A stretch of 64,000 bases of DNA. Source: Bacteroidota bacterium. GTDB taxonomy: Bacteria > Bacteroidota > Bacteroidia > Bacteroidales > UBA4417. Shown here one piece after another: positions 1-64,000 of this stretch. The position numbers and the translations under genes are program-made. Under the pieces are notes generated by a model. That model was not told the origin of the DNA. It saw only the letters and a list, made by a program, of their open reading frames with translations, and did not search any database. Numbering within the stretch: the first letter of the stretch is position 1; each line of letters opens with the position of its first letter. The stretch covers positions 225,694 through 289,693 of the forward strand of contig JACAAZ010000002.1 of NCBI GenBank assembly GCA_013376995.1, given 5' to 3'.

Positions 1-71
1 AGTCAAATGGAGCCTTGATAGGAAAAGGAATTTAGATCTTGACGAGGGGAGCCCTTGTCGGACAACATGAT

Positions 72-96
72 AAAACCCAGCCAAAAGCTGGGTTTT
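72..96 (+). terminator. Intrinsic terminator hairpin
   Basis: A perfect 10-bp stem (AAAACCCAGC / GCTGGGTTTT) encloses a 5-base loop CAAAA. The A run on one side and T run on the other let it work in either direction. It most likely ends a gene that begins before the window: a frame open from base 2 stops at TGA 68-70, directly in front of the hairpin, but that tail of 22 codons is too short to identify. Confidence 0.8.
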
Positions 97-451
97 GTAT
101 TATCCAGACATTAGGACGATATGTATTTCCCAGCCTTTGTTGTATAACCCTGTAAGGGTTACTTACAAAATGAAATATCTTTCTTCTATCATAAACCATA
201 ATCCTTCAATATATCTCTATTAACCACTTTTTCAGAACATTAAACAATATTCCGATTACCTTGTTGATTTATTCTAAGCCATTTATTTGAGCATTTTTCT
301 TTCGTTTTTATAGCCCTTTCACTTGGCATGACTGCTTTTTACCTCTTCTACCTAAGCATGCAATCATGTAACCTTTTTTAAAATAGTGGATTAACTCTTA
401 TATCCACATAATCCTCTTGCCCGGGAATATGTTAACTTCAAATGAATTAGC
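97..451. other. Intergenic stretch without a gene
   Basis: This AT-rich 355-bp stretch lies between the terminator and the OmpA-like gene. I see no credible reading frame in it. It contains one compact hairpin at 145-161 (TAACCCT, loop GTA, AGGGTTA) of unknown role and no clear TAnnTTTG promoter element. Confidence 0.6.
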
Positions 452-1957
452 ATGAAATTGACGACTTCACTTCTCCTGGTTATGTTCCTCGGAATACTTC
501 CCTTTCTAGCCAGGACGCAGAATACGGATTCCATTCAAAAACCTATTTTCCAACCTCAGTGGAACCTTCAGGTAAACGGTGGAATTACACAATACTATGG
601 TGACCTCAATAGGGATAACCTATTTAACCGCAAGATAAGAGGGGCTTTCAGCGGAGCTTTGGGTTATCAGTTTAGTCCTGTATTTGGACTAAGAGGCCAG
701 CTCATGAAAGGAGATCTATACAGTATACGGGAAGAAAAGCACCTGGAACTTAACTCCTATCTCTGGGATGCCAGCATTCAGGCAACTGCCAGTATCAATG
801 ATATCTTCACTAACTACAATCCGGAAAGGAAAGTCAATTTCTATCTTTTAGCCGGAGGGGGCATAACCTCCTTTTCTTCATCCCTTACTAATTCAGATAA
901 CGGCACTCACATCGACTCAAGCGGTTCCAGGCAATTTGAATTCTTCCTCCCTGTTGGATTGGGAGTAGCTTTCCGACTGGCAAAAAATATTAACCTGAAC
1001 CTGGAATACACTGACCATATCACCTTTAATGACAATACGCTTGACCTTTTCCCGGCTAAACGTGCCAGGGATCAATATAGCTATACATCAGTTGGCCTTT
1101 CAGCCAGTTTTGGCGGGCCAAGGGATATGGACAAGGATGGGATCAAGGATAAGAAGGATCGATGCCCCTATAATGCCGGGAAAGCAGAATTGGGAGGATG
1201 CCCGGATAAGGATAATGACGGGATCACTGATAAACTGGATGCTTGCCCAGATGTAGCAGGAAAAGGGGAATTTAAAGGCTGCCCGGATACAGATAATGAT
1301 GGCATTCCAGATAAAGATGACAAATGCCCTGCTGTTGCCGGAACCAAAGCTTTCCTGGGCTGTCCGGATACTGACAAGGATGGAGTTACTGATAGCGAAG
1401 ATAAATGTCCTAATGTTGCGGGAAAGAAAGAACTGGCCGGTTGCCCGGACAAAGATGGTGACGGTATTGCTGATAATGATGATGCTTGCCCTGATCAATC
1501 CGGCCTTGCGAAGTTTTCAGGCTGTCCCGATAGAGACAATGATGGCGTTCCGGATAATAAAGATAATTGCCCGGATGTAGCCGGAGCTTTGGATAACAGT
1601 GGCTGCCCGGTTCAGTCCGGACTGCTGGTTAATGAAACGGTTTATTTCAATACCGACGAGTACTTCGTAATAGGAACCTATAATCAACTTCTGAATAAAA
1701 TTGCAGAAACAATGCGCGACAACCCAGGGATAAAAATTGATGTGGATGGACATACCGATGCCAGGGAAAGCGTAGAATATAACTTGCAGCTTTCTGAAAA
1801 AAGGGCCGACTATGTGATTAAATTCTTCAAGGATAGAGGAATAGAACCTTCCCGGCTGATCAAGCATTTCTATGGTAAATCGAGGCCGGTGGCCGATAAT
1901 TCAACCGAAGAAGGAATGCGTCTGAACCGCAGGGTAGAAATCAAATCGGTGAAATAA
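452..1957 (+). CDS. OmpA-family outer membrane protein with TSP3 repeats
   Basis: 501 residues. A signal peptide spans about 1-23. Residues 35-220 look like an outer-membrane beta-barrel (alternating aromatic strands, Gly-rich turns). Residues 225-386 hold six calcium-binding thrombospondin type 3 repeats of the form DxDxDGxxDxxDxCP, spaced exactly 27 residues apart. Residues 395-501 form a C-terminal OmpA domain that binds peptidoglycan, with the LSxxRA segment and the closing NRRVEI motif. By family knowledge it anchors the outer membrane to the cell wall. It appears to be a single-gene unit. The ATG at 452 gives a clean signal peptide. Annotation as OmpA/TSP3 is firm; the porin activity of the barrel is inference. 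Confidence 0.92.
   Translation: MKLTTSLLLVMFLGILPFLARTQNTDSIQKPIFQPQWNLQVNGGITQYYGDLNRDNLFNRKIRGAFSGALGYQFSPVFGLRGQLMKGDLYSIREEKHLELNSYLWDASIQATASINDIFTNYNPERKVNFYLLAGGGITSFSSSLTNSDNGTHIDSSGSRQFEFFLPVGLGVAFRLAKNINLNLEYTDHITFNDNTLDLFPAKRARDQYSYTSVGLSASFGGPRDMDKDGIKDKKDRCPYNAGKAELGGCPDKDNDGITDKLDACPDVAGKGEFKGCPDTDNDGIPDKDDKCPAVAGTKAFLGCPDTDKDGVTDSEDKCPNVAGKKELAGCPDKDGDGIADNDDACPDQSGLAKFSGCPDRDNDGVPDNKDNCPDVAGALDNSGCPVQSGLLVNETVYFNTDEYFVIGTYNQLLNKIAETMRDNPGIKIDVDGHTDARESVEYNLQLSEKRADYVIKFFKDRGIEPSRLIKHFYGKSRPVADNSTEEGMRLNRRVEIKSVK
1124..1609 (+). repeat. Six in-frame 81-bp repeats (TSP3)
   Basis: The TSP3 units begin at residues 225, 252, 279, 306, 333 and 360 of the OmpA-like protein, a fixed step of 27 codons (81 bp). 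The units have diverged in sequence but keep length exactly, as expected for a calcium-ladder fold. The repeat also creates long spurious antisense frames across this segment. Confidence 0.85.
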
Positions 1958-2130
1958 TTCCATCCTGGCCAATTTATTCTTCCACAACTCATTGCTTGCA
2001 GTTCTGTGGTTTGACAAACCTTGAGCTACTGAATTAATAATTGTACTTTATTGATAGTCAAATTTATAAGAAGGTGAATCATTTTCACCCTAAATTTTGT
2101 ATATTTATATCAATTACATATTTGACTCCT

Positions 2131-2607
2131 ATGAAAAAGGTGTTTCTCTGTTATTTGTTCATTGGAATACAATTCTATCTGAACGTAAACCAATCTTTTG
2201 GACAGGCTCTTGCGCCGGATTCAATACTGGAAAAATCCATCATGGCAGATTCATCTTCATATTTTGTACTGAAAGACCTGATATTTATTACAAAAGCCAG
2301 CTGTATGGCTCATCAGCAAACCTTGAACCTGTTGTTCTGCGATCAGAATCCCTCATTTTACACTATCAAATACCCTGGAATAAGAAATGAAAATAGATTT
2401 TTTGAAACTCAATACCCGGCCTGGTACTCCAGTTTTGATGATTTTAATCAACTGGTACATCACAGCGCGGAATCAATGCGTTCAGTAGTTTACCAAAAAT
2501 CCTCACAAAATTTGAATAACTATATTCTTAACGACCTGGGAGTACTATTATACCAGATCTTTTCAAATGATTTCGCCAATCATAATTTCAATTTCGGTCG
2601 GCATTAA
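2131..2607 (+). CDS. Small secreted protein, unknown
   Basis: 158 residues from the ATG at 2131, which gives a good signal peptide (MKKVFLCYLF..., cleavage probably after QSFG at about residue 24). An upstream in-frame codon at 2041 would only add an implausible 30-residue tail before the signal. The mature part is rich in Ser, Asn and aromatic residues, with two Cys (near residues 57 and 69) that might pair. I recognise no domain. A short inverted repeat (GGTGAA/TTCACC) lies upstream near 2073-2089. Secretion is supported; function is unknown. Confidence 0.6.
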   Translation: MKKVFLCYLFIGIQFYLNVNQSFGQALAPDSILEKSIMADSSSYFVLKDLIFITKASCMAHQQTLNLLFCDQNPSFYTIKYPGIRNENRFFETQYPAWYSSFDDFNQLVHHSAESMRSVVYQKSSQNLNNYILNDLGVLLYQIFSNDFANHNFNFGRH

Positions 2608-2699
2608 TAACCATCTCCTTCAGCCCCCCATTTCGGCTACGCTCAATGGGACGAGATGACGAGATGATGCTTAAGAAAGTCGTTGTTTTTATCGAACTA

Positions 2700-2814
2700 A
2701 GTTCCAGCCTCCAGCCGCCTGCTTCCTGCCCCCATCCTCCTGCCTCCTGCTCCTTCACCTCATCCTTGTCGCCTCTTCTCCAATTCCCCAAGTCTCCCCA
2801 TCCCCTGTTCCCAA
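2700..2814 (-). repeat. G-rich stop-adjacent repeat, copy A
   Basis: Read on the minus strand, this G-rich sequence starts directly after the TAG stop of the mprF-like gene: TT, then GGGAACAGGGGATGGGGAG, followed by purine-rich GGAGCAGGAGG-type units and ending in GCTGGAACT. It resembles copies B (32416-32457) and C (34959-35042). The first 27 bases (2786-2812) fit a canonical four-tract G-quadruplex pattern with loops of 4, 2 and 6 bases on the mprF mRNA strand. Further out (about 2624-2660) lies a CATTGAGCGTAGCCGAAATG motif. Confidence 0.65.
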
Positions 2815-5397
2815 CTACGTCCTTCCAACCTTATTGATTATAACAGGAGCCTGAAGTAAATCAAGGTCATTCGAATAAACAAGGTATTTGTCTTTCCACG
2901 TATAGGCATATTTTTCCTTAAAGAACCTCAAGCCTTTAAAATGATCCAATTGCTTGAAATTATCATAGGCAAATTTTAAGGTACGCTCTGGCAGGTTTGA
3001 ACCCCTTTCCATCCCTGAAAGCGGTGCTAGGCCAAGGTTGAGGTGTTTGATCTCTTTTTCCTTAAAATACTGGATAAGATTTACCATCAGGGCATCCAAT
3101 ACCTTGGAGGGAGCATCCTTTGTCTTGCGGATAAGATCATAGGTTCCTTCTTCGGCAGCATAATCCTTTATTATATTAGCAAATGCAACCACCTTCTCCT
3201 CCGGGTCTTCGATGTATACTATCACTTGTTGCTTAAGTTCCGCGGAATTCCAAACACCCTGAGAAAAGGATGTTTCATTTATTCCCATTGAGTCGATCCA
3301 TTCATCAGATACTGCTTTCAGCTTTTGAATCAATCCATCCTTAACCGGCGGCTCGGCAACTCTGCAGGTATATCCAGCGAGTTGCAGCTTATTAAGTGCG
3401 TTCCGTGTGGATTTCTTTTCTCCGCCTTCAAGTGAAAATGTCTGAACATCAACAATACCCTCCTGTCCTATAAAAATGGATTTCTTTTTTAAAGACTTGA
3501 ACAGGGATAACAAAGACGCATCTACACGGTAATAGAGAGTCTTCAACCCATTTTCTGCACAGTAGTTTTCAAATTCCTCTATTACACTTTTTACAGCATC
3601 AGGCGAACTGCATACCGGCCCCTCCAATACAACAGCATAATCACCTACTTTCCTGAACGAGACAAAACTTTCCTTGTTCCTGGTGATATAAAGATCCTTA
3701 TCATGGTATGTCTTGAAATAATCCAATGAAGTGGATCCATGTTTTTGGGTCAGATCCAGGGCTATTTCACGGTCCTCTGTTCGGCTGATCCTTCGGTAAC
3801 GGGCTGGTTGTATACCCAGGAATAATAGGGTTCCGGCTAATCCTAAACCCAGGAAATTCAATGTATGAATGAAATAGTTTGCAAATCGTGTGATGGGATG
3901 CAGTGTATCATTGTTCACAAGCACCAGGGCATTAACCAGGTACCGGAAAGAAGCTTCAAAGGAAAAATCGATCCCGAAATGCTTCTTGTCCATAATATAG
4001 AAGCCTGCCATACCGTAAATGATAATGAACAGGAAAGCTGAAATGAGATAAGTTGACGCATTTCGGAAAAGCTTCTTATCCGCTTTCAGGGAATAATTTT
4101 TACGGGTATATAGCAGCAAAAGGATAAATGCCGCGCTGAAAAGACCTTCTTCGTAATCAATAGCTTTTGTAAGATGGCCTATCATCGAAATAAAAGCAAT
4201 TAGAAGCGTCAGAAGCCATGCATTCCTCAGACCCCTTAACATATATGTCGAAAGGATGATAAGTATGATACCGGCAATAAAAACAGCAAAATTTGAGAAG
4301 TTAATGGTTTGCTCAGGAATGAAATCTTTTAAAGCTTCAAGCCTGGAAGTTATAGCAGGTGTGAGAACGGAGAATATATTTACCAGACCGAGGATAAGCG
4401 TGAAAAAAGAGGGCAAAACCCGCATTATCAGGTGATCCTTGCGATAGAAAAAGCTGAAAACACTCACGATAAAAGGGATCCAGAATTCAAAAAGCCGGTA
4501 AAGCAAGGTTACAGAAATGGCATGTATCTGCGGAAGCCCAGATTGGATCAGGAAATAAGTGAGCGAAAGCTCCACAGCTCCCAGCCCTCGCATAAAAGGA
4601 GATACTGCAAGTAAAAGTGTTGCAATTACATAACCAAGAAGGGCCAGCTTGAATGTTAGGTCTATTCCAAGGGCACGCGAAGCTATATACAGGTGCAATA
4701 TTCCACAGATCTCAATAGAGATGGAATAAAGCAGAGTTAGAAGCAAGCCGCTTTTGGAATAGGATTGTTCCATCAGTTCCTCATAAAAGGTGATAAGCGA
4801 GGGGAAAAATCTGGATGCAAGTTTGAAAAGGTATTTTCCCTTGACAAAAGACCGGAAGGCTCCTATGCTCAGGAAGATGATCCCGAAAAGCGTAGCCACT
4901 GCATATATTATAGTGGTGCTGAGTTCATTCGTTCCGGCTAGTATTATCACAGCCGGAATGGTAATAATTGCAAGCGACCCGAAAGCCGTTATACCATATA
5001 TGGTTGATGCAAGGTGTATTTTTGTTCGGCTGATTCCCTTCCTTTCAATTGCCTGAGTGAAAAATGCAAGGGAAGAGACCCCCCCTGCGGGAAGCAGAAC
5101 AGAGATAAAACTCCTTTTAAGGGATAGGATCAGCGCACTACCCAAGCTTATCTTTGCTTGAATACTGCTGAAACTTGCAACATACATTCCTGCATGAACA
5201 AGTAAATAAAATACACTTACCACAATTCCAAAAAGCACCCAATTCCATTGAGCATGACTAATTAACTGGATGGATTGTTGCAATTCAAAACCTTCATGCT
5301 TGATGAAATAGAAGCAGAATGCCAGGGTTATCAATGCAAGGGTTATCTGCAGGATGGTCCTGGTATTGATCCCGGAAGAAATACTTTTAACATGCAT
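2815..5397 (-). CDS. mprF: MprF-like phosphatidylglycerol aminoacyltransferase/flippase
   Basis: 860 residues, full length for the bifunctional family. The first ~330 residues form a multi-helix UPF0104/LPG-synthase TM domain (the flippase part), followed by more helices to about 520. The C-terminal ~320 residues are the DUF2156 synthase domain, with family hallmarks such as FSLEGGEKKSTRNALNKL, DEW, DLIRKTKDAP and LNLGLAPLS. By family knowledge it transfers an amino acid (Lys or Ala) from aminoacyl-tRNA to phosphatidylglycerol and flips the cationic lipid, which lowers the membrane's negative charge. Substrate cannot be read from sequence. It is divergently placed from a VirJ/AcvB-type hydrolase. 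A G-rich repeat follows its stop immediately. Confidence 0.87.
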   Translation of the reverse strand: MHVKSISSGINTRTILQITLALITLAFCFYFIKHEGFELQQSIQLISHAQWNWVLFGIVVSVFYLLVHAGMYVASFSSIQAKISLGSALILSLKRSFISVLLPAGGVSSLAFFTQAIERKGISRTKIHLASTIYGITAFGSLAIITIPAVIILAGTNELSTTIIYAVATLFGIIFLSIGAFRSFVKGKYLFKLASRFFPSLITFYEELMEQSYSKSGLLLTLLYSISIEICGILHLYIASRALGIDLTFKLALLGYVIATLLLAVSPFMRGLGAVELSLTYFLIQSGLPQIHAISVTLLYRLFEFWIPFIVSVFSFFYRKDHLIMRVLPSFFTLILGLVNIFSVLTPAITSRLEALKDFIPEQTINFSNFAVFIAGIILIILSTYMLRGLRNAWLLTLLIAFISMIGHLTKAIDYEEGLFSAAFILLLLYTRKNYSLKADKKLFRNASTYLISAFLFIIIYGMAGFYIMDKKHFGIDFSFEASFRYLVNALVLVNNDTLHPITRFANYFIHTLNFLGLGLAGTLLFLGIQPARYRRISRTEDREIALDLTQKHGSTSLDYFKTYHDKDLYITRNKESFVSFRKVGDYAVVLEGPVCSSPDAVKSVIEEFENYCAENGLKTLYYRVDASLLSLFKSLKKKSIFIGQEGIVDVQTFSLEGGEKKSTRNALNKLQLAGYTCRVAEPPVKDGLIQKLKAVSDEWIDSMGINETSFSQGVWNSAELKQQVIVYIEDPEEKVVAFANIIKDYAAEEGTYDLIRKTKDAPSKVLDALMVNLIQYFKEKEIKHLNLGLAPLSGMERGSNLPERTLKFAYDNFKQLDHFKGLRFFKEKYAYTWKDKYLVYSNDLDLLQAPVIINKVGRT

Positions 5398-5440
5398 AAA
5401 CTGAATACGAAAAATAAGGATTAAATTTAACCATTATTAT

Positions 5441-5448
5441 TAGTTTTG
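5441..5448 (+). promoter_or_regulatory. Candidate -7 element (TAGTTTTG)
   Basis: TAGTTTTG matches the Bacteroidota -7 consensus TAnnTTTG about 97 bases before the VirJ-like start. No TTTG was found at the -33 spacing, so this is a weak call. Confidence 0.3.
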
Positions 5449-5545
5449 ATGAGGTTATCTGACATATCCGTACAGTTTAATTATACTCTAAGGCATAAGT
5501 TAACATCCCGGTAACACGTTTAAGGAATAACCATTTATTTGAACA

Positions 5546-6319
5546 ATGAATAAGCTTGTAAAAATAGTCCTAATACTTTTGTGTTTTATACTGGTGGTAT
5601 ATGTTGTACATTATTACCACAAAATAAGGCGAAATCAATCAAATGAGATCAAAAAAGAGTATGCCCGGGATGCATCATTTATAAAAGACGACCTTCACGA
5701 TCTGCCATTATTGCGATTTGAATCTGGCAAAAATAGCAACGACTTTTTTATTGTAATTTTTCCTGGAGACGGCGGATGGCGTGACTTTATTGATTACCTG
5801 TCAAAATATTTCTGCGATCATGGTATTAACACCGTCGGTATTAATACCATTCCTTATTTGAGCGATACCCGAAAACCAGAAGAGATTGCAAAGGATATTA
5901 CCAGGGTTATAAACAACTTTTCAGAAGTTTGGAATAAGAAAAAAGTTGTCCTGGCAGGATATTCCTTTGGTGCAGAAATCCTCCCCTTTGTCTATAACCG
6001 TTTGGATTCAACAACAAAGGCTAAAATTATTTGCCTCGGGATGATTGCTCCATCCGGACTGGCTGACTTTAAGGTAAGCCCGGTCTATTACTATAATCCC
6101 AAACATAGCAAGCCAGTTATGCCGGAACTTTCCAGGATAAAATCAGTAAAGACACTTGTTTTCTGCGACAGGGATAAGGAATCAATTTGCAAGGAAATTC
6201 ACGGCCCTACAACTTTTGATATAGTCCATATTGATCATGGACATTTATTTACCGGAAAATTTCCCGAAGTATCTTCGCTAATTACCAATGGTCTTCTTAA
6301 TGAAATTCGAACGAAATAG
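5546..6319 (+). CDS. VirJ/AcvB-domain serine hydrolase (predicted aminoacyl-PG hydrolase)
   Basis: 257 residues. A single N-terminal membrane anchor (about 5-23) puts the rest in the periplasm. The alpha/beta-hydrolase core carries VirJ-family signatures: FPGDGGW near 72-78, the nucleophile motif GYSFGAE, a D-R-D-x-E-S-x-C segment and a late His in DHGHLF. Known members with this domain hydrolyse aminoacylated phosphatidylglycerol (Agrobacterium AcvB; the Pseudomonas PA0919 protein next to its Ala-PG synthase). It sits beside, and divergent from, an mprF-like synthase, so the same job is a good inference. It converges on gltX with a 21-bp gap. Confidence 0.75.
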   Translation: MNKLVKIVLILLCFILVVYVVHYYHKIRRNQSNEIKKEYARDASFIKDDLHDLPLLRFESGKNSNDFFIVIFPGDGGWRDFIDYLSKYFCDHGINTVGINTIPYLSDTRKPEEIAKDITRVINNFSEVWNKKKVVLAGYSFGAEILPFVYNRLDSTTKAKIICLGMIAPSGLADFKVSPVYYYNPKHSKPVMPELSRIKSVKTLVFCDRDKESICKEIHGPTTFDIVHIDHGHLFTGKFPEVSSLITNGLLNEIRTK

Positions 6320-6340
6320 TCGCAAACAGAATTAAGTTAA

Positions 6341-7864
6341 TTATTGGTTCAACTTAATAATGCAAAGGTTAATCCTGGAAATAATTTCCTGGCGCCCTAT
6401 AACAGCCATCATATCCATCATCCCGGGCCCGGCACTGGTGCCTACAACACACAAGCGTAATGGGTTCATTAATTGGCCCATCCCGATTTCCTTATCCTGT
6501 ACAAACTGTTTAATCCCGGATTCAAGGTTTACAAGCATAAACGGTTCAATGCTTTGTAAAACTTTGATCAGTTCAAGCAGAAGGGAAGGGGTATCGGTTT
6601 TCCAAACCTTTGCCACTACCTTTTCATCATAGGTTTCCGGAGCATGAAAGAAAAAGTGCGATTGCTCATATAAATCAGGAATGAGAACTACGCGCTCATG
6701 AACAAGGCTGCAGACTTGTTCAAGGTACTCCTCGCTGGCTTCAATATTTTTCCCCTCAATCTGGGTTTTGAGGTAAGAGGCCAGTTCCTTGATAGGCTTG
6801 GCTGAGAGGTAATGATGATTGAACCATTTTGCTTTCTCGGGGTCAAACTTGGCTCCCGACTTGCTGCAGCGATCAATGGAAAATGCCTCAACCAGTTCAT
6901 TCATACTGAAAAGTTCCTTGTCAGAATCAAGGTGCCAACCCAATAAGGCAAGCATATTCATAAATGCATCCGGAAGGTAACCCGATTCACGGTAACCGGA
7001 AGACACTTCACCACTTTTTGGATCAACCCATTTAAGAGGGAAAACTGGGAATCCCAAACGGTCACCGTCACGTTTGCTTAATTTCCCGTTTCCATCAGGT
7101 TTCAGAAGCAGAGGAAGGTGCGCAAATTGCGGCATCACGCTTTCCCATCCGAGATATCGGTACAATAGTACATGCAGCGGGGCTGATGGCAGCCACTCTT
7201 CACCACGAATCACATGCGAGATTTCCATAAGGTAATCATCCACCACGTTAGCAAGGTGGTAAGTAGGCATTCCATCCGACTTGTAAAGAACCTTGTCATC
7301 CAGGAGGGAGGATTCCACCGAAACTAATCCCCTGATCAGGTCATTGACATGAATTACTTCATTTTCAGGAATCCTTATACGGATAACATAATGAACTCCT
7401 GAATCAAGCATCTCCTGAACTTTTTCAACCGGAAGTGTCAGCGAATTTCTAAGACCCAAGCGGGTAGCCGGTCCATATTGAAATGTCTGTTTGCGTGACT
7501 CATATTCCTTTCTCAATTCATCCAGCTCTTCTGTGCTATCGAAGGCATAATAGGCATGACCTGACTTTACAAGCTGGTCAGCATACTGATGATAAAGTTC
7601 TTTCCTTTCACTTTGCCGGTAAGGAGAATGTGGCCCGCCAACATGAACACCTTCGTCGAACGTAATGCCGCACCAATCCAGTGAGTCGATGATATATTGC
7701 TCAGCACCGGGCACAAAACGGCCCTGGTCTGTATCTTCAATCCTTAATATGAACTTACCACCCATTTTACGGGCAAAGAGGTAATTATACAAAGCTGTTC
7801 TAACCCCGCCAATATGCAAAGGGCCTGTCGGACTTGGTGCAAAACGCACCCGCACATCTCTCAT
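6341..7864 (-). CDS. gltX: Glutamyl-tRNA synthetase
   Basis: 507 residues, normal for a bacterial class I GluRS. The ATP-binding HIGH motif is present as HIGG (residues 17-20, in PSPTGPLHIGG), and the KMSKS loop as KLSKR (261-265). The protein charges tRNA-Glu (and possibly tRNA-Gln) in the cytoplasm. The ATG at 7864 is preceded by a good -7 element (TATCTTTG, minus strand, 7885-7892). It is transcribed alone and converges with the VirJ-like gene. Confidence 0.97.
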   Translation of the reverse strand: MRDVRVRFAPSPTGPLHIGGVRTALYNYLFARKMGGKFILRIEDTDQGRFVPGAEQYIIDSLDWCGITFDEGVHVGGPHSPYRQSERKELYHQYADQLVKSGHAYYAFDSTEELDELRKEYESRKQTFQYGPATRLGLRNSLTLPVEKVQEMLDSGVHYVIRIRIPENEVIHVNDLIRGLVSVESSLLDDKVLYKSDGMPTYHLANVVDDYLMEISHVIRGEEWLPSAPLHVLLYRYLGWESVMPQFAHLPLLLKPDGNGKLSKRDGDRLGFPVFPLKWVDPKSGEVSSGYRESGYLPDAFMNMLALLGWHLDSDKELFSMNELVEAFSIDRCSKSGAKFDPEKAKWFNHHYLSAKPIKELASYLKTQIEGKNIEASEEYLEQVCSLVHERVVLIPDLYEQSHFFFHAPETYDEKVVAKVWKTDTPSLLLELIKVLQSIEPFMLVNLESGIKQFVQDKEIGMGQLMNPLRLCVVGTSAGPGMMDMMAVIGRQEIISRINLCIIKLNQ

Positions 7865-7884
7865 ATGATTTTCTTAAAGCACTG

Positions 7885-7892
7885 CAAAGATA
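7885..7892 (-). promoter_or_regulatory. gltX -7 element (TATCTTTG)
   Basis: On the minus strand TATCTTTGCA matches the Bacteroidota -7 consensus TAnnTTTG and ends 20 bases before the gltX ATG. The -33 half is not obvious. Confidence 0.42.
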
Positions 7893-7975
7893 CAAATTCA
7901 CTGCTCCACAGGATTTGCGTTTACTTGGCCTTTATCTGGGTCAGAATGGGCAAAACAACAATCCACCCGAATTGT

Positions 7976-7983
7976 TACCTTTG
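7976..7983 (+). promoter_or_regulatory. Candidate -7 element (TACCTTTG)
   Basis: TACCTTTGCA fits TAnnTTTG and sits 11 bases before the start of an 18-codon frame (7995-8051). It may instead be the promoter of the DUF4175 gene at 8184, with a long leader. No -33 element is visible at standard spacing. Confidence 0.33.
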
Positions 7984-7994
7984 CAGGTTATACT

Positions 7995-8051
7995 ATGGCT
8001 ATTTCATATGGCAAAAAAATCAGCTTGCTGTTGGCCTGTGCCATGGTCTAA
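7995..8051 (+). pseudogene. 18-codon lipoprotein-signal-like frame, possibly a remnant
   Basis: The frame reads MAISYGKKISLLLACAMV and then stops. Two Lys, a hydrophobic run and a LLAC lipobox make it look like the signal peptide of a lipoprotein ended two residues after the Cys. A -7 element lies 11 bases upstream. No continuation with coding character was found in the other frames. It could be a truncated gene, a tiny lipoprotein, or chance. Confidence 0.25.
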
Positions 8052-8183
8052 AAGATCAGAACCAAATCAGAATCTTAACTTCATTTATGATTTATATAGG
8101 ATACTTTAGATTGCCTCTTAGCGTTTGTTTTCAAACACTTATGCAACTATTGAAAGTAAAAGCGAACAGCTGGTGGTGTAATC

Positions 8184-11100
8184 ATGGAAGATAACTATTC
8201 ATTGCTCATCCGGAAGATTGACGAATTTGTCCGGAAATACTACAAGAATCAACTTATCAGGGGATTGCTCTATACAGTAGCTTCCCTTGGTGGTTTCTAT
8301 ATCTTATTGATATTGTTGGAGTATTTCTCATGGTTCAACAGCCTGACACGTTCCATTTTCTTCTATGCCTTTATAATAACTGCAATCATCATTTTCTCCC
8401 GTTTCATCATTTTGCCCTACACACGTCTCCGACGGATAGGTAAGATCATTTCACATGAGCAGGCTGCCCAGATCATAGGCCATCATTTTACTGAGGTAAA
8501 AGACCAGTTGCTAAATACATTGCAGCTCAGGCACCTGGCTGATGATGATAATTCCAGCAGGGAGCTGATCAATGCAAGTATTGATCAAAAGATTCTTCAC
8601 CTCAACCCCGTCCCGTTTACCGAAGCCGTTAACCTGGGGGAAAACAGGAAATACCTTAGGTATGCATTGCCGCCTGTTGTTTTCGTAATTGCAGCCCTGC
8701 TTATTTCTCCTTCGCTTATTACTGACCCTTCAAAACGGATCATACATCATGGTGAAGTTTTCGAACGTCCGGCCCTGTTCACGGTTGAAGTTCTGAATGA
8801 TAAACTGCAAGCCATACAGCAGGAAGATTTTACAGTCAAGGTGAAGATAAAGGGTGACGAAATTCCTGACCAGTTTTTTATTGAAACCGCTGGTGCAAAA
8901 TACAGGATGGATAAAGGAAATACTGTTTCTTTCAATTACACTTTCCGAAACCTTCAGCAGAATACAGAGTTTGTTATCACAGCCGACAAGTATAACTCCA
9001 AAGCATATACAATCCAGGTATTACCTAAACCCATTATACTTTCGTTTGATATCCTGGCCAATTATCCTGCTTACCTGGGAAGGAAATCGGAGAATTTTTC
9101 AAATAGCGGAGATCTGACGGTACCGGAAGGCACCCAACTGACCTGGAAGTTCTACACAAGGGATACACGGAAACTTTTGCTGCGTATTGGAGATAAAATA
9201 AATGAGATAACGGCCGCTAACTCGAATGCTTTCCAATATTCTTCACGGATTATGACGGGATTGAACTATTCAGTGTACTCAAAAAACGAGTTCTTTACCT
9301 CTAAAGATTCACTTTCCTATGTAGTGAATGTTATCCCTGATCTTTTTCCTTCAGTTACGGTTGACGAGTTTAAGGACTCTCTGTACGATAGCAGGATCTA
9401 TTTTAAGGGTGCCATTAAAGATGATTATGGTATAAGCCGTTTGAGCTTTAATTATTCAATGAAGAAAGCAGGGGAGGAGCAACCATCGGAAGTTAAATCA
9501 AAGGATATTGCCATAGCCCATACTGCTCTTCAGCAACCCTTTTACTATTTCCTTGATATTTCGACACTTTTTGTAAAGCCAGGTGATGAAATTGAATACT
9601 ATTTTGAAGTCTGGGATAATGATGGTGTGCATGGAAGTAAATCAACACGTACTCTGAAGCATGTCTTCAAAGTTCCGACCCTTGAAGAAATTGAGCAGCA
9701 AACTGCTGAAAAAAACCAGGATATCAAGGACAAGATGGAGCAGGCAATGAGGCAATCAAAATCTCTGCAGCACCAGGTCGATGATATGAACAAGAAGCTG
9801 ATAGAAAAGAAAGAAATTGGATGGCAGGAAAAACAACAGCTTCAGCAATTGTTGAATAAGCAACAGTCTTTACAGAAGCAGGTTGAAAATATTCAGAAGG
9901 AAAATATTGAGAAAAGTAAAAGCGAACAGCAGTATAAGGAAGTATCCCCTGAGTTGATGGAAAAGCAGCAGCAATTGGAAAAACTTTTCAACCAGATCAT
10001 GCCTGATGAGATGAAGAAGATGTTTGAAGAACTTCAGAAATTGATGGATAAGGTGGATAAGGATAAGATGGCACAGATGCTCGAAAAAATGAAGGTTGAT
10101 AACAAGGATCTTGAAAAACAACTTGACAGGAATCTTGAACTCTTCAAGCAGCTGGAATTCGAAAAGAAGCTGACGGAAACCATTGACAAGCTTAAGGACA
10201 TGGCTGATGAGCAGAAAAAGCTCTCGGATGAATCCAGGGATGCCCCGAAGGAAGAAAGCCCTAAGCTACAGGAGAAACAGGAGAAGCTGAACCAGGATTT
10301 CACGGAACTTCGTAAGGACCTTGATGATTTGCATAAGAAAAATGATCAGCTGGAAAAGCCGAATGATTTTCAAAAGACAGATCCCCAGGAGGATGCAATT
10401 CAAAAGGAAATGCAGAACAGCAAGGAAAGCCTTCAGCAAAACAAGAGCAAAAACGCATCCCAATCTCAGAAGAATGCTTCTGATGGAATGAGTAAGCTTT
10501 CTGAGAGCTTGCAGAAGATGCAGGATGAAATGGAACAGGAGAGTAATGAAGAGGATGCCGCTGCTTTGAGAGAGATACTGGACAACCTGGTAAAGATTTC
10601 ATTTTCTCAGGAAGATTTGATGAAACGGCTTGATGTAACCAGTTTAAATAATCCTAAGTACTTGAAAATCATTGAAGAACAGCAAAATTTGAAAGATGAC
10701 CTTCAAATGGTTGAGGATAGTTTATTTGCAATTGGTAAGCGTCAACCGGTGGTTGAACCCTTTATAATGAGGGAAATAACTTCGATTAACTCTAATGTGG
10801 ATGAAGCTACAAAGGCCCTGAATGATCGAATTGTGGCTAATGCCCGGGGCAAGCAGCAATACGTAATGACCTCCGTTAATAATCTTGCATTGATGCTTTC
10901 GGAATCCTTAAAGAAGCTGGATGAGCAAAACAAGAAGGGTAAAGGCGCATCCAATGGATCCTGCAGTAAACCTGGAGGAACAGGTTCTAAAATGCAATCC
11001 ATGAGGAAAATGCAGGAAAAGCTGAATAAGCAGCTGAAAGAAATGCAGGAAGGTATGAATAAACCAGGGCAGGGAAAGAAAGGACAGCGACAGGTAAGTG

Positions 11101-11516
11101 AGCAACTGGCGAGGATGGCAGCAGAGCAGGAAGCATTGAGGAAACAGTTGCAGGATGTTGGTGAGGAGATGCAAAATACTGGTACCGGGATGGATAAGGG
11201 TATTAAAGAAATGATGCAGAAGATGGATGAGACCGAGACAGACCTGGTAAATAAACGCATCACTCAGGAAACATTGCGCAGGCAACAGGAAATCGAAACG
11301 CGATTGCTGGAGTCAGAAAAAGCAATGCTTCAGAGAGAACAGGATGAGAAACGGGAATCAACTGAAGCAAAGGATATTTTCTATAATAACCCTGCTCGTT
11401 TCTTTGAATACAAGAAGTTAAAGGAGAAAGAAACAGAGATGATCCATACTGTTCCACCTGGTCTGAAACCGTTTTATAAGAGCAAGGTAAATGCTTATTT
11501 TCTATCCTTCGAATAA
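8184..11516 (+). CDS. DUF4175 family membrane protein with long coiled coil
   Basis: 1110 residues. Two N-terminal membrane helices (about 24-46 and 56-77) and a third near 157-172 anchor the protein. A beta-rich region of about 200-500 follows and is probably periplasmic. From about 510 to 1080 the chain is very rich in Gln, Lys, Glu and Met and is predicted coiled coil, including a Gly/Lys-rich break near 910-990. This matches the large DUF4175 proteins of Bacteroidota, whose function is not established. It runs into ybeY with an 11-bp gap and is probably cotranscribed with ybeY and mnmG. Family is fairly sure; role unknown. Confidence 0.8.
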   Translation: MEDNYSLLIRKIDEFVRKYYKNQLIRGLLYTVASLGGFYILLILLEYFSWFNSLTRSIFFYAFIITAIIIFSRFIILPYTRLRRIGKIISHEQAAQIIGHHFTEVKDQLLNTLQLRHLADDDNSSRELINASIDQKILHLNPVPFTEAVNLGENRKYLRYALPPVVFVIAALLISPSLITDPSKRIIHHGEVFERPALFTVEVLNDKLQAIQQEDFTVKVKIKGDEIPDQFFIETAGAKYRMDKGNTVSFNYTFRNLQQNTEFVITADKYNSKAYTIQVLPKPIILSFDILANYPAYLGRKSENFSNSGDLTVPEGTQLTWKFYTRDTRKLLLRIGDKINEITAANSNAFQYSSRIMTGLNYSVYSKNEFFTSKDSLSYVVNVIPDLFPSVTVDEFKDSLYDSRIYFKGAIKDDYGISRLSFNYSMKKAGEEQPSEVKSKDIAIAHTALQQPFYYFLDISTLFVKPGDEIEYYFEVWDNDGVHGSKSTRTLKHVFKVPTLEEIEQQTAEKNQDIKDKMEQAMRQSKSLQHQVDDMNKKLIEKKEIGWQEKQQLQQLLNKQQSLQKQVENIQKENIEKSKSEQQYKEVSPELMEKQQQLEKLFNQIMPDEMKKMFEELQKLMDKVDKDKMAQMLEKMKVDNKDLEKQLDRNLELFKQLEFEKKLTETIDKLKDMADEQKKLSDESRDAPKEESPKLQEKQEKLNQDFTELRKDLDDLHKKNDQLEKPNDFQKTDPQEDAIQKEMQNSKESLQQNKSKNASQSQKNASDGMSKLSESLQKMQDEMEQESNEEDAAALREILDNLVKISFSQEDLMKRLDVTSLNNPKYLKIIEEQQNLKDDLQMVEDSLFAIGKRQPVVEPFIMREITSINSNVDEATKALNDRIVANARGKQQYVMTSVNNLALMLSESLKKLDEQNKKGKGASNGSCSKPGGTGSKMQSMRKMQEKLNKQLKEMQEGMNKPGQGKKGQRQVSEQLARMAAEQEALRKQLQDVGEEMQNTGTGMDKGIKEMMQKMDETETDLVNKRITQETLRRQQEIETRLLESEKAMLQREQDEKRESTEAKDIFYNNPARFFEYKKLKEKETEMIHTVPPGLKPFYKSKVNAYFLSFE

Positions 11517-11527
11517 CAACTGAAGCT

Positions 11528-11947
11528 ATGATCCAATTTTCTAACCAGGAGATAAGGTACACCCTTAAGAATAAGTTGAAAGTTCGCGAATGGGTTAAAT
11601 CTATCTTTACTGGAGAGCAGAAGAAGATGGGAGATTTATCCTACATCTTTTGTTCAGATGACTACCTTCATGCATTGAATGTTCAATATCTGAAACACGA
11701 CACGCTCACTGACATCATTACATTTGATTATAATGAGGCTGAGAAGGTCTGTGGAGATATTTTTATAAGTCTTGAGCGTGTAAAGGAGAATGCTGCCAAA
11801 TATTCCCGCTCAATGGATGAAGAATTGGGCCGGGTTATGGCACATGGTGCTTTACACCTGCTCGGTTATAAAGATAAAAGCCCTGCCGACAAGAATAAAA
11901 TGAGGGAGAAGGAAAATCAGTATCTTGTTAGTTACCCTAATTTGTAA
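11528..11947 (+). CDS. ybeY: Endoribonuclease YbeY
   Basis: 139 residues, the usual length of this rRNA-maturation and quality-control RNase. The family motif H-x3-H-x5-H appears as HGALHLLGYKD, with His106 and His110 kept and Asp116 where the third metal His normally lies. This change seems typical of Bacteroidota YbeY proteins rather than a sign of decay, since the rest of the fold (DIITFDY, GDIFIS, EELGRVMAHG) is intact. It follows the DUF4175 gene by 11 bp. Confidence 0.9.
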   Translation: MIQFSNQEIRYTLKNKLKVREWVKSIFTGEQKKMGDLSYIFCSDDYLHALNVQYLKHDTLTDIITFDYNEAEKVCGDIFISLERVKENAAKYSRSMDEELGRVMAHGALHLLGYKDKSPADKNKMREKENQYLVSYPNL

Positions 11948-11987
11948 TTTGTGCTGAAAGCCTTACCAATAAAGGGATGTAGCATGT

Positions 11988-12003
11988 TGTTCCACGTGAA
12001 ACA
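11988..12003. promoter_or_regulatory. parS: parS-like ParB site, left copy
   Basis: TGTTCCACGTGAAACA matches 15 of 16 bases of the widely conserved parS palindrome TGTTTCACGTGAAACA, which ParB/Spo0J binds for chromosome segregation. It ends 8 bases before the TTG start of mnmG, where a ribosome would dock, so ParB binding could also affect mnmG expression. Confidence 0.8.
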
Positions 12004-12011
12004 AATAGAAA

Positions 12012-13883
12012 TTGTTTAAAAAATACGATATAATTGTTGTTGGTGCAGGGCATGCCGGTTGTGAAGCAGCCGCCGCAGCCGCTAATCTCGGATCTTCCGT
12101 GTTATTGATCACCATGAATATGGGAACCATAGCACAGATGTCGTGTAACCCTGCCATGGGTGGAATTGCAAAGGGCCAGATTGTACGCGAAATAGACGCT
12201 ATTGGTGGATATTCCGGCATTATCACAGATAAGACCATGATTCAGTTCCGGATGCTTAACAGATCGAAAGGTCCAGCTATGTGGAGCCCCAGGGCTCAAA
12301 GTGACAGGATGCGTTTCGCAGAAGCATGGCGGTTGCAACTGGAGAGTATAAAAGACCTGGATTTCTGGCAGGATACGGTGACAGGGGTATTAGTGAAGGA
12401 CGGAAGGGTATGTGCTATTCAGACCTCAATGGGTCATACAATTTATGGCAGTTCAGTAATCCTGACAAATGGAACATTCTTGAATGGCATCATTCACATT
12501 GGAACTAAATCATTTGGTGGAGGAAGAATCGGAGAGCGATCAGCGCATGGGTTAACAGAATGTCTTGTGCAATTGGGTTTTGAATCAAAACGAATGAAAA
12601 CAGGCACACCTGTAAGAATAGATGGGCGATCCATTGATTTCAGCAGGATGCAGGAACAAAAAGGTGATGATGTTCCCGGTAAGTTTTCTTATTCTCCTAC
12701 TTCTTCATTGTTAAAACAGCGTAGTTGTTATATTACCTATACAAGTCCCGAGGTTCATGATATCCTGAAAACCGGTTTCGACCAGTCACCCATGTTTACC
12801 GGCAGAATAGAAGGGGTGGGGCCAAGGTATTGCCCATCTATTGAAGACAAAATAAACCGTTTTTCAGATAAAACCAGGCACCAGCTTTTCGTAGAACCCG
12901 AAGGATGGGATACAGTAGAATACTATCTGAATGGCTTCTCTTCTTCACTTCCTGAAGAGGTACAGGTTAAAGCCCTTCATAAAATAGAAGGCCTTGAAAA
13001 TGCCAGGATATTTAGACCAGGTTATGCCATTGAATATGATTATTTTCCTCCAATTCAATTGAATTATACCCTCGAAACCAAATTGGTAAAGAACTTATAT
13101 TTTGCTGGACAGATTAATGGAACTACTGGTTATGAAGAAGCCGCCGCCCAGGGTTTAATGGCTGGGATCAATGCAAGTTTGGCAATCAAGGGTGAAGATC
13201 CATTTATTTTAAAAAGGTCTGAAGCCTACATTGGTGTGCTGATTGACGATTTAATCACAAAAGGGGTTGATGAACCATATCGGATGTTTACTTCAAGGGC
13301 TGAATACAGGACACTGCTTCGCCAGGATAATGCCGACCTTCGCCTTACAGAAAAGAGCTTTAAAATAGGTTTGGCCTCAGTGGAAAGAATGAATAGGGTG
13401 AGTTGGAAGAAGGAGGCTATAGGTAAATTTATTTCTTATATGCTCCAGGAAAGTATTATCCCTGATGATATAAATGGATTCCTTCAGGCTCAGGATACAG
13501 CAACCATCCGGCAAAAAGCCAAACTAGGATCTTTGCTCTTACGCCCGCAGGTTTCGCTTCCCGGTATGATTAAGCATATTGATTTTCTGAAAGAATATGC
13601 CGAAACCCAATTTCTTTCAGATCCGGAAATTATAGAAGAGACTGAAATTCTAATAAAATATGAAGGTTATATTTCGAAAGAACAGGAGATAGCAGAGAAA
13701 CTAGCCAGGTTTGAAGACATACAATTGCATCCTGATTTTGATTACCGGAGTTTGCAATCACTATCAACTGAAGCAAGGGAAAAATTGAGCAAGAATAAGC
13801 CGGCATCTATCGGACAAGCTACCCGGATCAGCGGGGTTTCACCATCAGATATTGCTGTTTTGCTGGTTTTTCTAGGCCGTTAG
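12012..13883 (+). CDS. mnmG: tRNA uridine-5-carboxymethylaminomethyl modification enzyme MnmG
   Basis: 623 residues, full length. The N-terminal FAD-binding motif is [10 protein letters not shown] (11-20); other GidA hallmarks include [18 protein letters not shown] and the late [14 protein letters not shown] block. With MnmE it installs the cmnm5 group at the wobble uridine of tRNAs. The start must be TTG at 12012: a stop (TAG, 12006-12008) lies in frame two codons upstream and no ATG lies near the N-terminal sheet. Two parS-like sites flank the gene exactly. mnmG is near oriC in many bacteria. Confidence 0.97.
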
Positions 13884-13887
13884 AAGT

Positions 13888-13903
13888 TGTTTCACGTGGA
13901 ACA
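13888..13903. promoter_or_regulatory. parS: parS-like ParB site, right copy
   Basis: TGTTTCACGTGGAACA matches 15 of 16 bases of the parS consensus and is the exact reverse complement of the left copy. It begins 5 bases after the mnmG stop and lies exactly 1900 bp from the left copy. Confidence 0.8.
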
Positions 13904-13960
13904 AAATGTAAACATTGCGTAAATTGAAATTTTCCGGAGAATGAGTCTTCTTTTACACTA

Positions 13961-13968
13961 TAGTTTTG
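13961..13968 (+). promoter_or_regulatory. Candidate -7 element (TAGTTTTG)
   Basis: TAGTTTTG fits TAnnTTTG and ends 29 bases before the methyltransferase ATG. No -33 TTTG was found at normal spacing. Confidence 0.35.
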
Positions 13969-13997
13969 TAATGAAGTTTAATGAATAAGTAAATAGA

Positions 13998-14879
13998 ATG
14001 GAATTACTAACCCAATGCCCAGTTTGCAATTCCGGCAAATTAGAGAGCTTTCTTACCTGCAATGATCACTTCCTGACGAAGAATCAGTTTACAATTGTAA
14101 AATGCCTGGACTGTAGCCTGAAATTTACTAATCCCAGACCGGAGGCAAACCAATTGGGGGCATATTATAAATCAAACGAATATATATCCCATTCAAATAG
14201 TAAGAAGGGATTATTTAACCAGGTTTACCAGAAGATCAGGAAATACACCATTCATAAAAAATATAAACTGATTTCAAGAAATTCAACTTCGGGTACCATC
14301 CTGGATATCGGTTGTGCCACTGGAGAATTTCTACATTATATGAAATCCAGGAACTGGAAAACCCTTGGTATCGAACCGGATGAAAATGCACGAAAATCTG
14401 CAATACTGAATTACCAACTTGAAGTATTCGATGAATCTTACCTTGAACAAATTCCCACCGGTTCAATTGATGTAGTCAGCATGTGGCACGTTTTGGAACA
14501 TGTTGCCAATCTTCAGCAACGAATGATCTCTATTAAGAGGTTACTTAAGCCAGGTGGTTTGCTTTTAATTGCAGTTCCCAATCCCGAATCTTACGATGCG
14601 TTCATTTATCAATCATTTTGGGCTGGCTATGATGTGCCTCGTCACCTTTATCATTTTTCTCCCCAAAGCATTGCAAAATTGCTAACCTTGAATGAATTCA
14701 AATTAGCAGGAACAAAACCAATGAAATTTGACTCGTTTTATGTAAGCTTGCTAAGTGAAAAATATATGAATGGAAAAATGAACTGGATCCGGTCTGGATG
14801 GATTGGAATTTGTTCAAATTTTAAGGCCATCAAAACTGGAAACTATTCCAGCCTGATATACCTTTCAAAAAAAGATTGA
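13998..14879 (+). CDS. Class I SAM-dependent methyltransferase with zinc-ribbon N-terminus
   Basis: 293 residues. Four Cys in two CxxC pairs near 8-11 and 36-39 (CPVC and CLDC) form a likely zinc ribbon at the N-terminus. The methyltransferase core begins at about 90, with the SAM-binding loop LDIGCATGEF, an acidic residue ending beta-2 (GIEPD), and SMWHVLEHV, typical of the Methyltransf_11/23-type family. Proteins with this layout often act on sugars or lipids in cell-surface synthesis, but the substrate here cannot be told. It has its own candidate promoter and lies 134 bp before the histidine kinase. Confidence 0.78.
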   Translation: MELLTQCPVCNSGKLESFLTCNDHFLTKNQFTIVKCLDCSLKFTNPRPEANQLGAYYKSNEYISHSNSKKGLFNQVYQKIRKYTIHKKYKLISRNSTSGTILDIGCATGEFLHYMKSRNWKTLGIEPDENARKSAILNYQLEVFDESYLEQIPTGSIDVVSMWHVLEHVANLQQRMISIKRLLKPGGLLLIAVPNPESYDAFIYQSFWAGYDVPRHLYHFSPQSIAKLLTLNEFKLAGTKPMKFDSFYVSLLSEKYMNGKMNWIRSGWIGICSNFKAIKTGNYSSLIYLSKKD

Positions 14880-15013
14880 ATGCATTAGGTGATTTATACG
14901 GCTTTTTACCCCCTTTGTGGAACTACACCCTTAAAAATTTGAGATCGTTCGAATAAAAGCTTTAATTTAAGTCGGTTTCGCCGCCCTTTTTGACATAATT
15001 TTTTGGTAAAAGC

Positions 15014-18000
15014 ATGATTTTCGAAAAAAAACGCAAACAATTGCTTTTTTTGTTGCTTTCATTAAGCATCCTGTTTTTTCTATCAGCTACCCTAATATCC
15101 TATTTTTTTGATTTCAGAAATAGACCTGAGAGAATTGCTAATCGGTTAAATTCAGAAATTAGGTTAGCAGAAAGAAACCTTGATGTTGAAATTCAAAAAA
15201 TCCAATCCAGGATAAATTCCAATCCAACCTCTGATTTAAACTCACTTATTTCTGATGACAACATTTCATTTAGAAATGATGGTATTATATTTTTCATCTA
15301 TCATAAGGATATGCTGATAGGATGGTCAGATAATGCATATCAGGCTCCCTTGAAATATGACAAAAGTTTATTCAGCCAGGCATGCGTCCTTCGGGGTAAT
15401 GGTTATTACCTTCAAAGAACAATAGCTTTCAGTGATAAAATTATTGTAGGAGTACAGCAGTTAAAATCGCTTTACAAATACAATAACGAATATTTAACCT
15501 CTGGTTTTCAAAGAAAATTCCATGTACCTGATGAAACGGAAATTTCATTTACCCCTTCTAAATATAATGTGCATACTGATGATGGAAGCTTCATGTTTTC
15601 CATTTCAAATACAGATGCATCCCGGCCTTCAATAGTTTTAATGCTAATAATTTTCACATTATATGTTGCAAGTTTTCTTTGCCTGGTTTCTACCCTGTTT
15701 CTCCTTTATTTACTCCTGATCAGGATTATCAGACACAGATGGCTGCTGTTGATTTTTTTTATATTCGATGTTATCGTTCTTAGAGTTCTGCAATTCTATT
15801 TTCAATTTCCATCTTTTTTATATGATCTTGAACTATTCAGCCCCGTTTATTATGCATCTTCCGAAATTCTACCTTCCCTGGGTGATCTTCTCTTCAATGT
15901 TATAATCTGCCTGCAGCTTTCCTATTATTTATTCAGATATTTTCCTGTAAAATCGATGGGAATAATACGGAATAAACTTTTGGGAAGTATGCTGGCTGTT
16001 TTTAATACAGCAATCGTTATTTCTCTTTTTGAATTAATCCGGGTACTGCTTGCTGATCTTGTTCACAACTCAAATATCCCCCTGCAGTTCAACCAGCTTC
16101 TTAACCTAACCTTTTATTCTTTTGCAGGGTTAGCAGTCATTGTTTCTGCCTTATTTGCCTTCCTTCTATTGGCTGATACCCTAACAAGGATCAATAAGGA
16201 AATACTAAAAAATACTAAGGGAAATTATTGGATTTCCGGATTTCTCCAGATCTGTTACGGTGGCTACGGATATTTCAATAACTCTTTCGATATTGCCGTA
16301 TTTGTGCTCCTGTCCTTCATCCTGCTGCTGCTTTATTTTAGATTTTCCGTTCAGATTAAGGGATTATTGCAATCCGGGCTGGTATTTCTATTCATACTTA
16401 TACTCGCTGTTGTAGCAACAAATCAATTAAACCAGAACACTCACGAAAAGGAACACGAGCAACGTAAAGTATTGGCCGCACGGCTATCAGATCCCAGGGA
16501 CCAGCAAGCAGAATACTTCTACAGAATGACAAAAGCTGATATCCTGCATGATAGTAAAATAGCAGGAATGCTGCTTGGTAATACCAGTGATTCTTTAGCT
16601 GAAAACGATGTGATTCAATACTTGAGGAACCACTACTTTTCTGGTTTCTGGAACAAGTTTGACGTATTACTGACCGTCTGCCACTCAGGGAAAAAGCTCA
16701 ATATTAAACCAGATAACCTCATTACAGATTGTGATGAGTATTTTTCAAATCATATTAAATTGGATCTGAAACCCGTAGATTCAACAGATTTTTATTTCCT
16801 CAATCGGTCAGTAGATATTACCTATTATCTTGGCAGAATTCCTATCCTGGTGAAAAAGGGGAAATATAACCAACTCTATACTCTTTATATAGAATTCAGC
16901 GATAAGAATGCAAACAGAGGTCTAGGTTATCCTGAACTGCTCATGGATAGATCGCTTCAGAGTGCTGAAAACCTGTCAGGTTATTCCTATGCATTTTATT
17001 ACCAGGGAGAGCTGGTAAGAAATGTGGGAAAATATTTCTATGATACAGAAAACCAGGATTATAATAATAGAAATGATGAAGATCGGTTTATAGTAAAGAA
17101 TGGTTTTTCTCACCTGATTCATTCCATTGATAACAAAACAACACTCATCCTCAGCCAGGAAGGCCCCGGGCTAGCTGATGCAATAGCACCCTTTTCTTTC
17201 CTCTTTGTTATCCTTGTCTTTCTCTTTTTCCTGATTCTTCTTTTTAGCGGTAACATATTGACATTCAGAATTATAGATATTACTTTCAGGCTTCGCTTGC
17301 AGGTTTTTATCGTTTCCCTGATCATTTCTTCGTCAATACTAATTGGTGGAATTACTCTCTTTTATCTTAAACAATTGAATTACAATAAGAACAGGGATAT
17401 TGTCAGCGAAAAAATGAATACCGTACAGGTAGAAATGGAAAACCGCTTTGGGTATTCACGGAAGCTTGATGCTACTGTTACGGCCGGGCTGAATGATTTA
17501 CTGATGAACCTTTCAAATTCCACTTTTACTGACATCAATATATATGGTTTGAATGGTATACTGCTTTCTTCTACAAGAACCCAGATATTCGAAGAAGGCC
17601 TTGTTTCTGAAGAGATGAATCCGCTTGCTCTTAATCGTCTGGCCAGCAAACGGAATTCTTTCTATATCCATAACGAGCAGATTGGTAATTACAGCTTTCT
17701 TTCTGCCTATGCACCTTTACGAAATTTCGACAACCAGTTGATTGGGTATATCAATTTACCCTATTTTGCCAGGCAGCAGGACCTGCGCCAGGAAATGTCG
17801 AAACTGCTTGCAACCTATGCTAATCTTTATATCCTTATTAGCGCCCTGGCAGTTTTATTGGCCTTGTTGGTTTCACGTTATATTACCAGGCCGTTGAAAC
17901 TGATAAGGGAGCAAATAGGAAATTTCAGGCTTGGAAGTATGAATTCAAGAATTGCCTGGAATAAGGAGGATGAGATCGGCGACCTGGTAAGGGAATACAA

Positions 18001-18727
18001 CCGCATGATAGATGAGTTGGCTAAAAGTGCGGAACTTCTTGCCAGGTCGGAAAGAGAAACCGCCTGGCGTGAAATGGCCAGGCAGGTTGCCCATGAAATA
18101 AAGAACCCTCTTACCCCTATTAAACTGAGCATGCAGCACCTGATAAAAGCCTGGGATGATCATGCTCCAGATTGGGAAAATCGGCTCAGGCGATTCTCTC
18201 AAACGCTTATCATGCAGATAGATACCCTTTCTGCCATAGCCAGTGAGTTTTCGGATTTTGCCCAAATGCCGCAGTCAAATCAAAAAAACATTGATATTGT
18301 ATCAGTCGTGCATAATTCTGTGCAACTGTATAAAGAACAGGAGAACATTTCAATACTCTATCCCCAGGAACCTGGTGTCCATATAGTTTATGCTGATGAA
18401 AACCAGATGCTGAGAGTGTTTAACAATCTTATAAAGAATTCAATCCAGGCTATTCCTTCGGAGCGAATGGGGATCATTAAAATTGAAATTGAAAAGAAAG
18501 AAAAACAATGCCTGATTATATTTTCAGATAATGGAACCGGTATTCCTACCGAACAGCAAACCCGCATATTTTCTCCCAATTTCACTACCAAATCGGCAGG
18601 AATGGGGCTTGGTTTAGCTATGGTTAAGAATATTGTTGACAACTCAGGAGGAAATATATGGTTTGAGTCAAAACCTGACAGTGGGACAACCTTTTATATA
18701 CTACTTCCTACAAATGATCAAGGCTGA
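15014..18727 (+). CDS. NtrY-like membrane sensor histidine kinase
   Basis: 1237 residues, unusually long. An N-terminal helix, a periplasmic segment (about 35-200) and a multi-helix block (about 205-465) are followed by a second extracytoplasmic segment and two further helices (about 725-775 and 930-950), HAMP and the kinase core. The phosphoacceptor is His1027 in the H-box VAHEIKNPLTP; the N-box (NNLIKNSIQAIP), G1 (DNGTGIP) and G2 (GMGLGLAM) motifs are intact, so it should be active. The kinase core most resembles NtrY-type kinases. No response regulator lies in the window, so its partner is unknown. It leads into flippase-dut. Confidence 0.9.
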   Translation: MIFEKKRKQLLFLLLSLSILFFLSATLISYFFDFRNRPERIANRLNSEIRLAERNLDVEIQKIQSRINSNPTSDLNSLISDDNISFRNDGIIFFIYHKDMLIGWSDNAYQAPLKYDKSLFSQACVLRGNGYYLQRTIAFSDKIIVGVQQLKSLYKYNNEYLTSGFQRKFHVPDETEISFTPSKYNVHTDDGSFMFSISNTDASRPSIVLMLIIFTLYVASFLCLVSTLFLLYLLLIRIIRHRWLLLIFFIFDVIVLRVLQFYFQFPSFLYDLELFSPVYYASSEILPSLGDLLFNVIICLQLSYYLFRYFPVKSMGIIRNKLLGSMLAVFNTAIVISLFELIRVLLADLVHNSNIPLQFNQLLNLTFYSFAGLAVIVSALFAFLLLADTLTRINKEILKNTKGNYWISGFLQICYGGYGYFNNSFDIAVFVLLSFILLLLYFRFSVQIKGLLQSGLVFLFILILAVVATNQLNQNTHEKEHEQRKVLAARLSDPRDQQAEYFYRMTKADILHDSKIAGMLLGNTSDSLAENDVIQYLRNHYFSGFWNKFDVLLTVCHSGKKLNIKPDNLITDCDEYFSNHIKLDLKPVDSTDFYFLNRSVDITYYLGRIPILVKKGKYNQLYTLYIEFSDKNANRGLGYPELLMDRSLQSAENLSGYSYAFYYQGELVRNVGKYFYDTENQDYNNRNDEDRFIVKNGFSHLIHSIDNKTTLILSQEGPGLADAIAPFSFLFVILVFLFFLILLFSGNILTFRIIDITFRLRLQVFIVSLIISSSILIGGITLFYLKQLNYNKNRDIVSEKMNTVQVEMENRFGYSRKLDATVTAGLNDLLMNLSNSTFTDINIYGLNGILLSSTRTQIFEEGLVSEEMNPLALNRLASKRNSFYIHNEQIGNYSFLSAYAPLRNFDNQLIGYINLPYFARQQDLRQEMSKLLATYANLYILISALAVLLALLVSRYITRPLKLIREQIGNFRLGSMNSRIAWNKEDEIGDLVREYNRMIDELAKSAELLARSERETAWREMARQVAHEIKNPLTPIKLSMQHLIKAWDDHAPDWENRLRRFSQTLIMQIDTLSAIASEFSDFAQMPQSNQKNIDIVSVVHNSVQLYKEQENISILYPQEPGVHIVYADENQMLRVFNNLIKNSIQAIPSERMGIIKIEIEKKEKQCLIIFSDNGTGIPTEQQTRIFSPNFTTKSAGMGLGLAMVKNIVDNSGGNIWFESKPDSGTTFYILLPTNDQG

Positions 18728-18756
18728 TACTCTCAGTAGTTTGAATTTCAGTACTT

Positions 18757-20274
18757 TTGCCAGCCGTAAAAAGAACTCCGTTGAGCCAGATAAAGCAATT
18801 AGCCTCTCAAACAGCCATTTACGGGTTTAGCTCAATCATTGCCCGGTTTATCAATTTCTTCTTTGTCCCTATTTACACCCGCATGCTTACCCCGGGTAAT
18901 TATGGACTTGCCAGTGAATTGCTTGCCTACATTGCACTATTGCAGGTAGTACTCATCTTTGGCCTTGAAACCGGTTATTTCAGGTTTGCTAACAAGGATA
19001 GAGAGAATGCCGGGGTGCTTTTTTCAACCTCCATGACCTGGCTGCTCATCTCTTCAGGCCTCTTCCTGGTGCTGGTTTTCATTTTTTCAGGAATGATAGG
19101 CACATCCATGGGACATCCTGCCATCTACCTGAAATATGTTGCCCTAATCCTGGCAATGGATTGCTTCACCTCGATCTTTTTTGCCAAACTCAGGTTTGAT
19201 AACAAAGCATGGCTATTTGCACTGTATAAGTCTATAAAGATATTGTCAGAAGTTGGTTTCAATCTTCTTTTGTTTTTCTGGGCCCCCTCATGGATGACCC
19301 GTCATCCCGGCTCCTTCCTGCATAATCTCATCCCCGCTCATCCTGATTATGGATATATTCTGCTGGCCATACTGCTGAGTGGTTTCGTTTCACTGATACT
19401 CTTCCTCCCTGATATCCTTCGGACACCGCTTCGATTTTCTTCTGAACAATGGAAGAAACTAATGATCTATTCCCTTCCATTAATGATAGCAGGGCTTCCC
19501 GGGGTAGCAAATGACTATGTCGACCGGATTCTTTTCAGGTACTGTTCACCTGCAACATCACCCTGGATTGATCAGCTGGGGATATACAGCGCTATTATGA
19601 AACTTGCAGTTATAATCACCCTATTTGTGCAAATGTTCCGGTATGCTGCTGAACCGTTTTTCTTTGCTTCAGTAAATAAAGTAAACATGAAGGAAACCTA
19701 TGCTGATGTAATGAAGTATTTCGTAGCCTTTTGTATGCTGTTATTTCTTGGAATAGTGTTCTATACTGATATCCTGGCGTTGATACTTGGAAAGGATTTC
19801 AGGAGCGAGATGGCAGTGCTTCCAATAGTCCTTCTATCCAATATTTTGCTTGGTGTTTCGTTTAACCTGTCTATGTGGTATAAACTCTCAGAACATACAA
19901 GGTTTGCAATCTATATTACCATTTTGGGATTGGTAGTGACTGTAATACTGGATATTTTCTTCATGCCTGTTTACGGTTGCTATGCTGCTGCCTGGAGTAG
20001 GTTGCTGAGTTATGTTGTGATGATTGTTGTCAGTTATTTCATGGGATTGAAATACTATCCTATACCGTATAATCTTAAAGCCATTTTCATGTACTTCGCA
20101 GTAGGACTGGGTCTTTTTGGCATAAGCCAATTACTTGGAAGCGAACCTCTATGGTTGAGGCTTTCGGTCAATACCTTGTTATTGGGAGTTTATGGTATTT
20201 TTGTACTACGTTATGAACACATACATCCGGGCAAATATTTATCAAGGTTGAATCACAAAACTATTAACAAGTAG
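18757..20274 (+). CDS. Wzx/MATE-type polysaccharide flippase
   Basis: 505 residues with about 12-14 membrane helices, matching the polysaccharide-biosynthesis (oligosaccharide flippase) family that moves lipid-linked sugars across the inner membrane. No ATG precedes the conserved [14 protein letters not shown] helix; the options are TTG at 18757 or TTG at 18781, the latter giving a more usual N-terminus. Together with dut, TPR, DUF4292 and EnvC it forms a gene order I recognise as common in Bacteroidota. It is followed by dut after 8 bp. Confidence 0.87.
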
Positions 20275-20282
20275 TCCTAATT

Positions 20283-20717
20283 ATGGTCGTCAAAATAGTA
20301 AACCAGTCGCCATTCCCATTACCTGAATATGCCACAATTCACTCTGCAGGACTTGACCTGAGAGCCAATCTGGCAGAATCAACGGAACTGAAACCACTGG
20401 AGCGAAAACTGATCCCCACGGGATTATTCATAGAACTTCCCGAAGGGTTTGAGGCACAAATCCGCCCAAGAAGCGGACTGGCTGTTAAATATGGGATTTC
20501 AATCGTCAATACTCCCGGTACAATCGATCCGGATTACAGGGGAGAGATAAAGGTCATACTTGTTAACCTGTCTGATCAGTCATTTGTTCTAAATCCAGGG
20601 GAAAGGATAGCCCAGATGGTAATTGCACGATTTGAACACATTACCTGGGAATCTGTTGAATGTCTTGCTGAGACAGGAAGAGGAGAAGGCGGATTCGGCC
20701 ATACCGGCACTCATTAA
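20283..20717 (+). CDS. dut: dUTP diphosphatase
   Basis: 144 residues, the normal size of the trimeric dUTPase. All five motifs are readable: [44 protein letters not shown] and the C-terminal arm [11 protein letters not shown]. It converts dUTP to dUMP and PPi, keeping uracil out of DNA and feeding thymidylate synthesis. It lies 8 bp after the flippase and 22 bp before the TPR gene, so it is likely cotranscribed with both. Confidence 0.97.
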
Positions 20718-20739
20718 TTTTAAACTGATTTTAATAGTA

Positions 20740-22485
20740 ATGCACAGACTCATCATAGCTTTTCTGGTACTTGCAATGCTCATTCCAGTGGATCAAACCA
20801 ATGCCCAAAAACTGGGGTGGGGAAGAAAACGGCATAAAACGGAGTCGTCAAATACAATGATTGACAAAAAGGCCGCGACTGAAGTTTTTATTGATGCGAC
20901 CAAGGCTAAAATAATGGGTGACCAGGAGAAGGCATCCATGCTCTTTAACCGATGCCTGGAGATGGATCCGGGAAATGATGCAGCAATGTATGAGCTTGCA
21001 CAGATCTATTTCTCGAACAATGATTTTGCAACAGCTGCGCGACTTATCGAACAAGCTATTGCAATTGATCCGCAAAATCAGTATTATCGACTGCTCTCAC
21101 TTGATATTTACGGGAAATCGGGCAGGAAGGAGGAATTGCTCAAATCCTGTCAGCAGCTTGTCAAGCAATATCCTGAGAATGTTGATTACAAATTTGAACT
21201 GGCTACAGCTTACCTGATGTCAGCTAAAGGTGATGATGCAATCGATGTGTATAATTCGATTGAATCCATAATGGGGGTTGTAGAGGAAGTCTCTATGCAA
21301 AAGCAGCGCATCTATATGATGCAGAATAAATACGAAAAGGCAGCCAGCGAGGTCCAGAAGCTTCTTGAAGCATTCCCGGAAGATGCCGGAAGATATTATT
21401 CCATGCTTGCAGAAATTTATATGCAGGCAAATAAGACTGATATTGCAGCGGGTTATTATCAGAAGGTGATTGAAACAGATCCGGACAATCCATATGTCCA
21501 TATTTCATTATCAGATTATTATAAAAAGAAAGGGGATGCAAAGCGCTCTTTGGAAGAACTTAAGGCTGGTTTTTCAAATCCATCCTTGGATGTAGATACC
21601 AAGATTCGAGTTTTGATGACCTATTTTTCAGTAAAAGAGATTTATGATGAGAAGAAGGATGATGCACTTGATCTTTCAATGTTAATGCTCAAAGCAAGTC
21701 CGAATGACGCCAAGGCTTTGTCGTTGAATGCCGATTTGTTATTCAATGACAAGAAATATGCGGCAGCCAGGGAGAGGTACAGGCAGGTTCTTGCCGTTGA
21801 CAGCAGCCGTTATTCCGTTTGGGAGAACCTGTTGCAGACAGAAGTCAGCCTTTTGGATTGGACGAGCCTGCAGATGGAGAGTGAAAGAGCAATGGACCTG
21901 TTCCCGTTCCAGCCTATACCGTATTTCTTCAATGGGGTAGCCAGCATACAAAAGAAAGACGCAGCCCAGGCTATCAAAGTATTAAATTCAGGGCTTAAAC
22001 TGGTTACTGATAACCAGGCCCTGTTAACTCAGTTTTATACCAACCTGGGGGATGCCTATAACCAGACTAAAGAATACGATAAGTCTGATGCCAACTACGA
22101 GAAAGTAATAAAACAGGAGCCTGATAATTCATACGTGCTCAACAATTATGCATACTATCTCTCATTGCGGGGGGCTAACCTTGAAAAAGCTCTTCAAATG
22201 GCAAAGAGAGGTGCAGAATTGGATTCGCTTAATCCGGCCAATCTTGATACCTATGGATGGGTTTTCTTTAAGATGGGGAATTACGAACAGGCGAAAACCT
22301 GGGTTGGGAAGGCTATCCTTGCAAATCCTATAGAAGATCCTGATGTTCTTGAACATTACGGGGATATAATGTTCAAACTAGGAGACACCGCAAAAGCCGT
22401 TGAATACTGGAATAAAGCACTGAATGCAGGCGCAACTTCAGATTTGCTTGAAAAAAAGGTTAAAGAAAGAAAGTTGATAGAATAA
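20740..22485 (+). CDS. Secreted tetratricopeptide repeat protein
   Basis: 581 residues from the ATG at 20740, which starts a signal peptide (MHRLIIAFLVLAMLIPVDQT...). The remainder is nearly all TPR helices, at least ten, with the usual Trp/Leu/Gly...Ala/Tyr...Pro spacing (for example the AMYELAQIYF and LNNYAYYLSLRG units). An in-frame start at 20623 would overlap dut and precede the signal, so it is rejected. TPR proteins of this kind act as periplasmic or outer-membrane assembly scaffolds; the position before DUF4292 and EnvC-like genes suggests envelope work. Confidence 0.85.
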   Translation: MHRLIIAFLVLAMLIPVDQTNAQKLGWGRKRHKTESSNTMIDKKAATEVFIDATKAKIMGDQEKASMLFNRCLEMDPGNDAAMYELAQIYFSNNDFATAARLIEQAIAIDPQNQYYRLLSLDIYGKSGRKEELLKSCQQLVKQYPENVDYKFELATAYLMSAKGDDAIDVYNSIESIMGVVEEVSMQKQRIYMMQNKYEKAASEVQKLLEAFPEDAGRYYSMLAEIYMQANKTDIAAGYYQKVIETDPDNPYVHISLSDYYKKKGDAKRSLEELKAGFSNPSLDVDTKIRVLMTYFSVKEIYDEKKDDALDLSMLMLKASPNDAKALSLNADLLFNDKKYAAARERYRQVLAVDSSRYSVWENLLQTEVSLLDWTSLQMESERAMDLFPFQPIPYFFNGVASIQKKDAAQAIKVLNSGLKLVTDNQALLTQFYTNLGDAYNQTKEYDKSDANYEKVIKQEPDNSYVLNNYAYYLSLRGANLEKALQMAKRGAELDSLNPANLDTYGWVFFKMGNYEQAKTWVGKAILANPIEDPDVLEHYGDIMFKLGDTAKAVEYWNKALNAGATSDLLEKKVKERKLIE

Positions 22486-22495
22486 ATAAAGATTG

Positions 22496-23320
22496 ATGAA
22501 GCAGTTCATTCCATTAATACTAATAATCCTGCTGTTTACAGGCTGTACCTCAAGTAGGAAAGCTTTCCGGGAGCCATTGAAAGAACAAGGTGCTGAATTC
22601 CTTATTAACAAGCTTAAAAACAATGAAATAAAATTTAAAACTTTATCAGCAAAATTCTCAGCCACTTATTCCAGGAATAAAAAGAAGACCACGATTTCCG
22701 GCCAGCTGAGGATCTTGAATGATAGCATCATCTGGATATCCATTACACCAATGCTCGGAATTGAGATGGCCAGGTTTATGCTAACACCCGACTCTATCAA
22801 GTACCTGAACCGGATCAATTCAACTTATATGTTGAAAGATTTTAAGTATATCAACCAATTGCTTAATAAGACACTCGATTTTGATATGGCACAGGCGTTC
22901 CTTACAGGTAATGATTTCTCTCTTTATGAGAATAATAGCTTCAGGGCTTCTGTGGATAATACTGCCTATAAGCTAAGCACCAGTAACCGCCATAAACTAA
23001 AGCGATTTGTAAGAAGAAGCGAAGAGGAAATAAGCATTCCGCTTCAGGATATATGGCTGGACCCCCTTCAATTCAAAATCATCAAAGTGATTCTAAAGGA
23101 AGCTGAACGTGACAGCCGTAAGTTCACAGCCGATTATGCTGAATTTGTGACGGTTAGCGATCAGCAGATCCCTGCATCGATTGATTATCATATCGAAACC
23201 GACAAAGACAAAATCAGGATCAAAATTGAGTTTTCAAAGATTCAAATGGACAATGAAATATCTTTTCCATTCTCCGTGCCAGACAGTTACACAGGTATTG
23301 AGAGTTTTACGATAAAATAA
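22496..23320 (+). CDS. DUF4292 lipoprotein
   Basis: 274 residues. The N-terminus is a lipoprotein signal: MKQFIPLILIILLFTGCTSS with the lipid-receiving Cys in FTGC. The body shows an LolA/LolB-like, beta-rich pattern (for example SAKFSATYSRNKKKTTISGQLRI and WISITPMLGIEMARF) seen in DUF4292 proteins of Bacteroidota. The role is not established; a lipoprotein-carrier-like fold is inference. ATG at 22496 is preferred over the TTG three bases upstream. It is 10 bp after the TPR gene and 18 bp before the EnvC-like gene. Confidence 0.8.
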   Translation: MKQFIPLILIILLFTGCTSSRKAFREPLKEQGAEFLINKLKNNEIKFKTLSAKFSATYSRNKKKTTISGQLRILNDSIIWISITPMLGIEMARFMLTPDSIKYLNRINSTYMLKDFKYINQLLNKTLDFDMAQAFLTGNDFSLYENNSFRASVDNTAYKLSTSNRHKLKRFVRRSEEEISIPLQDIWLDPLQFKIIKVILKEAERDSRKFTADYAEFVTVSDQQIPASIDYHIETDKDKIRIKIEFSKIQMDNEISFPFSVPDSYTGIESFTIK

Positions 23321-23338
23321 AGAATGTAATCCGCTATA

Positions 23339-24682
23339 ATGAATTCCCGGCCTGCACCTAGTCGCTTATTATTGTCGTACCTGATCATTATATTATTGAT
23401 CGGCCTGGTTTCGGTTTTGCCTGCTCAAAACCAGAAAGCAAAGCTCCAGGAGCGTAAGGCTAAGCTTGAACAGGAGATCCATTCTACGAACAAGCTTTTA
23501 AATCAAACCCAAAAAAGCAAAGAGGCCAACCTGAACCAACTTTACCTGATCAATAAAAAGATCAATCACCGGCAGGAACTTATTCAGGCTATCGGAGAAG
23601 AAGTAAACGGTCTTGATGGCCAGATAGGTGGGTTGAATGATACGATTTACAGGCTTACCAACACTCTTACAAGCCTTAAGAATGAATACGCAAGGCTGAT
23701 CTATTCAACATTTAAGAACCGCGATGCTTACAGCCGGCTAATGTTTATTTTTTCATCCAAAAATTTCAACCAGGCATTTAAGCGGTTAAAATATTTACAG
23801 CAATATACGGAATACCGTAAGGCCCAGGCGATTGAGATTAAAAACACGCAGCAACTGTTGGGTAAGAAAAAGGTGGAACTGGAAGATCAAAAGACCTCAA
23901 AGCTTACGTTAAAACAGAAACAGGAGATAGAAAAGAGCCAGCTTGCCCTTGAAAAAAGCCAGAAGGATAAGACTATCCAAAACCTGTCGAAACAGGAAAA
24001 GAATTTACTGAAGAAGCTCCGGGATAAAGAGGCTGCAGTGAATAAGCTTCAAAATTCAATCGAGGCCATCATAGCTGACGAGATCAGGAAAGCAAATGAG
24101 GAAAAGGCCAGGAAGGCTGCCCTGATTGCATCCAAAAAGAATGCAGAGCCCAGTAAAAAGGGAAATTCTGAAAAAACTGCAGCAACTCCTGCCGGGAAGG
24201 CACCTGCCAAGCCAGCTCCTGCTGTAACTTATAATAGCATGTCATCCAATGATGAAGAGGTAGCATTATCGAACAGTTTTTCCGGGAATAAGGGTAGATT
24301 ACCCTGGCCTGTTGAAAAGGGTTCCGTGGTAGCTACATTTGGAGAACATCCTCACCCTGAATTCAAGAATATTATGGTTAAGAATAATGGGATCGATATT
24401 GCCACCTCCGCCGGTTCAAGGGCCCGCTCTGTGTTCGATGGAGTAGTTACCAGTGTAATGTCCATTGCCAATATGCACTATGTTATTATAATCCGCCATG
24501 GGGATTACCTTTCTGTATATTCCAATCTTAAGGAAGTTGCCGTCAAGAAAGGGGACAAGGTAAAAGCAAGGCAAACTCTTGGCTCTGTATTTACGGATCC
24601 TGAAGATAACAAGACAACATTGCATTTTGAGATATGGCATGGAACTGTTCTTCAAAACCCGGCATCCTGGCTCGGCAGGTAG
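23339..24682 (+). CDS. EnvC-like murein hydrolase activator
   Basis: 447 residues. A signal peptide (to about residue 31) is followed by a long coiled coil (about 34-260), a low-complexity Lys/Ala/Pro linker, and a C-terminal LytM/M23 domain (about 320-447) ending WLGR as in E. coli EnvC. Two zinc-ligand positions are lost: the usual HxGxD reads NNGIDI and HxHFEI reads TLHFEI. A degenerate LytM domain is the mark of amidase activators that do not cut peptidoglycan themselves. It probably recruits and activates septal amidases in the periplasm. Last gene of the dut operon, 78 bp before tatA. Confidence 0.88.
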   Translation: MNSRPAPSRLLLSYLIIILLIGLVSVLPAQNQKAKLQERKAKLEQEIHSTNKLLNQTQKSKEANLNQLYLINKKINHRQELIQAIGEEVNGLDGQIGGLNDTIYRLTNTLTSLKNEYARLIYSTFKNRDAYSRLMFIFSSKNFNQAFKRLKYLQQYTEYRKAQAIEIKNTQQLLGKKKVELEDQKTSKLTLKQKQEIEKSQLALEKSQKDKTIQNLSKQEKNLLKKLRDKEAAVNKLQNSIEAIIADEIRKANEEKARKAALIASKKNAEPSKKGNSEKTAATPAGKAPAKPAPAVTYNSMSSNDEEVALSNSFSGNKGRLPWPVEKGSVVATFGEHPHPEFKNIMVKNNGIDIATSAGSRARSVFDGVVTSVMSIANMHYVIIIRHGDYLSVYSNLKEVAVKKGDKVKARQTLGSVFTDPEDNKTTLHFEIWHGTVLQNPASWLGR

Positions 24683-24719
24683 TAGTAAGAAAAAATCCAT
24701 CCATATTATCTATTTGGTT

Positions 24720-24727
24720 TATCTTTG
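24720..24727 (+). promoter_or_regulatory. tatA -7 element (TATCTTTG)
   Basis: TATCTTTGCA matches TAnnTTTG and ends 33 bases before the tatA ATG. No clear -33 element. Confidence 0.4.
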
Positions 24728-24760
24728 CATCCAACTTAAATCACAAAAAATTTCCAGATC

Positions 24761-24937
24761 ATGGGAAAACTAGGCCCAACCGAAATACTCCTTATTCTTG
24801 CCATCGTTTTACTGCTTTTTGGCGGGAAGAAAATTCCTGAACTGATGAAAGGCTTGGGTAAAGGTGTTAAGAACTTCAAGGATGGTATGAAGGATGATGA
24901 TGAAGAATCAAAATCTGGCAGTGCACCGGCCAAATAA
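24761..24937 (+). CDS. tatA: Twin-arginine translocase subunit TatA
   Basis: 58 residues, short but complete: [20 protein letters not shown] forms the N-terminal membrane helix with the family's Gly-Pro turn, then [21 protein letters not shown] gives the amphipathic helix, then an acidic tail ([13 protein letters not shown]). By family knowledge it oligomerises with TatC to export folded proteins. No tatC is seen in the window. It has its own -7 element. Confidence 0.93.
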
Positions 24938-25308
24938 TCGGGCTGATTCTTGCATTCATTCTCATCTTCTTTAATCAAAGATTTAGGCAGGGGAATGTAA
25001 CTCCGGCATTACTCATGAATATCGGATACTAAAAACCGGATACTCTCCGTTATTGAATTCAGACAAACTGATAATGCCTTGCAAATTTGGTTTGGATGCC
25101 TTACTGAAGGATTTCCAGCATCGAGTTTATGGAGAATTTTGATTGCACAGTCATTTTAACAGGCAATTGTGAATATATAATATAGAAAGCACTGATTACA
25201 CTTGCTGATTTTTATATTTTTATCCCCAGAATATGTCCTAGAGATTTATGGATTGGGAATTAAACATAGTTCACAGGAAATAATTTTGTTATTGACCCAA
25301 CGTAACGC
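24938..25308. other. Intergenic stretch after tatA
   Basis: 371 bp with no credible gene. It contains a short direct repeat (CGGATACT at about 25023 and 25037) and, near its end, the candidate promoter of the lytic transglycosylase. No terminator hairpin stands out. Confidence 0.5.
25281..25288 (+). promoter_or_regulatory. Candidate -7 element (TAATTTTG)
   Basis: TAATTTTG fits TAnnTTTG and ends 20 bases before the transglycosylase ATG; a TTG occurs about 24 bases upstream. Confidence 0.4.
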
Positions 25309-27144
25309 ATGAGATTAGTAAAATGGATAGTGGCAGTGCTATTAAGTTCAGGTACTTATGTATTTGCACAACAGGCACAATTCCCAATTGAATCCACACC
25401 CTCTTCACAGGAAAATGAATTCATTGATGATAACCTGATAGTAGCCGCTCTTGATAGCCTTAGTAACCTGAAATACTTTGAAAGTGTTGAAAACACCAAG
25501 AGCCATTTATTCAATAACAAGTATAATTTCCTTCCTAATTTTATACCCAGCTACCCGGATTCAGTATATTATTACAGGTTGCAACGCCTTGACGTTGAAT
25601 CCCCTATTGAGCTAACATACAACAATTATGTCAGGGCTTTTATTGAACTTTATGCCAATCGAAAAAGGGGCACAACTTCAAGGGTTCTTGGGCTAGCACA
25701 GATCTATTTTCCGTTGATTGAGCAGCAGCTCGACATGTATAACCTTCCACTGGAACTTAAATACCTGGCCATCGTTGAATCTGCCTTGAACCCGGAAGCC
25801 CGCTCGCGCGTTGGAGCCTCCGGACTGTGGCAATTCATGTATTATACCGGGAAAGTTTACGGGCTGGAAGCAACGTCCTATGTAGATGACCGGAATGACC
25901 CGGTTAAAGCTACTACAGCTGCCTGCAAACATTTTAGAGACCTTTACAATATTTACCATGATTGGTTGCTGGTACTAGCTGCCTATAATTCCGGTCCAGG
26001 CAATGTGAATAAAGCTATCCGGAGATCTGGCGGGAAAATGAGTTTTTGGGAAATACGATCGTACCTTCCCCGCGAAACCCGTGACTATGTGCCGGCCTTT
26101 ATAGCAGTTAATTATGTGATGAACTATTCAAATGAGCACAACCTTTACCCGGTAATGCCCAGGATTGTTTACCACGAAACGGATACTGTAGCAGTTATTT
26201 CGCCTTTAACTATCAGCCTGCTGGCTGACAAACTGAAAATCCCGGTTGAAGACCTTGAATTTCTGAATCCTACATTTCGCAAAGGTTTCATTCCTGCAAC
26301 GGCTAATAACCCATACTTCATCAGGCTTCCGAAGAAATCTGTCGCAGATTTCATTAATAATGAGCAATCATTGTATGCTGCATTCCAGTTAAAAGGATAT
26401 GACCCCGCACAATTCATGGCTCAAACCGCTGATGAAGCTGCCTTTAACATAGTTACAAAAAAGATTACCCATAAGGTTCACAAGGGGGAGAATATAGGCT
26501 CTATAGCCCGAAAATATGACTGTTCGACCCAGGAGATTAAAAAGTGGAACCATTTGAGGAGAGCGAGTGTATATAACGGTCAGAAACTAGCCATCTATGT
26601 CCAGACCAGGGTAGCCGTGCCGGGAGCTAAAAACCGGAATAAAACCTCACCTCAGGAGGAGACCCAGGAAAAGAACCTTGCCCAGAATAATAACGACAGC
26701 CTTAAGGAAAAGGTTGAAGGACAACAAAAACCTGCGCCTGTGGCTGTGAAGGCAAAATATCATGTGGTGAAAAAGGGTGAATACCTGACGAAAATAGCTA
26801 CCAAGTACAACGTTTCAGTTACTGACCTACTTGCATGGAATAAGCTAAAGAACAGGAATGTAGTCGTTGGTCAGAAGATCCGCATAAATGCTCCCGCATT
26901 ACCTGCTGTGGCTGTAGCTGCTAAAGCGGATACAAATGAGAAGGTTGTTTCCAATATCAAGGAAGGAAATTCCGGCAAGGAGAAACTCATTTTCTATACG
27001 GTTCAGACTGGGGACACACTATGGAGTATTGCCGAGAAATACGAGGGAATTACCGTTAACCAGATTCGGGAATGGAATAACCTCAGCAGTAGCGAGAAAC
27101 TCAAAGTAGGTCAAAAGATAAAAGTAATTGTACCTGGCGGTTGA
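25309..27144 (+). CDS. LysM lytic murein transglycosylase (MltD-like)
   Basis: 611 residues. After a signal peptide (about 1-20) comes an SLT lysozyme-like domain (about 130-300): the catalytic Glu is E157 in AIVESALNP, followed by GASGLWQFM and AAYNSGPGNV. Three LysM peptidoglycan-binding modules follow at about 392-435, 484-527 and 565-608, each opening like HKVHKGENIGSIARKY, joined by Lys/Ala/Pro linkers. By family knowledge it cleaves glycan strands to 1,6-anhydro ends. It has its own promoter candidate and is separate from the efflux operon. Confidence 0.93.
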   Translation: MRLVKWIVAVLLSSGTYVFAQQAQFPIESTPSSQENEFIDDNLIVAALDSLSNLKYFESVENTKSHLFNNKYNFLPNFIPSYPDSVYYYRLQRLDVESPIELTYNNYVRAFIELYANRKRGTTSRVLGLAQIYFPLIEQQLDMYNLPLELKYLAIVESALNPEARSRVGASGLWQFMYYTGKVYGLEATSYVDDRNDPVKATTAACKHFRDLYNIYHDWLLVLAAYNSGPGNVNKAIRRSGGKMSFWEIRSYLPRETRDYVPAFIAVNYVMNYSNEHNLYPVMPRIVYHETDTVAVISPLTISLLADKLKIPVEDLEFLNPTFRKGFIPATANNPYFIRLPKKSVADFINNEQSLYAAFQLKGYDPAQFMAQTADEAAFNIVTKKITHKVHKGENIGSIARKYDCSTQEIKKWNHLRRASVYNGQKLAIYVQTRVAVPGAKNRNKTSPQEETQEKNLAQNNNDSLKEKVEGQQKPAPVAVKAKYHVVKKGEYLTKIATKYNVSVTDLLAWNKLKNRNVVVGQKIRINAPALPAVAVAAKADTNEKVVSNIKEGNSGKEKLIFYTVQTGDTLWSIAEKYEGITVNQIREWNNLSSSEKLKVGQKIKVIVPGG

Positions 27145-27218
27145 CGCAGCCAAATGCTTTTTAGCATATTCGACGCAAAATCAGTTGATTGCGAATTATT
27201 TCAGAAATAAATGAAAGA

Positions 27219-27253
27219 TTTTGCAGCAATTGATTTTTTTTGCAGTACTTTTG
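27219..27253 (+). promoter_or_regulatory. tetR operon promoter
   Basis: A TTTTG at 27219-27223 and TACTTTTG at 27246-27253 fit the Bacteroidota -33/-7 pair with 22 bases between, in front of the tetR ATG at 27293. This is the only candidate in the window where both halves are placed well. Confidence 0.5.
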
Positions 27254-27260
27254 ACCATCT

Positions 27261-27280
27261 GGTTAAACCGTTTGGTTAGC
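27261..27280. promoter_or_regulatory. Possible TetR operator
   Basis: Just after the -7 element lie three half-sites, GGTT-A-AACC-GTTT-GGTT, giving overlapping inverted repeats. Location at the expected transcription start would fit autorepression by the TetR protein. This is inference from position and symmetry only. Confidence 0.35.
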
Positions 27281-27292
27281 AAAAATTTACAG

Positions 27293-27901
27293 ATGACAAA
27301 CTCGTTGGGAAACACAGAGTTGCTCATATTGGAAGCTGCCCGTAAAGTGTTTATACACAAGGGGTACGCAGGTGCCAGGATGCAGGAAATTGCTGATGAG
27401 GCCGGCATCAACAAGGCTTTGCTGCATTATTATTTCCGGGGGAAGGATCAATTGTTCGATGCTGTTTTTACACAGGCTATTGCCAGTTTTTTACCCATGA
27501 TCCAGCAAGTATTGATAGCTGAACTGCCATTGAAGGAAAAGATCAGCCTTTTCGTTAATACCTATGTTGACACCTTGATTTTAAACCCTCATATTCCTGC
27601 CTTTGTTATTCACGAATTAAATACTGATCCCGGCAGGTTTATCGAAAAGTTAAAGAATAACGGTATAAACCCGGACATTATCCTGGGTCAGATCAAAAAA
27701 GAAGCAGCCGATGGAAATATCAGGGAGATTAATGGAGAGCATTTCCTGATCAACCTGCTTGGTATGTGCCTTTTCCCATTTATGGCGAGGACTGTTGTAC
27801 AGGGGCTCCTTCGCATGGACAACGAGCAATACAACATCTTCCTGGAAGAAAGGAAGAAAGAAATCGTACAGTTTATTATGTGTTCAATTGATAAAACATG
27901 A
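27293..27901 (+). CDS. TetR/AcrR-family repressor of the efflux operon
   Basis: 202 residues from the ATG at 27293; a frame beginning at the TTG 27221 would run through the promoter and is rejected. The N-terminal helix-turn-helix (LILEAARKVFIHKGYAGARMQEIADEAGINKALLHYYF, about 10-48) is the standard TetR DNA-binding domain; the C-terminal half is the ligand/dimer domain. Its stop overlaps the TolC start (ATGA, 27898-27901), so the regulator is in the operon it likely represses. E. coli has a comparable arrangement, TetR-type CecR controlling ybhGFSR. Confidence 0.9.
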   Translation: MTNSLGNTELLILEAARKVFIHKGYAGARMQEIADEAGINKALLHYYFRGKDQLFDAVFTQAIASFLPMIQQVLIAELPLKEKISLFVNTYVDTLILNPHIPAFVIHELNTDPGRFIEKLKNNGINPDIILGQIKKEAADGNIREINGEHFLINLLGMCLFPFMARTVVQGLLRMDNEQYNIFLEERKKEIVQFIMCSIDKT

Positions 27902-29166
27902 AGAAGATCGCAATCCTTCTGCTCTCCATGATCTGTTTCGAGGGGGTCAGGGCCCAGGAAACATCATTCACGCTCGAACAATGCTACCAACTGGCAGTAA
28001 AGAGCCATCCTTTATCAGCCCAAAACAGCCTGTTGGAAAAGTCAAGCCAGATTCAGCAGAGAATTTTAGATGAGAACAACTTACCCACTCTTAACCTTAA
28101 TGGGCAGGCTACTTATCAAAGTGCCGTTACTGAATTGCCCATTAAAATACCTGGTGTTTCATCACCCAATATCCCCAAAGATCAGTATAAGGTTACCCTT
28201 GATGCAAGCCAGGTGATCTATGGAGGGGGTACTACAATGAACCAGAAGTTGTTGGAGGAAAATAACCTGGCAATCAGCAAGCAAAATACGGAATCGGATT
28301 TATACAGAATCAAGGAACGCATTAACCAAATCTATTTCAACATTCTGCTCTCCAATTCTACACTTGATATTCTTCGAAATAACAGGGAAGACCTGGAATC
28401 ACGATTACTCAAGATCGAATCAGGTGTTAAGAATGGGATTATCCTTCCTGTGAATTTGTCAGTCTTGAAGTCAGAGATCATTAAAATTGAACAAAAACGA
28501 ATTGAAACCCAGGCCCAGAAATCCTCCCTTATGGCAACACTGGGAGTGCTGATAAACCAGGAGATCCCGGCAACAGCCACTTTCACAGAGCCAGCCATCG
28601 TCTATGAATCCGGTCCTTACACTAACCTCCGGCCAGAATACAAGCTTTTCGATCTCCAGACTAAGAAAGTGGATGCAATGAAAAGCCTGACCGGGACAAA
28701 AAGGAATCCAAGGCTCTTCGCATTTGGAAATCTAGGATACGGCCGTCCGGGGCTAAATATGTTCAAGGAAGATGCCGACCTGTTTTATATTGTCGGGGCC
28801 AAAATGACATGGAATTTCTGGAACTGGCATCAAACCAGCCAGGAAATCGAAATACTGGATCTGAATAAGCAAATAATTGAGAACCAGAAGAAATCCTTTG
28901 ATTTAAATACCCGGGCAAGCATACAGCAATTTGTTTCAGATATTTCCAAAACTACGCAGTTGCTTGCCAGCGACGATGAATTGATTGCATTGCGAAAGGA
29001 GATATCAGCAAATGCTGCTTCACAATTGGAAAACGGGGTCATCACAGCCACGGAATACCTGAATGAATACAATGCTGAAATTCAAGCCCGGATGACCAGG
29101 AGTCTACATGAGATTCAATTGTTACAAGCCAAGGCCGGGTATCAGTCTGCAACAGGTAACCTGTAA
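27898..29166 (+). CDS. TolC-family outer membrane efflux protein
   Basis: 422 residues with a signal peptide (about 1-19, ending VRAQ). The mature chain has the two long alpha-hairpin repeats of the OEP/TolC family and starts with the usual FTLEQCYQLAVKSHP segment. It would form the outer-membrane duct of a tripartite exporter with the HlyD protein and ABC permeases downstream. Overlaps tetR by 4 bases; hlyD follows after 33 bp. Confidence 0.9.
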   Translation: MKKIAILLLSMICFEGVRAQETSFTLEQCYQLAVKSHPLSAQNSLLEKSSQIQQRILDENNLPTLNLNGQATYQSAVTELPIKIPGVSSPNIPKDQYKVTLDASQVIYGGGTTMNQKLLEENNLAISKQNTESDLYRIKERINQIYFNILLSNSTLDILRNNREDLESRLLKIESGVKNGIILPVNLSVLKSEIIKIEQKRIETQAQKSSLMATLGVLINQEIPATATFTEPAIVYESGPYTNLRPEYKLFDLQTKKVDAMKSLTGTKRNPRLFAFGNLGYGRPGLNMFKEDADLFYIVGAKMTWNFWNWHQTSQEIEILDLNKQIIENQKKSFDLNTRASIQQFVSDISKTTQLLASDDELIALRKEISANAASQLENGVITATEYLNEYNAEIQARMTRSLHEIQLLQAKAGYQSATGNL

Positions 29167-29199
29167 ATCTTTTCCAAAACAACATCAAATCTTTACAAT

Positions 29200-30078
29200 A
29201 TGAGAACATTAATTTTTTTCGTGCTGGTTTTTATCCTGGCTTCCTGTAGCAGGAATGACAAATTGTCGGATGCCTATGGAAATTTTGAAGCTGTAACTGT
29301 AAGTGTTTCAGCAGAGACCAGTGGGAAAATTCTTTCCCTGAATTTGGAAGAAGGGCAGGAATTACAAGCCGGGCAAATAATAGGCCTGGTTGATACTACT
29401 GACCTGCTGCTTAAGAAACTACAGTTGCAATCGCAGAAAAAAGCAGTTGCAACTCGTATGGCTGGTGTTGAAAGCCAGATAGCTGTTCAGCAGCAGCAAA
29501 AGACCAATCTTATTGTTGAAAAGGAACGGCTGACCCGGTTATTGAAAGATAAAGCAGCTACTCCGAAGCAACTTGACGATGTGAATGGAGCAATTGACCT
29601 CGTTGACCGGCAGGTGGCTTCCATTAAAACCCAGAATGCCGGAATCATAGATGAGCAGGAAGTTATAGAAAGGCAGGTTGCACAAGTGAATGAGACGTTG
29701 AAGAAATCGCACATTGTCAATCCTGTGTCAGGTACTGTACTCGTAAAATATGCCGAAGCCGGGGAAATAACGACCCCTGGAAAAACGCTATACAAAATCG
29801 CCAACTTGTCTGAACTCGAACTTAAGGTATATGTCTCTGGCGTGCAATTACCCGGAGTTAAGATCGGGCAGAAAGCTGAAGTATTGATTGACAACGATAA
29901 GCAGACTAACAGGAAACTGGAAGGAACTGTAAGCTGGATATCCCAGAAGGCAGAATTTACCCCAAAAATCATTCAAACCAAGGAAGAGCGGGTTAACCTG
30001 GTGTATGCGGTTAAGGTCAGAGTTCCCAATGACGGAAGCCTCAAGATCGCCATGCCTGGAGAAGTGAACTTCAAATAA
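29200..30078 (+). CDS. HlyD-family periplasmic adaptor
   Basis: 292 residues. The N-terminus is a lipoprotein signal (VFILASCSRN, Cys near residue 16). A biotinyl-lipoyl barrel half (about 30-65, SAETSGKILSLNLEEGQEL) is split by a long coiled-coil hairpin (about 70-165) from its second half (SHIVNPVSGTVLVKYAEAGE), then a beta-barrel domain. The layout matches the YbhG-like membrane fusion proteins that link ABC-2 exporters to TolC. A 152-bp gap separates it from the DUF2147 gene. Confidence 0.9.
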   Translation: MRTLIFFVLVFILASCSRNDKLSDAYGNFEAVTVSVSAETSGKILSLNLEEGQELQAGQIIGLVDTTDLLLKKLQLQSQKKAVATRMAGVESQIAVQQQQKTNLIVEKERLTRLLKDKAATPKQLDDVNGAIDLVDRQVASIKTQNAGIIDEQEVIERQVAQVNETLKKSHIVNPVSGTVLVKYAEAGEITTPGKTLYKIANLSELELKVYVSGVQLPGVKIGQKAEVLIDNDKQTNRKLEGTVSWISQKAEFTPKIIQTKEERVNLVYAVKVRVPNDGSLKIAMPGEVNFK

Positions 30079-30230
30079 AAATCCTGGTTAAACGGAACTA
30101 ATAACAGAGTTAAAACGCACAACCATAATGTCTTATACATAAATCATTATTGTATTCCGGGCTTTCAATCCTTTAAAAAATGGAAATATGCAGGATTATT
30201 TGTAAGATTGTATAAACAAAACTCGATACT

Positions 30231-30713
30231 ATGAAATACATGACAATTGCAATCGTGATGCTGGCAGCTGCTATGTTCCCCGCCAGAAGCCATGCCCAGG
30301 TTACTGCTGATAAAATCATTGGATATTACCTGACCTTTGATGATGAGACCGGTGCCGAGAAATCGCAGATACAGATCTACAAGGCTACAAACGGGAAATA
30401 CTATGGAAAAATCGTCTGGCTGAAAGAACCCAATAAGAATGGTAAACCCAAAATTGACGACAAAAACCCGGATGCAAAACTGCAGGGTCGCCCTATTATG
30501 GGGCTTCTCCTCCTAAAGGATTTTACGTTCAATAAGGATGATAATGAGTGGAGTGATGGAACAATATACAATCCCACCAGTGGAAAAACCTATAACTGCT
30601 ATATGAACTTTGAAACGGCTACCCGTCTTAAAATAAGAGGGTATATTGGCGCTTCATGGATGGGATTAGGCAAAACCGCTTACTGGACCAAGGAAACCAA
30701 CCCAAGAAAATAA
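30231..30713 (+). CDS. DUF2147 secreted protein
   Basis: 160 residues with a signal peptide (about 1-22, SHAQ). The mature part matches the DUF2147 family: a GYYL/W-TFDDETG opening, IQIYKATNGKYYGKIVWL, and a closing LKIRGYIGASWMGLGKTAYWTK. Family function is unknown; lipocalin-like ligand binding is often guessed. Its place within an efflux operon is unusual, 21 bp before the first ABC ATPase. Confidence 0.85.
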   Translation: MKYMTIAIVMLAAAMFPARSHAQVTADKIIGYYLTFDDETGAEKSQIQIYKATNGKYYGKIVWLKEPNKNGKPKIDDKNPDAKLQGRPIMGLLLLKDFTFNKDDNEWSDGTIYNPTSGKTYNCYMNFETATRLKIRGYIGASWMGLGKTAYWTKETNPRK

Positions 30714-30734
30714 TCCAAAGGAACTGCTGATATC

Positions 30735-31640
30735 ATGCCTGCCTCTGTTATTGTTGAGAACATCAGCAAAAAATTCGGCGAAACAATTGCCCTTGATTCT
30801 ATTTCTTTCGAAGTGAATGCAGGTGAACTCTTTGGTTTTATAGGGCCGGATGGAGCGGGCAAGACAACATTATTCAGAATACTGACCACCCTGTTGCTTC
30901 CAGGTTCCGGCCTGGTGGCCATCGAAGGAATGGACATTGTGAAGGATTTCAGGAAGATCAGGGATATAATGGGGTATATGCCAGGGCGATTTTCACTTTA
31001 CCAGGACCTGACCGTTGAAGAGAATCTCCGGTTCTTTGCCGGCATTTTCAAAACCACGCCAGAGGCCAATTACGATTTGGTAAAGGATATTTACAGCCAG
31101 ATTGAACCTTTCAAGAAAAGAAGGGCCGGTAAACTCTCCGGTGGGATGAAACAAAAGCTGGCATTATCCTGCGCCCTTATTCACCGGCCCAAAGTGCTGA
31201 TTTTGGATGAACCTACTACGGGAGTGGATGCCGTTTCCAGGAAAGAGTTTTGGGAAATGCTCAACCGGTTGAAGAAAACCGGTATTTCTATACTTGTGTC
31301 AACTCCCTATATGGATGAGGCCAGCCTCTGTGACCGTGTAGCGCTTATCCAGGCGGGCAAATTGCTCAGTATTGACACTCCGGAAGCAATCATCTCAAAA
31401 TTCAGCAATCCACTTTGGGCTGTCCATTCAAGAGACCTGTACTCTTTGCTGGGCGATTTGAGGCAATTTGAGGCTACCAGGACGGCCTTTCTCTTTGGGC
31501 AGCACATTCACCTTACTGTAAAGGGTGCATTGTCCCAGGGCGACCTAAAGCTTTATCTGGAGTCGAAAGGGCATAGTGAGGTTGAAATAAAACAGATAGC
31601 TCCATCGATAGAGGATTGTTTTATGGAACTTATGGTATGA
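30735..31640 (+). CDS. ABC exporter ATPase subunit 1 (signature intact, Q- and H-loops lost)
   Basis: 301 residues. Walker A GPDGAGKTT (37-45), signature LSGGM (134-138) and Walker B VLILDE (154-159) are intact. The Q-loop Gln is Gly84 (GYMPGRF) and the switch His is Pro191 (STPYMDEA), so its own ATP site should be weak. It is the counterpart of the N-terminal half of E. coli YbhF, where both ATPase halves are fused. It should pair with the next gene. Confidence 0.92.
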   Translation: MPASVIVENISKKFGETIALDSISFEVNAGELFGFIGPDGAGKTTLFRILTTLLLPGSGLVAIEGMDIVKDFRKIRDIMGYMPGRFSLYQDLTVEENLRFFAGIFKTTPEANYDLVKDIYSQIEPFKKRRAGKLSGGMKQKLALSCALIHRPKVLILDEPTTGVDAVSRKEFWEMLNRLKKTGISILVSTPYMDEASLCDRVALIQAGKLLSIDTPEAIISKFSNPLWAVHSRDLYSLLGDLRQFEATRTAFLFGQHIHLTVKGALSQGDLKLYLESKGHSEVEIKQIAPSIEDCFMELMV

Positions 31641-31683
31641 AATACAATTTTTAAAACTGGGAACTCTTTTAAATACAAACACG

Positions 31684-32415
31684 TTGGAAATTAATCAACC
31701 GATCATTGTAGCCGAGAATCTTGTTAAGCGGTTCGGAAGTTTCGTGGCGAATGATCACCTAACATTCACAGTTGGGAAAGGTGAGATATTTGGTTTCCTC
31801 GGAGCGAATGGTGCCGGCAAAACTACCGCAATGAGGATATTGTGCGGGCTTTCTTCTCCAACTTCCGGAAAAGTTACGGTTGCTGGTTTTAATGTTTATA
31901 CCCAGACTGAAAAGATCAAACGAAATATTGGATACATGAGCCAGAAATTCTCCCTTTACGACGACCTGACTGTTTGGGAGAATTTCCAGTTCTATGGCGG
32001 AATCTATGGACTTTCAGCTAAGAAGATACAGGAAAGAACTGATGAATTGCTTGGCAGGCTTGGACTTCAGGAAGAAAAAAACAGGATTCTGAAAGATATC
32101 CCTCTCGGATGGAAACAGAAACTGGCCTTTTCAGTAGCGGTAATCCATCATCCGTCTATCGTTTTCCTTGATGAACCGACAGGCGGAGTGGATCCTATTA
32201 CCCGCAGGCAATTCTGGGAAATGATATACGAAACGGCAAGGGAAGGGATAACCGTTTTTGTAACAACCCATTACATGGATGAAGCCGAGTATTGCCAAAG
32301 GGTTAGTATTATGGTAGATGGGAAAATAGTGGCATTGGACACCCCGGCAAAACTTAAGCAGACTTACCTGGCGACGTCGATGGAGGAGGTGTTTTTGAAA
32401 CTGGCCAGGGGGTAG
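31684..32415 (+). CDS. ABC exporter ATPase subunit 2 (signature degenerate)
   Basis: 243 residues from a TTG start at 31684. Walker A GANGAGKTT (40-48), Q-loop Gln87, Walker B (IVFLDE, 159-164) and switch His196 (TTHYMDEA) are intact, but the signature reads IPLGW (139-143) instead of LSGGM. Together with subunit 1, all defects fall in one composite site while the other is complete. It probably powers the two permeases beyond the repeat block. Stop is followed at once by a G-rich repeat. Confidence 0.92.
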   Translation: MEINQPIIVAENLVKRFGSFVANDHLTFTVGKGEIFGFLGANGAGKTTAMRILCGLSSPTSGKVTVAGFNVYTQTEKIKRNIGYMSQKFSLYDDLTVWENFQFYGGIYGLSAKKIQERTDELLGRLGLQEEKNRILKDIPLGWKQKLAFSVAVIHHPSIVFLDEPTGGVDPITRRQFWEMIYETAREGITVFVTTHYMDEAEYCQRVSIMVDGKIVALDTPAKLKQTYLATSMEEVFLKLARG

Positions 32416-32457
32416 TGGGGATGGCGGGACAGGGAGATGGGGAGACAAGGGGAAGGG
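32416..32457 (+). repeat. G-rich stop-adjacent repeat, copy B
   Basis: The sequence starts directly after the ABC ATPase stop and includes GGGACAGGGAGATGGGGAG then ACAAGGGGAAGGGG. The core GATGGGGAGAC is shared with copy A. Four G tracts with loops of 3, 4 and 6 bases (32426-32452) fit a canonical G-quadruplex pattern on the mRNA strand. It passes straight into the 11-bp array. Confidence 0.65.
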
Positions 32458-32523
32458 GTCATTCAGTGGTCAATCAATAGTCATTCAATGGTCAATCGGT
32501 AGTCATTCAATGGTCATTCAATA
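32458..32523 (+). repeat. Tandem array, six 11-bp units
   Basis: Six units of exactly 11 bases, GTCATTCAATG and variants (GTCATTCAGTG, GTCAATCAATA, GTCATTCAATG, GTCAATCGGTA, GTCATTCAATG, GTCATTCAATA), with no spacers. Period about one helical turn. Confidence 0.85.
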
Positions 32524-32554
32524 GGAATATAACAGATTAGCAAGACTGAATTTA

Positions 32555-32699
32555 ACGCCGAACCCTTCAAACGCCGAACCCCTTTAACCCTTCAAACGCC
32601 GAACCCTTTAACCCCTCAAACGCCGAACCCTTCAAACGCCGAACCCTTTAACCCTTCAAACGCCGACCCCTTCAAACGCCGAACCCTTTAACCCTTCAA
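32555..32699 (+). repeat. Tandem array, seven units of 16 or 24 bases
   Basis: Seven back-to-back units starting ACGCCGAACCC: short units ACGCCGAACCCTTCAA (16) and long units with an added TTTAACCC segment (24, one of 25), in the order S-L-L-S-L-S-L at starts 32555, 32571, 32596, 32620, 32636, 32660, 32676. It ends 27 bases before the first permease ATG. Confidence 0.85.
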
Positions 32700-32726
32700 A
32701 CCCCTATCCAATCCCCGCCCGTCATC

Positions 32727-33824
32727 ATGAAAGGCTTCATCATAAAAGAATTTTATCACATTTTCCGGGATATCCGTACGATGATTATACTGTTCGGGAT
32801 GCCGGTGGTGCAGGTTCTTTTATTTGGGTTCGCCATTTCAAATGAGATCAAGAATGCCCCGGTTGCAATCCTCGATCATTCAAACGATTATGTGACGCAG
32901 CAGATCACCAATAAGCTGCTTTCTTCAGGTTTCTTTGTCAGGGCAGATAACATCCGCGATGAGAGCCAGATCCACGAAGTTTTCCGGAAGGGAAAGGTAA
33001 AGGAGATCATTATTTTTGAAAGCAATTTTGCCCGGAATCTTGACAAGGATAAAGTGGCACATATTCATCTCATTGCCGATGCCTCTGATCCCAATACCGC
33101 AAACCTGATAGTTAATTACTCCAATGCAATCATCAACAATTACCAGCAGGAGTATTTCGCAGGAATGGCTTTGCCTGTTGAGGTTACCACTGAAACACAA
33201 ATGTTATACAACCCTGGACTTAAAAGCGTATTTATGTTTGTCCCGGGTATTATCACTATTTTGCTGATGCTCATTTCAGCCATGATGACTTCCATTTCCA
33301 TTGCCAGGGAAAAGGAAACGGGCACTATGGAGGTGCTTCTGGTATCGCCATTAAGGCCGCTGCAGATTGTTACAGGGAAGGTGATTCCTTACGTACTGCT
33401 TTCCTTCATCAATGCAGTTACGATATTGCTGATGAGTTATTTTATTTTCGGAATGCCTGTAAACGGAAGCCTTGTGCTACTGCTTGCTGAAAGTATCCTT
33501 TTTATAGTGATGGCCCTGTCGCTTGGGATTTTTATTTCAACAGTCAGCAACAGCCAGCAAATGGCGATGATGTTATCCATGTTTGCACTCATGCTTCCTA
33601 CCATCCTTCTGTCGGGTTTTATCTTTCCTATTGAGAATATGCCGCTGCCTTTGCAGATATTGAGCAGTATCATGCCCCCCCGTTGGTTTATCATCATCAT
33701 AAAGGCAATCATGCTAAAGGGCTTAGGGATTCAGTACATATGGAAGGAAACGCTCATACTGGTCGGGATGACATTATTCTTTATCGGGTTAAGTATCAAA
33801 AAATTCAAGATCAGGCTGGAATAA
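32727..33824 (+). CDS. ABC-2 exporter permease 1 (YbhS/R-like)
   Basis: 365 residues. One N-terminal membrane helix (about 22-40) is followed by a large periplasmic domain (about 45-170) and five C-terminal helices containing the family's EKETGTMEVLLVSPLRP coupling segment. This is the standard ABC-2 permease of drug or lipid exporters such as YbhS/YbhR. It is separated from the ATPase genes by 311 bp of repeats but should belong to the same machine. Confidence 0.92.
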   Translation: MKGFIIKEFYHIFRDIRTMIILFGMPVVQVLLFGFAISNEIKNAPVAILDHSNDYVTQQITNKLLSSGFFVRADNIRDESQIHEVFRKGKVKEIIIFESNFARNLDKDKVAHIHLIADASDPNTANLIVNYSNAIINNYQQEYFAGMALPVEVTTETQMLYNPGLKSVFMFVPGIITILLMLISAMMTSISIAREKETGTMEVLLVSPLRPLQIVTGKVIPYVLLSFINAVTILLMSYFIFGMPVNGSLVLLLAESILFIVMALSLGIFISTVSNSQQMAMMLSMFALMLPTILLSGFIFPIENMPLPLQILSSIMPPRWFIIIIKAIMLKGLGIQYIWKETLILVGMTLFFIGLSIKKFKIRLE

Positions 33825-33845
33825 ATAAAAGATAAGACCGCAAAT

Positions 33846-34958
33846 TTGAGAACCATACTCTACATATTGCAAAAGGAATTCCGGCAAATCTTCCGCAACA
33901 AGACCATGCTACCGGTAATCTTTGTCATTCCTATCGTTCAGTTGCTGATACTTGCATTTGCTGTTACTTTCGAGATCCGCAACATCAACCTCGTAATTGT
34001 CGACCAGGACCATTCCACCATGTCGCGGGAATTGATCTCCAAGTTCCGTGCTCCGAAATTCTATACTATAAAGGGTTATTCTCCCGATTATGATCTTGCC
34101 CTTGAATTGCTGAAATTGGGAAAAGCACACCAGGTTCTTGTAATACCTGATGGATTTGAAAAAGATGTTGTAAAAGATTCCAAGGCAGGTCTCCAACTGG
34201 TTACAAATGCAATAGACGGCAGTGCAGCGGCCATTATGAATGCTTATGGTATAAATATCATCATGGACTATAACCAGGACCTGGTAGTCAAAACGCTGGG
34301 TGGTGCCGAATTCAAACAGCCTTTGAATGTGAGTTATTCCTACTGGTTTAACCCGGATCTTAACTATACCACCTATATGGTTCCGGGAATCCTTGCCCTG
34401 CTGGTCACTATTATCGGCATGTTTCTTTCTTCCATGAATGTTGTGCGGGAGAAGGAGATAGGAACTATTGAACAGATTAATGTTTCTCCCATAAAAAAAT
34501 ACCAGTTTGTAGCAGGCAAACTTCTGCCTTTCTGGTTCATTGCCTTGTTTGAGCTGGCTTTCGGACTTGCCCTTGCCAGGCTGATCTTCAATATTCCTAT
34601 CATAGGAAGTGTTTACCTGATTTTCGGAGTCGCAGCTGTGTATCTATTGGCTGTACTCGGCATTGGATTGTTCATTTCTACGCTAACTAATACCCAGCAG
34701 CAGGCTATGTTCCTTGCCTGGTTCTTTGCCGTGGTCTTTATAATGATGAGCGGGCTTTTCACCCCGGTTGAAAGTATGCCTGACTGGGCTCAACAGCTGA
34801 ATGTGATCAACCCGGTAGCCTATTTTATCCGGATGTTGAGAATGATCATGCTGAAGGGGTCACAATTTTCGGATATCAGCCGGCCTTTTTTCTCAATTGT
34901 TACCTATGCCATTGTTGCGTTAAGCCTTGCCGTGTGGAGGTACAGGAAGGTGGCGTGA
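33846..34958 (+). CDS. ABC-2 exporter permease 2 (YbhS/R-like)
   Basis: 370 residues from a TTG start at 33846 (MRTILYILQKEFRQIF). Same plan as permease 1: helix, periplasmic domain, then five helices with the EKEIGTIEQINVSPIKK coupling segment. The two permeases likely form a heterodimer with the two ATPases. 21 bp after permease 1. A G-rich repeat begins right after its TGA. Confidence 0.92.
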   Translation: MRTILYILQKEFRQIFRNKTMLPVIFVIPIVQLLILAFAVTFEIRNINLVIVDQDHSTMSRELISKFRAPKFYTIKGYSPDYDLALELLKLGKAHQVLVIPDGFEKDVVKDSKAGLQLVTNAIDGSAAAIMNAYGINIIMDYNQDLVVKTLGGAEFKQPLNVSYSYWFNPDLNYTTYMVPGILALLVTIIGMFLSSMNVVREKEIGTIEQINVSPIKKYQFVAGKLLPFWFIALFELAFGLALARLIFNIPIIGSVYLIFGVAAVYLLAVLGIGLFISTLTNTQQQAMFLAWFFAVVFIMMSGLFTPVESMPDWAQQLNVINPVAYFIRMLRMIMLKGSQFSDISRPFFSIVTYAIVALSLAVWRYRKVA

Positions 34959-35042
34959 TTTGGGACAAGGGGATGGGAAGATTCGGAGAAAGGGGGACAA
35001 GGAGAGGGGGAGATAAGGAGAGGGCTTGGGGAAGCTGGAAGT
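34959..35042 (+). repeat. G-rich stop-adjacent repeat, copy C
   Basis: Immediately after the permease stop: TTT, then GGGACAAGGGGATGGGAAG, then GGGGGACAAGGAG-type units, closing in GCTGGAAGT like copy A's GCTGGAACT. Unlike A and B, one G-loop is too long for a canonical quadruplex. Confidence 0.65.
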
Positions 35043-35121
35043 CCGTGTGATTCAGCTGTTATTTCAGCGTTATCCGCGTTCCAATTGAAGTTGTTTTAAG
35101 AAGCCGGAGGTTTATGAGATC

Positions 35122-35142
35122 CCTGTCTGCCAAACAGGCAGG
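35122..35142 (+). terminator. Terminator of the efflux operon
   Basis: An 8-bp stem (CCTGTCTG / CAGGCAGG, one G-U pair) with loop CCAAA is followed by TCTTTTCC on the plus strand. It lies between convergent genes and most likely ends the efflux operon. Confidence 0.55.
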
Positions 35143-35192
35143 TCTTTTCCATTTGAAATAGCTCCATGAAGGCATTATCTGAGGATATTTTC

Positions 35193-36398
35193 CTAGTTAT
35201 CCTTTCTGGTCCTGATAAGTTTATAACCCAGCTGGAAGGATAAGCGGGTATTGTTGCATTGCCAATAATTATAATTTTGCATCAAATCACGTATTGTGTA
35301 GTACCTGAATTCAAAGCTCAGCCTGTCTTTTTCTATTCCCGCACCAACGGCAAAACTTCCCAGGGTGCCAACCTCAAACTTAAATGTATTCATATAAATC
35401 CCGGAATTGAAATTGTAGCCCAGAGCAGAATTATAGAAACCATCAATAAACAGTTTCAGGTTATTTTTCAAATAGGAATAATATCGTATTCCAAAAGGGA
35501 ATTCGACCGACCGGAGATCAATCCGGACATGAGTTGACCCGAAATCTTTCTCAGCCTTGAAACTCTGGAAAATAGGATTAACAAGCAAGCCCCATTTGTT
35601 CGTATTAAAAGGAAGAATAAACTCAGTTTCAAAGCCTATATTCAATGTAGGATAGTTCTGGAAGTGATACATCCATTTGTTATACAAAGGGTTATAAATG
35701 GAAATGGATGACAGGTTAAGCGCAGGTGTAATTTTCAGGTTGAAAGATTCCCTCTTTGTCCTGTTCATGGGCTGAGTCAATGAATCAGATGTGGATTCGT
35801 TCAACCTTAGGAAGTATTTTTCAAGATCTTGCTTACGGTAATCTAACTTCTCGAATGAGGCCATACTTGCATTGGGAATCCTTGCTTCCAGCCAAAGTTG
35901 TTGACGGAATTTTGCATTGTAGGCCAGGTCACCATCCAGTAAATATTCTTTATAGATCAATTGCCTGATGGAAGTATCGGAAACAGAAAAGAAAAAACGG
36001 TTTATACTCTTGTCTTCGTAATAATATAGCTTGTATTTGCCCTGAACAAGTAATTTAAGGAAGATCGTTTCCCGCGACCAAAACGGGTTTTTGTCACCTG
36101 TCAGGTTTTCAAGGCTACTGCTGGTCCGATCGATTTCCACAGTCGAACGGACGTATGCGGGTGAATTGTAAACCCCGAATTCCTTAACATTGAGAAGGGT
36201 CCCCGTTTCTGTTTTCCCTGATCCGTCAAGCTTGTAAATAAACTCAGAAGGATTGTTTTTCCAGTCAAGGTTTCTGATCAGGCATTCTGTTCGCTTGTTT
36301 TCATTGTCAATTAAATAGCCTTTCTCAAAACGGATTTGGCTGAAAGTTGAAAATGAAACCAATAAAAGCAGAAAACAGAAAAGGTTGGTTTTACGCAT
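35193..36398 (-). CDS. Outer membrane beta-barrel protein, uncharacterised
   Basis: 401 residues with a signal peptide (about 1-20, STFSQ). The first half (KGYLIDNENKRTECLIRNLDWKNNPSEF..) resembles an N-terminal domain common in uncharacterised Bacteroidota outer-membrane proteins; the second half (about 215-400) has alternating aromatic beta strands and ends as a PorT-like barrel would. No specific function can be named. It converges with the efflux operon. Confidence 0.65.
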   Translation of the reverse strand: MRKTNLFCFLLLLVSFSTFSQIRFEKGYLIDNENKRTECLIRNLDWKNNPSEFIYKLDGSGKTETGTLLNVKEFGVYNSPAYVRSTVEIDRTSSSLENLTGDKNPFWSRETIFLKLLVQGKYKLYYYEDKSINRFFFSVSDTSIRQLIYKEYLLDGDLAYNAKFRQQLWLEARIPNASMASFEKLDYRKQDLEKYFLRLNESTSDSLTQPMNRTKRESFNLKITPALNLSSISIYNPLYNKWMYHFQNYPTLNIGFETEFILPFNTNKWGLLVNPIFQSFKAEKDFGSTHVRIDLRSVEFPFGIRYYSYLKNNLKLFIDGFYNSALGYNFNSGIYMNTFKFEVGTLGSFAVGAGIEKDRLSFEFRYYTIRDLMQNYNYWQCNNTRLSFQLGYKLIRTRKDN

Positions 36399-36542
36399 AA
36401 TACAAAATTCGACTGCTTATTAAGTTCTCATGTTAAATAGCTGGATATAGTTTTCAGTGCTGTGCGTCTTCAAATAGTGAAAGCAGAATAGGGACTTAAA
36501 AATATAAACCATCCCTGAATGACTTCATCTCTAATATGCTCT

Positions 36543-37142
36543 TCAGTCATTTCCAGGGACAGATGGCCCGATCTGTTTTATTTCGTTGAGTAAATCTATG
36601 TATTTTATCAAAGTAAGCTCTGAATCAGGAATTTTTTCCGACCGGTATTTTTCAAGGAGTTGCGGGTAGTCTTTCAGATAAAATTCAACATAAGGCCAAT
36701 CCAAAGGAACCGCATTCCCGGTAACCAGGTCCAGTACATATAAATTCCGGTTAATGTCCTTTTTTTGACCGGCATAGGAGTACCAAACAGAAGAATAGAA
36801 TGCCAGGAAATAGCCATGGGTCAGCGATAGTGCATAGTCTCCACCCAGGGAATTGGACAGGTTCAGGAATACGGAATCATTCTTAACACAGGCGTAAATC
36901 TTGTCCTTAAAAAAGCGATTATTGATTGAATCTAATTTTGATTTGAATGTATAATTGTTCCCTCCAAACATTCCTTTTGCCAGGCTGGATCTGTGGATGG
37001 TTACCAGGTTGACAGCAAAAGCTGGCTTTTGAGAGCGCAATTGTTTCAAGCTCTGGTAAATTCCATCCGGGAATGTTATAAGCTGGGGTCTTCCGGGAAA
37101 TGCCAGGAATATTAGTAAAACCAGCACAAAAAATTTCTTCAC
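36543..37142 (-). CDS. Secreted protein, uncharacterised
   Basis: 199 residues with a signal peptide (about 1-19, FPGRPQ). The mature part opens FPDGIYQSLKQLRSQKPAF, a pattern I associate with a small unnamed Bacteroidota family, and has many aromatic residues. No catalytic motif is seen. It lies 51 bp before the next minus-strand gene's start, so cotranscription with the metalloprotease-like gene upstream is possible. Confidence 0.55.
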   Translation of the reverse strand: MKKFFVLVLLIFLAFPGRPQLITFPDGIYQSLKQLRSQKPAFAVNLVTIHRSSLAKGMFGGNNYTFKSKLDSINNRFFKDKIYACVKNDSVFLNLSNSLGGDYALSLTHGYFLAFYSSVWYSYAGQKKDINRNLYVLDLVTGNAVPLDWPYVEFYLKDYPQLLEKYRSEKIPDSELTLIKYIDLLNEIKQIGPSVPGND

Positions 37143-37193
37143 AAAGTAATCAGGATAATTATATCTAAGATTCTCACATCAGATTTTACAAGT

Positions 37194-38174
37194 TTAAAAT
37201 TTGTTATCATAACCGGAGTTTTTCAAAAACCCTTTTGGGTTCTTGCTTTCTATAATAGCGTGGATTGCCGAGTTCTTATCCGTGCATTGGTTGTAATAGC
37301 TCTCGGTGATCTTGTAACCCATGTAGTATCCAAGGTCAGCGGGCACACCATTTTCAACCCTGTCGTAATTATACATCCAGTTATCTGTATTTTCATTGTT
37401 TTCGATATCCTGTTTATACCGGACCCATAATTCTTTTTCATGTAAATTTCCATATTCCATAAGGTATTGGTTTGCCAAAACACCTGTAAAAAGCATGGCA
37501 ATAAAATCAGCAGAACCTTCATTCAAGCTCTTGTTCAATAAATTGTAATTGTTGAATTCGGCATTGATTTGCAGGTCATGCACAGTTTCGTGGGCGATCA
37601 CAAAAATCAGTCTTTCCCTGACATTCGTATCAAATGCCAGCACTTTCCCAAATACGGAATTCCCGAATTCGGAAAGATCGGCTTCTTTGGAGGATGTAAG
37701 GATTTCAGCTCCGGCAAACAGGTAATTTTCAGTTGTTGTGCCCCCACATTCAATGGGACTGATTAAAAAACATATTTTTTTGGGTTTATAATCCGGGTAA
37801 TATTTCCAGACCTTTTCCAAAAACTGATCGGCTTCATTGCCGATGGTTTTTGTAAGAAGGGTATTTTGGCGGATGCTCCTGAAAAACCCGGGATACTGGC
37901 TGATTTTGAGTAAATAATCCTGTGGTGAGTATTGATATTTTTTGAGAAACTCTTTTAATCCTTCTGTGCCATTATCAAAATACAAGGTTTTTATGCAATT
38001 GATACTATCATCAGCTGTTTTGCAGACTTTCAGGTGGTCATATGCAATCCAGAAATTATCAATATCCCCGGTGATGATCTGCATTCCGGGACTATTAGCC
38101 TGTTTGATTTGAGGGAATGAAATCAAAGGGAGAAAAAAGAAAAGCAGAATAATTGAGAAGACATGGTTTTTCAT
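37194..38174 (-). CDS. Secreted zinc metalloprotease-like protein (DUF2268-like)
   Basis: 326 residues with a signal peptide (about 1-22). A gluzincin-like zinc motif HETVH (in VIAHETVHDLQ, around residue 203) is followed about 25 residues later by NEGSADFIA, where the Glu would be the third ligand; this is the pattern of DUF2268-type predicted Zn proteases. Activity and substrate are inference. It is probably secreted or periplasmic. Confidence 0.6.
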   Translation of the reverse strand: MKNHVFSIILLFFFLPLISFPQIKQANSPGMQIITGDIDNFWIAYDHLKVCKTADDSINCIKTLYFDNGTEGLKEFLKKYQYSPQDYLLKISQYPGFFRSIRQNTLLTKTIGNEADQFLEKVWKYYPDYKPKKICFLISPIECGGTTTENYLFAGAEILTSSKEADLSEFGNSVFGKVLAFDTNVRERLIFVIAHETVHDLQINAEFNNYNLLNKSLNEGSADFIAMLFTGVLANQYLMEYGNLHEKELWVRYKQDIENNENTDNWMYNYDRVENGVPADLGYYMGYKITESYYNQCTDKNSAIHAIIESKNPKGFLKNSGYDNKF

Positions 38175-38460
38175 GATTATTTGAATTTGAGTTCAAAATA
38201 GCAAGAACGGAATAGTAGTATACTTTAGCCTGGTTATACAAGGAACTAAAAAAATGGTATTAATTGAATTGTGAACGGCCCGGATTTATTGCGTGGGAAT
38301 GAATGGCTAATATTGGAGTTTTAATTTGATCAAAGTTACGATAGAAAGCAATGACAAGGCTTTGTCTAATTGTTTATTTTAATACAGGCTTCTGTTTAAT
38401 GCCAAACATAATTGGATGGAATGAAAGGATTTGAATAAGGAAGAAATGCTGAAACGCCAG

Positions 38461-38982
38461 TTATTTGACCCTTTTCAGGTAAATATCGCCAAAGGGTTCC
38501 CAAATTCCCTTGCTGTTCTTTGTTTCGGAATGAAACTGCCAGCTGTCAAGGCTATTATCATAAGTGAAAGTATTGATAAAAGGCCCGTCTGGATATTCGA
38601 ACCGGAAAGGAATGCTGTCACCTGATCTTGTGCCATATCCGAGTGTTTCCGAAAACCTCCCACCGAAATTATCCAGCCAATGAACGACATAACGTTCGCT
38701 TACGCAATCGACGCCAATGTATACCCTTGCTATGTATTGAGGTTGCCTTGCCGTGTCGGCGAATGAAAGCAGGATGAACTGGTGATTCAGTTCCCAGTTG
38801 CCTGTAAAATGATAGGCTACCGGGTCGGTTCCAATCTTGCCCGTTGCATCCCAACTACCAATGATATTTTCCAGGAAAGGGTCTTCAAACTTGTTCTCAT
38901 TGCATTTGATTGTGGCCTGTCCGACAGAATGAAACGAAAAAGAGAGAAGGAAGACTATTGTTGCAAATTGAGGAAGTTTCAT
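38461..38982 (-). CDS. Secreted lipocalin-like protein (DUF1579-like)
   Basis: 173 residues with a signal peptide (about 1-22, SVGQ). The mature part has an IIGSWDATGKIG opening, repeated Trp/Tyr strands and a W-x-F core like the DUF1579 and related lipocalin-fold proteins. Ligand unknown. Stop to next gene: its start lies 7 bp after the stop of the flavodoxin-like reductase on the same strand, so the two are probably cotranscribed. Confidence 0.5.
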   Translation of the reverse strand: MKLPQFATIVFLLSFSFHSVGQATIKCNENKFEDPFLENIIGSWDATGKIGTDPVAYHFTGNWELNHQFILLSFADTARQPQYIARVYIGVDCVSERYVVHWLDNFGGRFSETLGYGTRSGDSIPFRFEYPDGPFINTFTYDNSLDSWQFHSETKNSKGIWEPFGDIYLKRVK

Positions 38983-38989
38983 GGAGTAA

Positions 38990-39568
38990 TTATTTTAAGC
39001 TCTTTCCTAGTTTTTCCGCTTTTACCAGCCACTTCTCCCTCGTTGAAGGGTCTGATGCCTTAATTGGCCCAACGTAAGTTACTTTTACAGGCTTTACCCC
39101 GCAAAACCCCAGGGTGGATTTTTTTAACTGGTTAACGCTTGGCCTGCCATAGGCAAACTTATAGTACCAGCTGGGGAAATCAAGTGTTGTAATAATATGT
39201 GCCGATTTCCCTGACAAAAGCTTATCCCACCATGCGGAGTTTTCGCGATTCTGAAATGTAAAACCAGGTAAAAATAACCTGTCAATGAAACCTTTTGTAA
39301 TAGCCGGCAGTCCGCCCCACCATACAGGGTGTATCCAAACCATGTGTTCTGCCCATTTGATTTTCTCCCAGGCTTCAAGTAAATCCGGTTCCAGTTCTGT
39401 TCTTTTCTGATAACCAAACTGCAGGTTCGGATTGAATGCCAGGTTGCGGATAATAATTTCCTTAATTTCCGCTCCTGAGCCAGAGGCTCCTTTTTTGTAA
39501 GCAGTTGCGATACCGAAGTTAAAGCTGTCCTTGTTTGGATGCCCGTTGATAATGAGGATTTTTTTCAT
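38990..39568 (-). CDS. NAD(P)H-dependent oxidoreductase (flavodoxin-like, MdaB/KefF type)
   Basis: 192 residues, matching the Flavodoxin_2 quinone-reductase family. The N-terminal strand-loop KILIINGHPNKDSFN binds FMN/FAD, and HPVWWGGLPAITKGFIDRLFLPGFTF is the hallmark loop. It probably reduces quinones or similar electrophiles with two electrons. Downstream on the same strand lies the lipocalin-like gene. Confidence 0.88.
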   Translation of the reverse strand: MKKILIINGHPNKDSFNFGIATAYKKGASGSGAEIKEIIIRNLAFNPNLQFGYQKRTELEPDLLEAWEKIKWAEHMVWIHPVWWGGLPAITKGFIDRLFLPGFTFQNRENSAWWDKLLSGKSAHIITTLDFPSWYYKFAYGRPSVNQLKKSTLGFCGVKPVKVTYVGPIKASDPSTREKWLVKAEKLGKSLK

Positions 39569-39592
39569 TTAATTAGTTAGTCCTGTTATATA

Positions 39593-40012
39593 TCAAAGCT
39601 TTGAAGCGACTTTAACCTGATCATTGATATGGGCGGGCATTGAATCTGCAATTTTTTTAACTACCAGCAGAACCCAGAGAGACCCTAACAACCCTTTAAC
39701 AGTAATGGTACTGATGATTTTCAATCCATTTGGAGTTTCTTCCAATACATGATCATAATACATTTTTGCCAGGGGAAATTTTCCAAGTTCGAGGCAACGT
39801 TTATATTCGACAATTTCAAGCAGTTCTACCCTAACTTCCGGACCTTTTTTCGGTTGAATTATATAATGATTTCCCGCTTTAAAGCTTCCCTCAAGTTTGG
39901 CATATTTAATTTCATTGTTCCAATTGTGCCAATTATTAATATCACTGAATAGTTTCCACATTTGCTCTTTTGAAGCCTCTTTCGTGATAATTGAATATGA
40001 TCTGGTCCACAT
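39593..40012 (-). CDS. SRPBCC (START-like) family protein
   Basis: 139 residues with a polyketide-cyclase/START-like pattern (WKLFSDINNWHNWNNEIKYAKLEG.., FKAGNHYIIQPKKGPEVRVELLEIV). Members bind hydrophobic ligands; the natural ligand here is unknown. It ends 24 bp before the oxidoreductase start on the same strand, so they may form an operon. Confidence 0.72.
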   Translation of the reverse strand: MWTRSYSIITKEASKEQMWKLFSDINNWHNWNNEIKYAKLEGSFKAGNHYIIQPKKGPEVRVELLEIVEYKRCLELGKFPLAKMYYDHVLEETPNGLKIISTITVKGLLGSLWVLLVVKKIADSMPAHINDQVKVASKL

Positions 40013-40209
40013 TTTATTATTCTTAATTTTTTGGATATTTCAATGATAGAACCCCTGAATCCAGAAGTGGTTGGTACAAGTATAAGGCTATTGAGTCTTA
40101 ACCTGATATTTTATGGACTCCATTAATTACTATAGTTCGAATCTGAATTTTTGCTGGTTGACCAGTGAACTTTTTTCACAGGTACCGGTATCCGGCAAGG
40201 CTTAAATTG

Positions 40210-40779
40210 TCAAACTCTCAACGAGCCCCGGAACCCTCTCACTGAATAGTAGGAATCTGCCCCATTGTGATAAACAAAAACATGCTCATAGCGACGGTCA
40301 CAAAATATGGCGCCTCCGTGAATCCTGATTTCGGATGGTGTTTGTACCCAACTCGAAGTTTTCGTGTCAAATTTACCAAGTTTCTGCAACTCCCGGTATT
40401 GATCTTCCGATAAGAGTTTAATTCCCATGGATGAAGCAAAGTCTAAAGCGTTGTTCCCAGGCTTATGTTCTTTCCTTGATTCCAGGGCTTCACGATCGTA
40501 ACATAAACTTCTGCGGCCCTTCGGAGTTTCTTCTGAACAATCATAAAACAGGTATTCACCGGTGCTTGCATCAAAACCAACAACATCAGGTTCTCCACCT
40601 GTATTCTCCATCTCATTGAGTGACCAAAGCTTTTGCTCTGAACCAGCTGTTGCAAGCTTTGCAGCTACATTATTCCAGTTAAGCCCGGTGTGGCGGCCTA
40701 TGTTTTTTTCGAAACGGATTTTTAAAGTTTTTAGTAATTCAGCACTCTGTTCGGATGATAACTCCTTTTTCTTTTCCAT
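40210..40779 (-). CDS. DUF4256 family protein
   Basis: 189 residues, cytoplasmic. Strong match in pattern to DUF4256: GLNWNNVAAKL, SLNEMENTGGEPDVVGFD, FYDCSEETPKGRRSLCYDREAL and the C-terminal HGGAIFCDRRYEHVFVYHNGADSYYSVRGFRG. Function is not known to me. It stands alone with about 200 bp on its downstream side. Confidence 0.8.
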   Translation of the reverse strand: MEKKKELSSEQSAELLKTLKIRFEKNIGRHTGLNWNNVAAKLATAGSEQKLWSLNEMENTGGEPDVVGFDASTGEYLFYDCSEETPKGRRSLCYDREALESRKEHKPGNNALDFASSMGIKLLSEDQYRELQKLGKFDTKTSSWVQTPSEIRIHGGAIFCDRRYEHVFVYHNGADSYYSVRGFRGSLRV

Positions 40780-40901
40780 TGTTGTATTTTCTTGTTTTGA
40801 AATACTTAAAAGCAGGACAGGCTTGTGTTGTTCAGCTTTTCACCAGCCCTTTTTGAATGCTTATGGCTGAAATTCACTTGTGCAGGAATGAGATCGTTTT
40901 T

Positions 40902-41513
40902 TTAGATATTGATGTCTATTTTGGGTTTACCCTTCTCTTTTGGAGGAAATTTCTTTTCAAATTCAATCAGTTGTTCTTCTTTAATCTCAAAAGCCTCATC
41001 TTCGAAGAACCGTCCTGTGACATTCATCAATCCCTTATCCCCGAGTTCCAATGCCATAAAGGGTTCAAAGTTTAGGGAGTCTTTGGTTGTGATTTCAAAT
41101 TCTTTTGCATTTCTGAAACCAAAACGATGATAATACTCCGGGTTTCCAAACAAGATCATCCCCTTAAATCCCAATTTTGTTGCTTCTGTAATTGAATAAT
41201 TCATTAGCTGTGTGCCAATCCCCTTGTTTTGGTAAGGCGGCGAAACAGAAATAGGACCAACACACAATACTTCATGCTCTTTGTTTTGCTGATCTATGAC
41301 CCTTGCCATTGATGAAATTATGTGGCCTATAATTTCACCTTCCAAAATACCAACAAGATCAAGGTCTGAAACATAACAGCCGCTTTCCCGCAGTTGATGC
41401 AGCACCAGGTGCTCATCACAGCCTGACTTGTATAAATTCCAGAAGGCTTCCCTGGTTAAATATTCTGTTGTAAAAAAGTTGTTTTTACCTGATTTCTTTA
41501 TAAGTAAATCCAT
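40902..41513 (-). CDS. GNAT N-acetyltransferase
   Basis: 203 residues. The acetyl-CoA binding motif A is readable in VGPISVSPPYQNKGIGTQLMNYSITEA (Q/RxxGxG/A form QNKGIG). The N-terminal part (LTREAFWNLYKSGCDEH) fits the YhbS-like subgroup often annotated as predicted acetyltransferases. The substrate is unknown. Confidence 0.83.
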   Translation of the reverse strand: MDLLIKKSGKNNFFTTEYLTREAFWNLYKSGCDEHLVLHQLRESGCYVSDLDLVGILEGEIIGHIISSMARVIDQQNKEHEVLCVGPISVSPPYQNKGIGTQLMNYSITEATKLGFKGMILFGNPEYYHRFGFRNAKEFEITTKDSLNFEPFMALELGDKGLMNVTGRFFEDEAFEIKEEQLIEFEKKFPPKEKGKPKIDINI

Positions 41514-41647
41514 GATTGAGTGGTCGATATATTTTTGAATTTGATAGTTAATTTTTCGAAGTAATTTCCAGTTAAAAAATGACTCAGGAACTGTCAGACA
41601 TCTGGCTTGTTCCGTGTTGTGACACCAGGCATCTTTTATTGGATCAT

Positions 41648-41965
41648 TTATAGATAATCTTGCCTTATGGGTGTAAAAACATCAATAACTTCTCCGGCCT
41701 CGATTACTTCAAGCGAATGTTCAATGTCTTTTGGTATAGAGTAGCTATCACCTGGTAAAAGGACCTCGTCAAAATTCAAAAATTGAATCCTGTATTTGCC
41801 TGAAATAACGTAACCACTTTGCTCATTTGGGTGAGAATGGTTGGGCACAATATCTCCCGCTTTAAAATTCATTCTTGTTACCATGGTTTTTTGGCCGATA
41901 GCCAGGACGTCAAAGTTTACTCCTTTAAAAGTTCTCTTTTTTGCAAATGCAGACTTCACGATCAT
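41648..41965 (-). CDS. Cupin-domain protein
   Basis: 105 residues, a single cupin barrel: motif 1 PNHSHPNEQSGYVISG (metal-binding His pair and Glu) and motif 2 PGDSYSIPKDIEHSLEV. Small stand-alone cupins of this type bind a metal and often act on, or sense, small molecules. Function cannot be assigned. 26 bp from the next upstream gene's stop. Confidence 0.83.
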   Translation of the reverse strand: MIVKSAFAKKRTFKGVNFDVLAIGQKTMVTRMNFKAGDIVPNHSHPNEQSGYVISGKYRIQFLNFDEVLLPGDSYSIPKDIEHSLEVIEAGEVIDVFTPIRQDYL

Positions 41966-41991
41966 AAGTGGGAACTTTATAATTATTAAAT

Positions 41992-42594
41992 CTATTGTTC
42001 GGTTTTAGATTGAAATTTTTCTCCCAACCGAAATTTTACAAGTACATAAATCAGGATGTTCACGATGAGGATATAAATAATAAAACCGCAATTGGCGAAC
42101 GTGAAACTTGATAAAGTGAGGAGCGTTAATATCACACCGAATACCGTCGCGATCCAAGGCCAGGCAAGTTCGGTGTCGGGGTATTTGTAGGCTTTCACTA
42201 TTGTCGGGATGGCAGCAAGTGCATCCGCAACGATGCTGAAAAAGATGGCTATATTTCCCACTTTGGTGATCAACCATAAAACCAGTCCTGCAACAGAAAG
42301 GATACCGCAAATCACATCAAACCAGGTTAACTTCCATTCAGACTTTTTATTTACGAATGAGGCTATAAATACTGTCAATGGCAGAAATCCTGTACTAAAT
42401 GTCATTAATGCTTCGAGGCCAACCCCCTGGCTGATCTGCGCAATAAAAGCAATCATTGGCGCTACGGACCATAACAAAAAGGAAACGCGGTTGGGTTTGA
42501 CTTTACCTTTAACGGTATCAACCAGGTATGCAACAGAGCCAGTGGCTCCAATTAGAGTGCCGAGAATTATAAAGTTGCTGTTAAGCATATGCAT
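41992..42594 (-). CDS. Integral membrane protein, unknown
   Basis: 200 residues with about seven membrane helices and short loops; opening GTLIGATGSVAYLVDTVKGKVKPNRVSFLLWSVAP resembles repeated membrane units of PQ-loop/SPW-like small transporters, but I cannot place it with confidence. ATG at 42594 or 42588 are equally possible. Likely cotranscribed with the cupin gene 26 bp downstream. Confidence 0.55.
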   Translation of the reverse strand: MHMLNSNFIILGTLIGATGSVAYLVDTVKGKVKPNRVSFLLWSVAPMIAFIAQISQGVGLEALMTFSTGFLPLTVFIASFVNKKSEWKLTWFDVICGILSVAGLVLWLITKVGNIAIFFSIVADALAAIPTIVKAYKYPDTELAWPWIATVFGVILTLLTLSSFTFANCGFIIYILIVNILIYVLVKFRLGEKFQSKTEQ

Positions 42595-42720
42595 TTATCG
42601 GATATTGAGCATTAATCAATCATAGAATTATGATCGTTTTGTTTAATCCTGTTCAATATAAACACCAAATCTTTCATAAGAAATGCATACTTGTTCATAA
42701 AACTAATACACTCGAAATCC

Positions 42721-43737
42721 TTAATTCTTTTTATGCTCAAGTTTCCCCAGTATCCTGAAAGCTTCTTCCAGGCTTTCTTTAACCGGAATAAATGTATAAT
42801 TGAATTGCTTTCTGAATTTCTCAGCGGTATAGAATGATTTGGCACGTGCAGAGCGGAGGTTCTCGCGGGTTACGATAGCAGGTTGGCCGGTTAAACGACT
42901 CCGTACCCATTCCAGGCGCCATCCCAGGCTCATGGCTATCCTGCCAATCGGGATGAATGGCTCCCTTTTCCCAAGAATTCCGGCTGCAATGCTGAATAGC
43001 TCATGCAGGGAAAGGTTTTCGGCGTTCAGGATGAAACGTTCACCGGAAATATCACTCTCCATCAGCAGTATCATGGCCCGGACAACATCCCTTACATCCA
43101 CATATCCATTCACTCCTTTGTTATAAAAGGGAATCATCTTCTCTATGCTGAGGAAGATGCGGTTTGTAGCCTTTGGATGGCTGCCGGCTCCAAGGATAAC
43201 TGAAGGGTTAACAATTACGGATTTCAATCCCTCTTCTATTCCCCTCCATACTTCCCGTTCAGAACCATACTTGCTGATTGCATACCCGCTATTCAACCGG
43301 GAAGTCTTCCACCTTGCATTTTCGTCTATGATACCTCCATGTTCCGGCCGTCCTAGGGATGCGATCGAACTGACGTGACAGATCTTCTCAACCCCTTGCT
43401 GCATGCAGGCATTCACCAGGTTAGCAGTTCCTTCGATATTGGTCTTAAGCATTTTGTTCCTGTCGCGCGGATCGAAAGAGATAAAAGCTGCACAATGATA
43501 CACCTGTTTGACTCCTTTCACGGCTTCATGAACAGCAAAAAAGTCAAGGATATCACCATCAACCCATTCGATCAGGTCGTACAGGGATTTACTGCCATTA
43601 AGGCTTTGAAATATTGTTTGAATATCTTTCCGCTGATTGGGTTGGCGCACCATTGCGCGGACCTTTTCGCCACGGGAAGTCAGTTCATAAAGAAGATAAG
43701 AGCCTAATAGGCCTGTTCCGCCGGTAACCAATATCAT
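42721..43737 (-). CDS. NAD-dependent epimerase/dehydratase (extended SDR)
   Basis: 338 residues. The Rossmann motif is GGTGLLGSYL (6-15) and the catalytic YxxxK is YAISK (in SGYAISKYGSE). Other SDR marks are the DGDILD and HVSSIASLG segments. Substrate may be a nucleotide sugar or a steroid-like/flavonoid-like alcohol; context with glycan genes favours sugar but is weak. The -7-like motif only 4 bases upstream of the ATG is too close to be its promoter. Confidence 0.85.
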   Translation of the reverse strand: MILVTGGTGLLGSYLLYELTSRGEKVRAMVRQPNQRKDIQTIFQSLNGSKSLYDLIEWVDGDILDFFAVHEAVKGVKQVYHCAAFISFDPRDRNKMLKTNIEGTANLVNACMQQGVEKICHVSSIASLGRPEHGGIIDENARWKTSRLNSGYAISKYGSEREVWRGIEEGLKSVIVNPSVILGAGSHPKATNRIFLSIEKMIPFYNKGVNGYVDVRDVVRAMILLMESDISGERFILNAENLSLHELFSIAAGILGKREPFIPIGRIAMSLGWRLEWVRSRLTGQPAIVTRENLRSARAKSFYTAEKFRKQFNYTFIPVKESLEEAFRILGKLEHKKN

Positions 43738-43771
43738 AAAGCAAATCTAAGCAATTTCGATACAAACATCA

Positions 43772-44779
43772 TTAGTAGCCGGGAGGTGGAGTGGTTGATA
43801 GTTTATCCAACAATCGAAGGGTTACATAGTTTATAAAGCCGTTTTCCTTTCCAAGGGAATAAGCACGGCTTACATGTGCGGGTTGCTCCGCATATTCAAC
43901 ATCAAATACTGGTTTACCGGCTAGTTGCCATACTTTAAGCTGATCAAGGTATTCCTGGGTATCCAGAGGGTCAACGGCAACATCTCCCTGGCTTCCTCCA
44001 TTGTCAGGGTCGCCGGAACCATCATACCAGATATCTTCATGTGCAATGGCATCAAAAAGTTTTATGTAGTCCTGGTTAGCGCCCATTTCGGCTGCATTTT
44101 GAGCAATGAAAATAAAGGACGAATCGCGAGATCTTGCATAGGTAGCAAGTTCGGTAAGAAAAGAGACCAGTTCATTTTCCGGGTTTTTGCCCTCTGTAGC
44201 AGCCGCGGCAATAACTGCCGGTTCATTGTATATTTCCAGCCAATCCAGGTAAACCCCGTCGAAACCATCATCGATGATCTTACCCAGGCATTCTTTCATT
44301 ATGTTTTTCCATGCTGGCGACCAGTATTTTACGCCATAACTGTCATTCCATCCATCCGGATCAGGACTGAGTATCCATGTTGGGCTCCCGGGAGTCCAGC
44401 TGCTTTGCCAGTAAGCCCTGTAGGATTCTGCCTGCCCGACATCGAAATAGCAAAGCACCACCTTGGCTTTACCTTTTGAATTGGTTGATCCATGCATCCG
44501 GGCCACATCGCTTTTGGTATCATAATCCTCTGCTCCCAGTATGCTCCGTTGCTGATCCATCACGATGAGGTCGTAATGTGAATTACAAATAGCATCAATG
44601 GCTGCAGGTTCTTCCAGGCCGTCAAGCTGGTATGCCCAGAATCGGACATCCTGAAGCTTTCCTTTGTTTAAGGGGACTGGTGTATTGTCTTTCTTGCAGG
44701 AAAAAACAAGCGCACATGTCATCACCAGCAGGAAGGCAGTTTTAATCAAGAGAGGGAACAGATGTTTTGTGCTTGCCAT
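43772..44779 (-). CDS. GH114-type endo-alpha-1,4-polygalactosaminidase-like lipoprotein
   Basis: 335 residues. An N-terminal lipoprotein signal (VMTCALVFSCKKD, Cys near residue 28) leads to a TIM-barrel of the MJ1477/TM1410 (GH114-like) family: FWAYQLDG near the start, LIVMDQQRS, KVVLCYFDVGQAESYR and the acidic FDGVYLDWLEIYN, which carries the likely catalytic Asp. Family members cleave galactosaminogalactan-like polymers. It is exposed at the cell surface or periplasm and sits in a glycan gene cluster. Confidence 0.82.
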   Translation of the reverse strand: MASTKHLFPLLIKTAFLLVMTCALVFSCKKDNTPVPLNKGKLQDVRFWAYQLDGLEEPAAIDAICNSHYDLIVMDQQRSILGAEDYDTKSDVARMHGSTNSKGKAKVVLCYFDVGQAESYRAYWQSSWTPGSPTWILSPDPDGWNDSYGVKYWSPAWKNIMKECLGKIIDDGFDGVYLDWLEIYNEPAVIAAAATEGKNPENELVSFLTELATYARSRDSSFIFIAQNAAEMGANQDYIKLFDAIAHEDIWYDGSGDPDNGGSQGDVAVDPLDTQEYLDQLKVWQLAGKPVFDVEYAEQPAHVSRAYSLGKENGFINYVTLRLLDKLSTTPPPGY

Positions 44780-44846
44780 GATATACCAGGATTAATCTTG
44801 AAAAGATAAATAACGGCTATTGCCAATGCAAGAACGAACGCCGGGA

Positions 44847-46397
44847 TCAATTAGTATGAAAAGCTTTATACACCAGTATGTTATTCTGTTCCCCGAGTTT
44901 TACACCCAGCTGCTTTACAAGGTTTGGATTCTCGAGGTAATTCCGGTCAGTCAGGATGATCACTTCAGCACCATTGAAAATATGATACCCCAGGGTCTGC
45001 ATGCTTTTAAAGCTGGTATCCTTCAACGTCCAGCCCTGCCTGTCGAGGAAATAGAGGCCACCGTTCGGTGACAAATCAGTAAGAAGAACTACATGAGATT
45101 TCCTGGAAACACCAATTTCGTCAAGGTACTGGCAGCTGCCATCGAGTTTATCTCCAATCACCGAAAACAAGTCCTCCTTAGTATCGTAGCGCTTCTCCAT
45201 TTTCTGCCTTGCATAATTGAGACTGAGCAGGCAAAGTACCAGGAATGCCAATCGTGTGAGGAGGTGAGATGACAGGACCGGGAACCGGTTCGAGAATGAG
45301 GTAAATGCATTGATTATCACGAAAACCAGGCCAGGGATCAGACCGAGAAAATAGTAATCATGCTGCCGGAATTGTTCGAAAAAGAGCAAAAAATAACTAA
45401 CAGATCCTAATAGAACTACAACCGTAATGATCAACAACTGCCGGTTTGCAAACTTAACCAGGACAAATCCAAGAATGGCAAGGATTGCAAAGACGTGCAA
45501 GGTGCTTTGATAGTAATAAGAAGAATACCAGTAGTTGAAAATATAATCAAACACTTCATGAACTCCTGCTTTGTCCATCTCCCAAACCGGCCGTGTTGAC
45601 AAAAGGAAATAGGAATCATGGCTGGCATGGTTATACCGGATTGCATAGAGATTCCACGCAATGACCAAAAGAAGTGTGAATGTGAAGAATATGAAAGGCA
45701 TGAGATTCTTCCATAAAATGGAGACTGTGCCATTACCCTTGCTTATATCAGCCAGGATAAGAACGAGGAAGAAGGCTGCCGGATTCAGAAAAGTAGTGAC
45801 TTTGATGAGGGATGACAATGCAAAAAACAGGAAACCTGACAACAGTAAAGATTTCCTTTTTCTGTCAACCAGGAACCGGTATGAATAGTACCAGCCGGAT
45901 AGCGTCAATCCCAGGGCTGCAGCATCCGGCAGGAAATTATTTGCATAATAGAGAAGAATGGTGGAGGAAAGAAACAGGAAGGTGAAAACAAAAGCATAAA
46001 AAGTGTCCTCAATGAGCAGGAACAAAAGCCTGAAAAGGGAAAAGAAGCCGAATGTGCAAATGGATAGATTAATAAGCCGGAGAATAAATTCATGTTCGCC
46101 AAACAGGCGGTATATCCATGCAGACAGGTAGTAAAGGATAGGGAATTCGCAGGCAGCGCGTCCATCCTGGCTCATCAGGTTATATACACCCGGGGATAAG
46201 AAATGCATCCCATGGTTGAGATAATACCTGATAAAGGAGAGGCTGTCAGTTTGCCTGATAAAATGAATTCCCTGGGGATGCAGGAAAAGGATGTGCTGGT
46301 AGTTATAGAAAATGTAAACCAGTAAAAGGAGGACAATAAATACGCTGTTTTTATGTGTCCTTATGAAATCAGCCGTTTTAGCCAAAAGGATTTTCAC
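44847..46397 (-). CDS. Membrane glycosyltransferase (GT39/ArnT-like)
   Basis: 516 residues with about 11-12 membrane helices and a first large loop with acidic DxxS/R residues (RQTDSLSFIRYYLNHG), as in lipid-linked sugar transferases of the PMT/ArnT superfamily. It would use polyprenyl-phosphate sugars on the periplasmic side. The start is GTG at 46397, overlapping the GT2 stop (GTGA), which shows translational coupling. Sugar and acceptor are unknown. Confidence 0.78.
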   Translation of the reverse strand: MKILLAKTADFIRTHKNSVFIVLLLLVYIFYNYQHILFLHPQGIHFIRQTDSLSFIRYYLNHGMHFLSPGVYNLMSQDGRAACEFPILYYLSAWIYRLFGEHEFILRLINLSICTFGFFSLFRLLFLLIEDTFYAFVFTFLFLSSTILLYYANNFLPDAAALGLTLSGWYYSYRFLVDRKRKSLLLSGFLFFALSSLIKVTTFLNPAAFFLVLILADISKGNGTVSILWKNLMPFIFFTFTLLLVIAWNLYAIRYNHASHDSYFLLSTRPVWEMDKAGVHEVFDYIFNYWYSSYYYQSTLHVFAILAILGFVLVKFANRQLLIITVVVLLGSVSYFLLFFEQFRQHDYYFLGLIPGLVFVIINAFTSFSNRFPVLSSHLLTRLAFLVLCLLSLNYARQKMEKRYDTKEDLFSVIGDKLDGSCQYLDEIGVSRKSHVVLLTDLSPNGGLYFLDRQGWTLKDTSFKSMQTLGYHIFNGAEVIILTDRNYLENPNLVKQLGVKLGEQNNILVYKAFHTN

Positions 46398-47278
46398 CAG
46401 GAATTCCTCATTCGTTTAAACTTAGAGACAAGGTCCGTCATCTCCTCCAATCCGGGGATTGCCAGGTCATCCCGGAAGGGTTCTCCAATCCGCAGGTATT
46501 TTCGCATAAAGGTGTTTGCTGTAATTCCCCATTTGAGTAAGAACATCTTACGGCCCTTATTTCTTTTTACCCTTTTTGTTGATTTAGAACCGAAATGGTA
46601 AACCCGCGCTTTTCCAAGCCCTTTGAAATAGCGAACTCCCGCCTGGACAAGCTTCATTGAGAGATCCGGATCGGAATACATTCCAGGGCTGAATTCCGTA
46701 CTCATCCCGCCGACAAGATCCCAGCTGTCAACATGAACAACATTCGGAGGCCAGGTGCTTCCGTTCCAATCGGATTTTTCTAATTCCTGAAATTCCTTCA
46801 GCAGGTCCTGTTCCCGGAAACTTTCCAAATCATCCCCGTAGTTTTTGACAAGCACGCAGGAATTACCGGTATCGGCCGGCTCTATCATCGTACTGGATAG
46901 CATGAAGCTTTTATGCCCAATTCGCCTGATCTCATTCAACAGCTCAACATCCCAGCCAGGTAAGAGGTACATATCGTCATTTACATAAACCAGGTAATCC
47001 GATTTAATGAGAGATCGGGCAATATTCAACCCATAGCAGATCCCTATATTTTCCGAAGCATGGATATAATCGATGTCACCCTGTGATTCAAGCCAATCAG
47101 CAGTTCCGTCCTTCCCCTCATTTACGATCACAATCATCTGGATAGCATTCCCTGAGTTCTTTCGGATGCTTCCAAGGCAAAGCTTAAGATAATCCAGGTT
47201 GTTCCAGCTGGGTACCAGGACTGACAATGAATACCGGGGAAGGGGTGAGTGTTGATATTTCCGGATATCTTCGATCAT
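46394..47278 (-). CDS. Glycosyltransferase family 2
   Basis: 294 residues. The GT-A fold is clear: SVLVPSWNNLDYLKLCL at the start, the DxD-type motif YVNDDMYL, and GLNIARS; the C-terminal part (YSDPDLSMKLVQAGVRYF) is the acceptor side. It transfers a nucleotide-activated sugar in the cytoplasm. Overlap of 4 bases with the membrane glycosyltransferase suggests they work in sequence, e.g. building then moving a surface glycan. Confidence 0.9.
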   Translation of the reverse strand: MIEDIRKYQHSPLPRYSLSVLVPSWNNLDYLKLCLGSIRKNSGNAIQMIVIVNEGKDGTADWLESQGDIDYIHASENIGICYGLNIARSLIKSDYLVYVNDDMYLLPGWDVELLNEIRRIGHKSFMLSSTMIEPADTGNSCVLVKNYGDDLESFREQDLLKEFQELEKSDWNGSTWPPNVVHVDSWDLVGGMSTEFSPGMYSDPDLSMKLVQAGVRYFKGLGKARVYHFGSKSTKRVKRNKGRKMFLLKWGITANTFMRKYLRIGEPFRDDLAIPGLEEMTDLVSKFKRMRNSW

Positions 47279-47353
47279 ACAGGGAATTTGAAGGCCAAAT
47301 TAAGCCAACTCTTTGAATATTGGGAATTATCAATGATAAAAGTAAGGATTAGA

Positions 47354-48340
47354 CTAGAGGGAAGAGCTACCTGCAAGAAATCCCAGGTCGGCAAGGACAA
47401 TTGCCGTGGCAGCCTCAAGGATTACAGGCATTCGCAATGCAATGCAGGTATCATGGCGGCCCTGGATCTGCAAAGTTCCTGTTTTCCCGCTTTTAAGATC
47501 CAGGGTTTCCTGCGGCAATCCTATGCTGGAGGTTGGTTTAACAGCCACCCGGAACAGCAGTTCATTACCATTACTAATTCCCCCGTTAATACCCCCGGCA
47601 TTGTTCGTTAAGGTCTTTCCTGATGCATCCAGGATCGGATCATTATGCTCGCCGCCTTTCATCCTGGCTGCATTAAAGCCGGAACCGAATTCAATTCCCT
47701 TTATGGCAGGAATGGAGAATACCAAATGGCTTATCAAAGATTCTGCACTGTCGAAAAAAGGTTCACCCAGGCCGACAGGGATACCGGAAGCCGTACATTG
47801 AATGATACCGCCGATTGAATCTCCTGTACCGGCGATTGCATCCAGGGCTTTCTGTATATCTGTTTCACCGCCTATTTCCAGGATTTCGGAGGTGATATTC
47901 ACCGGGGCTATGATCTTTTTGGCAACTACGCCTGCAGCAACCAGAGCAAGCGTCATCCTGCCGGAGAAATGTCCACCTCCGCGGGGATCAGCATATCCCT
48001 TGAATTTTTTCCCGGCAGTGAAATCAGCATGCCCGGGCCGGGGTGTAGTAAGCAGGCTTGCATAATCGGATGATCGAACATCCGAATTCTCAAACAGGAT
48101 GGTGAGCGGTGCGCCTGTAGTTTTTTCCTTATAGATGCCCGAAATGATTTTTGGAAGGTCTGCCTCTTTCCTGGGGGTTGTGCCTTGTGCTCCACTCCTG
48201 CGCCTGGAGAGGTCATGCTCAAAATCGCTGGCAGAGAGCGAAATGCCGGGGGGGACGCCATCAATTACCAGCCCGATTGCGCTTCCATGAGATTCCCCGA
48301 AAACAGAAAGCCTGAATATTCTTCCAAATGAATTCATCAT
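47354..48340 (-). CDS. aroC: Chorismate synthase
   Basis: 328 residues, a little shorter than the usual ~350-360. The FMN/EPSP-binding signatures are present: FGESHG near residue 14, RRSGAQ, RPGHADF, and GRHDTC near the C-terminus (usually GRHDPC). It forms chorismate from EPSP, last step of the shikimate route. Last gene of the aromatic operon, 9 bp after aroA. Confidence 0.96.
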   Translation of the reverse strand: MMNSFGRIFRLSVFGESHGSAIGLVIDGVPPGISLSASDFEHDLSRRRSGAQGTTPRKEADLPKIISGIYKEKTTGAPLTILFENSDVRSSDYASLLTTPRPGHADFTAGKKFKGYADPRGGGHFSGRMTLALVAAGVVAKKIIAPVNITSEILEIGGETDIQKALDAIAGTGDSIGGIIQCTASGIPVGLGEPFFDSAESLISHLVFSIPAIKGIEFGSGFNAARMKGGEHNDPILDASGKTLTNNAGGINGGISNGNELLFRVAVKPTSSIGLPQETLDLKSGKTGTLQIQGRHDTCIALRMPVILEAATAIVLADLGFLAGSSSL

Positions 48341-48349
48341 CTATTGATT

Positions 48350-49603
48350 TTATAAAACAGCTTGTCGAACCCCCAATTTTTCAAGGTCTTCGAAGAAACC
48401 GGGATAGGATTTGTCAACACATTGAATATCTGCGATAGTGACAGGCCCATCAGCACCTATGGCTGCAATTGCCGCCATCATGGCAATGCGGTGATCGTTG
48501 CAGGAATTAACATGCCCGGCCTTTGGTGTGCCACCCGTTATAAGCATTTCATTCCCGGCGACCTGCACTTTTATTCCAACATTTTTGAGCATGTTGCCTA
48601 TGCTTTCGGCCCGGTTGCTTTCCTTATGCAATAGCCGTTCCACTCCTGAAATTGAAGAGATTCCGTCTGCATATGCGGCCAATACTGCCAGGGGAGGAAA
48701 GAGGTCGGGGCAGTCGGAGGCATCAAATTGAAATGCCCTGATTTTAGAGGTGATTACCTCAACAGAAGTGCCATCAAGAATGTATTTAACACCAGCTTTT
48801 TCAAGTACTTCAAGTATTACTCTATCTGCCTGACGGCTATCCATACGAAGGCCATGAACGATAATGTTTCCGTGAATTGCGCCGGCAACCAATAGAAAAG
48901 CGGCATTGCTCCAGTCGCCCTCAACAGTGTATTGTTTTGCCTTGTATGCCTGTTTGCCTGGTATAATGAATTTCTGAAAGCCTTCATTATTAACCCGGAT
49001 GCCAAAGGTTTCAAGGAGTTCAAGGGTCATGTCGATATAGGGCCGGCTCCTGAGATTGCGGACTGTGATTTCTGAATTCTCTTCAGCAAGAGGCAAAGCC
49101 ATTAGTAAGCCGGTAAGCAACTGCGAACTCAATGACCCGTCTATGTCGGCGTTTCCCCCATGCAAAGGCCCTTGCAATTGAATGGGAAGAAAACCATTAT
49201 TAGAATTGATTCTGACACCAAACTGCTGAAGGGCTTCGCTGATCATTCCAGCAGGTCTCCTTAGAAGCGAACCTTCCCCCGAAATTGTAACAGGGGTATT
49301 GTACAAGGCTGCAATCGGTGAAAACATCCTGAGGGCAAGCCCGGATTCACCGCAATTCAATAAAGAGCCAATATTTCTTTGTCCGCTTATTACAGTTATA
49401 TCCCCTTTATTTTCCCAGAGATCACAGCCCAATTCCCTGGCAATACTGAATGCAGCTTGTGAATCATTACAATAGGATGGATTTATCAGGGTAGTTGATC
49501 CCTTTGCCAGGATAGCTGCAGCAATGGCCCGCTGGGTCATGCTTTTGCTGGGAGGAGCTTGAATGGAACCTCTAACTGTTGAGGGGAAAACGGACCTGTT
49601 CAT
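48350..49603 (-). CDS. aroA: 3-phosphoshikimate 1-carboxyvinyltransferase (EPSP synthase)
   Basis: 417 residues, the normal two-lobed enzyme. PPSKSMTQRAIAAA at the N-terminus, NCGESGLALRM, DGSLSSQ and the late NDHRIAMMAA segment are its known signatures. It joins shikimate-3-phosphate and PEP. Sits between the DAHP synthase-chorismate mutase gene (31 bp) and aroC (9 bp). Confidence 0.96.
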   Translation of the reverse strand: MNRSVFPSTVRGSIQAPPSKSMTQRAIAAAILAKGSTTLINPSYCNDSQAAFSIARELGCDLWENKGDITVISGQRNIGSLLNCGESGLALRMFSPIAALYNTPVTISGEGSLLRRPAGMISEALQQFGVRINSNNGFLPIQLQGPLHGGNADIDGSLSSQLLTGLLMALPLAEENSEITVRNLRSRPYIDMTLELLETFGIRVNNEGFQKFIIPGKQAYKAKQYTVEGDWSNAAFLLVAGAIHGNIIVHGLRMDSRQADRVILEVLEKAGVKYILDGTSVEVITSKIRAFQFDASDCPDLFPPLAVLAAYADGISSISGVERLLHKESNRAESIGNMLKNVGIKVQVAGNEMLITGGTPKAGHVNSCNDHRIAMMAAIAAIGADGPVTIADIQCVDKSYPGFFEDLEKLGVRQAVL

Positions 49604-49634
49604 TCAGAATTTACTTATTCATCAAATTTCATAA

Positions 49635-50759
49635 TTATTTCTCAATTGGGAGGCCTATTTCCATCATTGTATTCTCATTCATGACTTTTAGCTGGTGTGC
49701 AATGGATTCCTGGTGGATAGCCTTGAGAATGGTCGAGATAAATTCCACGCTTAACCCCTTGGTCCCGCCCTTACGGACAGCCTTATTCACAATTTCCTGC
49801 CAGCGGTTACTCTGAAGAATGGTGATATTATGCGCTTTTTTGAACTGGCCTATTGTTTGGGCAACCTGCATGCGGCGTTCAAGGATGTCGAGCAACAGGT
49901 CGTCATAAATATCGATCTGGCTCCGGAGTTCATCCATTGTACTCATAAACTGCGAATCAGGGGAGTCAACCGTGCGGAGGATCAGCTGGTCCAACAAGAT
50001 GCTCAGCTGATCCGGGGTTACCTGTTGTTTCTTATCGCTGAGGGCATGGTCAGGATCGAAATGGGATTCAATCATAAGTCCATCGTAATCAAGGTCCATA
50101 GCTTCCTGGGAAATATCCTGCAGGAAAGCCCTGTCGCCTCCCATATGGCTGGGATCGCAAAGGATCGAAAGCCCGGGGAACCGCTGGCGGAGATCAATGG
50201 CAATCTGCCATTTGGGCTGGTTACGGAAAGCCGTTTTTTCATATGAGGAGAACCCCCTGTGAATAGCGCCAATCCTGGTAATGCCCGCTTTGCAGAGTCG
50301 CTCAACAGCTCCTATCCATAATTCAAGTTCCGGGTTTATCGGGTTCTTTACAAATACCATTACATCAACTCCCTGGAGAGCATCAGCAATTTCCTGCATG
50401 GCAAAAGGGTTCACAGTTGTCCGGGCGCCGATCCATAAAACATCAACCCCGAATTTCAAAGCCTCATAAACATGTTTTTCAGTTGCAACTTCCGTAGCAG
50501 TGGGAAGACCTGTTTCCAGTTTAACCTGTTTAAGCCATTTCAGGCCTTCGGAACCAACACCTTCGAAGGAATTGGGGCGCGTCCTGGGTTTCCATATTCC
50601 TGCCCTGAAAACATCCACCTTGCCTGTAGCAGCTAATTCACGTGCTGTGATCATAAGTTGATCCTCAGATTCGGCACTGCACGGGCCGGCAATTATTAAC
50701 GGTTTATTCCTGAATATTTTCCAATTCCTGAGCGGTTCAATTTGAATATTAGTATTCAT
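49635..50759 (-). CDS. DAHP synthase-chorismate mutase fusion
   Basis: 374 residues from the ATG at 50759; an in-frame GTG at 50789 would add ten residues. Residues 1-270 are a type I-beta DAHP synthase (IIAGPCSAESEDQ, FRAGIWKPRTRPNSFEG, GARTTVNPFA, LCDPSHMGG). About 280-374 are an AroQ chorismate mutase (MDELRSQIDIYDDLLLDILERRM.., typical Arg/Lys pattern). The C-terminal mutase is the arrangement seen in Porphyromonas gingivalis, where it acts as a feedback sensor. Entry and branch-point control of the pathway in one chain. Confidence 0.95.
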   Translation of the reverse strand: MNTNIQIEPLRNWKIFRNKPLIIAGPCSAESEDQLMITARELAATGKVDVFRAGIWKPRTRPNSFEGVGSEGLKWLKQVKLETGLPTATEVATEKHVYEALKFGVDVLWIGARTTVNPFAMQEIADALQGVDVMVFVKNPINPELELWIGAVERLCKAGITRIGAIHRGFSSYEKTAFRNQPKWQIAIDLRQRFPGLSILCDPSHMGGDRAFLQDISQEAMDLDYDGLMIESHFDPDHALSDKKQQVTPDQLSILLDQLILRTVDSPDSQFMSTMDELRSQIDIYDDLLLDILERRMQVAQTIGQFKKAHNITILQSNRWQEIVNKAVRKGGTKGLSVEFISTILKAIHQESIAHQLKVMNENTMMEIGLPIEK

Positions 50760-50808
50760 AAGAGTAAGTTTAGATTTGTAAGCCAGCACTATATAGTATT
50801 GATTTTCC

Positions 50809-51735
50809 TTAATTCAGTGGTGATACGATATATGCAGTAGTTGTTGATTTATGTTTGTTTTGGTCAAGGATCTTTTCAATTTTATTTGCCTCTTTCATTA
50901 GATCCAGCAAGCTGTCAGGGTCGTTCATCATGATATACTGCCTGAAAAGCATAACCTTCTCAATGTAATTATCAATGACTTCAAGCAGCGGCTTTGCATT
51001 CTGCAGGAAAATAGGAGCCCAGGTTGCACTATTGCTTTTAGCCAGCCTGACAGTGCTTTCAAACCCACCGGCAGCAAGGCTTAAAATATTCTTCTCGTCT
51101 TTTTCCTTGTCGAGGACCGAAAGTGCCAAAGCAAAAGAACTGATATGCGACAGGTGCGATACGTAAGCAACATGGATATCATGTTCAGCGGAATTCATTA
51201 ATGAGATTCCCATTCCGAGTGTGGTAAGCATTCCTGAGATCAGATTCATGGCATCCTCATCGGAGTTCTGGCTATCACAAATGATGGCAAGCTTATTGTC
51301 GAAAAGCTTGTCTTTTGCTGCAAGCGGTCCTGAATACTCTGTGCCGGCCATAGGGTGGACAGCCACATACCGGCCTCTCAACGGGTGATTCTTCACGGTC
51401 CCTATAATATCCGCCTTGGTAGATCCCATATCGGCGACAACCTTACTCGTCCCTTTAACCCTGTCGAGGATATGAGGGAGCAGCCTTGAATTTACACTGA
51501 CCGGGGCACAAAGCAGTATGACATCCGATTGATCAATAGCCTGGTCCAGTTCGAGGATTTGATCCACCAATCCGTGGAGCAGCGCAAGATTGCGGTGTTC
51601 CTTGCTGGAATCCACGCCTATTATCTGACGGGCAAAACCCTTGTTTCTCAGGCTTAGGGCCAGGGAACCACCAATTAAGCCGATTCCGAGGATGCAGGTT
51701 GTTTTAGATACAATAGCTATTCTTTCTGTGTTCAT
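50809..51735 (-). CDS. tyrA: Prephenate dehydrogenase
   Basis: 308 residues. The N-terminal NAD-binding fold has GIGLIGGSLALSL and the chain keeps the conserved MAGTEYSG and HDIHVAYVSHLSHISSFAL segments that bind prephenate. It makes 4-hydroxyphenylpyruvate for tyrosine. Between the aminotransferase gene (43 bp) and the DAHP synthase gene. Confidence 0.93.
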   Translation of the reverse strand: MNTERIAIVSKTTCILGIGLIGGSLALSLRNKGFARQIIGVDSSKEHRNLALLHGLVDQILELDQAIDQSDVILLCAPVSVNSRLLPHILDRVKGTSKVVADMGSTKADIIGTVKNHPLRGRYVAVHPMAGTEYSGPLAAKDKLFDNKLAIICDSQNSDEDAMNLISGMLTTLGMGISLMNSAEHDIHVAYVSHLSHISSFALALSVLDKEKDEKNILSLAAGGFESTVRLAKSNSATWAPIFLQNAKPLLEVIDNYIEKVMLFRQYIMMNDPDSLLDLMKEANKIEKILDQNKHKSTTTAYIVSPLN

Positions 51736-51778
51736 TTTGAGTGTTTTAGTATTACCAGCACAGTTAAAAAGGATGATA

Positions 51779-52984
51779 TCATGCGGTTTTTCCGATCATA
51801 CTATTTGTGTTTGCTTCCATGATCCTTTCCAGCGCTGTTGAAAGCAGGGCTTTGTTACTGCAAAGTGAGATACGGATATATGGATTTCCATTTTTGCCGA
51901 AGATGAACCCTGGTGTAAGGAATAGATTCAGCTCACGGAGGAGGTAATCAGCAAAATCTTCAGAGGATGACCAGGTTCCCGGGATGCGGGCCCAGAGAAA
52001 TAGTCCGGCCTGGCGGGGATCAAGTTCGCACCCTAGTTCTTTCAATATTTCAAATGCAATTTTCCTTCGGTCGTGGTATGCACTATTCAGTGATTTGTAC
52101 CAGGAGGCATCAGCATTTAATGCTTTAACAGCTGCTTTTTGAATGCCCAGGAACATGCCTGAATCCATATTGCTTTTTACCTGAAGGATCGATTTGATAT
52201 ATTCCCTGTGGCCACCAATCATTCCAACCCTCCAGCCGGCCATATTGTGTGATTTGCTCAGGGAGTTCAGTTCCAGGGCAACCTCACGGGCCCCTTCAAC
52301 TTCCAGGATACTTAAATACTCTTCATTGAGAATGAAACTGTAAGGGTTATCATTGCAGATAAGGATATGATGTTTCCTTGCAAATGCAACAAGGTTTTCG
52401 AATAATTCCCTTGTGGCCTTTGTTCCTGTGGGCATATGGGGATAATTCACCCACATCAGCTTTACTTTTTTCAGACCTTGCTTTTCCAGCAAGTTTAGAT
52501 CCGGGTACCAGCCATTCTTTTCAAGAAGGTCATAATAACGAACTGAACCACCAACCATCCTTGTAACTGATTCATAAGCCGGGTAACCCGGATCAGGGAT
52601 CAGTACTTCATCCCCTGGATTTACAAAGGCCATGCTTACATGCATGATCCCTTCCTTAGAGCCAAGCAAAGGAAGTATTTCGCCGGAGGGATCCAGTTCA
52701 ACGTTGAAGAAGCTGCTATACCAGGAAGAAAAGGCTTCCCTGAGCGGTAATATCCCGTTGTATGACTGGTATCCATGTGCCCCGGGATTCGCCGAGACTT
52801 TTGAAAGCTCTTCTGATACATCAGGATGAGGGGGAAGATCGGGGCTTCCAATTCCCAGGTTAATTACCGGGAACCCATTGCGGCGCATTTCTTCCATTTG
52901 CTTCAGTTTCCTGGAGAAGTAGTACTCCTGGACCAGGCTGGTTCGCCTGGCCGGATGAATTAATTCGGGGTTTCCAATGTTCAT
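51779..52984 (-). CDS. Class I/II PLP aminotransferase (aromatic operon)
   Basis: 401 residues. The PLP Lys is in SLSKSHNMAGWR, the conserved aspartate-asparagine region is in NYPHMPTG (usually NNPxxPTG) and NDNPYSF. First gene of the aromatic operon, so it likely does the last step to Tyr and Phe; LL-DAP aminotransferase-like enzymes look similar, so this is not certain. Translation start at 52984, 33 bases after the attenuator. Confidence 0.85.
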   Translation of the reverse strand: MNIGNPELIHPARRTSLVQEYYFSRKLKQMEEMRRNGFPVINLGIGSPDLPPHPDVSEELSKVSANPGAHGYQSYNGILPLREAFSSWYSSFFNVELDPSGEILPLLGSKEGIMHVSMAFVNPGDEVLIPDPGYPAYESVTRMVGGSVRYYDLLEKNGWYPDLNLLEKQGLKKVKLMWVNYPHMPTGTKATRELFENLVAFARKHHILICNDNPYSFILNEEYLSILEVEGAREVALELNSLSKSHNMAGWRVGMIGGHREYIKSILQVKSNMDSGMFLGIQKAAVKALNADASWYKSLNSAYHDRRKIAFEILKELGCELDPRQAGLFLWARIPGTWSSSEDFADYLLRELNLFLTPGFIFGKNGNPYIRISLCSNKALLSTALERIMEANTNSMIGKTA

Positions 52985-53016
52985 TATCGTTAGGTTAGTG
53001 AGGGTAGATTCCAGGC

Positions 53017-53044
53017 AAAAAAAAAGGCCCCGTTATGGGACCTT
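53017..53044 (-). terminator. Attenuator terminator of the aromatic operon
   Basis: Read on the minus strand: AAGGTCCC, loop ATAAC, GGGGCCTT, then a run of T. The 8-bp stem has one G-U pair in RNA of this strand (it would be a C-A mismatch on the other), so it is built for minus-strand RNA. It stands between leader peptide and the aminotransferase gene and can stop transcription before the operon. Confidence 0.85.
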
Positions 53045-53064
53045 CTCGTTTATGTTTTTCTTCT

Positions 53065-53160
53065 TTACAGAAGTATAAATAACGATCCAATCCCCATCCT
53101 GCTACGATAGTAGTAAGAGAAGATTTGATAATACAGACCGTTGGTAAATGTTGTTCTCAT
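53065..53160 (-). CDS. Leader peptide of the aromatic operon (Tyr/Phe attenuator)
   Basis: 31 codons from ATG at 53160 to TAA at 53067-53065. Eight of 31 residues are aromatic: Phe5, Tyr10, Tyr11, Phe14, Tyr16, Tyr17, Tyr18 and Phe28. The peptide has no domain and is followed 20 bases later by an intrinsic terminator, just as in pheL/trpL-type attenuators. A sequence after the Tyr codons (minus strand GGGATT, 53094-53089) can pair with the GGTCCC of the terminator's first arm, a plausible antiterminator. Tyr starvation would stall the ribosome and allow read-through into the operon. Too short for usual gene finders. Confidence 0.8.
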   Translation of the reverse strand: MRTTFTNGLYYQIFSYYYRSRMGIGSLFILL

Positions 53161-53175
53161 GGGTATTGCTTAATA

Positions 53176-53183
53176 CAAAAGTA
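53176..53183 (-). promoter_or_regulatory. -7 element of the aromatic leader (TACTTTTG)
   Basis: TACTTTTG on the minus strand fits TAnnTTTG; it ends 15 bases before the leader ATG, giving a short 5' leader as attenuators have. The -33 element is not clear. Confidence 0.45.
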
Positions 53184-53386
53184 GCGTTAATTCTGATTTT
53201 AACTGCATTTTCATGATAAAAAAGTTGTCATTTAGTAAATTTATTATTTTAAGTATTTGACATACAGCATGATATATAAAACAGATTCACGTATATAAAA
53301 TATATGCTTTTAATCAAACTTATTGGCACTATTCACTTTTGATGAAATCAGGTATTCCTAACTTAGCAATCTATAATTTAAAAAGC

Positions 53387-54769
53387 ATGATGAAAGCGCC
53401 ACAACTACTGATTTTAGGTTTTCTCTTCCTGGGTATAGGGTTAGCATCCGCACAAAAGCCGGCAATAACTGACAAAAGTCCCGGTAATGAGGCCATAAAT
53501 AAGAAAGAGATGGCAGATGAAGTTAAGGATGCTATGATCCATGCCTGGGCCGGGTATAAAGAATATGCCTGGGGAATGGATGCCCTCAAGCCTGTATCAA
53601 AAACAGCTGAGAACTGGTACCCGGAAACTTTGCTGATGACTCCCGTCGACGCATATGATGCCTTGCTGATCATGGGATTGAAAGATCAGGCTTCTGAAGC
53701 AAAAGAGTTGATCTTGTCAAAATTGGATTTTAATAAAGATATGGAAGTTCAGAATTTTGAAGTCTCCATCCGGTTATTGGGTGGTTTATTATCAGCCTAC
53801 GAACTGGATGGTGATAAAAAATTCCTGGATCTTGCATCTGACCTTGGTTCCCGGTTGATCAAAACTTTTGAATCACCTACCGGGATGCCATACAGGTATA
53901 TCAATCTCAGGACAGGAGTTAAGCATGGAGAGATATCAAATCCTGCAGAAATAGGGACCTACCTGGTAGAGTTTGGCATACTTAGTCATCATACCGGGGA
54001 CCAAAGATATTTTGAAACAGCTAAAAAGGCCATGAAGGCATTATATCAAAGGTGCTCAAAGATAGGTTTGCCCGGTTCAACCATTAACATTGAAACCGGG
54101 GAATGGGTTTCAACGGAGTCTCACATTTCGGGTGGGATAGACTCTTATTTTGAATATCTGCTCAAAGCTGCCATCCTTTTCCAGGACGAAGAGCTGATGA
54201 AGATGTGGAAAAGTTCTGCAGAGGCCATTCGATTGTACCTGTCTGACAAAAAAGAGGGGGAATTATGGTACCGGCATGTTGATATGAACAGTGGAGCCGT
54301 TATCAGTACCCGGTACGGGGCGTTGGATGCTTTTTTTGTTGGCAGCCTTGTACTATCAGGCGACATTGAAAGTGCTGCCGCCCTGCAGGAGTCAAATTAT
54401 AAAATGTGGATGCTGCAGGGGATAGAACCCGAAGAAATTGATTATGGAACGATGAAAATCATATATGACGGATATGCACTCAGGCCGGAAAATATAGAAG
54501 GCGCCTACTACATGTACCAGGCTACTGCTGATGAGAAGTATTTGAAAATGGGCCAGTCAATGTTCAGGAACCTGGTTAAGTATTGCAGGAATGATGCGGG
54601 TTTTTGTGCCTTGAAAAGTGTTGTCACAAAAGAGAATGAGGATTCAATGGAGAGTTTCTTCCTGGCAGAGACCCTGAAATATGCCTATCTCCTTTTTGAT
54701 GATTCAAACAAAATAACTTTCTCAAAAGCGATATTTGGTACTGAGGCACATCCTTACAAGCGATTTTAG
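53387..54769 (+). CDS. GH47 alpha-1,2-mannosidase
   Basis: 460 residues from the ATG at 53387, which starts a clean signal peptide (MMKAPQLLILGFLFLGIGLA SAQ); a start at 53339 would add 16 residues before it. The barrel has GH47 signatures: VDAYDALLIMGL, FEVSIRLLGGLLSAYEL, DSYFEYLLKAA, YALRPENIEGAYY, ESFFLAETLKYAYLLF and the C-terminal calcium segment GTEAHPY with Thr. Such mannosidases trim alpha-1,2-mannose; they are common in eukaryotes and uncommon in bacteria. It is secreted here. Confidence 0.88.
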   Translation: MMKAPQLLILGFLFLGIGLASAQKPAITDKSPGNEAINKKEMADEVKDAMIHAWAGYKEYAWGMDALKPVSKTAENWYPETLLMTPVDAYDALLIMGLKDQASEAKELILSKLDFNKDMEVQNFEVSIRLLGGLLSAYELDGDKKFLDLASDLGSRLIKTFESPTGMPYRYINLRTGVKHGEISNPAEIGTYLVEFGILSHHTGDQRYFETAKKAMKALYQRCSKIGLPGSTINIETGEWVSTESHISGGIDSYFEYLLKAAILFQDEELMKMWKSSAEAIRLYLSDKKEGELWYRHVDMNSGAVISTRYGALDAFFVGSLVLSGDIESAAALQESNYKMWMLQGIEPEEIDYGTMKIIYDGYALRPENIEGAYYMYQATADEKYLKMGQSMFRNLVKYCRNDAGFCALKSVVTKENEDSMESFFLAETLKYAYLLFDDSNKITFSKAIFGTEAHPYKRF

Positions 54770-54850
54770 AAACTACCTATGCGTTTGGCCCGGCAAGGTT
54801 TTCCATGCTCCTGTTAATAGAAACTTTAAGGGTGTTCCCGGGCTGATAAG

Positions 54851-55636
54851 CTATTTCTTAATGAACTTTCCTGCCGGAATGGATTTCCCGTTTGTTTCCA
54901 GGCGATATACATAAGTACCCGGCGGGAGCCTGTCAGCCTGGTATTGAATAAGGGAAGCTCCCACCGGGACTTTCGAGCGGGAATATTCCTGTCCGGAAAT
55001 ATCCGAAACAACCAGTTCAGCCTGCGAATTGTTGTGCCCGCTCAGTGGCAGGTTAACCCTGTCAGCGCAGGGAACCGGGTATGCTTTAAAGCCTTCAATT
55101 CCAAGATCATTAAAGCCGGAACTTGCTCCCGGAAGTCCATAAACCTCAGTTGAAACTATATAGGTCGATAGCGAAAAATCATAAATATACACGAGCAGTT
55201 TAGTCTTATTGCTTCCATTGGTATAGGTTAAAGAATAATCTCCTCCAGGCACATTCAATAACTCAGAGCCATTTTCATTAACAATACTGGTAGTATATAC
55301 ATAATAGCCGGTAGTATCACTCGTGGAAATATATTTATAGGTCACCATAATCAATTCCAATAGGCTATCCGTATTGAATAGCCCGGCACTCAGGTATGCT
55401 GCATCATACAGGTACTGATCCCCGGCAACCGGTAAGGTGATGGTCTTCCATAAGCTATGATCCTCGTTATAAACAGTAACAGTATTGTTAACATAGTCAG
55501 TCACATAAAACTTATAACCGTTGCCGGTATTTGATACTTCTGCTGCTCCCGAATAGGTGTTCTCGTGCACAATTTGGGCATTTGCAATGGTAAGGGTGAA
55601 GAAAAAAGCTAAAACAAGTAGCGTATAGATTTTCAT
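54851..55636 (-). CDS. Secreted T9SS protein, unknown
   Basis: 261 residues with a signal peptide (about 1-21, NAQ). The N-terminal ~180 residues show repeated beta strands with Tyr/Thr/Ser-rich loops and no domain I know. The last ~80 residues (FKAYPVPCADRVNLPL... to GTYVYRLETNGKSIPAGKFIKK) match the type A T9SS C-terminal sorting domain that gets cargo through the T9SS to the surface. Stop convergent with GH47. Confidence 0.75.
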   Translation of the reverse strand: MKIYTLLVLAFFFTLTIANAQIVHENTYSGAAEVSNTGNGYKFYVTDYVNNTVTVYNEDHSLWKTITLPVAGDQYLYDAAYLSAGLFNTDSLLELIMVTYKYISTSDTTGYYVYTTSIVNENGSELLNVPGGDYSLTYTNGSNKTKLLVYIYDFSLSTYIVSTEVYGLPGASSGFNDLGIEGFKAYPVPCADRVNLPLSGHNNSQAELVVSDISGQEYSRSKVPVGASLIQYQADRLPPGTYVYRLETNGKSIPAGKFIKK

Positions 55637-55757
55637 TTTAAAGAATTTTTTGAGGATGGAAAATTAACTTGTTTTTGACAATGACCAGGTTGATTAGTTT
55701 AATCTTCAATTAATATTTCCCTGATTTGGGATATTCTTACGATTTCTCTCACGAAAA

Positions 55758-55796
55758 TGCCAGGGAGCCGCTACAACTTGTAACGGCTCCCTGGCA
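55758..55796. terminator. Strong hairpin, likely terminator of 55865-56215
   Basis: A 13-bp perfect stem (TGCCAGGGAGCCG / CGGCTCCCTGGCA) with an inner 13-base loop that itself can pair. On the minus strand it is followed by TTTTCG, a short T tract, and lies 68 bases after the stop of the small membrane protein gene. Confidence 0.6.
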
Positions 55797-55864
55797 ATGA
55801 TTAAACTCCAAACAGGTTATTGATGCTGCGAATTACGGCTTAGCCCTGTTTTCACAAACCCCTT

Positions 55865-56215
55865 TCAAGCTTCCTTGTTCTCTTTTGGATGGTATCCAAA
55901 TCGTTCAGCAAACTTTTCCCTTTGTTCAGGGGTCAATTCTTCACAGTGATTGTGCATCCAGGCTTTCCTGAATGGTCCGTGAGGATGGCAGCTTCCGGCA
56001 TGGGCAAAATGCATGCGGCCGTGACGGTGAAATCCTTTAGCTCCGGATAATATCCTGGCCAGGATTAAAATGCCTGCTGCCTGGAGAAAAGTAATGGTTC
56101 CCACTTTAAAAAGTACGGGTACCAGCCAGTTCCACAAACCCATAGTGATAAGGGAGCCAAGGCTGATAAATGCTATTGGAGCAAGGATGAATAGAAATCT
56201 GAATTTACGTTTCAT
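55865..56215 (-). CDS. Small two-helix membrane protein with His-rich tail (paralogue 2)
   Basis: 116 residues. A basic N-terminus (MKRKFR), two membrane helices (about 7-29 and 36-56), then a His-rich linker (HRHGRMHFAHAGSCHPHG) and a C-terminal helix with LTPEQREKFAERFG. It is clearly paralogous to 56438-56791 (shared WNWLVPVLF / LLWNAILPE and ITFLQAAGILILARIL / ITYWQALGLLVLSRIL). Its terminator and the intervening terminator suggest it has its own transcript. Function unknown. Confidence 0.6.
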   Translation of the reverse strand: MKRKFRFLFILAPIAFISLGSLITMGLWNWLVPVLFKVGTITFLQAAGILILARILSGAKGFHRHGRMHFAHAGSCHPHGPFRKAWMHNHCEELTPEQREKFAERFGYHPKENKEA

Positions 56216-56382
56216 TTCTTTGTGTTATAAGTGATTAATTTGTTAGGCGGTCTGAAGTTTTGACCTGCCTTTATATGGAAGACGATCAATCCGGACAATT
56301 ACTCTATTTGATAGGAAATTCTTTTAGCTGAAGATAGTATTAAGCTTCAATCATCAGGATATCAATGGTTTTAGTATATAAA

Positions 56383-56413
56383 AAGTCCGGCAGGAAAAGA
56401 TCATGCCGGACTT
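56383..56413 (-). terminator. Terminator after the sigma factor operon
   Basis: A 10-bp stem (AAGTCCGGCA / TGCCGGACTT), loop of 11, followed on the minus strand by TTTTATATAC. It ends transcription of the sigma factor and paralogue 1 genes. Confidence 0.75.
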
Positions 56414-56437
56414 ATTTATACCGTGAGAATGAATTGG

Positions 56438-56791
56438 TTATTCGCCAGCTGACGGACGATGCTCACAGCGGTTTTTAAACTCTTCTTTGAACTTTTGTTT
56501 CTCTTCATCGCTCATTTGGGCCCATTTCTGCCTCAACTCCCTTGCCTTGTGAAAGGTATGGGGACTATGCCCACGGTGATGCCCGAATCCCCCGAAAAGG
56601 ATCCTTGAAAGTACCAGTAGCCCTAGTGCCTGCCAGTAAGTAATCAGTCCTGCATGAACTACCTCCGGCAAAATTGCATTCCAGAGAAGCATTACTATCC
56701 ATGCTGCTGAAAAAAGGAAAACAGGGATCAGCAGAAAAAACCAGTAACGGCGTTTGTAGTGTTTATGGGTGGAATTTGAATGATCGAACAT
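56438..56791 (-). CDS. Small two-helix membrane protein with His-rich tail (paralogue 1)
   Basis: 117 residues. Two helices (about 16-38 and 44-63), a His-rich linker (GGFGHHRGHSPHTFHK) and a C-terminal charged helix QMSDEEKQKFKEEFKNRCEHR. It begins 11 bp after the sigma factor stop, so both are cotranscribed. A protein so placed might be an anti-sigma factor or a metal/stress sensor; with a cytoplasmic N-terminus and two helices, its tail would be cytoplasmic, where it could meet the sigma factor. This is inference. Confidence 0.65.
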   Translation of the reverse strand: MFDHSNSTHKHYKRRYWFFLLIPVFLFSAAWIVMLLWNAILPEVVHAGLITYWQALGLLVLSRILFGGFGHHRGHSPHTFHKARELRQKWAQMSDEEKQKFKEEFKNRCEHRPSAGE

Positions 56792-56802
56792 GGTAAAGAG
56801 TT

Positions 56803-57378
56803 TTAATAGGTTATAAATTCTTCGTAGAGGTCTTCAAGTTTGTTGCGGAGGTGTTTAAGGGCATATCCCTTGCGTGAGATGATGGTCTTAAGATTCTCAC
56901 CGGTTTTATCGGCAATTTCCTGCAAAGTCATGTCCTCAAGTTCATTCCAGACGAAAACCTGCCTTTGTTTTTCAGGCAGTTCATCCAGTGCTGTAAAAAG
57001 TTCTTCCCAGAAGACCTCCCTGAGCTGTTTCATAGCAGGGTCGTCATTGTTGGAAAGCAGTATCTCACGGATCTCCCAGTCGCCATCCTCATCAATGTAA
57101 TCCAGTTCTTCAAGTGATTCCGTGCTTCTCTTCCGGTATTTATCCGTGATCTTGTTACGTGCCACACTAAAAAGCCAGCCGCTTATTTGCTGGATCTCAT
57201 CCAGGTTGACCACATTGCTTAATTGGTACCAGACATCCTGGAGAATATCACGGGCATCTTCATCCGAATTAACCTTGCCCCGGATAAAACCAAAGAGCCG
57301 CTTGCCATAATTACTTACGGTATCGCCAATGCGTTGGTTCCGGGTTCCTGCCATCTGGATGTTTTCTGCCGCTATCAT
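56803..57378 (-). CDS. ECF-type sigma-70 factor
   Basis: 191 residues with regions 2 and 4 only. Region 2 reads DEDARDILQDVWYQLSN (about 41-57) with the -10 contact helix after it, and region 4 reads LPEKQRQVFVWNELEDMTLQEIADKTGENLKTIISRKGYALKHL. An ECF factor redirects RNA polymerase to a small regulon. No classical anti-sigma gene is next to it; the 11-bp spacing to paralogue 1 points at that protein. Confidence 0.92.
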   Translation of the reverse strand: MIAAENIQMAGTRNQRIGDTVSNYGKRLFGFIRGKVNSDEDARDILQDVWYQLSNVVNLDEIQQISGWLFSVARNKITDKYRKRSTESLEELDYIDEDGDWEIREILLSNNDDPAMKQLREVFWEELFTALDELPEKQRQVFVWNELEDMTLQEIADKTGENLKTIISRKGYALKHLRNKLEDLYEEFITY

Positions 57379-57475
57379 GATGAAATGATAGACGAATGAG
57401 AATCTAAATTACTTTAAAAAAAGATGATCAAACATGATAAATCTATTAACGCGAAGATATACAGATGTTTATAAA

Positions 57476-58645
57476 TTAATATGCAACGAATTCCCTGAGG
57501 TTATCCTTCAGGATCCATTCCAGTTCTTGAGTATTTGTTTCGTTTGTTTCGATGAATAGGAATCCGAAAAGAGGGAAGGCTGTATGATCCACTTTCCTTA
57601 ATTCAAGAGGTTTCTGGAAATGAGTTAGTAATTGGTCAAAATTGAACGACCTGATCTCTTTCCCGGGAATACCGGTGGAATTATTTAAAACAACCAGGCT
57701 AAAGAGGCTGTCGTCCTTTTTGGCCAGTAAAGCCGGCCAATCCGGTTTTATGTTGTTCAAAAAATATTCGTAGGAGTTAATTCCATATGCAAACCAGGTT
57801 GTATCTGCTGTAGTGCACCAGCCCCCGAAACGCAGGGGGTTTACTTCAATGGGAACGCAGCGCCCATTTTCATCTATCCTTACTTCCACATGGAGAGGGA
57901 AGTTCTTCATGGGAACCAGGCTGTTCAACTGTTCCAGGAAGCCTGTAAGTCTTGGTAGGTTTTCAAGCAGGATGGATTTTGAAGTTACATAGATGCGGTC
58001 GCTTACATCATCACCGGAAGCAAACAGGTGTTTCAGGATGTTAAGGATAACAGGCTTTCCATTTTCATCGAAGTAGGCGTCGAATGCATATTCCACTCCT
58101 TTGATATATTGCTCAACAAGGAACTTTGAAGTATCGAGAACTTCTTTTGGATACAACTTTCGAATGTGTTGTATGTCGTCATGAATTCGTTTTTTGATTT
58201 CATCCCACTCAAAGAGCTGGTTAACTGTATATACACCAAGGCTGAAAAAACCAACGGAAGGCTTGATAACAAAAGGAAAGGTTAATGCCTCAACATGAAG
58301 GGCTTCGATTTCATCGAATTCCACCTCTTTGAAAAAGACTTCAGGGAATAAATCCTGGGTAAGCCTTCTGAATGCTACTTTATCTTTGAAAACCCGGATG
58401 ATCGAAGGCAATCCTGTAAATCCAAGGTTCTCTGCAATCCAGTGAATTGAATTTTCCGAGTTTGTATAAATCCGAGTTCCGGGATCTTTCCTGATCACTT
58501 CAACAGCTTCTTCTGAAGTTAATATGTAAGGTTCCCTGCCTGGTATGAAATGCCTCGCCCCAGAAGGTTCATAAGTCTGAAAACTGTTCCTGGTAATTGT
58601 TTCTTTCAGGAAATCGGAGACATACGGGAGGTCGAGAAGGATCAT
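57476..58645 (-). CDS. ATP-grasp domain protein, substrate unknown
   Basis: 389 residues. An N-terminal preATP-grasp region (about 1-100) is followed by the ATP-grasp fold: FPFVIKPSVGFFSLGVYTV, the lid with FLVEQYIKGVEYAFD, and HVEVRIDENGRCVPIEVNPLRFGGWCTT with the metal-binding Glu/Asn. Such enzymes join an acid to an amine or similar using ATP. It stands alone next to a symporter gene, with no partner that gives away a substrate. Confidence 0.75.
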   Translation of the reverse strand: MILLDLPYVSDFLKETITRNSFQTYEPSGARHFIPGREPYILTSEEAVEVIRKDPGTRIYTNSENSIHWIAENLGFTGLPSIIRVFKDKVAFRRLTQDLFPEVFFKEVEFDEIEALHVEALTFPFVIKPSVGFFSLGVYTVNQLFEWDEIKKRIHDDIQHIRKLYPKEVLDTSKFLVEQYIKGVEYAFDAYFDENGKPVILNILKHLFASGDDVSDRIYVTSKSILLENLPRLTGFLEQLNSLVPMKNFPLHVEVRIDENGRCVPIEVNPLRFGGWCTTADTTWFAYGINSYEYFLNNIKPDWPALLAKKDDSLFSLVVLNNSTGIPGKEIRSFNFDQLLTHFQKPLELRKVDHTAFPLFGFLFIETNETNTQELEWILKDNLREFVAY

Positions 58646-58706
58646 GTTCTGGAAGAGTAGAATTATTTGATAAGCCTTGTTTTGATCAGTGAGAATGTTA
58701 TTCCGG

Positions 58707-58714
58707 CAAAATTA
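58707..58714 (-). promoter_or_regulatory. Candidate -7 element (TAATTTTG) for the ATP-grasp gene
   Basis: TAATTTTG on the minus strand fits TAnnTTTG and lies 61 bases before the ATP-grasp ATG. Confidence 0.33.
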
Positions 58715-58838
58715 GCATAGAATTAATAGCTAGAAAGAAATTCCAGGCATCCACTGTAACTAAGATTTGTCATCGGCCTGTTTCATTCGGATGCATTTGC
58801 ATGGCCAGGATCTGATTTCAAAAACCTCAATTAATCTG

Positions 58839-58846
58839 TACATTTG
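58839..58846 (+). promoter_or_regulatory. Candidate -7 element (TACATTTG) for the symporter gene
   Basis: TACATTTG fits TAnnTTTG and ends 16 bases before the ATG at 58863, which supports that start over the in-frame codon at 58767. Confidence 0.4.
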
Positions 58847-58862
58847 CTTTAAACCACTCTCC

Positions 58863-60260
58863 ATGAAGCTTACAAACCGGCAATATTCCTGCCTTTTACT
58901 GGCTGCAACCACGCTTGTCCTGATCATTAATCTTGGTTCAGGATATGGTTTTTGGCCGCTGGAGGAAAGTGCTTTGCTGGTTAGCAGGTGGATAGTTTCC
59001 GGGCTGTTTCTCATATACGCCTTCCGAAGAAAATCACTGACCAGCTGGATTTTGGTCAGCATGCTGATTGGAGTAGAATTTGGGCATGATTTTCCTTCCA
59101 TTGCAATACAGCTGAATATTTTCAGTAAAATATTCCTCCGGATGGTAAAGACTATTATTGCCCCGCTTTTGTTTGGAACACTGGTGGTAGGTATTGCAGG
59201 ACATTCGGACCTCAGGCAGGTAGGCAGGATGGGATGGAAATCCATTGTTTATTTTGAGGTGGTTTCTACACTGGCTTTATTCATTGGGCTGATTGCCATC
59301 AATCTGAGCAAGGCCGGTATGGGGGTGGTGGTTCCTGCTGCTCTTTCTCAACAGTTAGTTGAGGATGTTAAGCCCCAGACAATCAGTGATATCATACTGC
59401 ATATCTTTCCCGAGAACCTGGCAAAAGCAGTTTATGAAGGGCAGGTATTGCAAATCGTAATATTTAGTATCCTTTTCGGGATGGCTGTTGCCTTATTGAA
59501 AGAAAAGCATAAAACCCGAATGGTCCACTTCGCTGAAAGCCTCTCTGAGGTTATGTTCAAATTCACCAACCTTGTAATGTACTTTGCTCCTATTGCTGTT
59601 TTTGCTGCTATCGCTTATTCTGTCGGCCATATGGGACTTGGTATCCTTTCGAACCTCCTTAAGTTGCTGGCTACTTTTTACGTTGCCCTGGCAGCTTTCC
59701 TCCTGCTTGTATTGTTTCCCATCCTGTTGTTGCTGAAATTCCCCGTAAAGAATTTCTTCCTGGCTATTCTTGAACCTGCAACCATAGCCTTTGCTACAAC
59801 CAGTTCTGAATCTGCATTGCCGAGAGCGATGGAGGCTATGGAAAAATTCGGCGTTCCTCGGAAAATTGTTGCCTTTGTCATTCCAACCGGGTATAGTTTC
59901 AATCTCGATGGAACTACTTTGTACCTTTCGCTTGCAACGATTTTTGTTGCCCAGGTAGCTGGTATTCCGCTGACCATTGAACGGCAATTACTCATAGTTT
60001 TTACTCTTATGTTAACCAGCAAGGGAGTTGCAGGTGTGCCAAGAGCATGTTTGGTAGTATTGATCGGGACAGCAGCGAGTTTTGGGCTTCCTTCCTGGCC
60101 GATATTCATTATTCTGGGAATTGATGAATTGATGGATATGGCCCGCTCGGCAGTGAATGTTACCGGCAATTGCCTGGCAACTGCCGTAATTGCTCGTTGG
60201 GAAGGTGAATTTGATGATGAGGCTTCGCGGAACTTTAAGCCGGAAAAGATTAACGAATAA
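58863..60260 (+). CDS. Dicarboxylate/amino acid:cation symporter (DAACS/GltP type)
   Basis: 465 residues from the ATG at 58863. About eight membrane helices plus two re-entrant hairpins. Substrate-site hallmarks include the Ser-rich hairpin ATTSSESALPRAM, SFNLDGTTLYLSLATIFVAQ (NLDGT) and the NVTGNCLATAVIARWEG C-terminal segment. It takes up glutamate, aspartate or C4-dicarboxylates with H+ or Na+. Exact substrate is open. Confidence 0.92.
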   Translation: MKLTNRQYSCLLLAATTLVLIINLGSGYGFWPLEESALLVSRWIVSGLFLIYAFRRKSLTSWILVSMLIGVEFGHDFPSIAIQLNIFSKIFLRMVKTIIAPLLFGTLVVGIAGHSDLRQVGRMGWKSIVYFEVVSTLALFIGLIAINLSKAGMGVVVPAALSQQLVEDVKPQTISDIILHIFPENLAKAVYEGQVLQIVIFSILFGMAVALLKEKHKTRMVHFAESLSEVMFKFTNLVMYFAPIAVFAAIAYSVGHMGLGILSNLLKLLATFYVALAAFLLLVLFPILLLLKFPVKNFFLAILEPATIAFATTSSESALPRAMEAMEKFGVPRKIVAFVIPTGYSFNLDGTTLYLSLATIFVAQVAGIPLTIERQLLIVFTLMLTSKGVAGVPRACLVVLIGTAASFGLPSWPIFIILGIDELMDMARSAVNVTGNCLATAVIARWEGEFDDEASRNFKPEKINE

Positions 60261-60296
60261 AAGGCATTGTCATATCCATTCCGGATCAATGTTTTG

Positions 60297-60304
60297 TAAA
60301 TTTG
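60297..60304 (+). promoter_or_regulatory. Candidate -7 element (TAAATTTG)
   Basis: TAAATTTG fits TAnnTTTG, 106 bases before the T9SS protein ATG; a hairpin lies between. Confidence 0.33.
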
Positions 60305-60333
60305 TATATTACTGGATTTAATAGCACATCCTG

Positions 60334-60347
60334 CCGGCTTCAGCCGG
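60334..60347 (+). terminator. Short GC hairpin, terminator or 5' leader structure
   Basis: CCGGC-TTCA-GCCGG forms a five-pair stem, followed by AGTTTCCTTGTTTTG. It may end the symporter transcript or sit in the next gene's leader; the T tract is poor. Confidence 0.4.
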
Positions 60348-60410
60348 AGTTTCCTTGTTTTGAGTTCACGTGGTTTCCAGCCACACTTATTAATATTTAA
60401 TTCTATTATA

Positions 60411-62426
60411 ATGAAAACTATTCTACTTGTATTGACCTTCTTTTTGGCCTGTTCCATCGGGCTTCTTGGCCAGAATAACGCACCAATTGCAGTGAATGAT
60501 ACCCTTACAGGTTTTATCGGGTATCCGGTTTATGTAACCAACTCCGTACTATTACAAAATGATCACGATCCTGACGGGGATTCGATCTATGTATTCAATT
60601 GCCTGGGATTTAGTCATTTTAATGACTCTACCTGGATGATAACGATCTCTGAAGAGCTGTCCACCGCCTATACCAGTATCCTTTCAAGTACTTATATTAT
60701 TAAGGATGAACATGGTTCCATTGGCAGTGCCAGAATTGTGATCAAATTAAGAGGAATTGCACATTACGACTCTGCCAATATTAATAATATCAATGCCCTG
60801 ATCAGTCCTTTCGGAAATCACTTCTGGGATGGCAGCCACTCTCATTTTGAAGTGCCAAAAGGAAGCGGTAAACAGGCAATGTTCAGCAATTCAATATGGG
60901 TAGGCGGTCTTGACAGCAATGAAAACCTTCACCTTGCAGCTGAACGGTACCGGCAGGTAGGTGCGGATTATTTCGCAGGCCCCATCTCTTCAACCAATGA
61001 CTCCAATTACCTGGTGAAATGGAATAGGGTCTGGAAGCTTAGCAAAACAGAAATACAATTCCATATCAATAACTGGAATGTGCCAGGTTATATTCCTATT
61101 GATGCTATTAAAAACTGGCCGGCTCATGGGGATGTTTCACTGGGACAGGCAGCAAACTATGCTCCATTTTATGATGTTGATGAAAATGGTGTTTATGAAC
61201 CTATGCAGGGAGATTATCCTGTCATTAGGGGCGACCAGGCTGTTTATTTTATCTACAACGACAAAAAGTTTATTCACTCAGAAACAAAGGGAAGATGCAT
61301 CGGGATAGAAATAGAGGGAATGGCGTATGAATTCGACCGGCCCGATGATTCTATCCTGAACAACACCCTGTTTATGCATTATGATATTATCAACCGTTCC
61401 GATACCGCATACCATGATGTCTTTATTGGTTTGTTCAATGACTTTGACCTGGGATATGCCAGTGATGATTATACCGGCTGTGATGTGACAAATGGAATGG
61501 CCTACTGCTACAATGGCTCCCCTGTTGATGGAACCGGACAGTCATGGGCATATGGTGAGCATCCGCCTGCAATAGGAATGAAAGTCATCGGTGGCCCCCT
61601 GCTGCCCGCAGATGGGATCGATAATCCTGCTGGTGCCTGTGATTACAGTATCAACGGGCTTAATTTTGGCGACGGGGTTGCTGATAACGAGAGAATGGGG
61701 ATGACTGATTATATATATACCAACAATGGTGCTGGTGGTTATATGCAGGATCCCCAGGTTGCTATCGAATATTATAATTTAATGAAGAGTATTTGGTTGG
61801 ATGGCACTCATATGATTTATGGAGGCAACGGGCATAATTTATCGGGAGCTGTGGGGCCTGAATGCAATTTCATGTTCCCGGGTAACAGCGATACTATTTG
61901 CAATTGGGGAACAGCGGGAATCCCGCCAAACGGGGGATACAATCAAAATGGCCTGTTCTGGACGGAATCACAGGTTGGGAATGTTCCTGAAGACAGGCGG
62001 GGCATTGCTTCTATTGGCCCATTTAATATGAATTCCGGGGAAAGTATCCCGTTGGATTTTTGCTATACTTTCGCCCGTGATTATTCAGGAACCAATAATT
62101 CATCGCTGGCATTGCTCAGGGAAAGAGTCCCCGCAATGAATCCCAACCTGAGCAACCTGATCAGGATTCCTTCAAGCTATACCGGGATACCGGAGAATGT
62201 TAGCAAGTATGGATTCAGGGTGTTCCCAAATCCGGTTAATGATAAAGTTTACATAAATCTTGATGGCCCGGAAAAAAGAGAATGCAATCTTTTTAGTATA
62301 AGAGGTGAATTTCTTTCGAAATCAATGCTCTATCCCGGACCAAACACCATGGATGTTTCAGCATTGACTCACGGGGTTTATATTCTGCAATGCGGACAGC
62401 ACTATGTAAAGGTCATCAAAAAATAA
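60411..62426 (+). CDS. Large secreted T9SS protein with Ig-like domain
   Basis: 671 residues from the ATG at 60411, giving a signal peptide (about 1-20, LLGQ); an in-frame start at 60360 would add 17 residues before it. Residues ~22-125 look like an Ig/cadherin-like domain (NNAPIAVNDTLTGF, HDPDGDSI). A long beta-rich middle with Asp/Asn/Gly loops is typical of Bacteroidota surface proteins. The C-terminal ~80 residues (GFRVFPNPVNDKVYINL.. GVYILQCGQHYVKVIKK) form the type A T9SS sorting signal. Role unknown. Confidence 0.82.
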   Translation: MKTILLVLTFFLACSIGLLGQNNAPIAVNDTLTGFIGYPVYVTNSVLLQNDHDPDGDSIYVFNCLGFSHFNDSTWMITISEELSTAYTSILSSTYIIKDEHGSIGSARIVIKLRGIAHYDSANINNINALISPFGNHFWDGSHSHFEVPKGSGKQAMFSNSIWVGGLDSNENLHLAAERYRQVGADYFAGPISSTNDSNYLVKWNRVWKLSKTEIQFHINNWNVPGYIPIDAIKNWPAHGDVSLGQAANYAPFYDVDENGVYEPMQGDYPVIRGDQAVYFIYNDKKFIHSETKGRCIGIEIEGMAYEFDRPDDSILNNTLFMHYDIINRSDTAYHDVFIGLFNDFDLGYASDDYTGCDVTNGMAYCYNGSPVDGTGQSWAYGEHPPAIGMKVIGGPLLPADGIDNPAGACDYSINGLNFGDGVADNERMGMTDYIYTNNGAGGYMQDPQVAIEYYNLMKSIWLDGTHMIYGGNGHNLSGAVGPECNFMFPGNSDTICNWGTAGIPPNGGYNQNGLFWTESQVGNVPEDRRGIASIGPFNMNSGESIPLDFCYTFARDYSGTNNSSLALLRERVPAMNPNLSNLIRIPSSYTGIPENVSKYGFRVFPNPVNDKVYINLDGPEKRECNLFSIRGEFLSKSMLYPGPNTMDVSALTHGVYILQCGQHYVKVIKK

Positions 62427-62431
62427 GAATA

Positions 62432-63262
62432 ATGACACTGAAACGAATCCTGATCTCCCTTGGCGGCCTGATCCTCATCCTGGCGCTTGCTTTTATCCTT
62501 TACATGTACCCTTTCTACCACTTTTTCTTCACGGTTGAAAATACCGTGATCGATAAGGACCTAACTGTTCTTAGCGGTGCCGGCAACTCAGGCCTGCTGG
62601 TTACCGACAGCGCTGTTGTTGTGATCGATACCAAGATGTCATCCATGGCTGAAAAGCTTTATATGCTCGCCAGGGAAAAAGCTGGGAACAAAAAGATCAT
62701 TGTGATCAATACTCATTTTCACGGGGACCATGTGAACGGGAATAAGCTATACAAGGGCTGCCCGATCTACATTGGCGGGTATGACAATGCTTTTCTTGCC
62801 AAACAAATTGATGCTAAGAACAGGCCAACCATGCTGGTAAAAGACAGCCTGACGCTGCTGTTGGGGAATGAAACACTAACTATGTATAACCTGGGACAGG
62901 GGCATACTTTCGACGACATGGTAGTGTATCTTCAGAACCGGAAAGTCCTTTTTACCGGTGACCTGGTATTCAACCACATTAATCCCGCATTATTTAAGGA
63001 TGGTGGCACCAATATAGAAAAGTGGGAGGCAATACTAAAAATGATCCCCAATCGCTGGGAGATTAAGACCGTTGTTCCTGGTCATGGATTACCCGGAGGG
63101 CCAAACATGATCACAGAACAGGAAAAGTATTTCGAAGACATGCAAACAGCTGCCTCTCAGCCTGACAAAGCCAGTGAAGTAAAAGCCCGGTACAAGGAAT
63201 GGAGGGATATGCCAACCATGGCTTCTACAAGCAGGACTATCGATTTTATTAGAGAAAAATGA
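62432..63262 (+). CDS. Membrane-anchored MBL-fold hydrolase
   Basis: 276 residues from the ATG at 62432. An N-terminal membrane anchor (about 6-26) leads to a metallo-beta-lactamase fold: THFHGDHVNG, GHTFDDMVVYL, FTGDLVF and VVPGHG give all the metal ligands. By family, it is a hydrolase of beta-lactam, thioester or other bonds outside the cytoplasm; substrate unknown. It starts 5 bases after the T9SS gene stop, so they are cotranscribed. Confidence 0.88.
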   Translation: MTLKRILISLGGLILILALAFILYMYPFYHFFFTVENTVIDKDLTVLSGAGNSGLLVTDSAVVVIDTKMSSMAEKLYMLAREKAGNKKIIVINTHFHGDHVNGNKLYKGCPIYIGGYDNAFLAKQIDAKNRPTMLVKDSLTLLLGNETLTMYNLGQGHTFDDMVVYLQNRKVLFTGDLVFNHINPALFKDGGTNIEKWEAILKMIPNRWEIKTVVPGHGLPGGPNMITEQEKYFEDMQTAASQPDKASEVKARYKEWRDMPTMASTSRTIDFIREK

Positions 63263-63276
63263 AATTGCTACGAATA

Positions 63277-63310
63277 CACGAATGAAAAGAAATTGATTTG
63301 TGCATTCGTG
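63277..63310. repeat. Inverted repeat CACGAATG/CATTCGTG
   Basis: Two perfect 8-bp inverted arms are separated by 18 bases in the gap before the GH13 gene. The TTCGTG/CACGAA pattern resembles dispersed non-coding motifs of Bacteroidota; function unknown. Confidence 0.5.
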
Positions 63311-63374
63311 GCATTAAGCCATTTTCATGGCTCATCTGCTTGTCCATCCATCACCAACTTCAAGGGATAGAAAT

Positions 63375-63382
63375 TACCTTTG
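63375..63382 (+). promoter_or_regulatory. Candidate -7 element (TACCTTTG) of the GH13 gene
   Basis: TACCTTTGCA fits TAnnTTTG and ends 36 bases before the ATG at 63419. Confidence 0.38.
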
Positions 63383-63394
63383 CAATCTTTTTGA

Positions 63395-64000
<606 letters not shown>

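Follow-up and report, generated by a model that had tools for sequence, protein, structure and literature searches.

A very probable ribosome-mediated transcription attenuator with a tyrosine-weighted leader peptide ahead of an aromatic amino acid operon in the Bacteroidales

The window, i.e. the whole stretch of 64,000 nucleotides that was analysed, contains on its minus strand five genes in the order aminotransferase-tyrA-DAHPS/CM-aroA-aroC, which are separated by intergenic gaps of 9-43 nt (Table 1). Pfam matches agree with the gene names given by the initial annotation and add one refinement, namely a type II chorismate mutase to which the DAHP synthase is fused. Downstream of aroC, a glycosyltransferase family 2 gene and then a GH114-type gene are found (43772-44779 and 46394-47278, both on the minus strand). 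Divergent from the leader described below lies a gene for a family 47 glycosyl hydrolase (PF01532; 53339-54769, plus strand), whose listed TTG start appears by eye to be too early, a signal-peptide-like start being located near 53390. The genome from which the window stems is 96.66% complete, and no match to PF00800 (pheA, prephenate dehydratase), to HisG or to the N-terminal part of anthranilate synthase (trpE) was obtained in it. With pheA, hisG and trpE all undetected, the operon likely serves no aromatic amino acid other than tyrosine. The organism is perhaps auxotrophic for several amino acids.

Ahead of the aminotransferase gene, a short leader peptide frame is present, MRTTFTNGLYYQIFSYYYRSRMGIGSLFILL, whose translation yields the eight aromatic codons that had been described initially, i.e. 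Phe5, Tyr10-11, Phe14, Tyr16-18 and Phe28, with a maximum of six aromatic residues in ten. It is preceded, at the distance given before, by the -7 element TACTTTTG, which corresponds to TAnnTTTG and which we take to be a promoter element of the Bacteroidota type. The frame is followed by an intrinsic terminator with the sequence GAGAAGGTCCC-ATAAC-GGGGCCTTTTT (53047-53021), after which more T residues are found. Its 8-bp core AAGGTCCC/GGGGCCTT includes one G-U pair, which had been noted initially to work only in minus-strand RNA. A terminator scan of positions 52500-53600 detects the terminator on the minus strand only; the shuffle mean was 1.3 terminator-like sites.

Table 1. Positions of the operon genes and of the leader features within the window.
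Feature	Positions	Strand	Basis
aroC, chorismate synthase	47354..48340	-	PF01264
aroA, EPSP synthase	48350..49603	-	PF00275
DAHP synthase fused to type II chorismate mutase	49635..50789	-	PF00793 + PF01817
tyrA, prephenate dehydrogenase	50809..51735	-	PF02153 + PF20463
Class I/II aminotransferase, first operon gene	51779..52984	-	PF00155
Intrinsic terminator (segments 3:4) and T run	53017..53047	-	terminator scan, predicted folds
Segment 3 (AACGA + GGTCCC), predicted 3' part of antiterminator	53037..53050	-	predicted helices
Segment 2 (GGGATT + TCGTT), predicted 5' part of antiterminator	53081..53094	-	predicted helices, shuffle z
Leader peptide frame MRTTFTNGLYYQIFSYYYRSRMGIGSLFILL with stop, 31 codons	53065..53160	-	sequence, translation
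Putative control codons Tyr16-17-18 (TAC TAC TAT)	53107..53115	-	ribosome-stall folding
Segment 1, over Phe/Tyr codons; predicted to pair with segment 2 in the absence of a ribosome (1:2 hairpin)	53110..53142	-	untranslated-leader helices
Tyr10-11 codons	53128..53133	-	modelled stall leaves the antiterminator and a small hairpin upstream of it
-7 promoter element TACTTTTG (TAnnTTTG)	53176..53183	-	sequence; ATG 15 nt further on

Homologues of the aminotransferase occur in 96 of 295 genomes of the order and in 11 of 16 genomes of the genus, the window's genome included. The 99 upstream regions of the order set comprise the fetched relatives, the window and L014. Of the 94 order matches other than G000 and G015, the set omits G252, G292 and G297 (near a contig start) and, inadvertently, G273, and of the ten genus relatives it omits G009 and G013 (contig ends). 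In 79 of the 99 regions, a pheA match lies before the aminotransferase. Two of them (G003, G135) had no usable upstream sequence, and in 90 of the resulting 97 a frame with at least seven aromatic residues in ten, the density used as criterion for the order relatives, is found upstream of the first gene, as compared to 7 of 970 shuffles and 2 of 97 reverse strands. Frame and terminator together are present in 87 of the 97 regions versus none of 485 shuffles and none of 97 reverse strands, so that the conservation of a Tyr/Phe-rich frame with a terminator in related operons, which had been set as a test of the attenuator, is evident within the order. Among the seven regions below this density, the leaders of the window's genome (G000), G015 and G176 are weaker but recognisable and that of G062 is doubtful, and no leader is visible upstream of the first gene in G020, G031 and G106.

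Outside the order, the same frame was detected in 35 of 58 regions from the class and in 2 of 22 places from the rest of the phylum, with none of 80 reverse strands and none of 400 shuffles of these two samples reaching seven. The class sample comprised the 49 full matches outside the order (the partial match G423 being left out) and 9 of 11 further ones (G564 and G618 were omitted because their genus had already been sampled), the phylum sample from 30 places in 29 genomes that were chosen from 95 with a match, and 80 of the 88 chosen places could be retrieved (58 class, 22 phylum). The frame is also seen in 76 of the best 80 of at least 587 relatives, including Bacteroides fragilis, Phocaeicola vulgatus and B. 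xylanisolvens; these 80 are close relatives and overlap with the order genome set (G304, G017), so that pooled counts are not independent. In 91 of 133 leaders from order, class and phylum, a TAnnTTTG element is found no more than 75 nt ahead of the leader start, where shuffles let 8.5 be expected, and the same holds for 73 of 75 loci from the best-80 set (4.2 expected). Within related clusters, third codon positions are the most variable, and an exchange between Phe and Tyr is the commonest replacement.

It could be argued that the frame encodes an ordinary small protein or has arisen by chance in front of a simple terminator, with no regulation involved. T-rich intergenic DNA does produce such frames fairly often, as one with at least six aromatic residues in ten arises in 27 of 1000 shuffles that preserve the dinucleotides of the window's own 540 nt, but such a frame is accompanied by a terminator in only one of the 1000 shuffles, and position, spacing and complementarity are conserved within the order and a large part of the class. 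The peptides of the relatives, moreover, differ greatly outside the aromatic run, which is unlike a functional small protein. We regard this explanation as extremely unlikely.

The folds predicted for the window's leader are trpL-like, with mutually exclusive 1:2, 2:3 and 3:4 pairings. In the untranslated leader, segment 1 (53142-53110) is predicted to pair with segment 2 and its surroundings (53105-53081), and the terminator stays intact. Both alternate structures that had been proposed are reproduced by the folding model, the antiterminator at the stall and the terminator at the stop codon. When a ribosome reach of 15 nt is assumed and segment 4 has not yet been made, stalls at Tyr16, Tyr17 and Tyr18 leave an antiterminator of -17.3, -17.3 and -17.6 kcal/mol, respectively. 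This consists of GGGATT (53094-53089) paired with GGTCCC (53042-53037), as described initially, and of a TCGTT:AACGA extension that was absent from the initial annotation; the GGTCCC of segment 3 doubles as part of the terminator 5' arm. The antiterminator is also left by stalls modelled at Tyr10 or Tyr11. With the ribosome at Ser20 it is gone and the best fold reaches -7.9 kcal/mol, and with the ribosome at the stop codon the terminator alone forms (-16.8 kcal/mol). Compared with shuffles of the same stretch, the antiterminator has a z of -3.63, none of 200 being as good.

Some results count against the attenuator reading. In the complete RNA, folding lets the terminator win even with a stalled ribosome, which means that the switch must be kinetic and decided during transcription. 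The contiguous 6-bp match of GGGATT and GGTCCC taken alone is not significant (p 0.13), but contiguous complementarity understates the window's antiterminator, because the latter is composed of two outer helices and a nested hairpin. Finally, the window's copy is weaker than most, with six aromatic residues in ten, an antiterminator that is matched or beaten by 72% of the arms that were sampled from other loci, and a modelled stall-state sequestration of the terminator arm that exceeds 18 of 20 shuffles, a modest value. Features that characterize the trpL/pheL type are nevertheless found here, namely clustered codons for the end product (five Tyr, three of them adjacent), a terminator before the first gene, exclusive pairings in the predicted folds and the modelled geometry of segment 2. 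Attenuation by stalling at the Tyr codons, as initially suggested, thus appears to be supported by conservation and by the alternative folds.

The position of segment 2 could be followed across many leaders. A terminator is located within 150 nt of the aromatic cluster in 205 of 211 leaders, and for 75 of the 92 order leaders that have a terminator the complementarity between segment 2 and the terminator arm reaches p <= 0.05 against shuffled intervals. Segment 2 starts at a median of 12 nt past the final aromatic codon of the cluster (5-95%: 7-18 nt; 205 leaders) and, in 203 of 205 leaders, extends no further than 13 nt beyond the stop codon, which is about where the footprint of a ribosome would free or cover it. 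The geometry for a segment 2 that is free at the stall and unavailable at the stop codon is seen in 193 of 205 leaders. In 188 of 205 leaders, segment 2 fits its own terminator arm better than it fits swapped arms on average, although this and the other leader-level tests (spacing, Tyr share, codons and promoter) ignore descent, and segment 2 follows changes of the arm, for example in G262, G114, G146 and G147. Folding with a modelled ribosome predicts a sequestration above one half for the 5' arm of the terminator in 166 of 205 leaders at the stall, in 24 three codons further on and in 8 at the stop codon. With shuffled intervals, the arm is likewise sequestered in 101 of 205 cases, and no more than 105 of the 205 leaders do better than 19 or more of their 20 shuffles, so that this folding test is weak when taken alone.

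A terminator and alternative folds would also be present in an RNA that binds a protein or a metabolite and makes use of the terminator, the frame then being incidental. Against such an RNA speaks that neither the window nor 16 related loci contain a match to an Rfam family that reaches the gathering score, and that conservation concerns the aromatic codons and the distance between them and segment 2, whose letters vary. A binding RNA of this kind is therefore highly improbable.

Which amino acid the attenuator would sense can be approached through the balance of tyrosine and phenylalanine codons. In the order set, the mean of Y/(F+Y) is 0.40 in the 75 leaders with pheA in the operon, 0.61 in the 8 leaders with pheA elsewhere in the genome and 0.71 in the 10 leaders for which no pheA was found, the window having 0.625; G106, G020, G031 and G062, which show no clear leader, were set aside. 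When averaged by family, 33 families with pheA in the operon have 0.41 and 13 without have 0.70 (p 1.7e-6), and the shift has the same direction in all three families that contain both kinds. Three families with pheA in the operon count against this relation, as their Tyr share is above 0.5, and the absence of pheA in drafts may be due to incompleteness (G028 is 79% and G176 is 88% complete). Eight pheA genes form separate loci, of which three have a Phe-dominated leader (G250, G043, G114) and one a mixed one (G154), and no leader was found at 4 of these 8 loci. The genomes with a Phe-dominated leader at the separate pheA have a Tyr-weighted leader at aminotransferase-tyrA (L128, L131, L123). 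The genus sister G010, a draft of about 630 contigs, has no PF00800 match in its genome, and its leader and terminator (L014, upstream of 1497) are followed by what appears by eye to be a pheA remnant with an internal deletion. This leader is still Phe-rich despite the missing pheA match, which was counted against the relation; it looks as if it had been caught before retuning, but given the draft assembly this serves as a lead only.

The same leader could respond to a wider signal, a variant that overlaps with our main explanation, in which Phe14 counts too and either both amino acids or a general slowing of the ribosome would be sensed. Phe14 lies two codons before the Tyr run, and most relatives mix Phe and Tyr. 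As modelled stalls at Tyr10 and Tyr11, which are upstream of Phe14, leave the antiterminator, a stall at Phe14 should by extrapolation leave it as well, and the modelled folds do not separate Tyr from Phe stalls. However, the three aromatic codons closest to segment 2 on its 5' side all encode Tyr and no pheA was found in the genome, which makes tyrosine a more likely signal than tyrosine and phenylalanine together, and a Tyr share above the mean of the pheA type is the rule for leaders without pheA in the operon (above 0.40 in 18 of 18). We think that the wider signal is possible but rather unlikely, and that tyrosine is probably the main signal of the window's leader. The initial annotation is thereby qualified, as the window's leader, in a genome without a detected pheA, looks more like a Tyr sensor than a Tyr/Phe sensor.

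The missing pheA could also be taken to mean that the leader is a decaying relic, i.e. an ancestral Phe/Tyr attenuator that has been idle since the loss of pheA and would now bring about no more than constitutive, partial termination. The leader of the window ranks with the weakest; it has a short segment 2, which fits its own terminator arm no better than those of other loci. Yet the frame, the Tyr codons at the right distance, an antiterminator well separated from its shuffles and a strong terminator have all been kept, and leaders without pheA in the operon shift towards Tyr and not towards other residues, so that we consider a relic improbable.

Some relatives seem to possess two leader-terminator units on one transcript. 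Two aromatic leaders in series, each with a terminator-like hairpin, were detected in 23 of 257 scanned regions from overlapping sets, for example in L050 (G180), L059 (G075), L068 (G230) and L112 (G228), and TAnnTTTG was found between the tandem units in none of the 23. Both units are more than half sequestered at the modelled stall in 11 of the 23, a count without shuffle control, and at least one unit is doubtful in G218, G361, G181, G028, G435 and G262. The second units of G180, G211, G083, G075, G285 and L258 have an aromatic run ending in Phe-Met in common.

Taken together, the leader is very likely a ribosome-mediated transcription attenuator of the aromatic operon, with charged tyrosyl-tRNA as its probable main signal. 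What has been observed are the elements in the sequence, how they are conserved and spaced, and the folds predicted for them. From these we infer where transcription starts, that the leader is translated and the ribosome stalls, how termination and read-through come about, and which effector is involved, as follows. Transcription would start just after TACTTTTG, and a ribosome would load on the 31-codon leader. With ample Tyr-tRNA, it would reach the stop codon, segment 2 would be behind or under the ribosome and unavailable, and the 3:4 terminator would form and end transcription near 53020. If charged Tyr-tRNA is scarce, the ribosome would stall at Tyr16-18 and hold segment 1, so that segment 2 could pair with segment 3, and the resulting 2:3 antiterminator would allow the polymerase to read into aminotransferase-tyrA-DAHPS/CM-aroA-aroC. 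Without translation, the 1:2 hairpin would protect the terminator.

For the order and much of the class, we consider it likely that an old leader-peptide attenuator acts on the aromatic operon, that its codons are retuned from Phe plus Tyr to Tyr when pheA leaves the operon, so that leader composition reads out the operon product, and that the device has been doubled in a minority of lineages. The change of control codons that follows the loss of a gene amounts to a natural experiment, which indicates the sensed amino acid without bench work. Ribosome-mediated attenuation requires that the leading ribosome keeps pace with the RNA polymerase, and to our knowledge the coupling of transcription and translation has been little tested in this group, which includes the gut species Bacteroides fragilis and Phocaeicola vulgatus. 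The widespread leaders are indirect evidence of such a coupling at these 5' ends.

The trpL/pheL class is characterized by a short leader peptide, alternative 1:2, 2:3 and 3:4 pairings and a terminator before a biosynthesis gene. With the enterobacterial pheL, i.e. the pheA attenuator (RF01859, Phe_leader), the leader described here shares the aromatic-rich peptide, the alternative pairing and the terminator, but the operon aminotransferase-tyrA-DAHPS/CM-aroA-aroC differs and the leader is Tyr-weighted. Membership in RF01859 was rejected, as the window scores 24.6 bits (E 0.066) and the gathering score is 55 bits; membership in RF01692 (Bacteroid-trp) was rejected as well, since the window has no match at the gathering score. 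Lopatovskaya et al. reportedly treated attenuation across bacteria in 2010. The Bacteroid-trp RNA holds a Trp leader peptide, and Flavobacterium psychrophilum belongs to the same phylum as the organism of the window. Bacteroid-trp was presented as a candidate cis-regulatory RNA of Bacteroidetes and is tied by its name to tryptophan genes, as far as the consulted part of that paper goes (Weinberg 2010; PMC2864571). For F. psychrophilum, a section of a transcriptome paper describes strong clues to attenuation by leader peptides ahead of amino acid operons, with 5' elements upstream of pheA and hisG, the pheA element being present in other Flavobacteriaceae genera and without Rfam hits (PMC9723704). 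The initial annotation knew of no experimental description for this phylum, which has to be qualified in view of these clues and holds in that the section infers attenuation from a transcript map only. Excerpts of further studies mention short frames that resemble leader peptides and lie in long 5' UTRs of B. thetaiotaomicron (PMC7366714), upstream frames with Phe/Tyr codons ahead of shikimate genes (PMC6429828) and uORFC-13-1 with Phe codons and an adjacent terminator stem (PMC8632094); in the excerpts of the latter two, no link of these candidates to the window's operon is apparent. A search of titles and abstract openings yielded no recognisable paper on a Bacteroidales pheA leader, on Tyr/Phe retuning or on tandem units. 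The mechanism class is already known, and the story of leader composition and tandem units was not found in the literature searched. In comparison with the F. psychrophilum section (PMC9723704), the leader sequences, the order-wide survey, the segment spacing, the Tyr/Phe retuning and the tandem units are added here.
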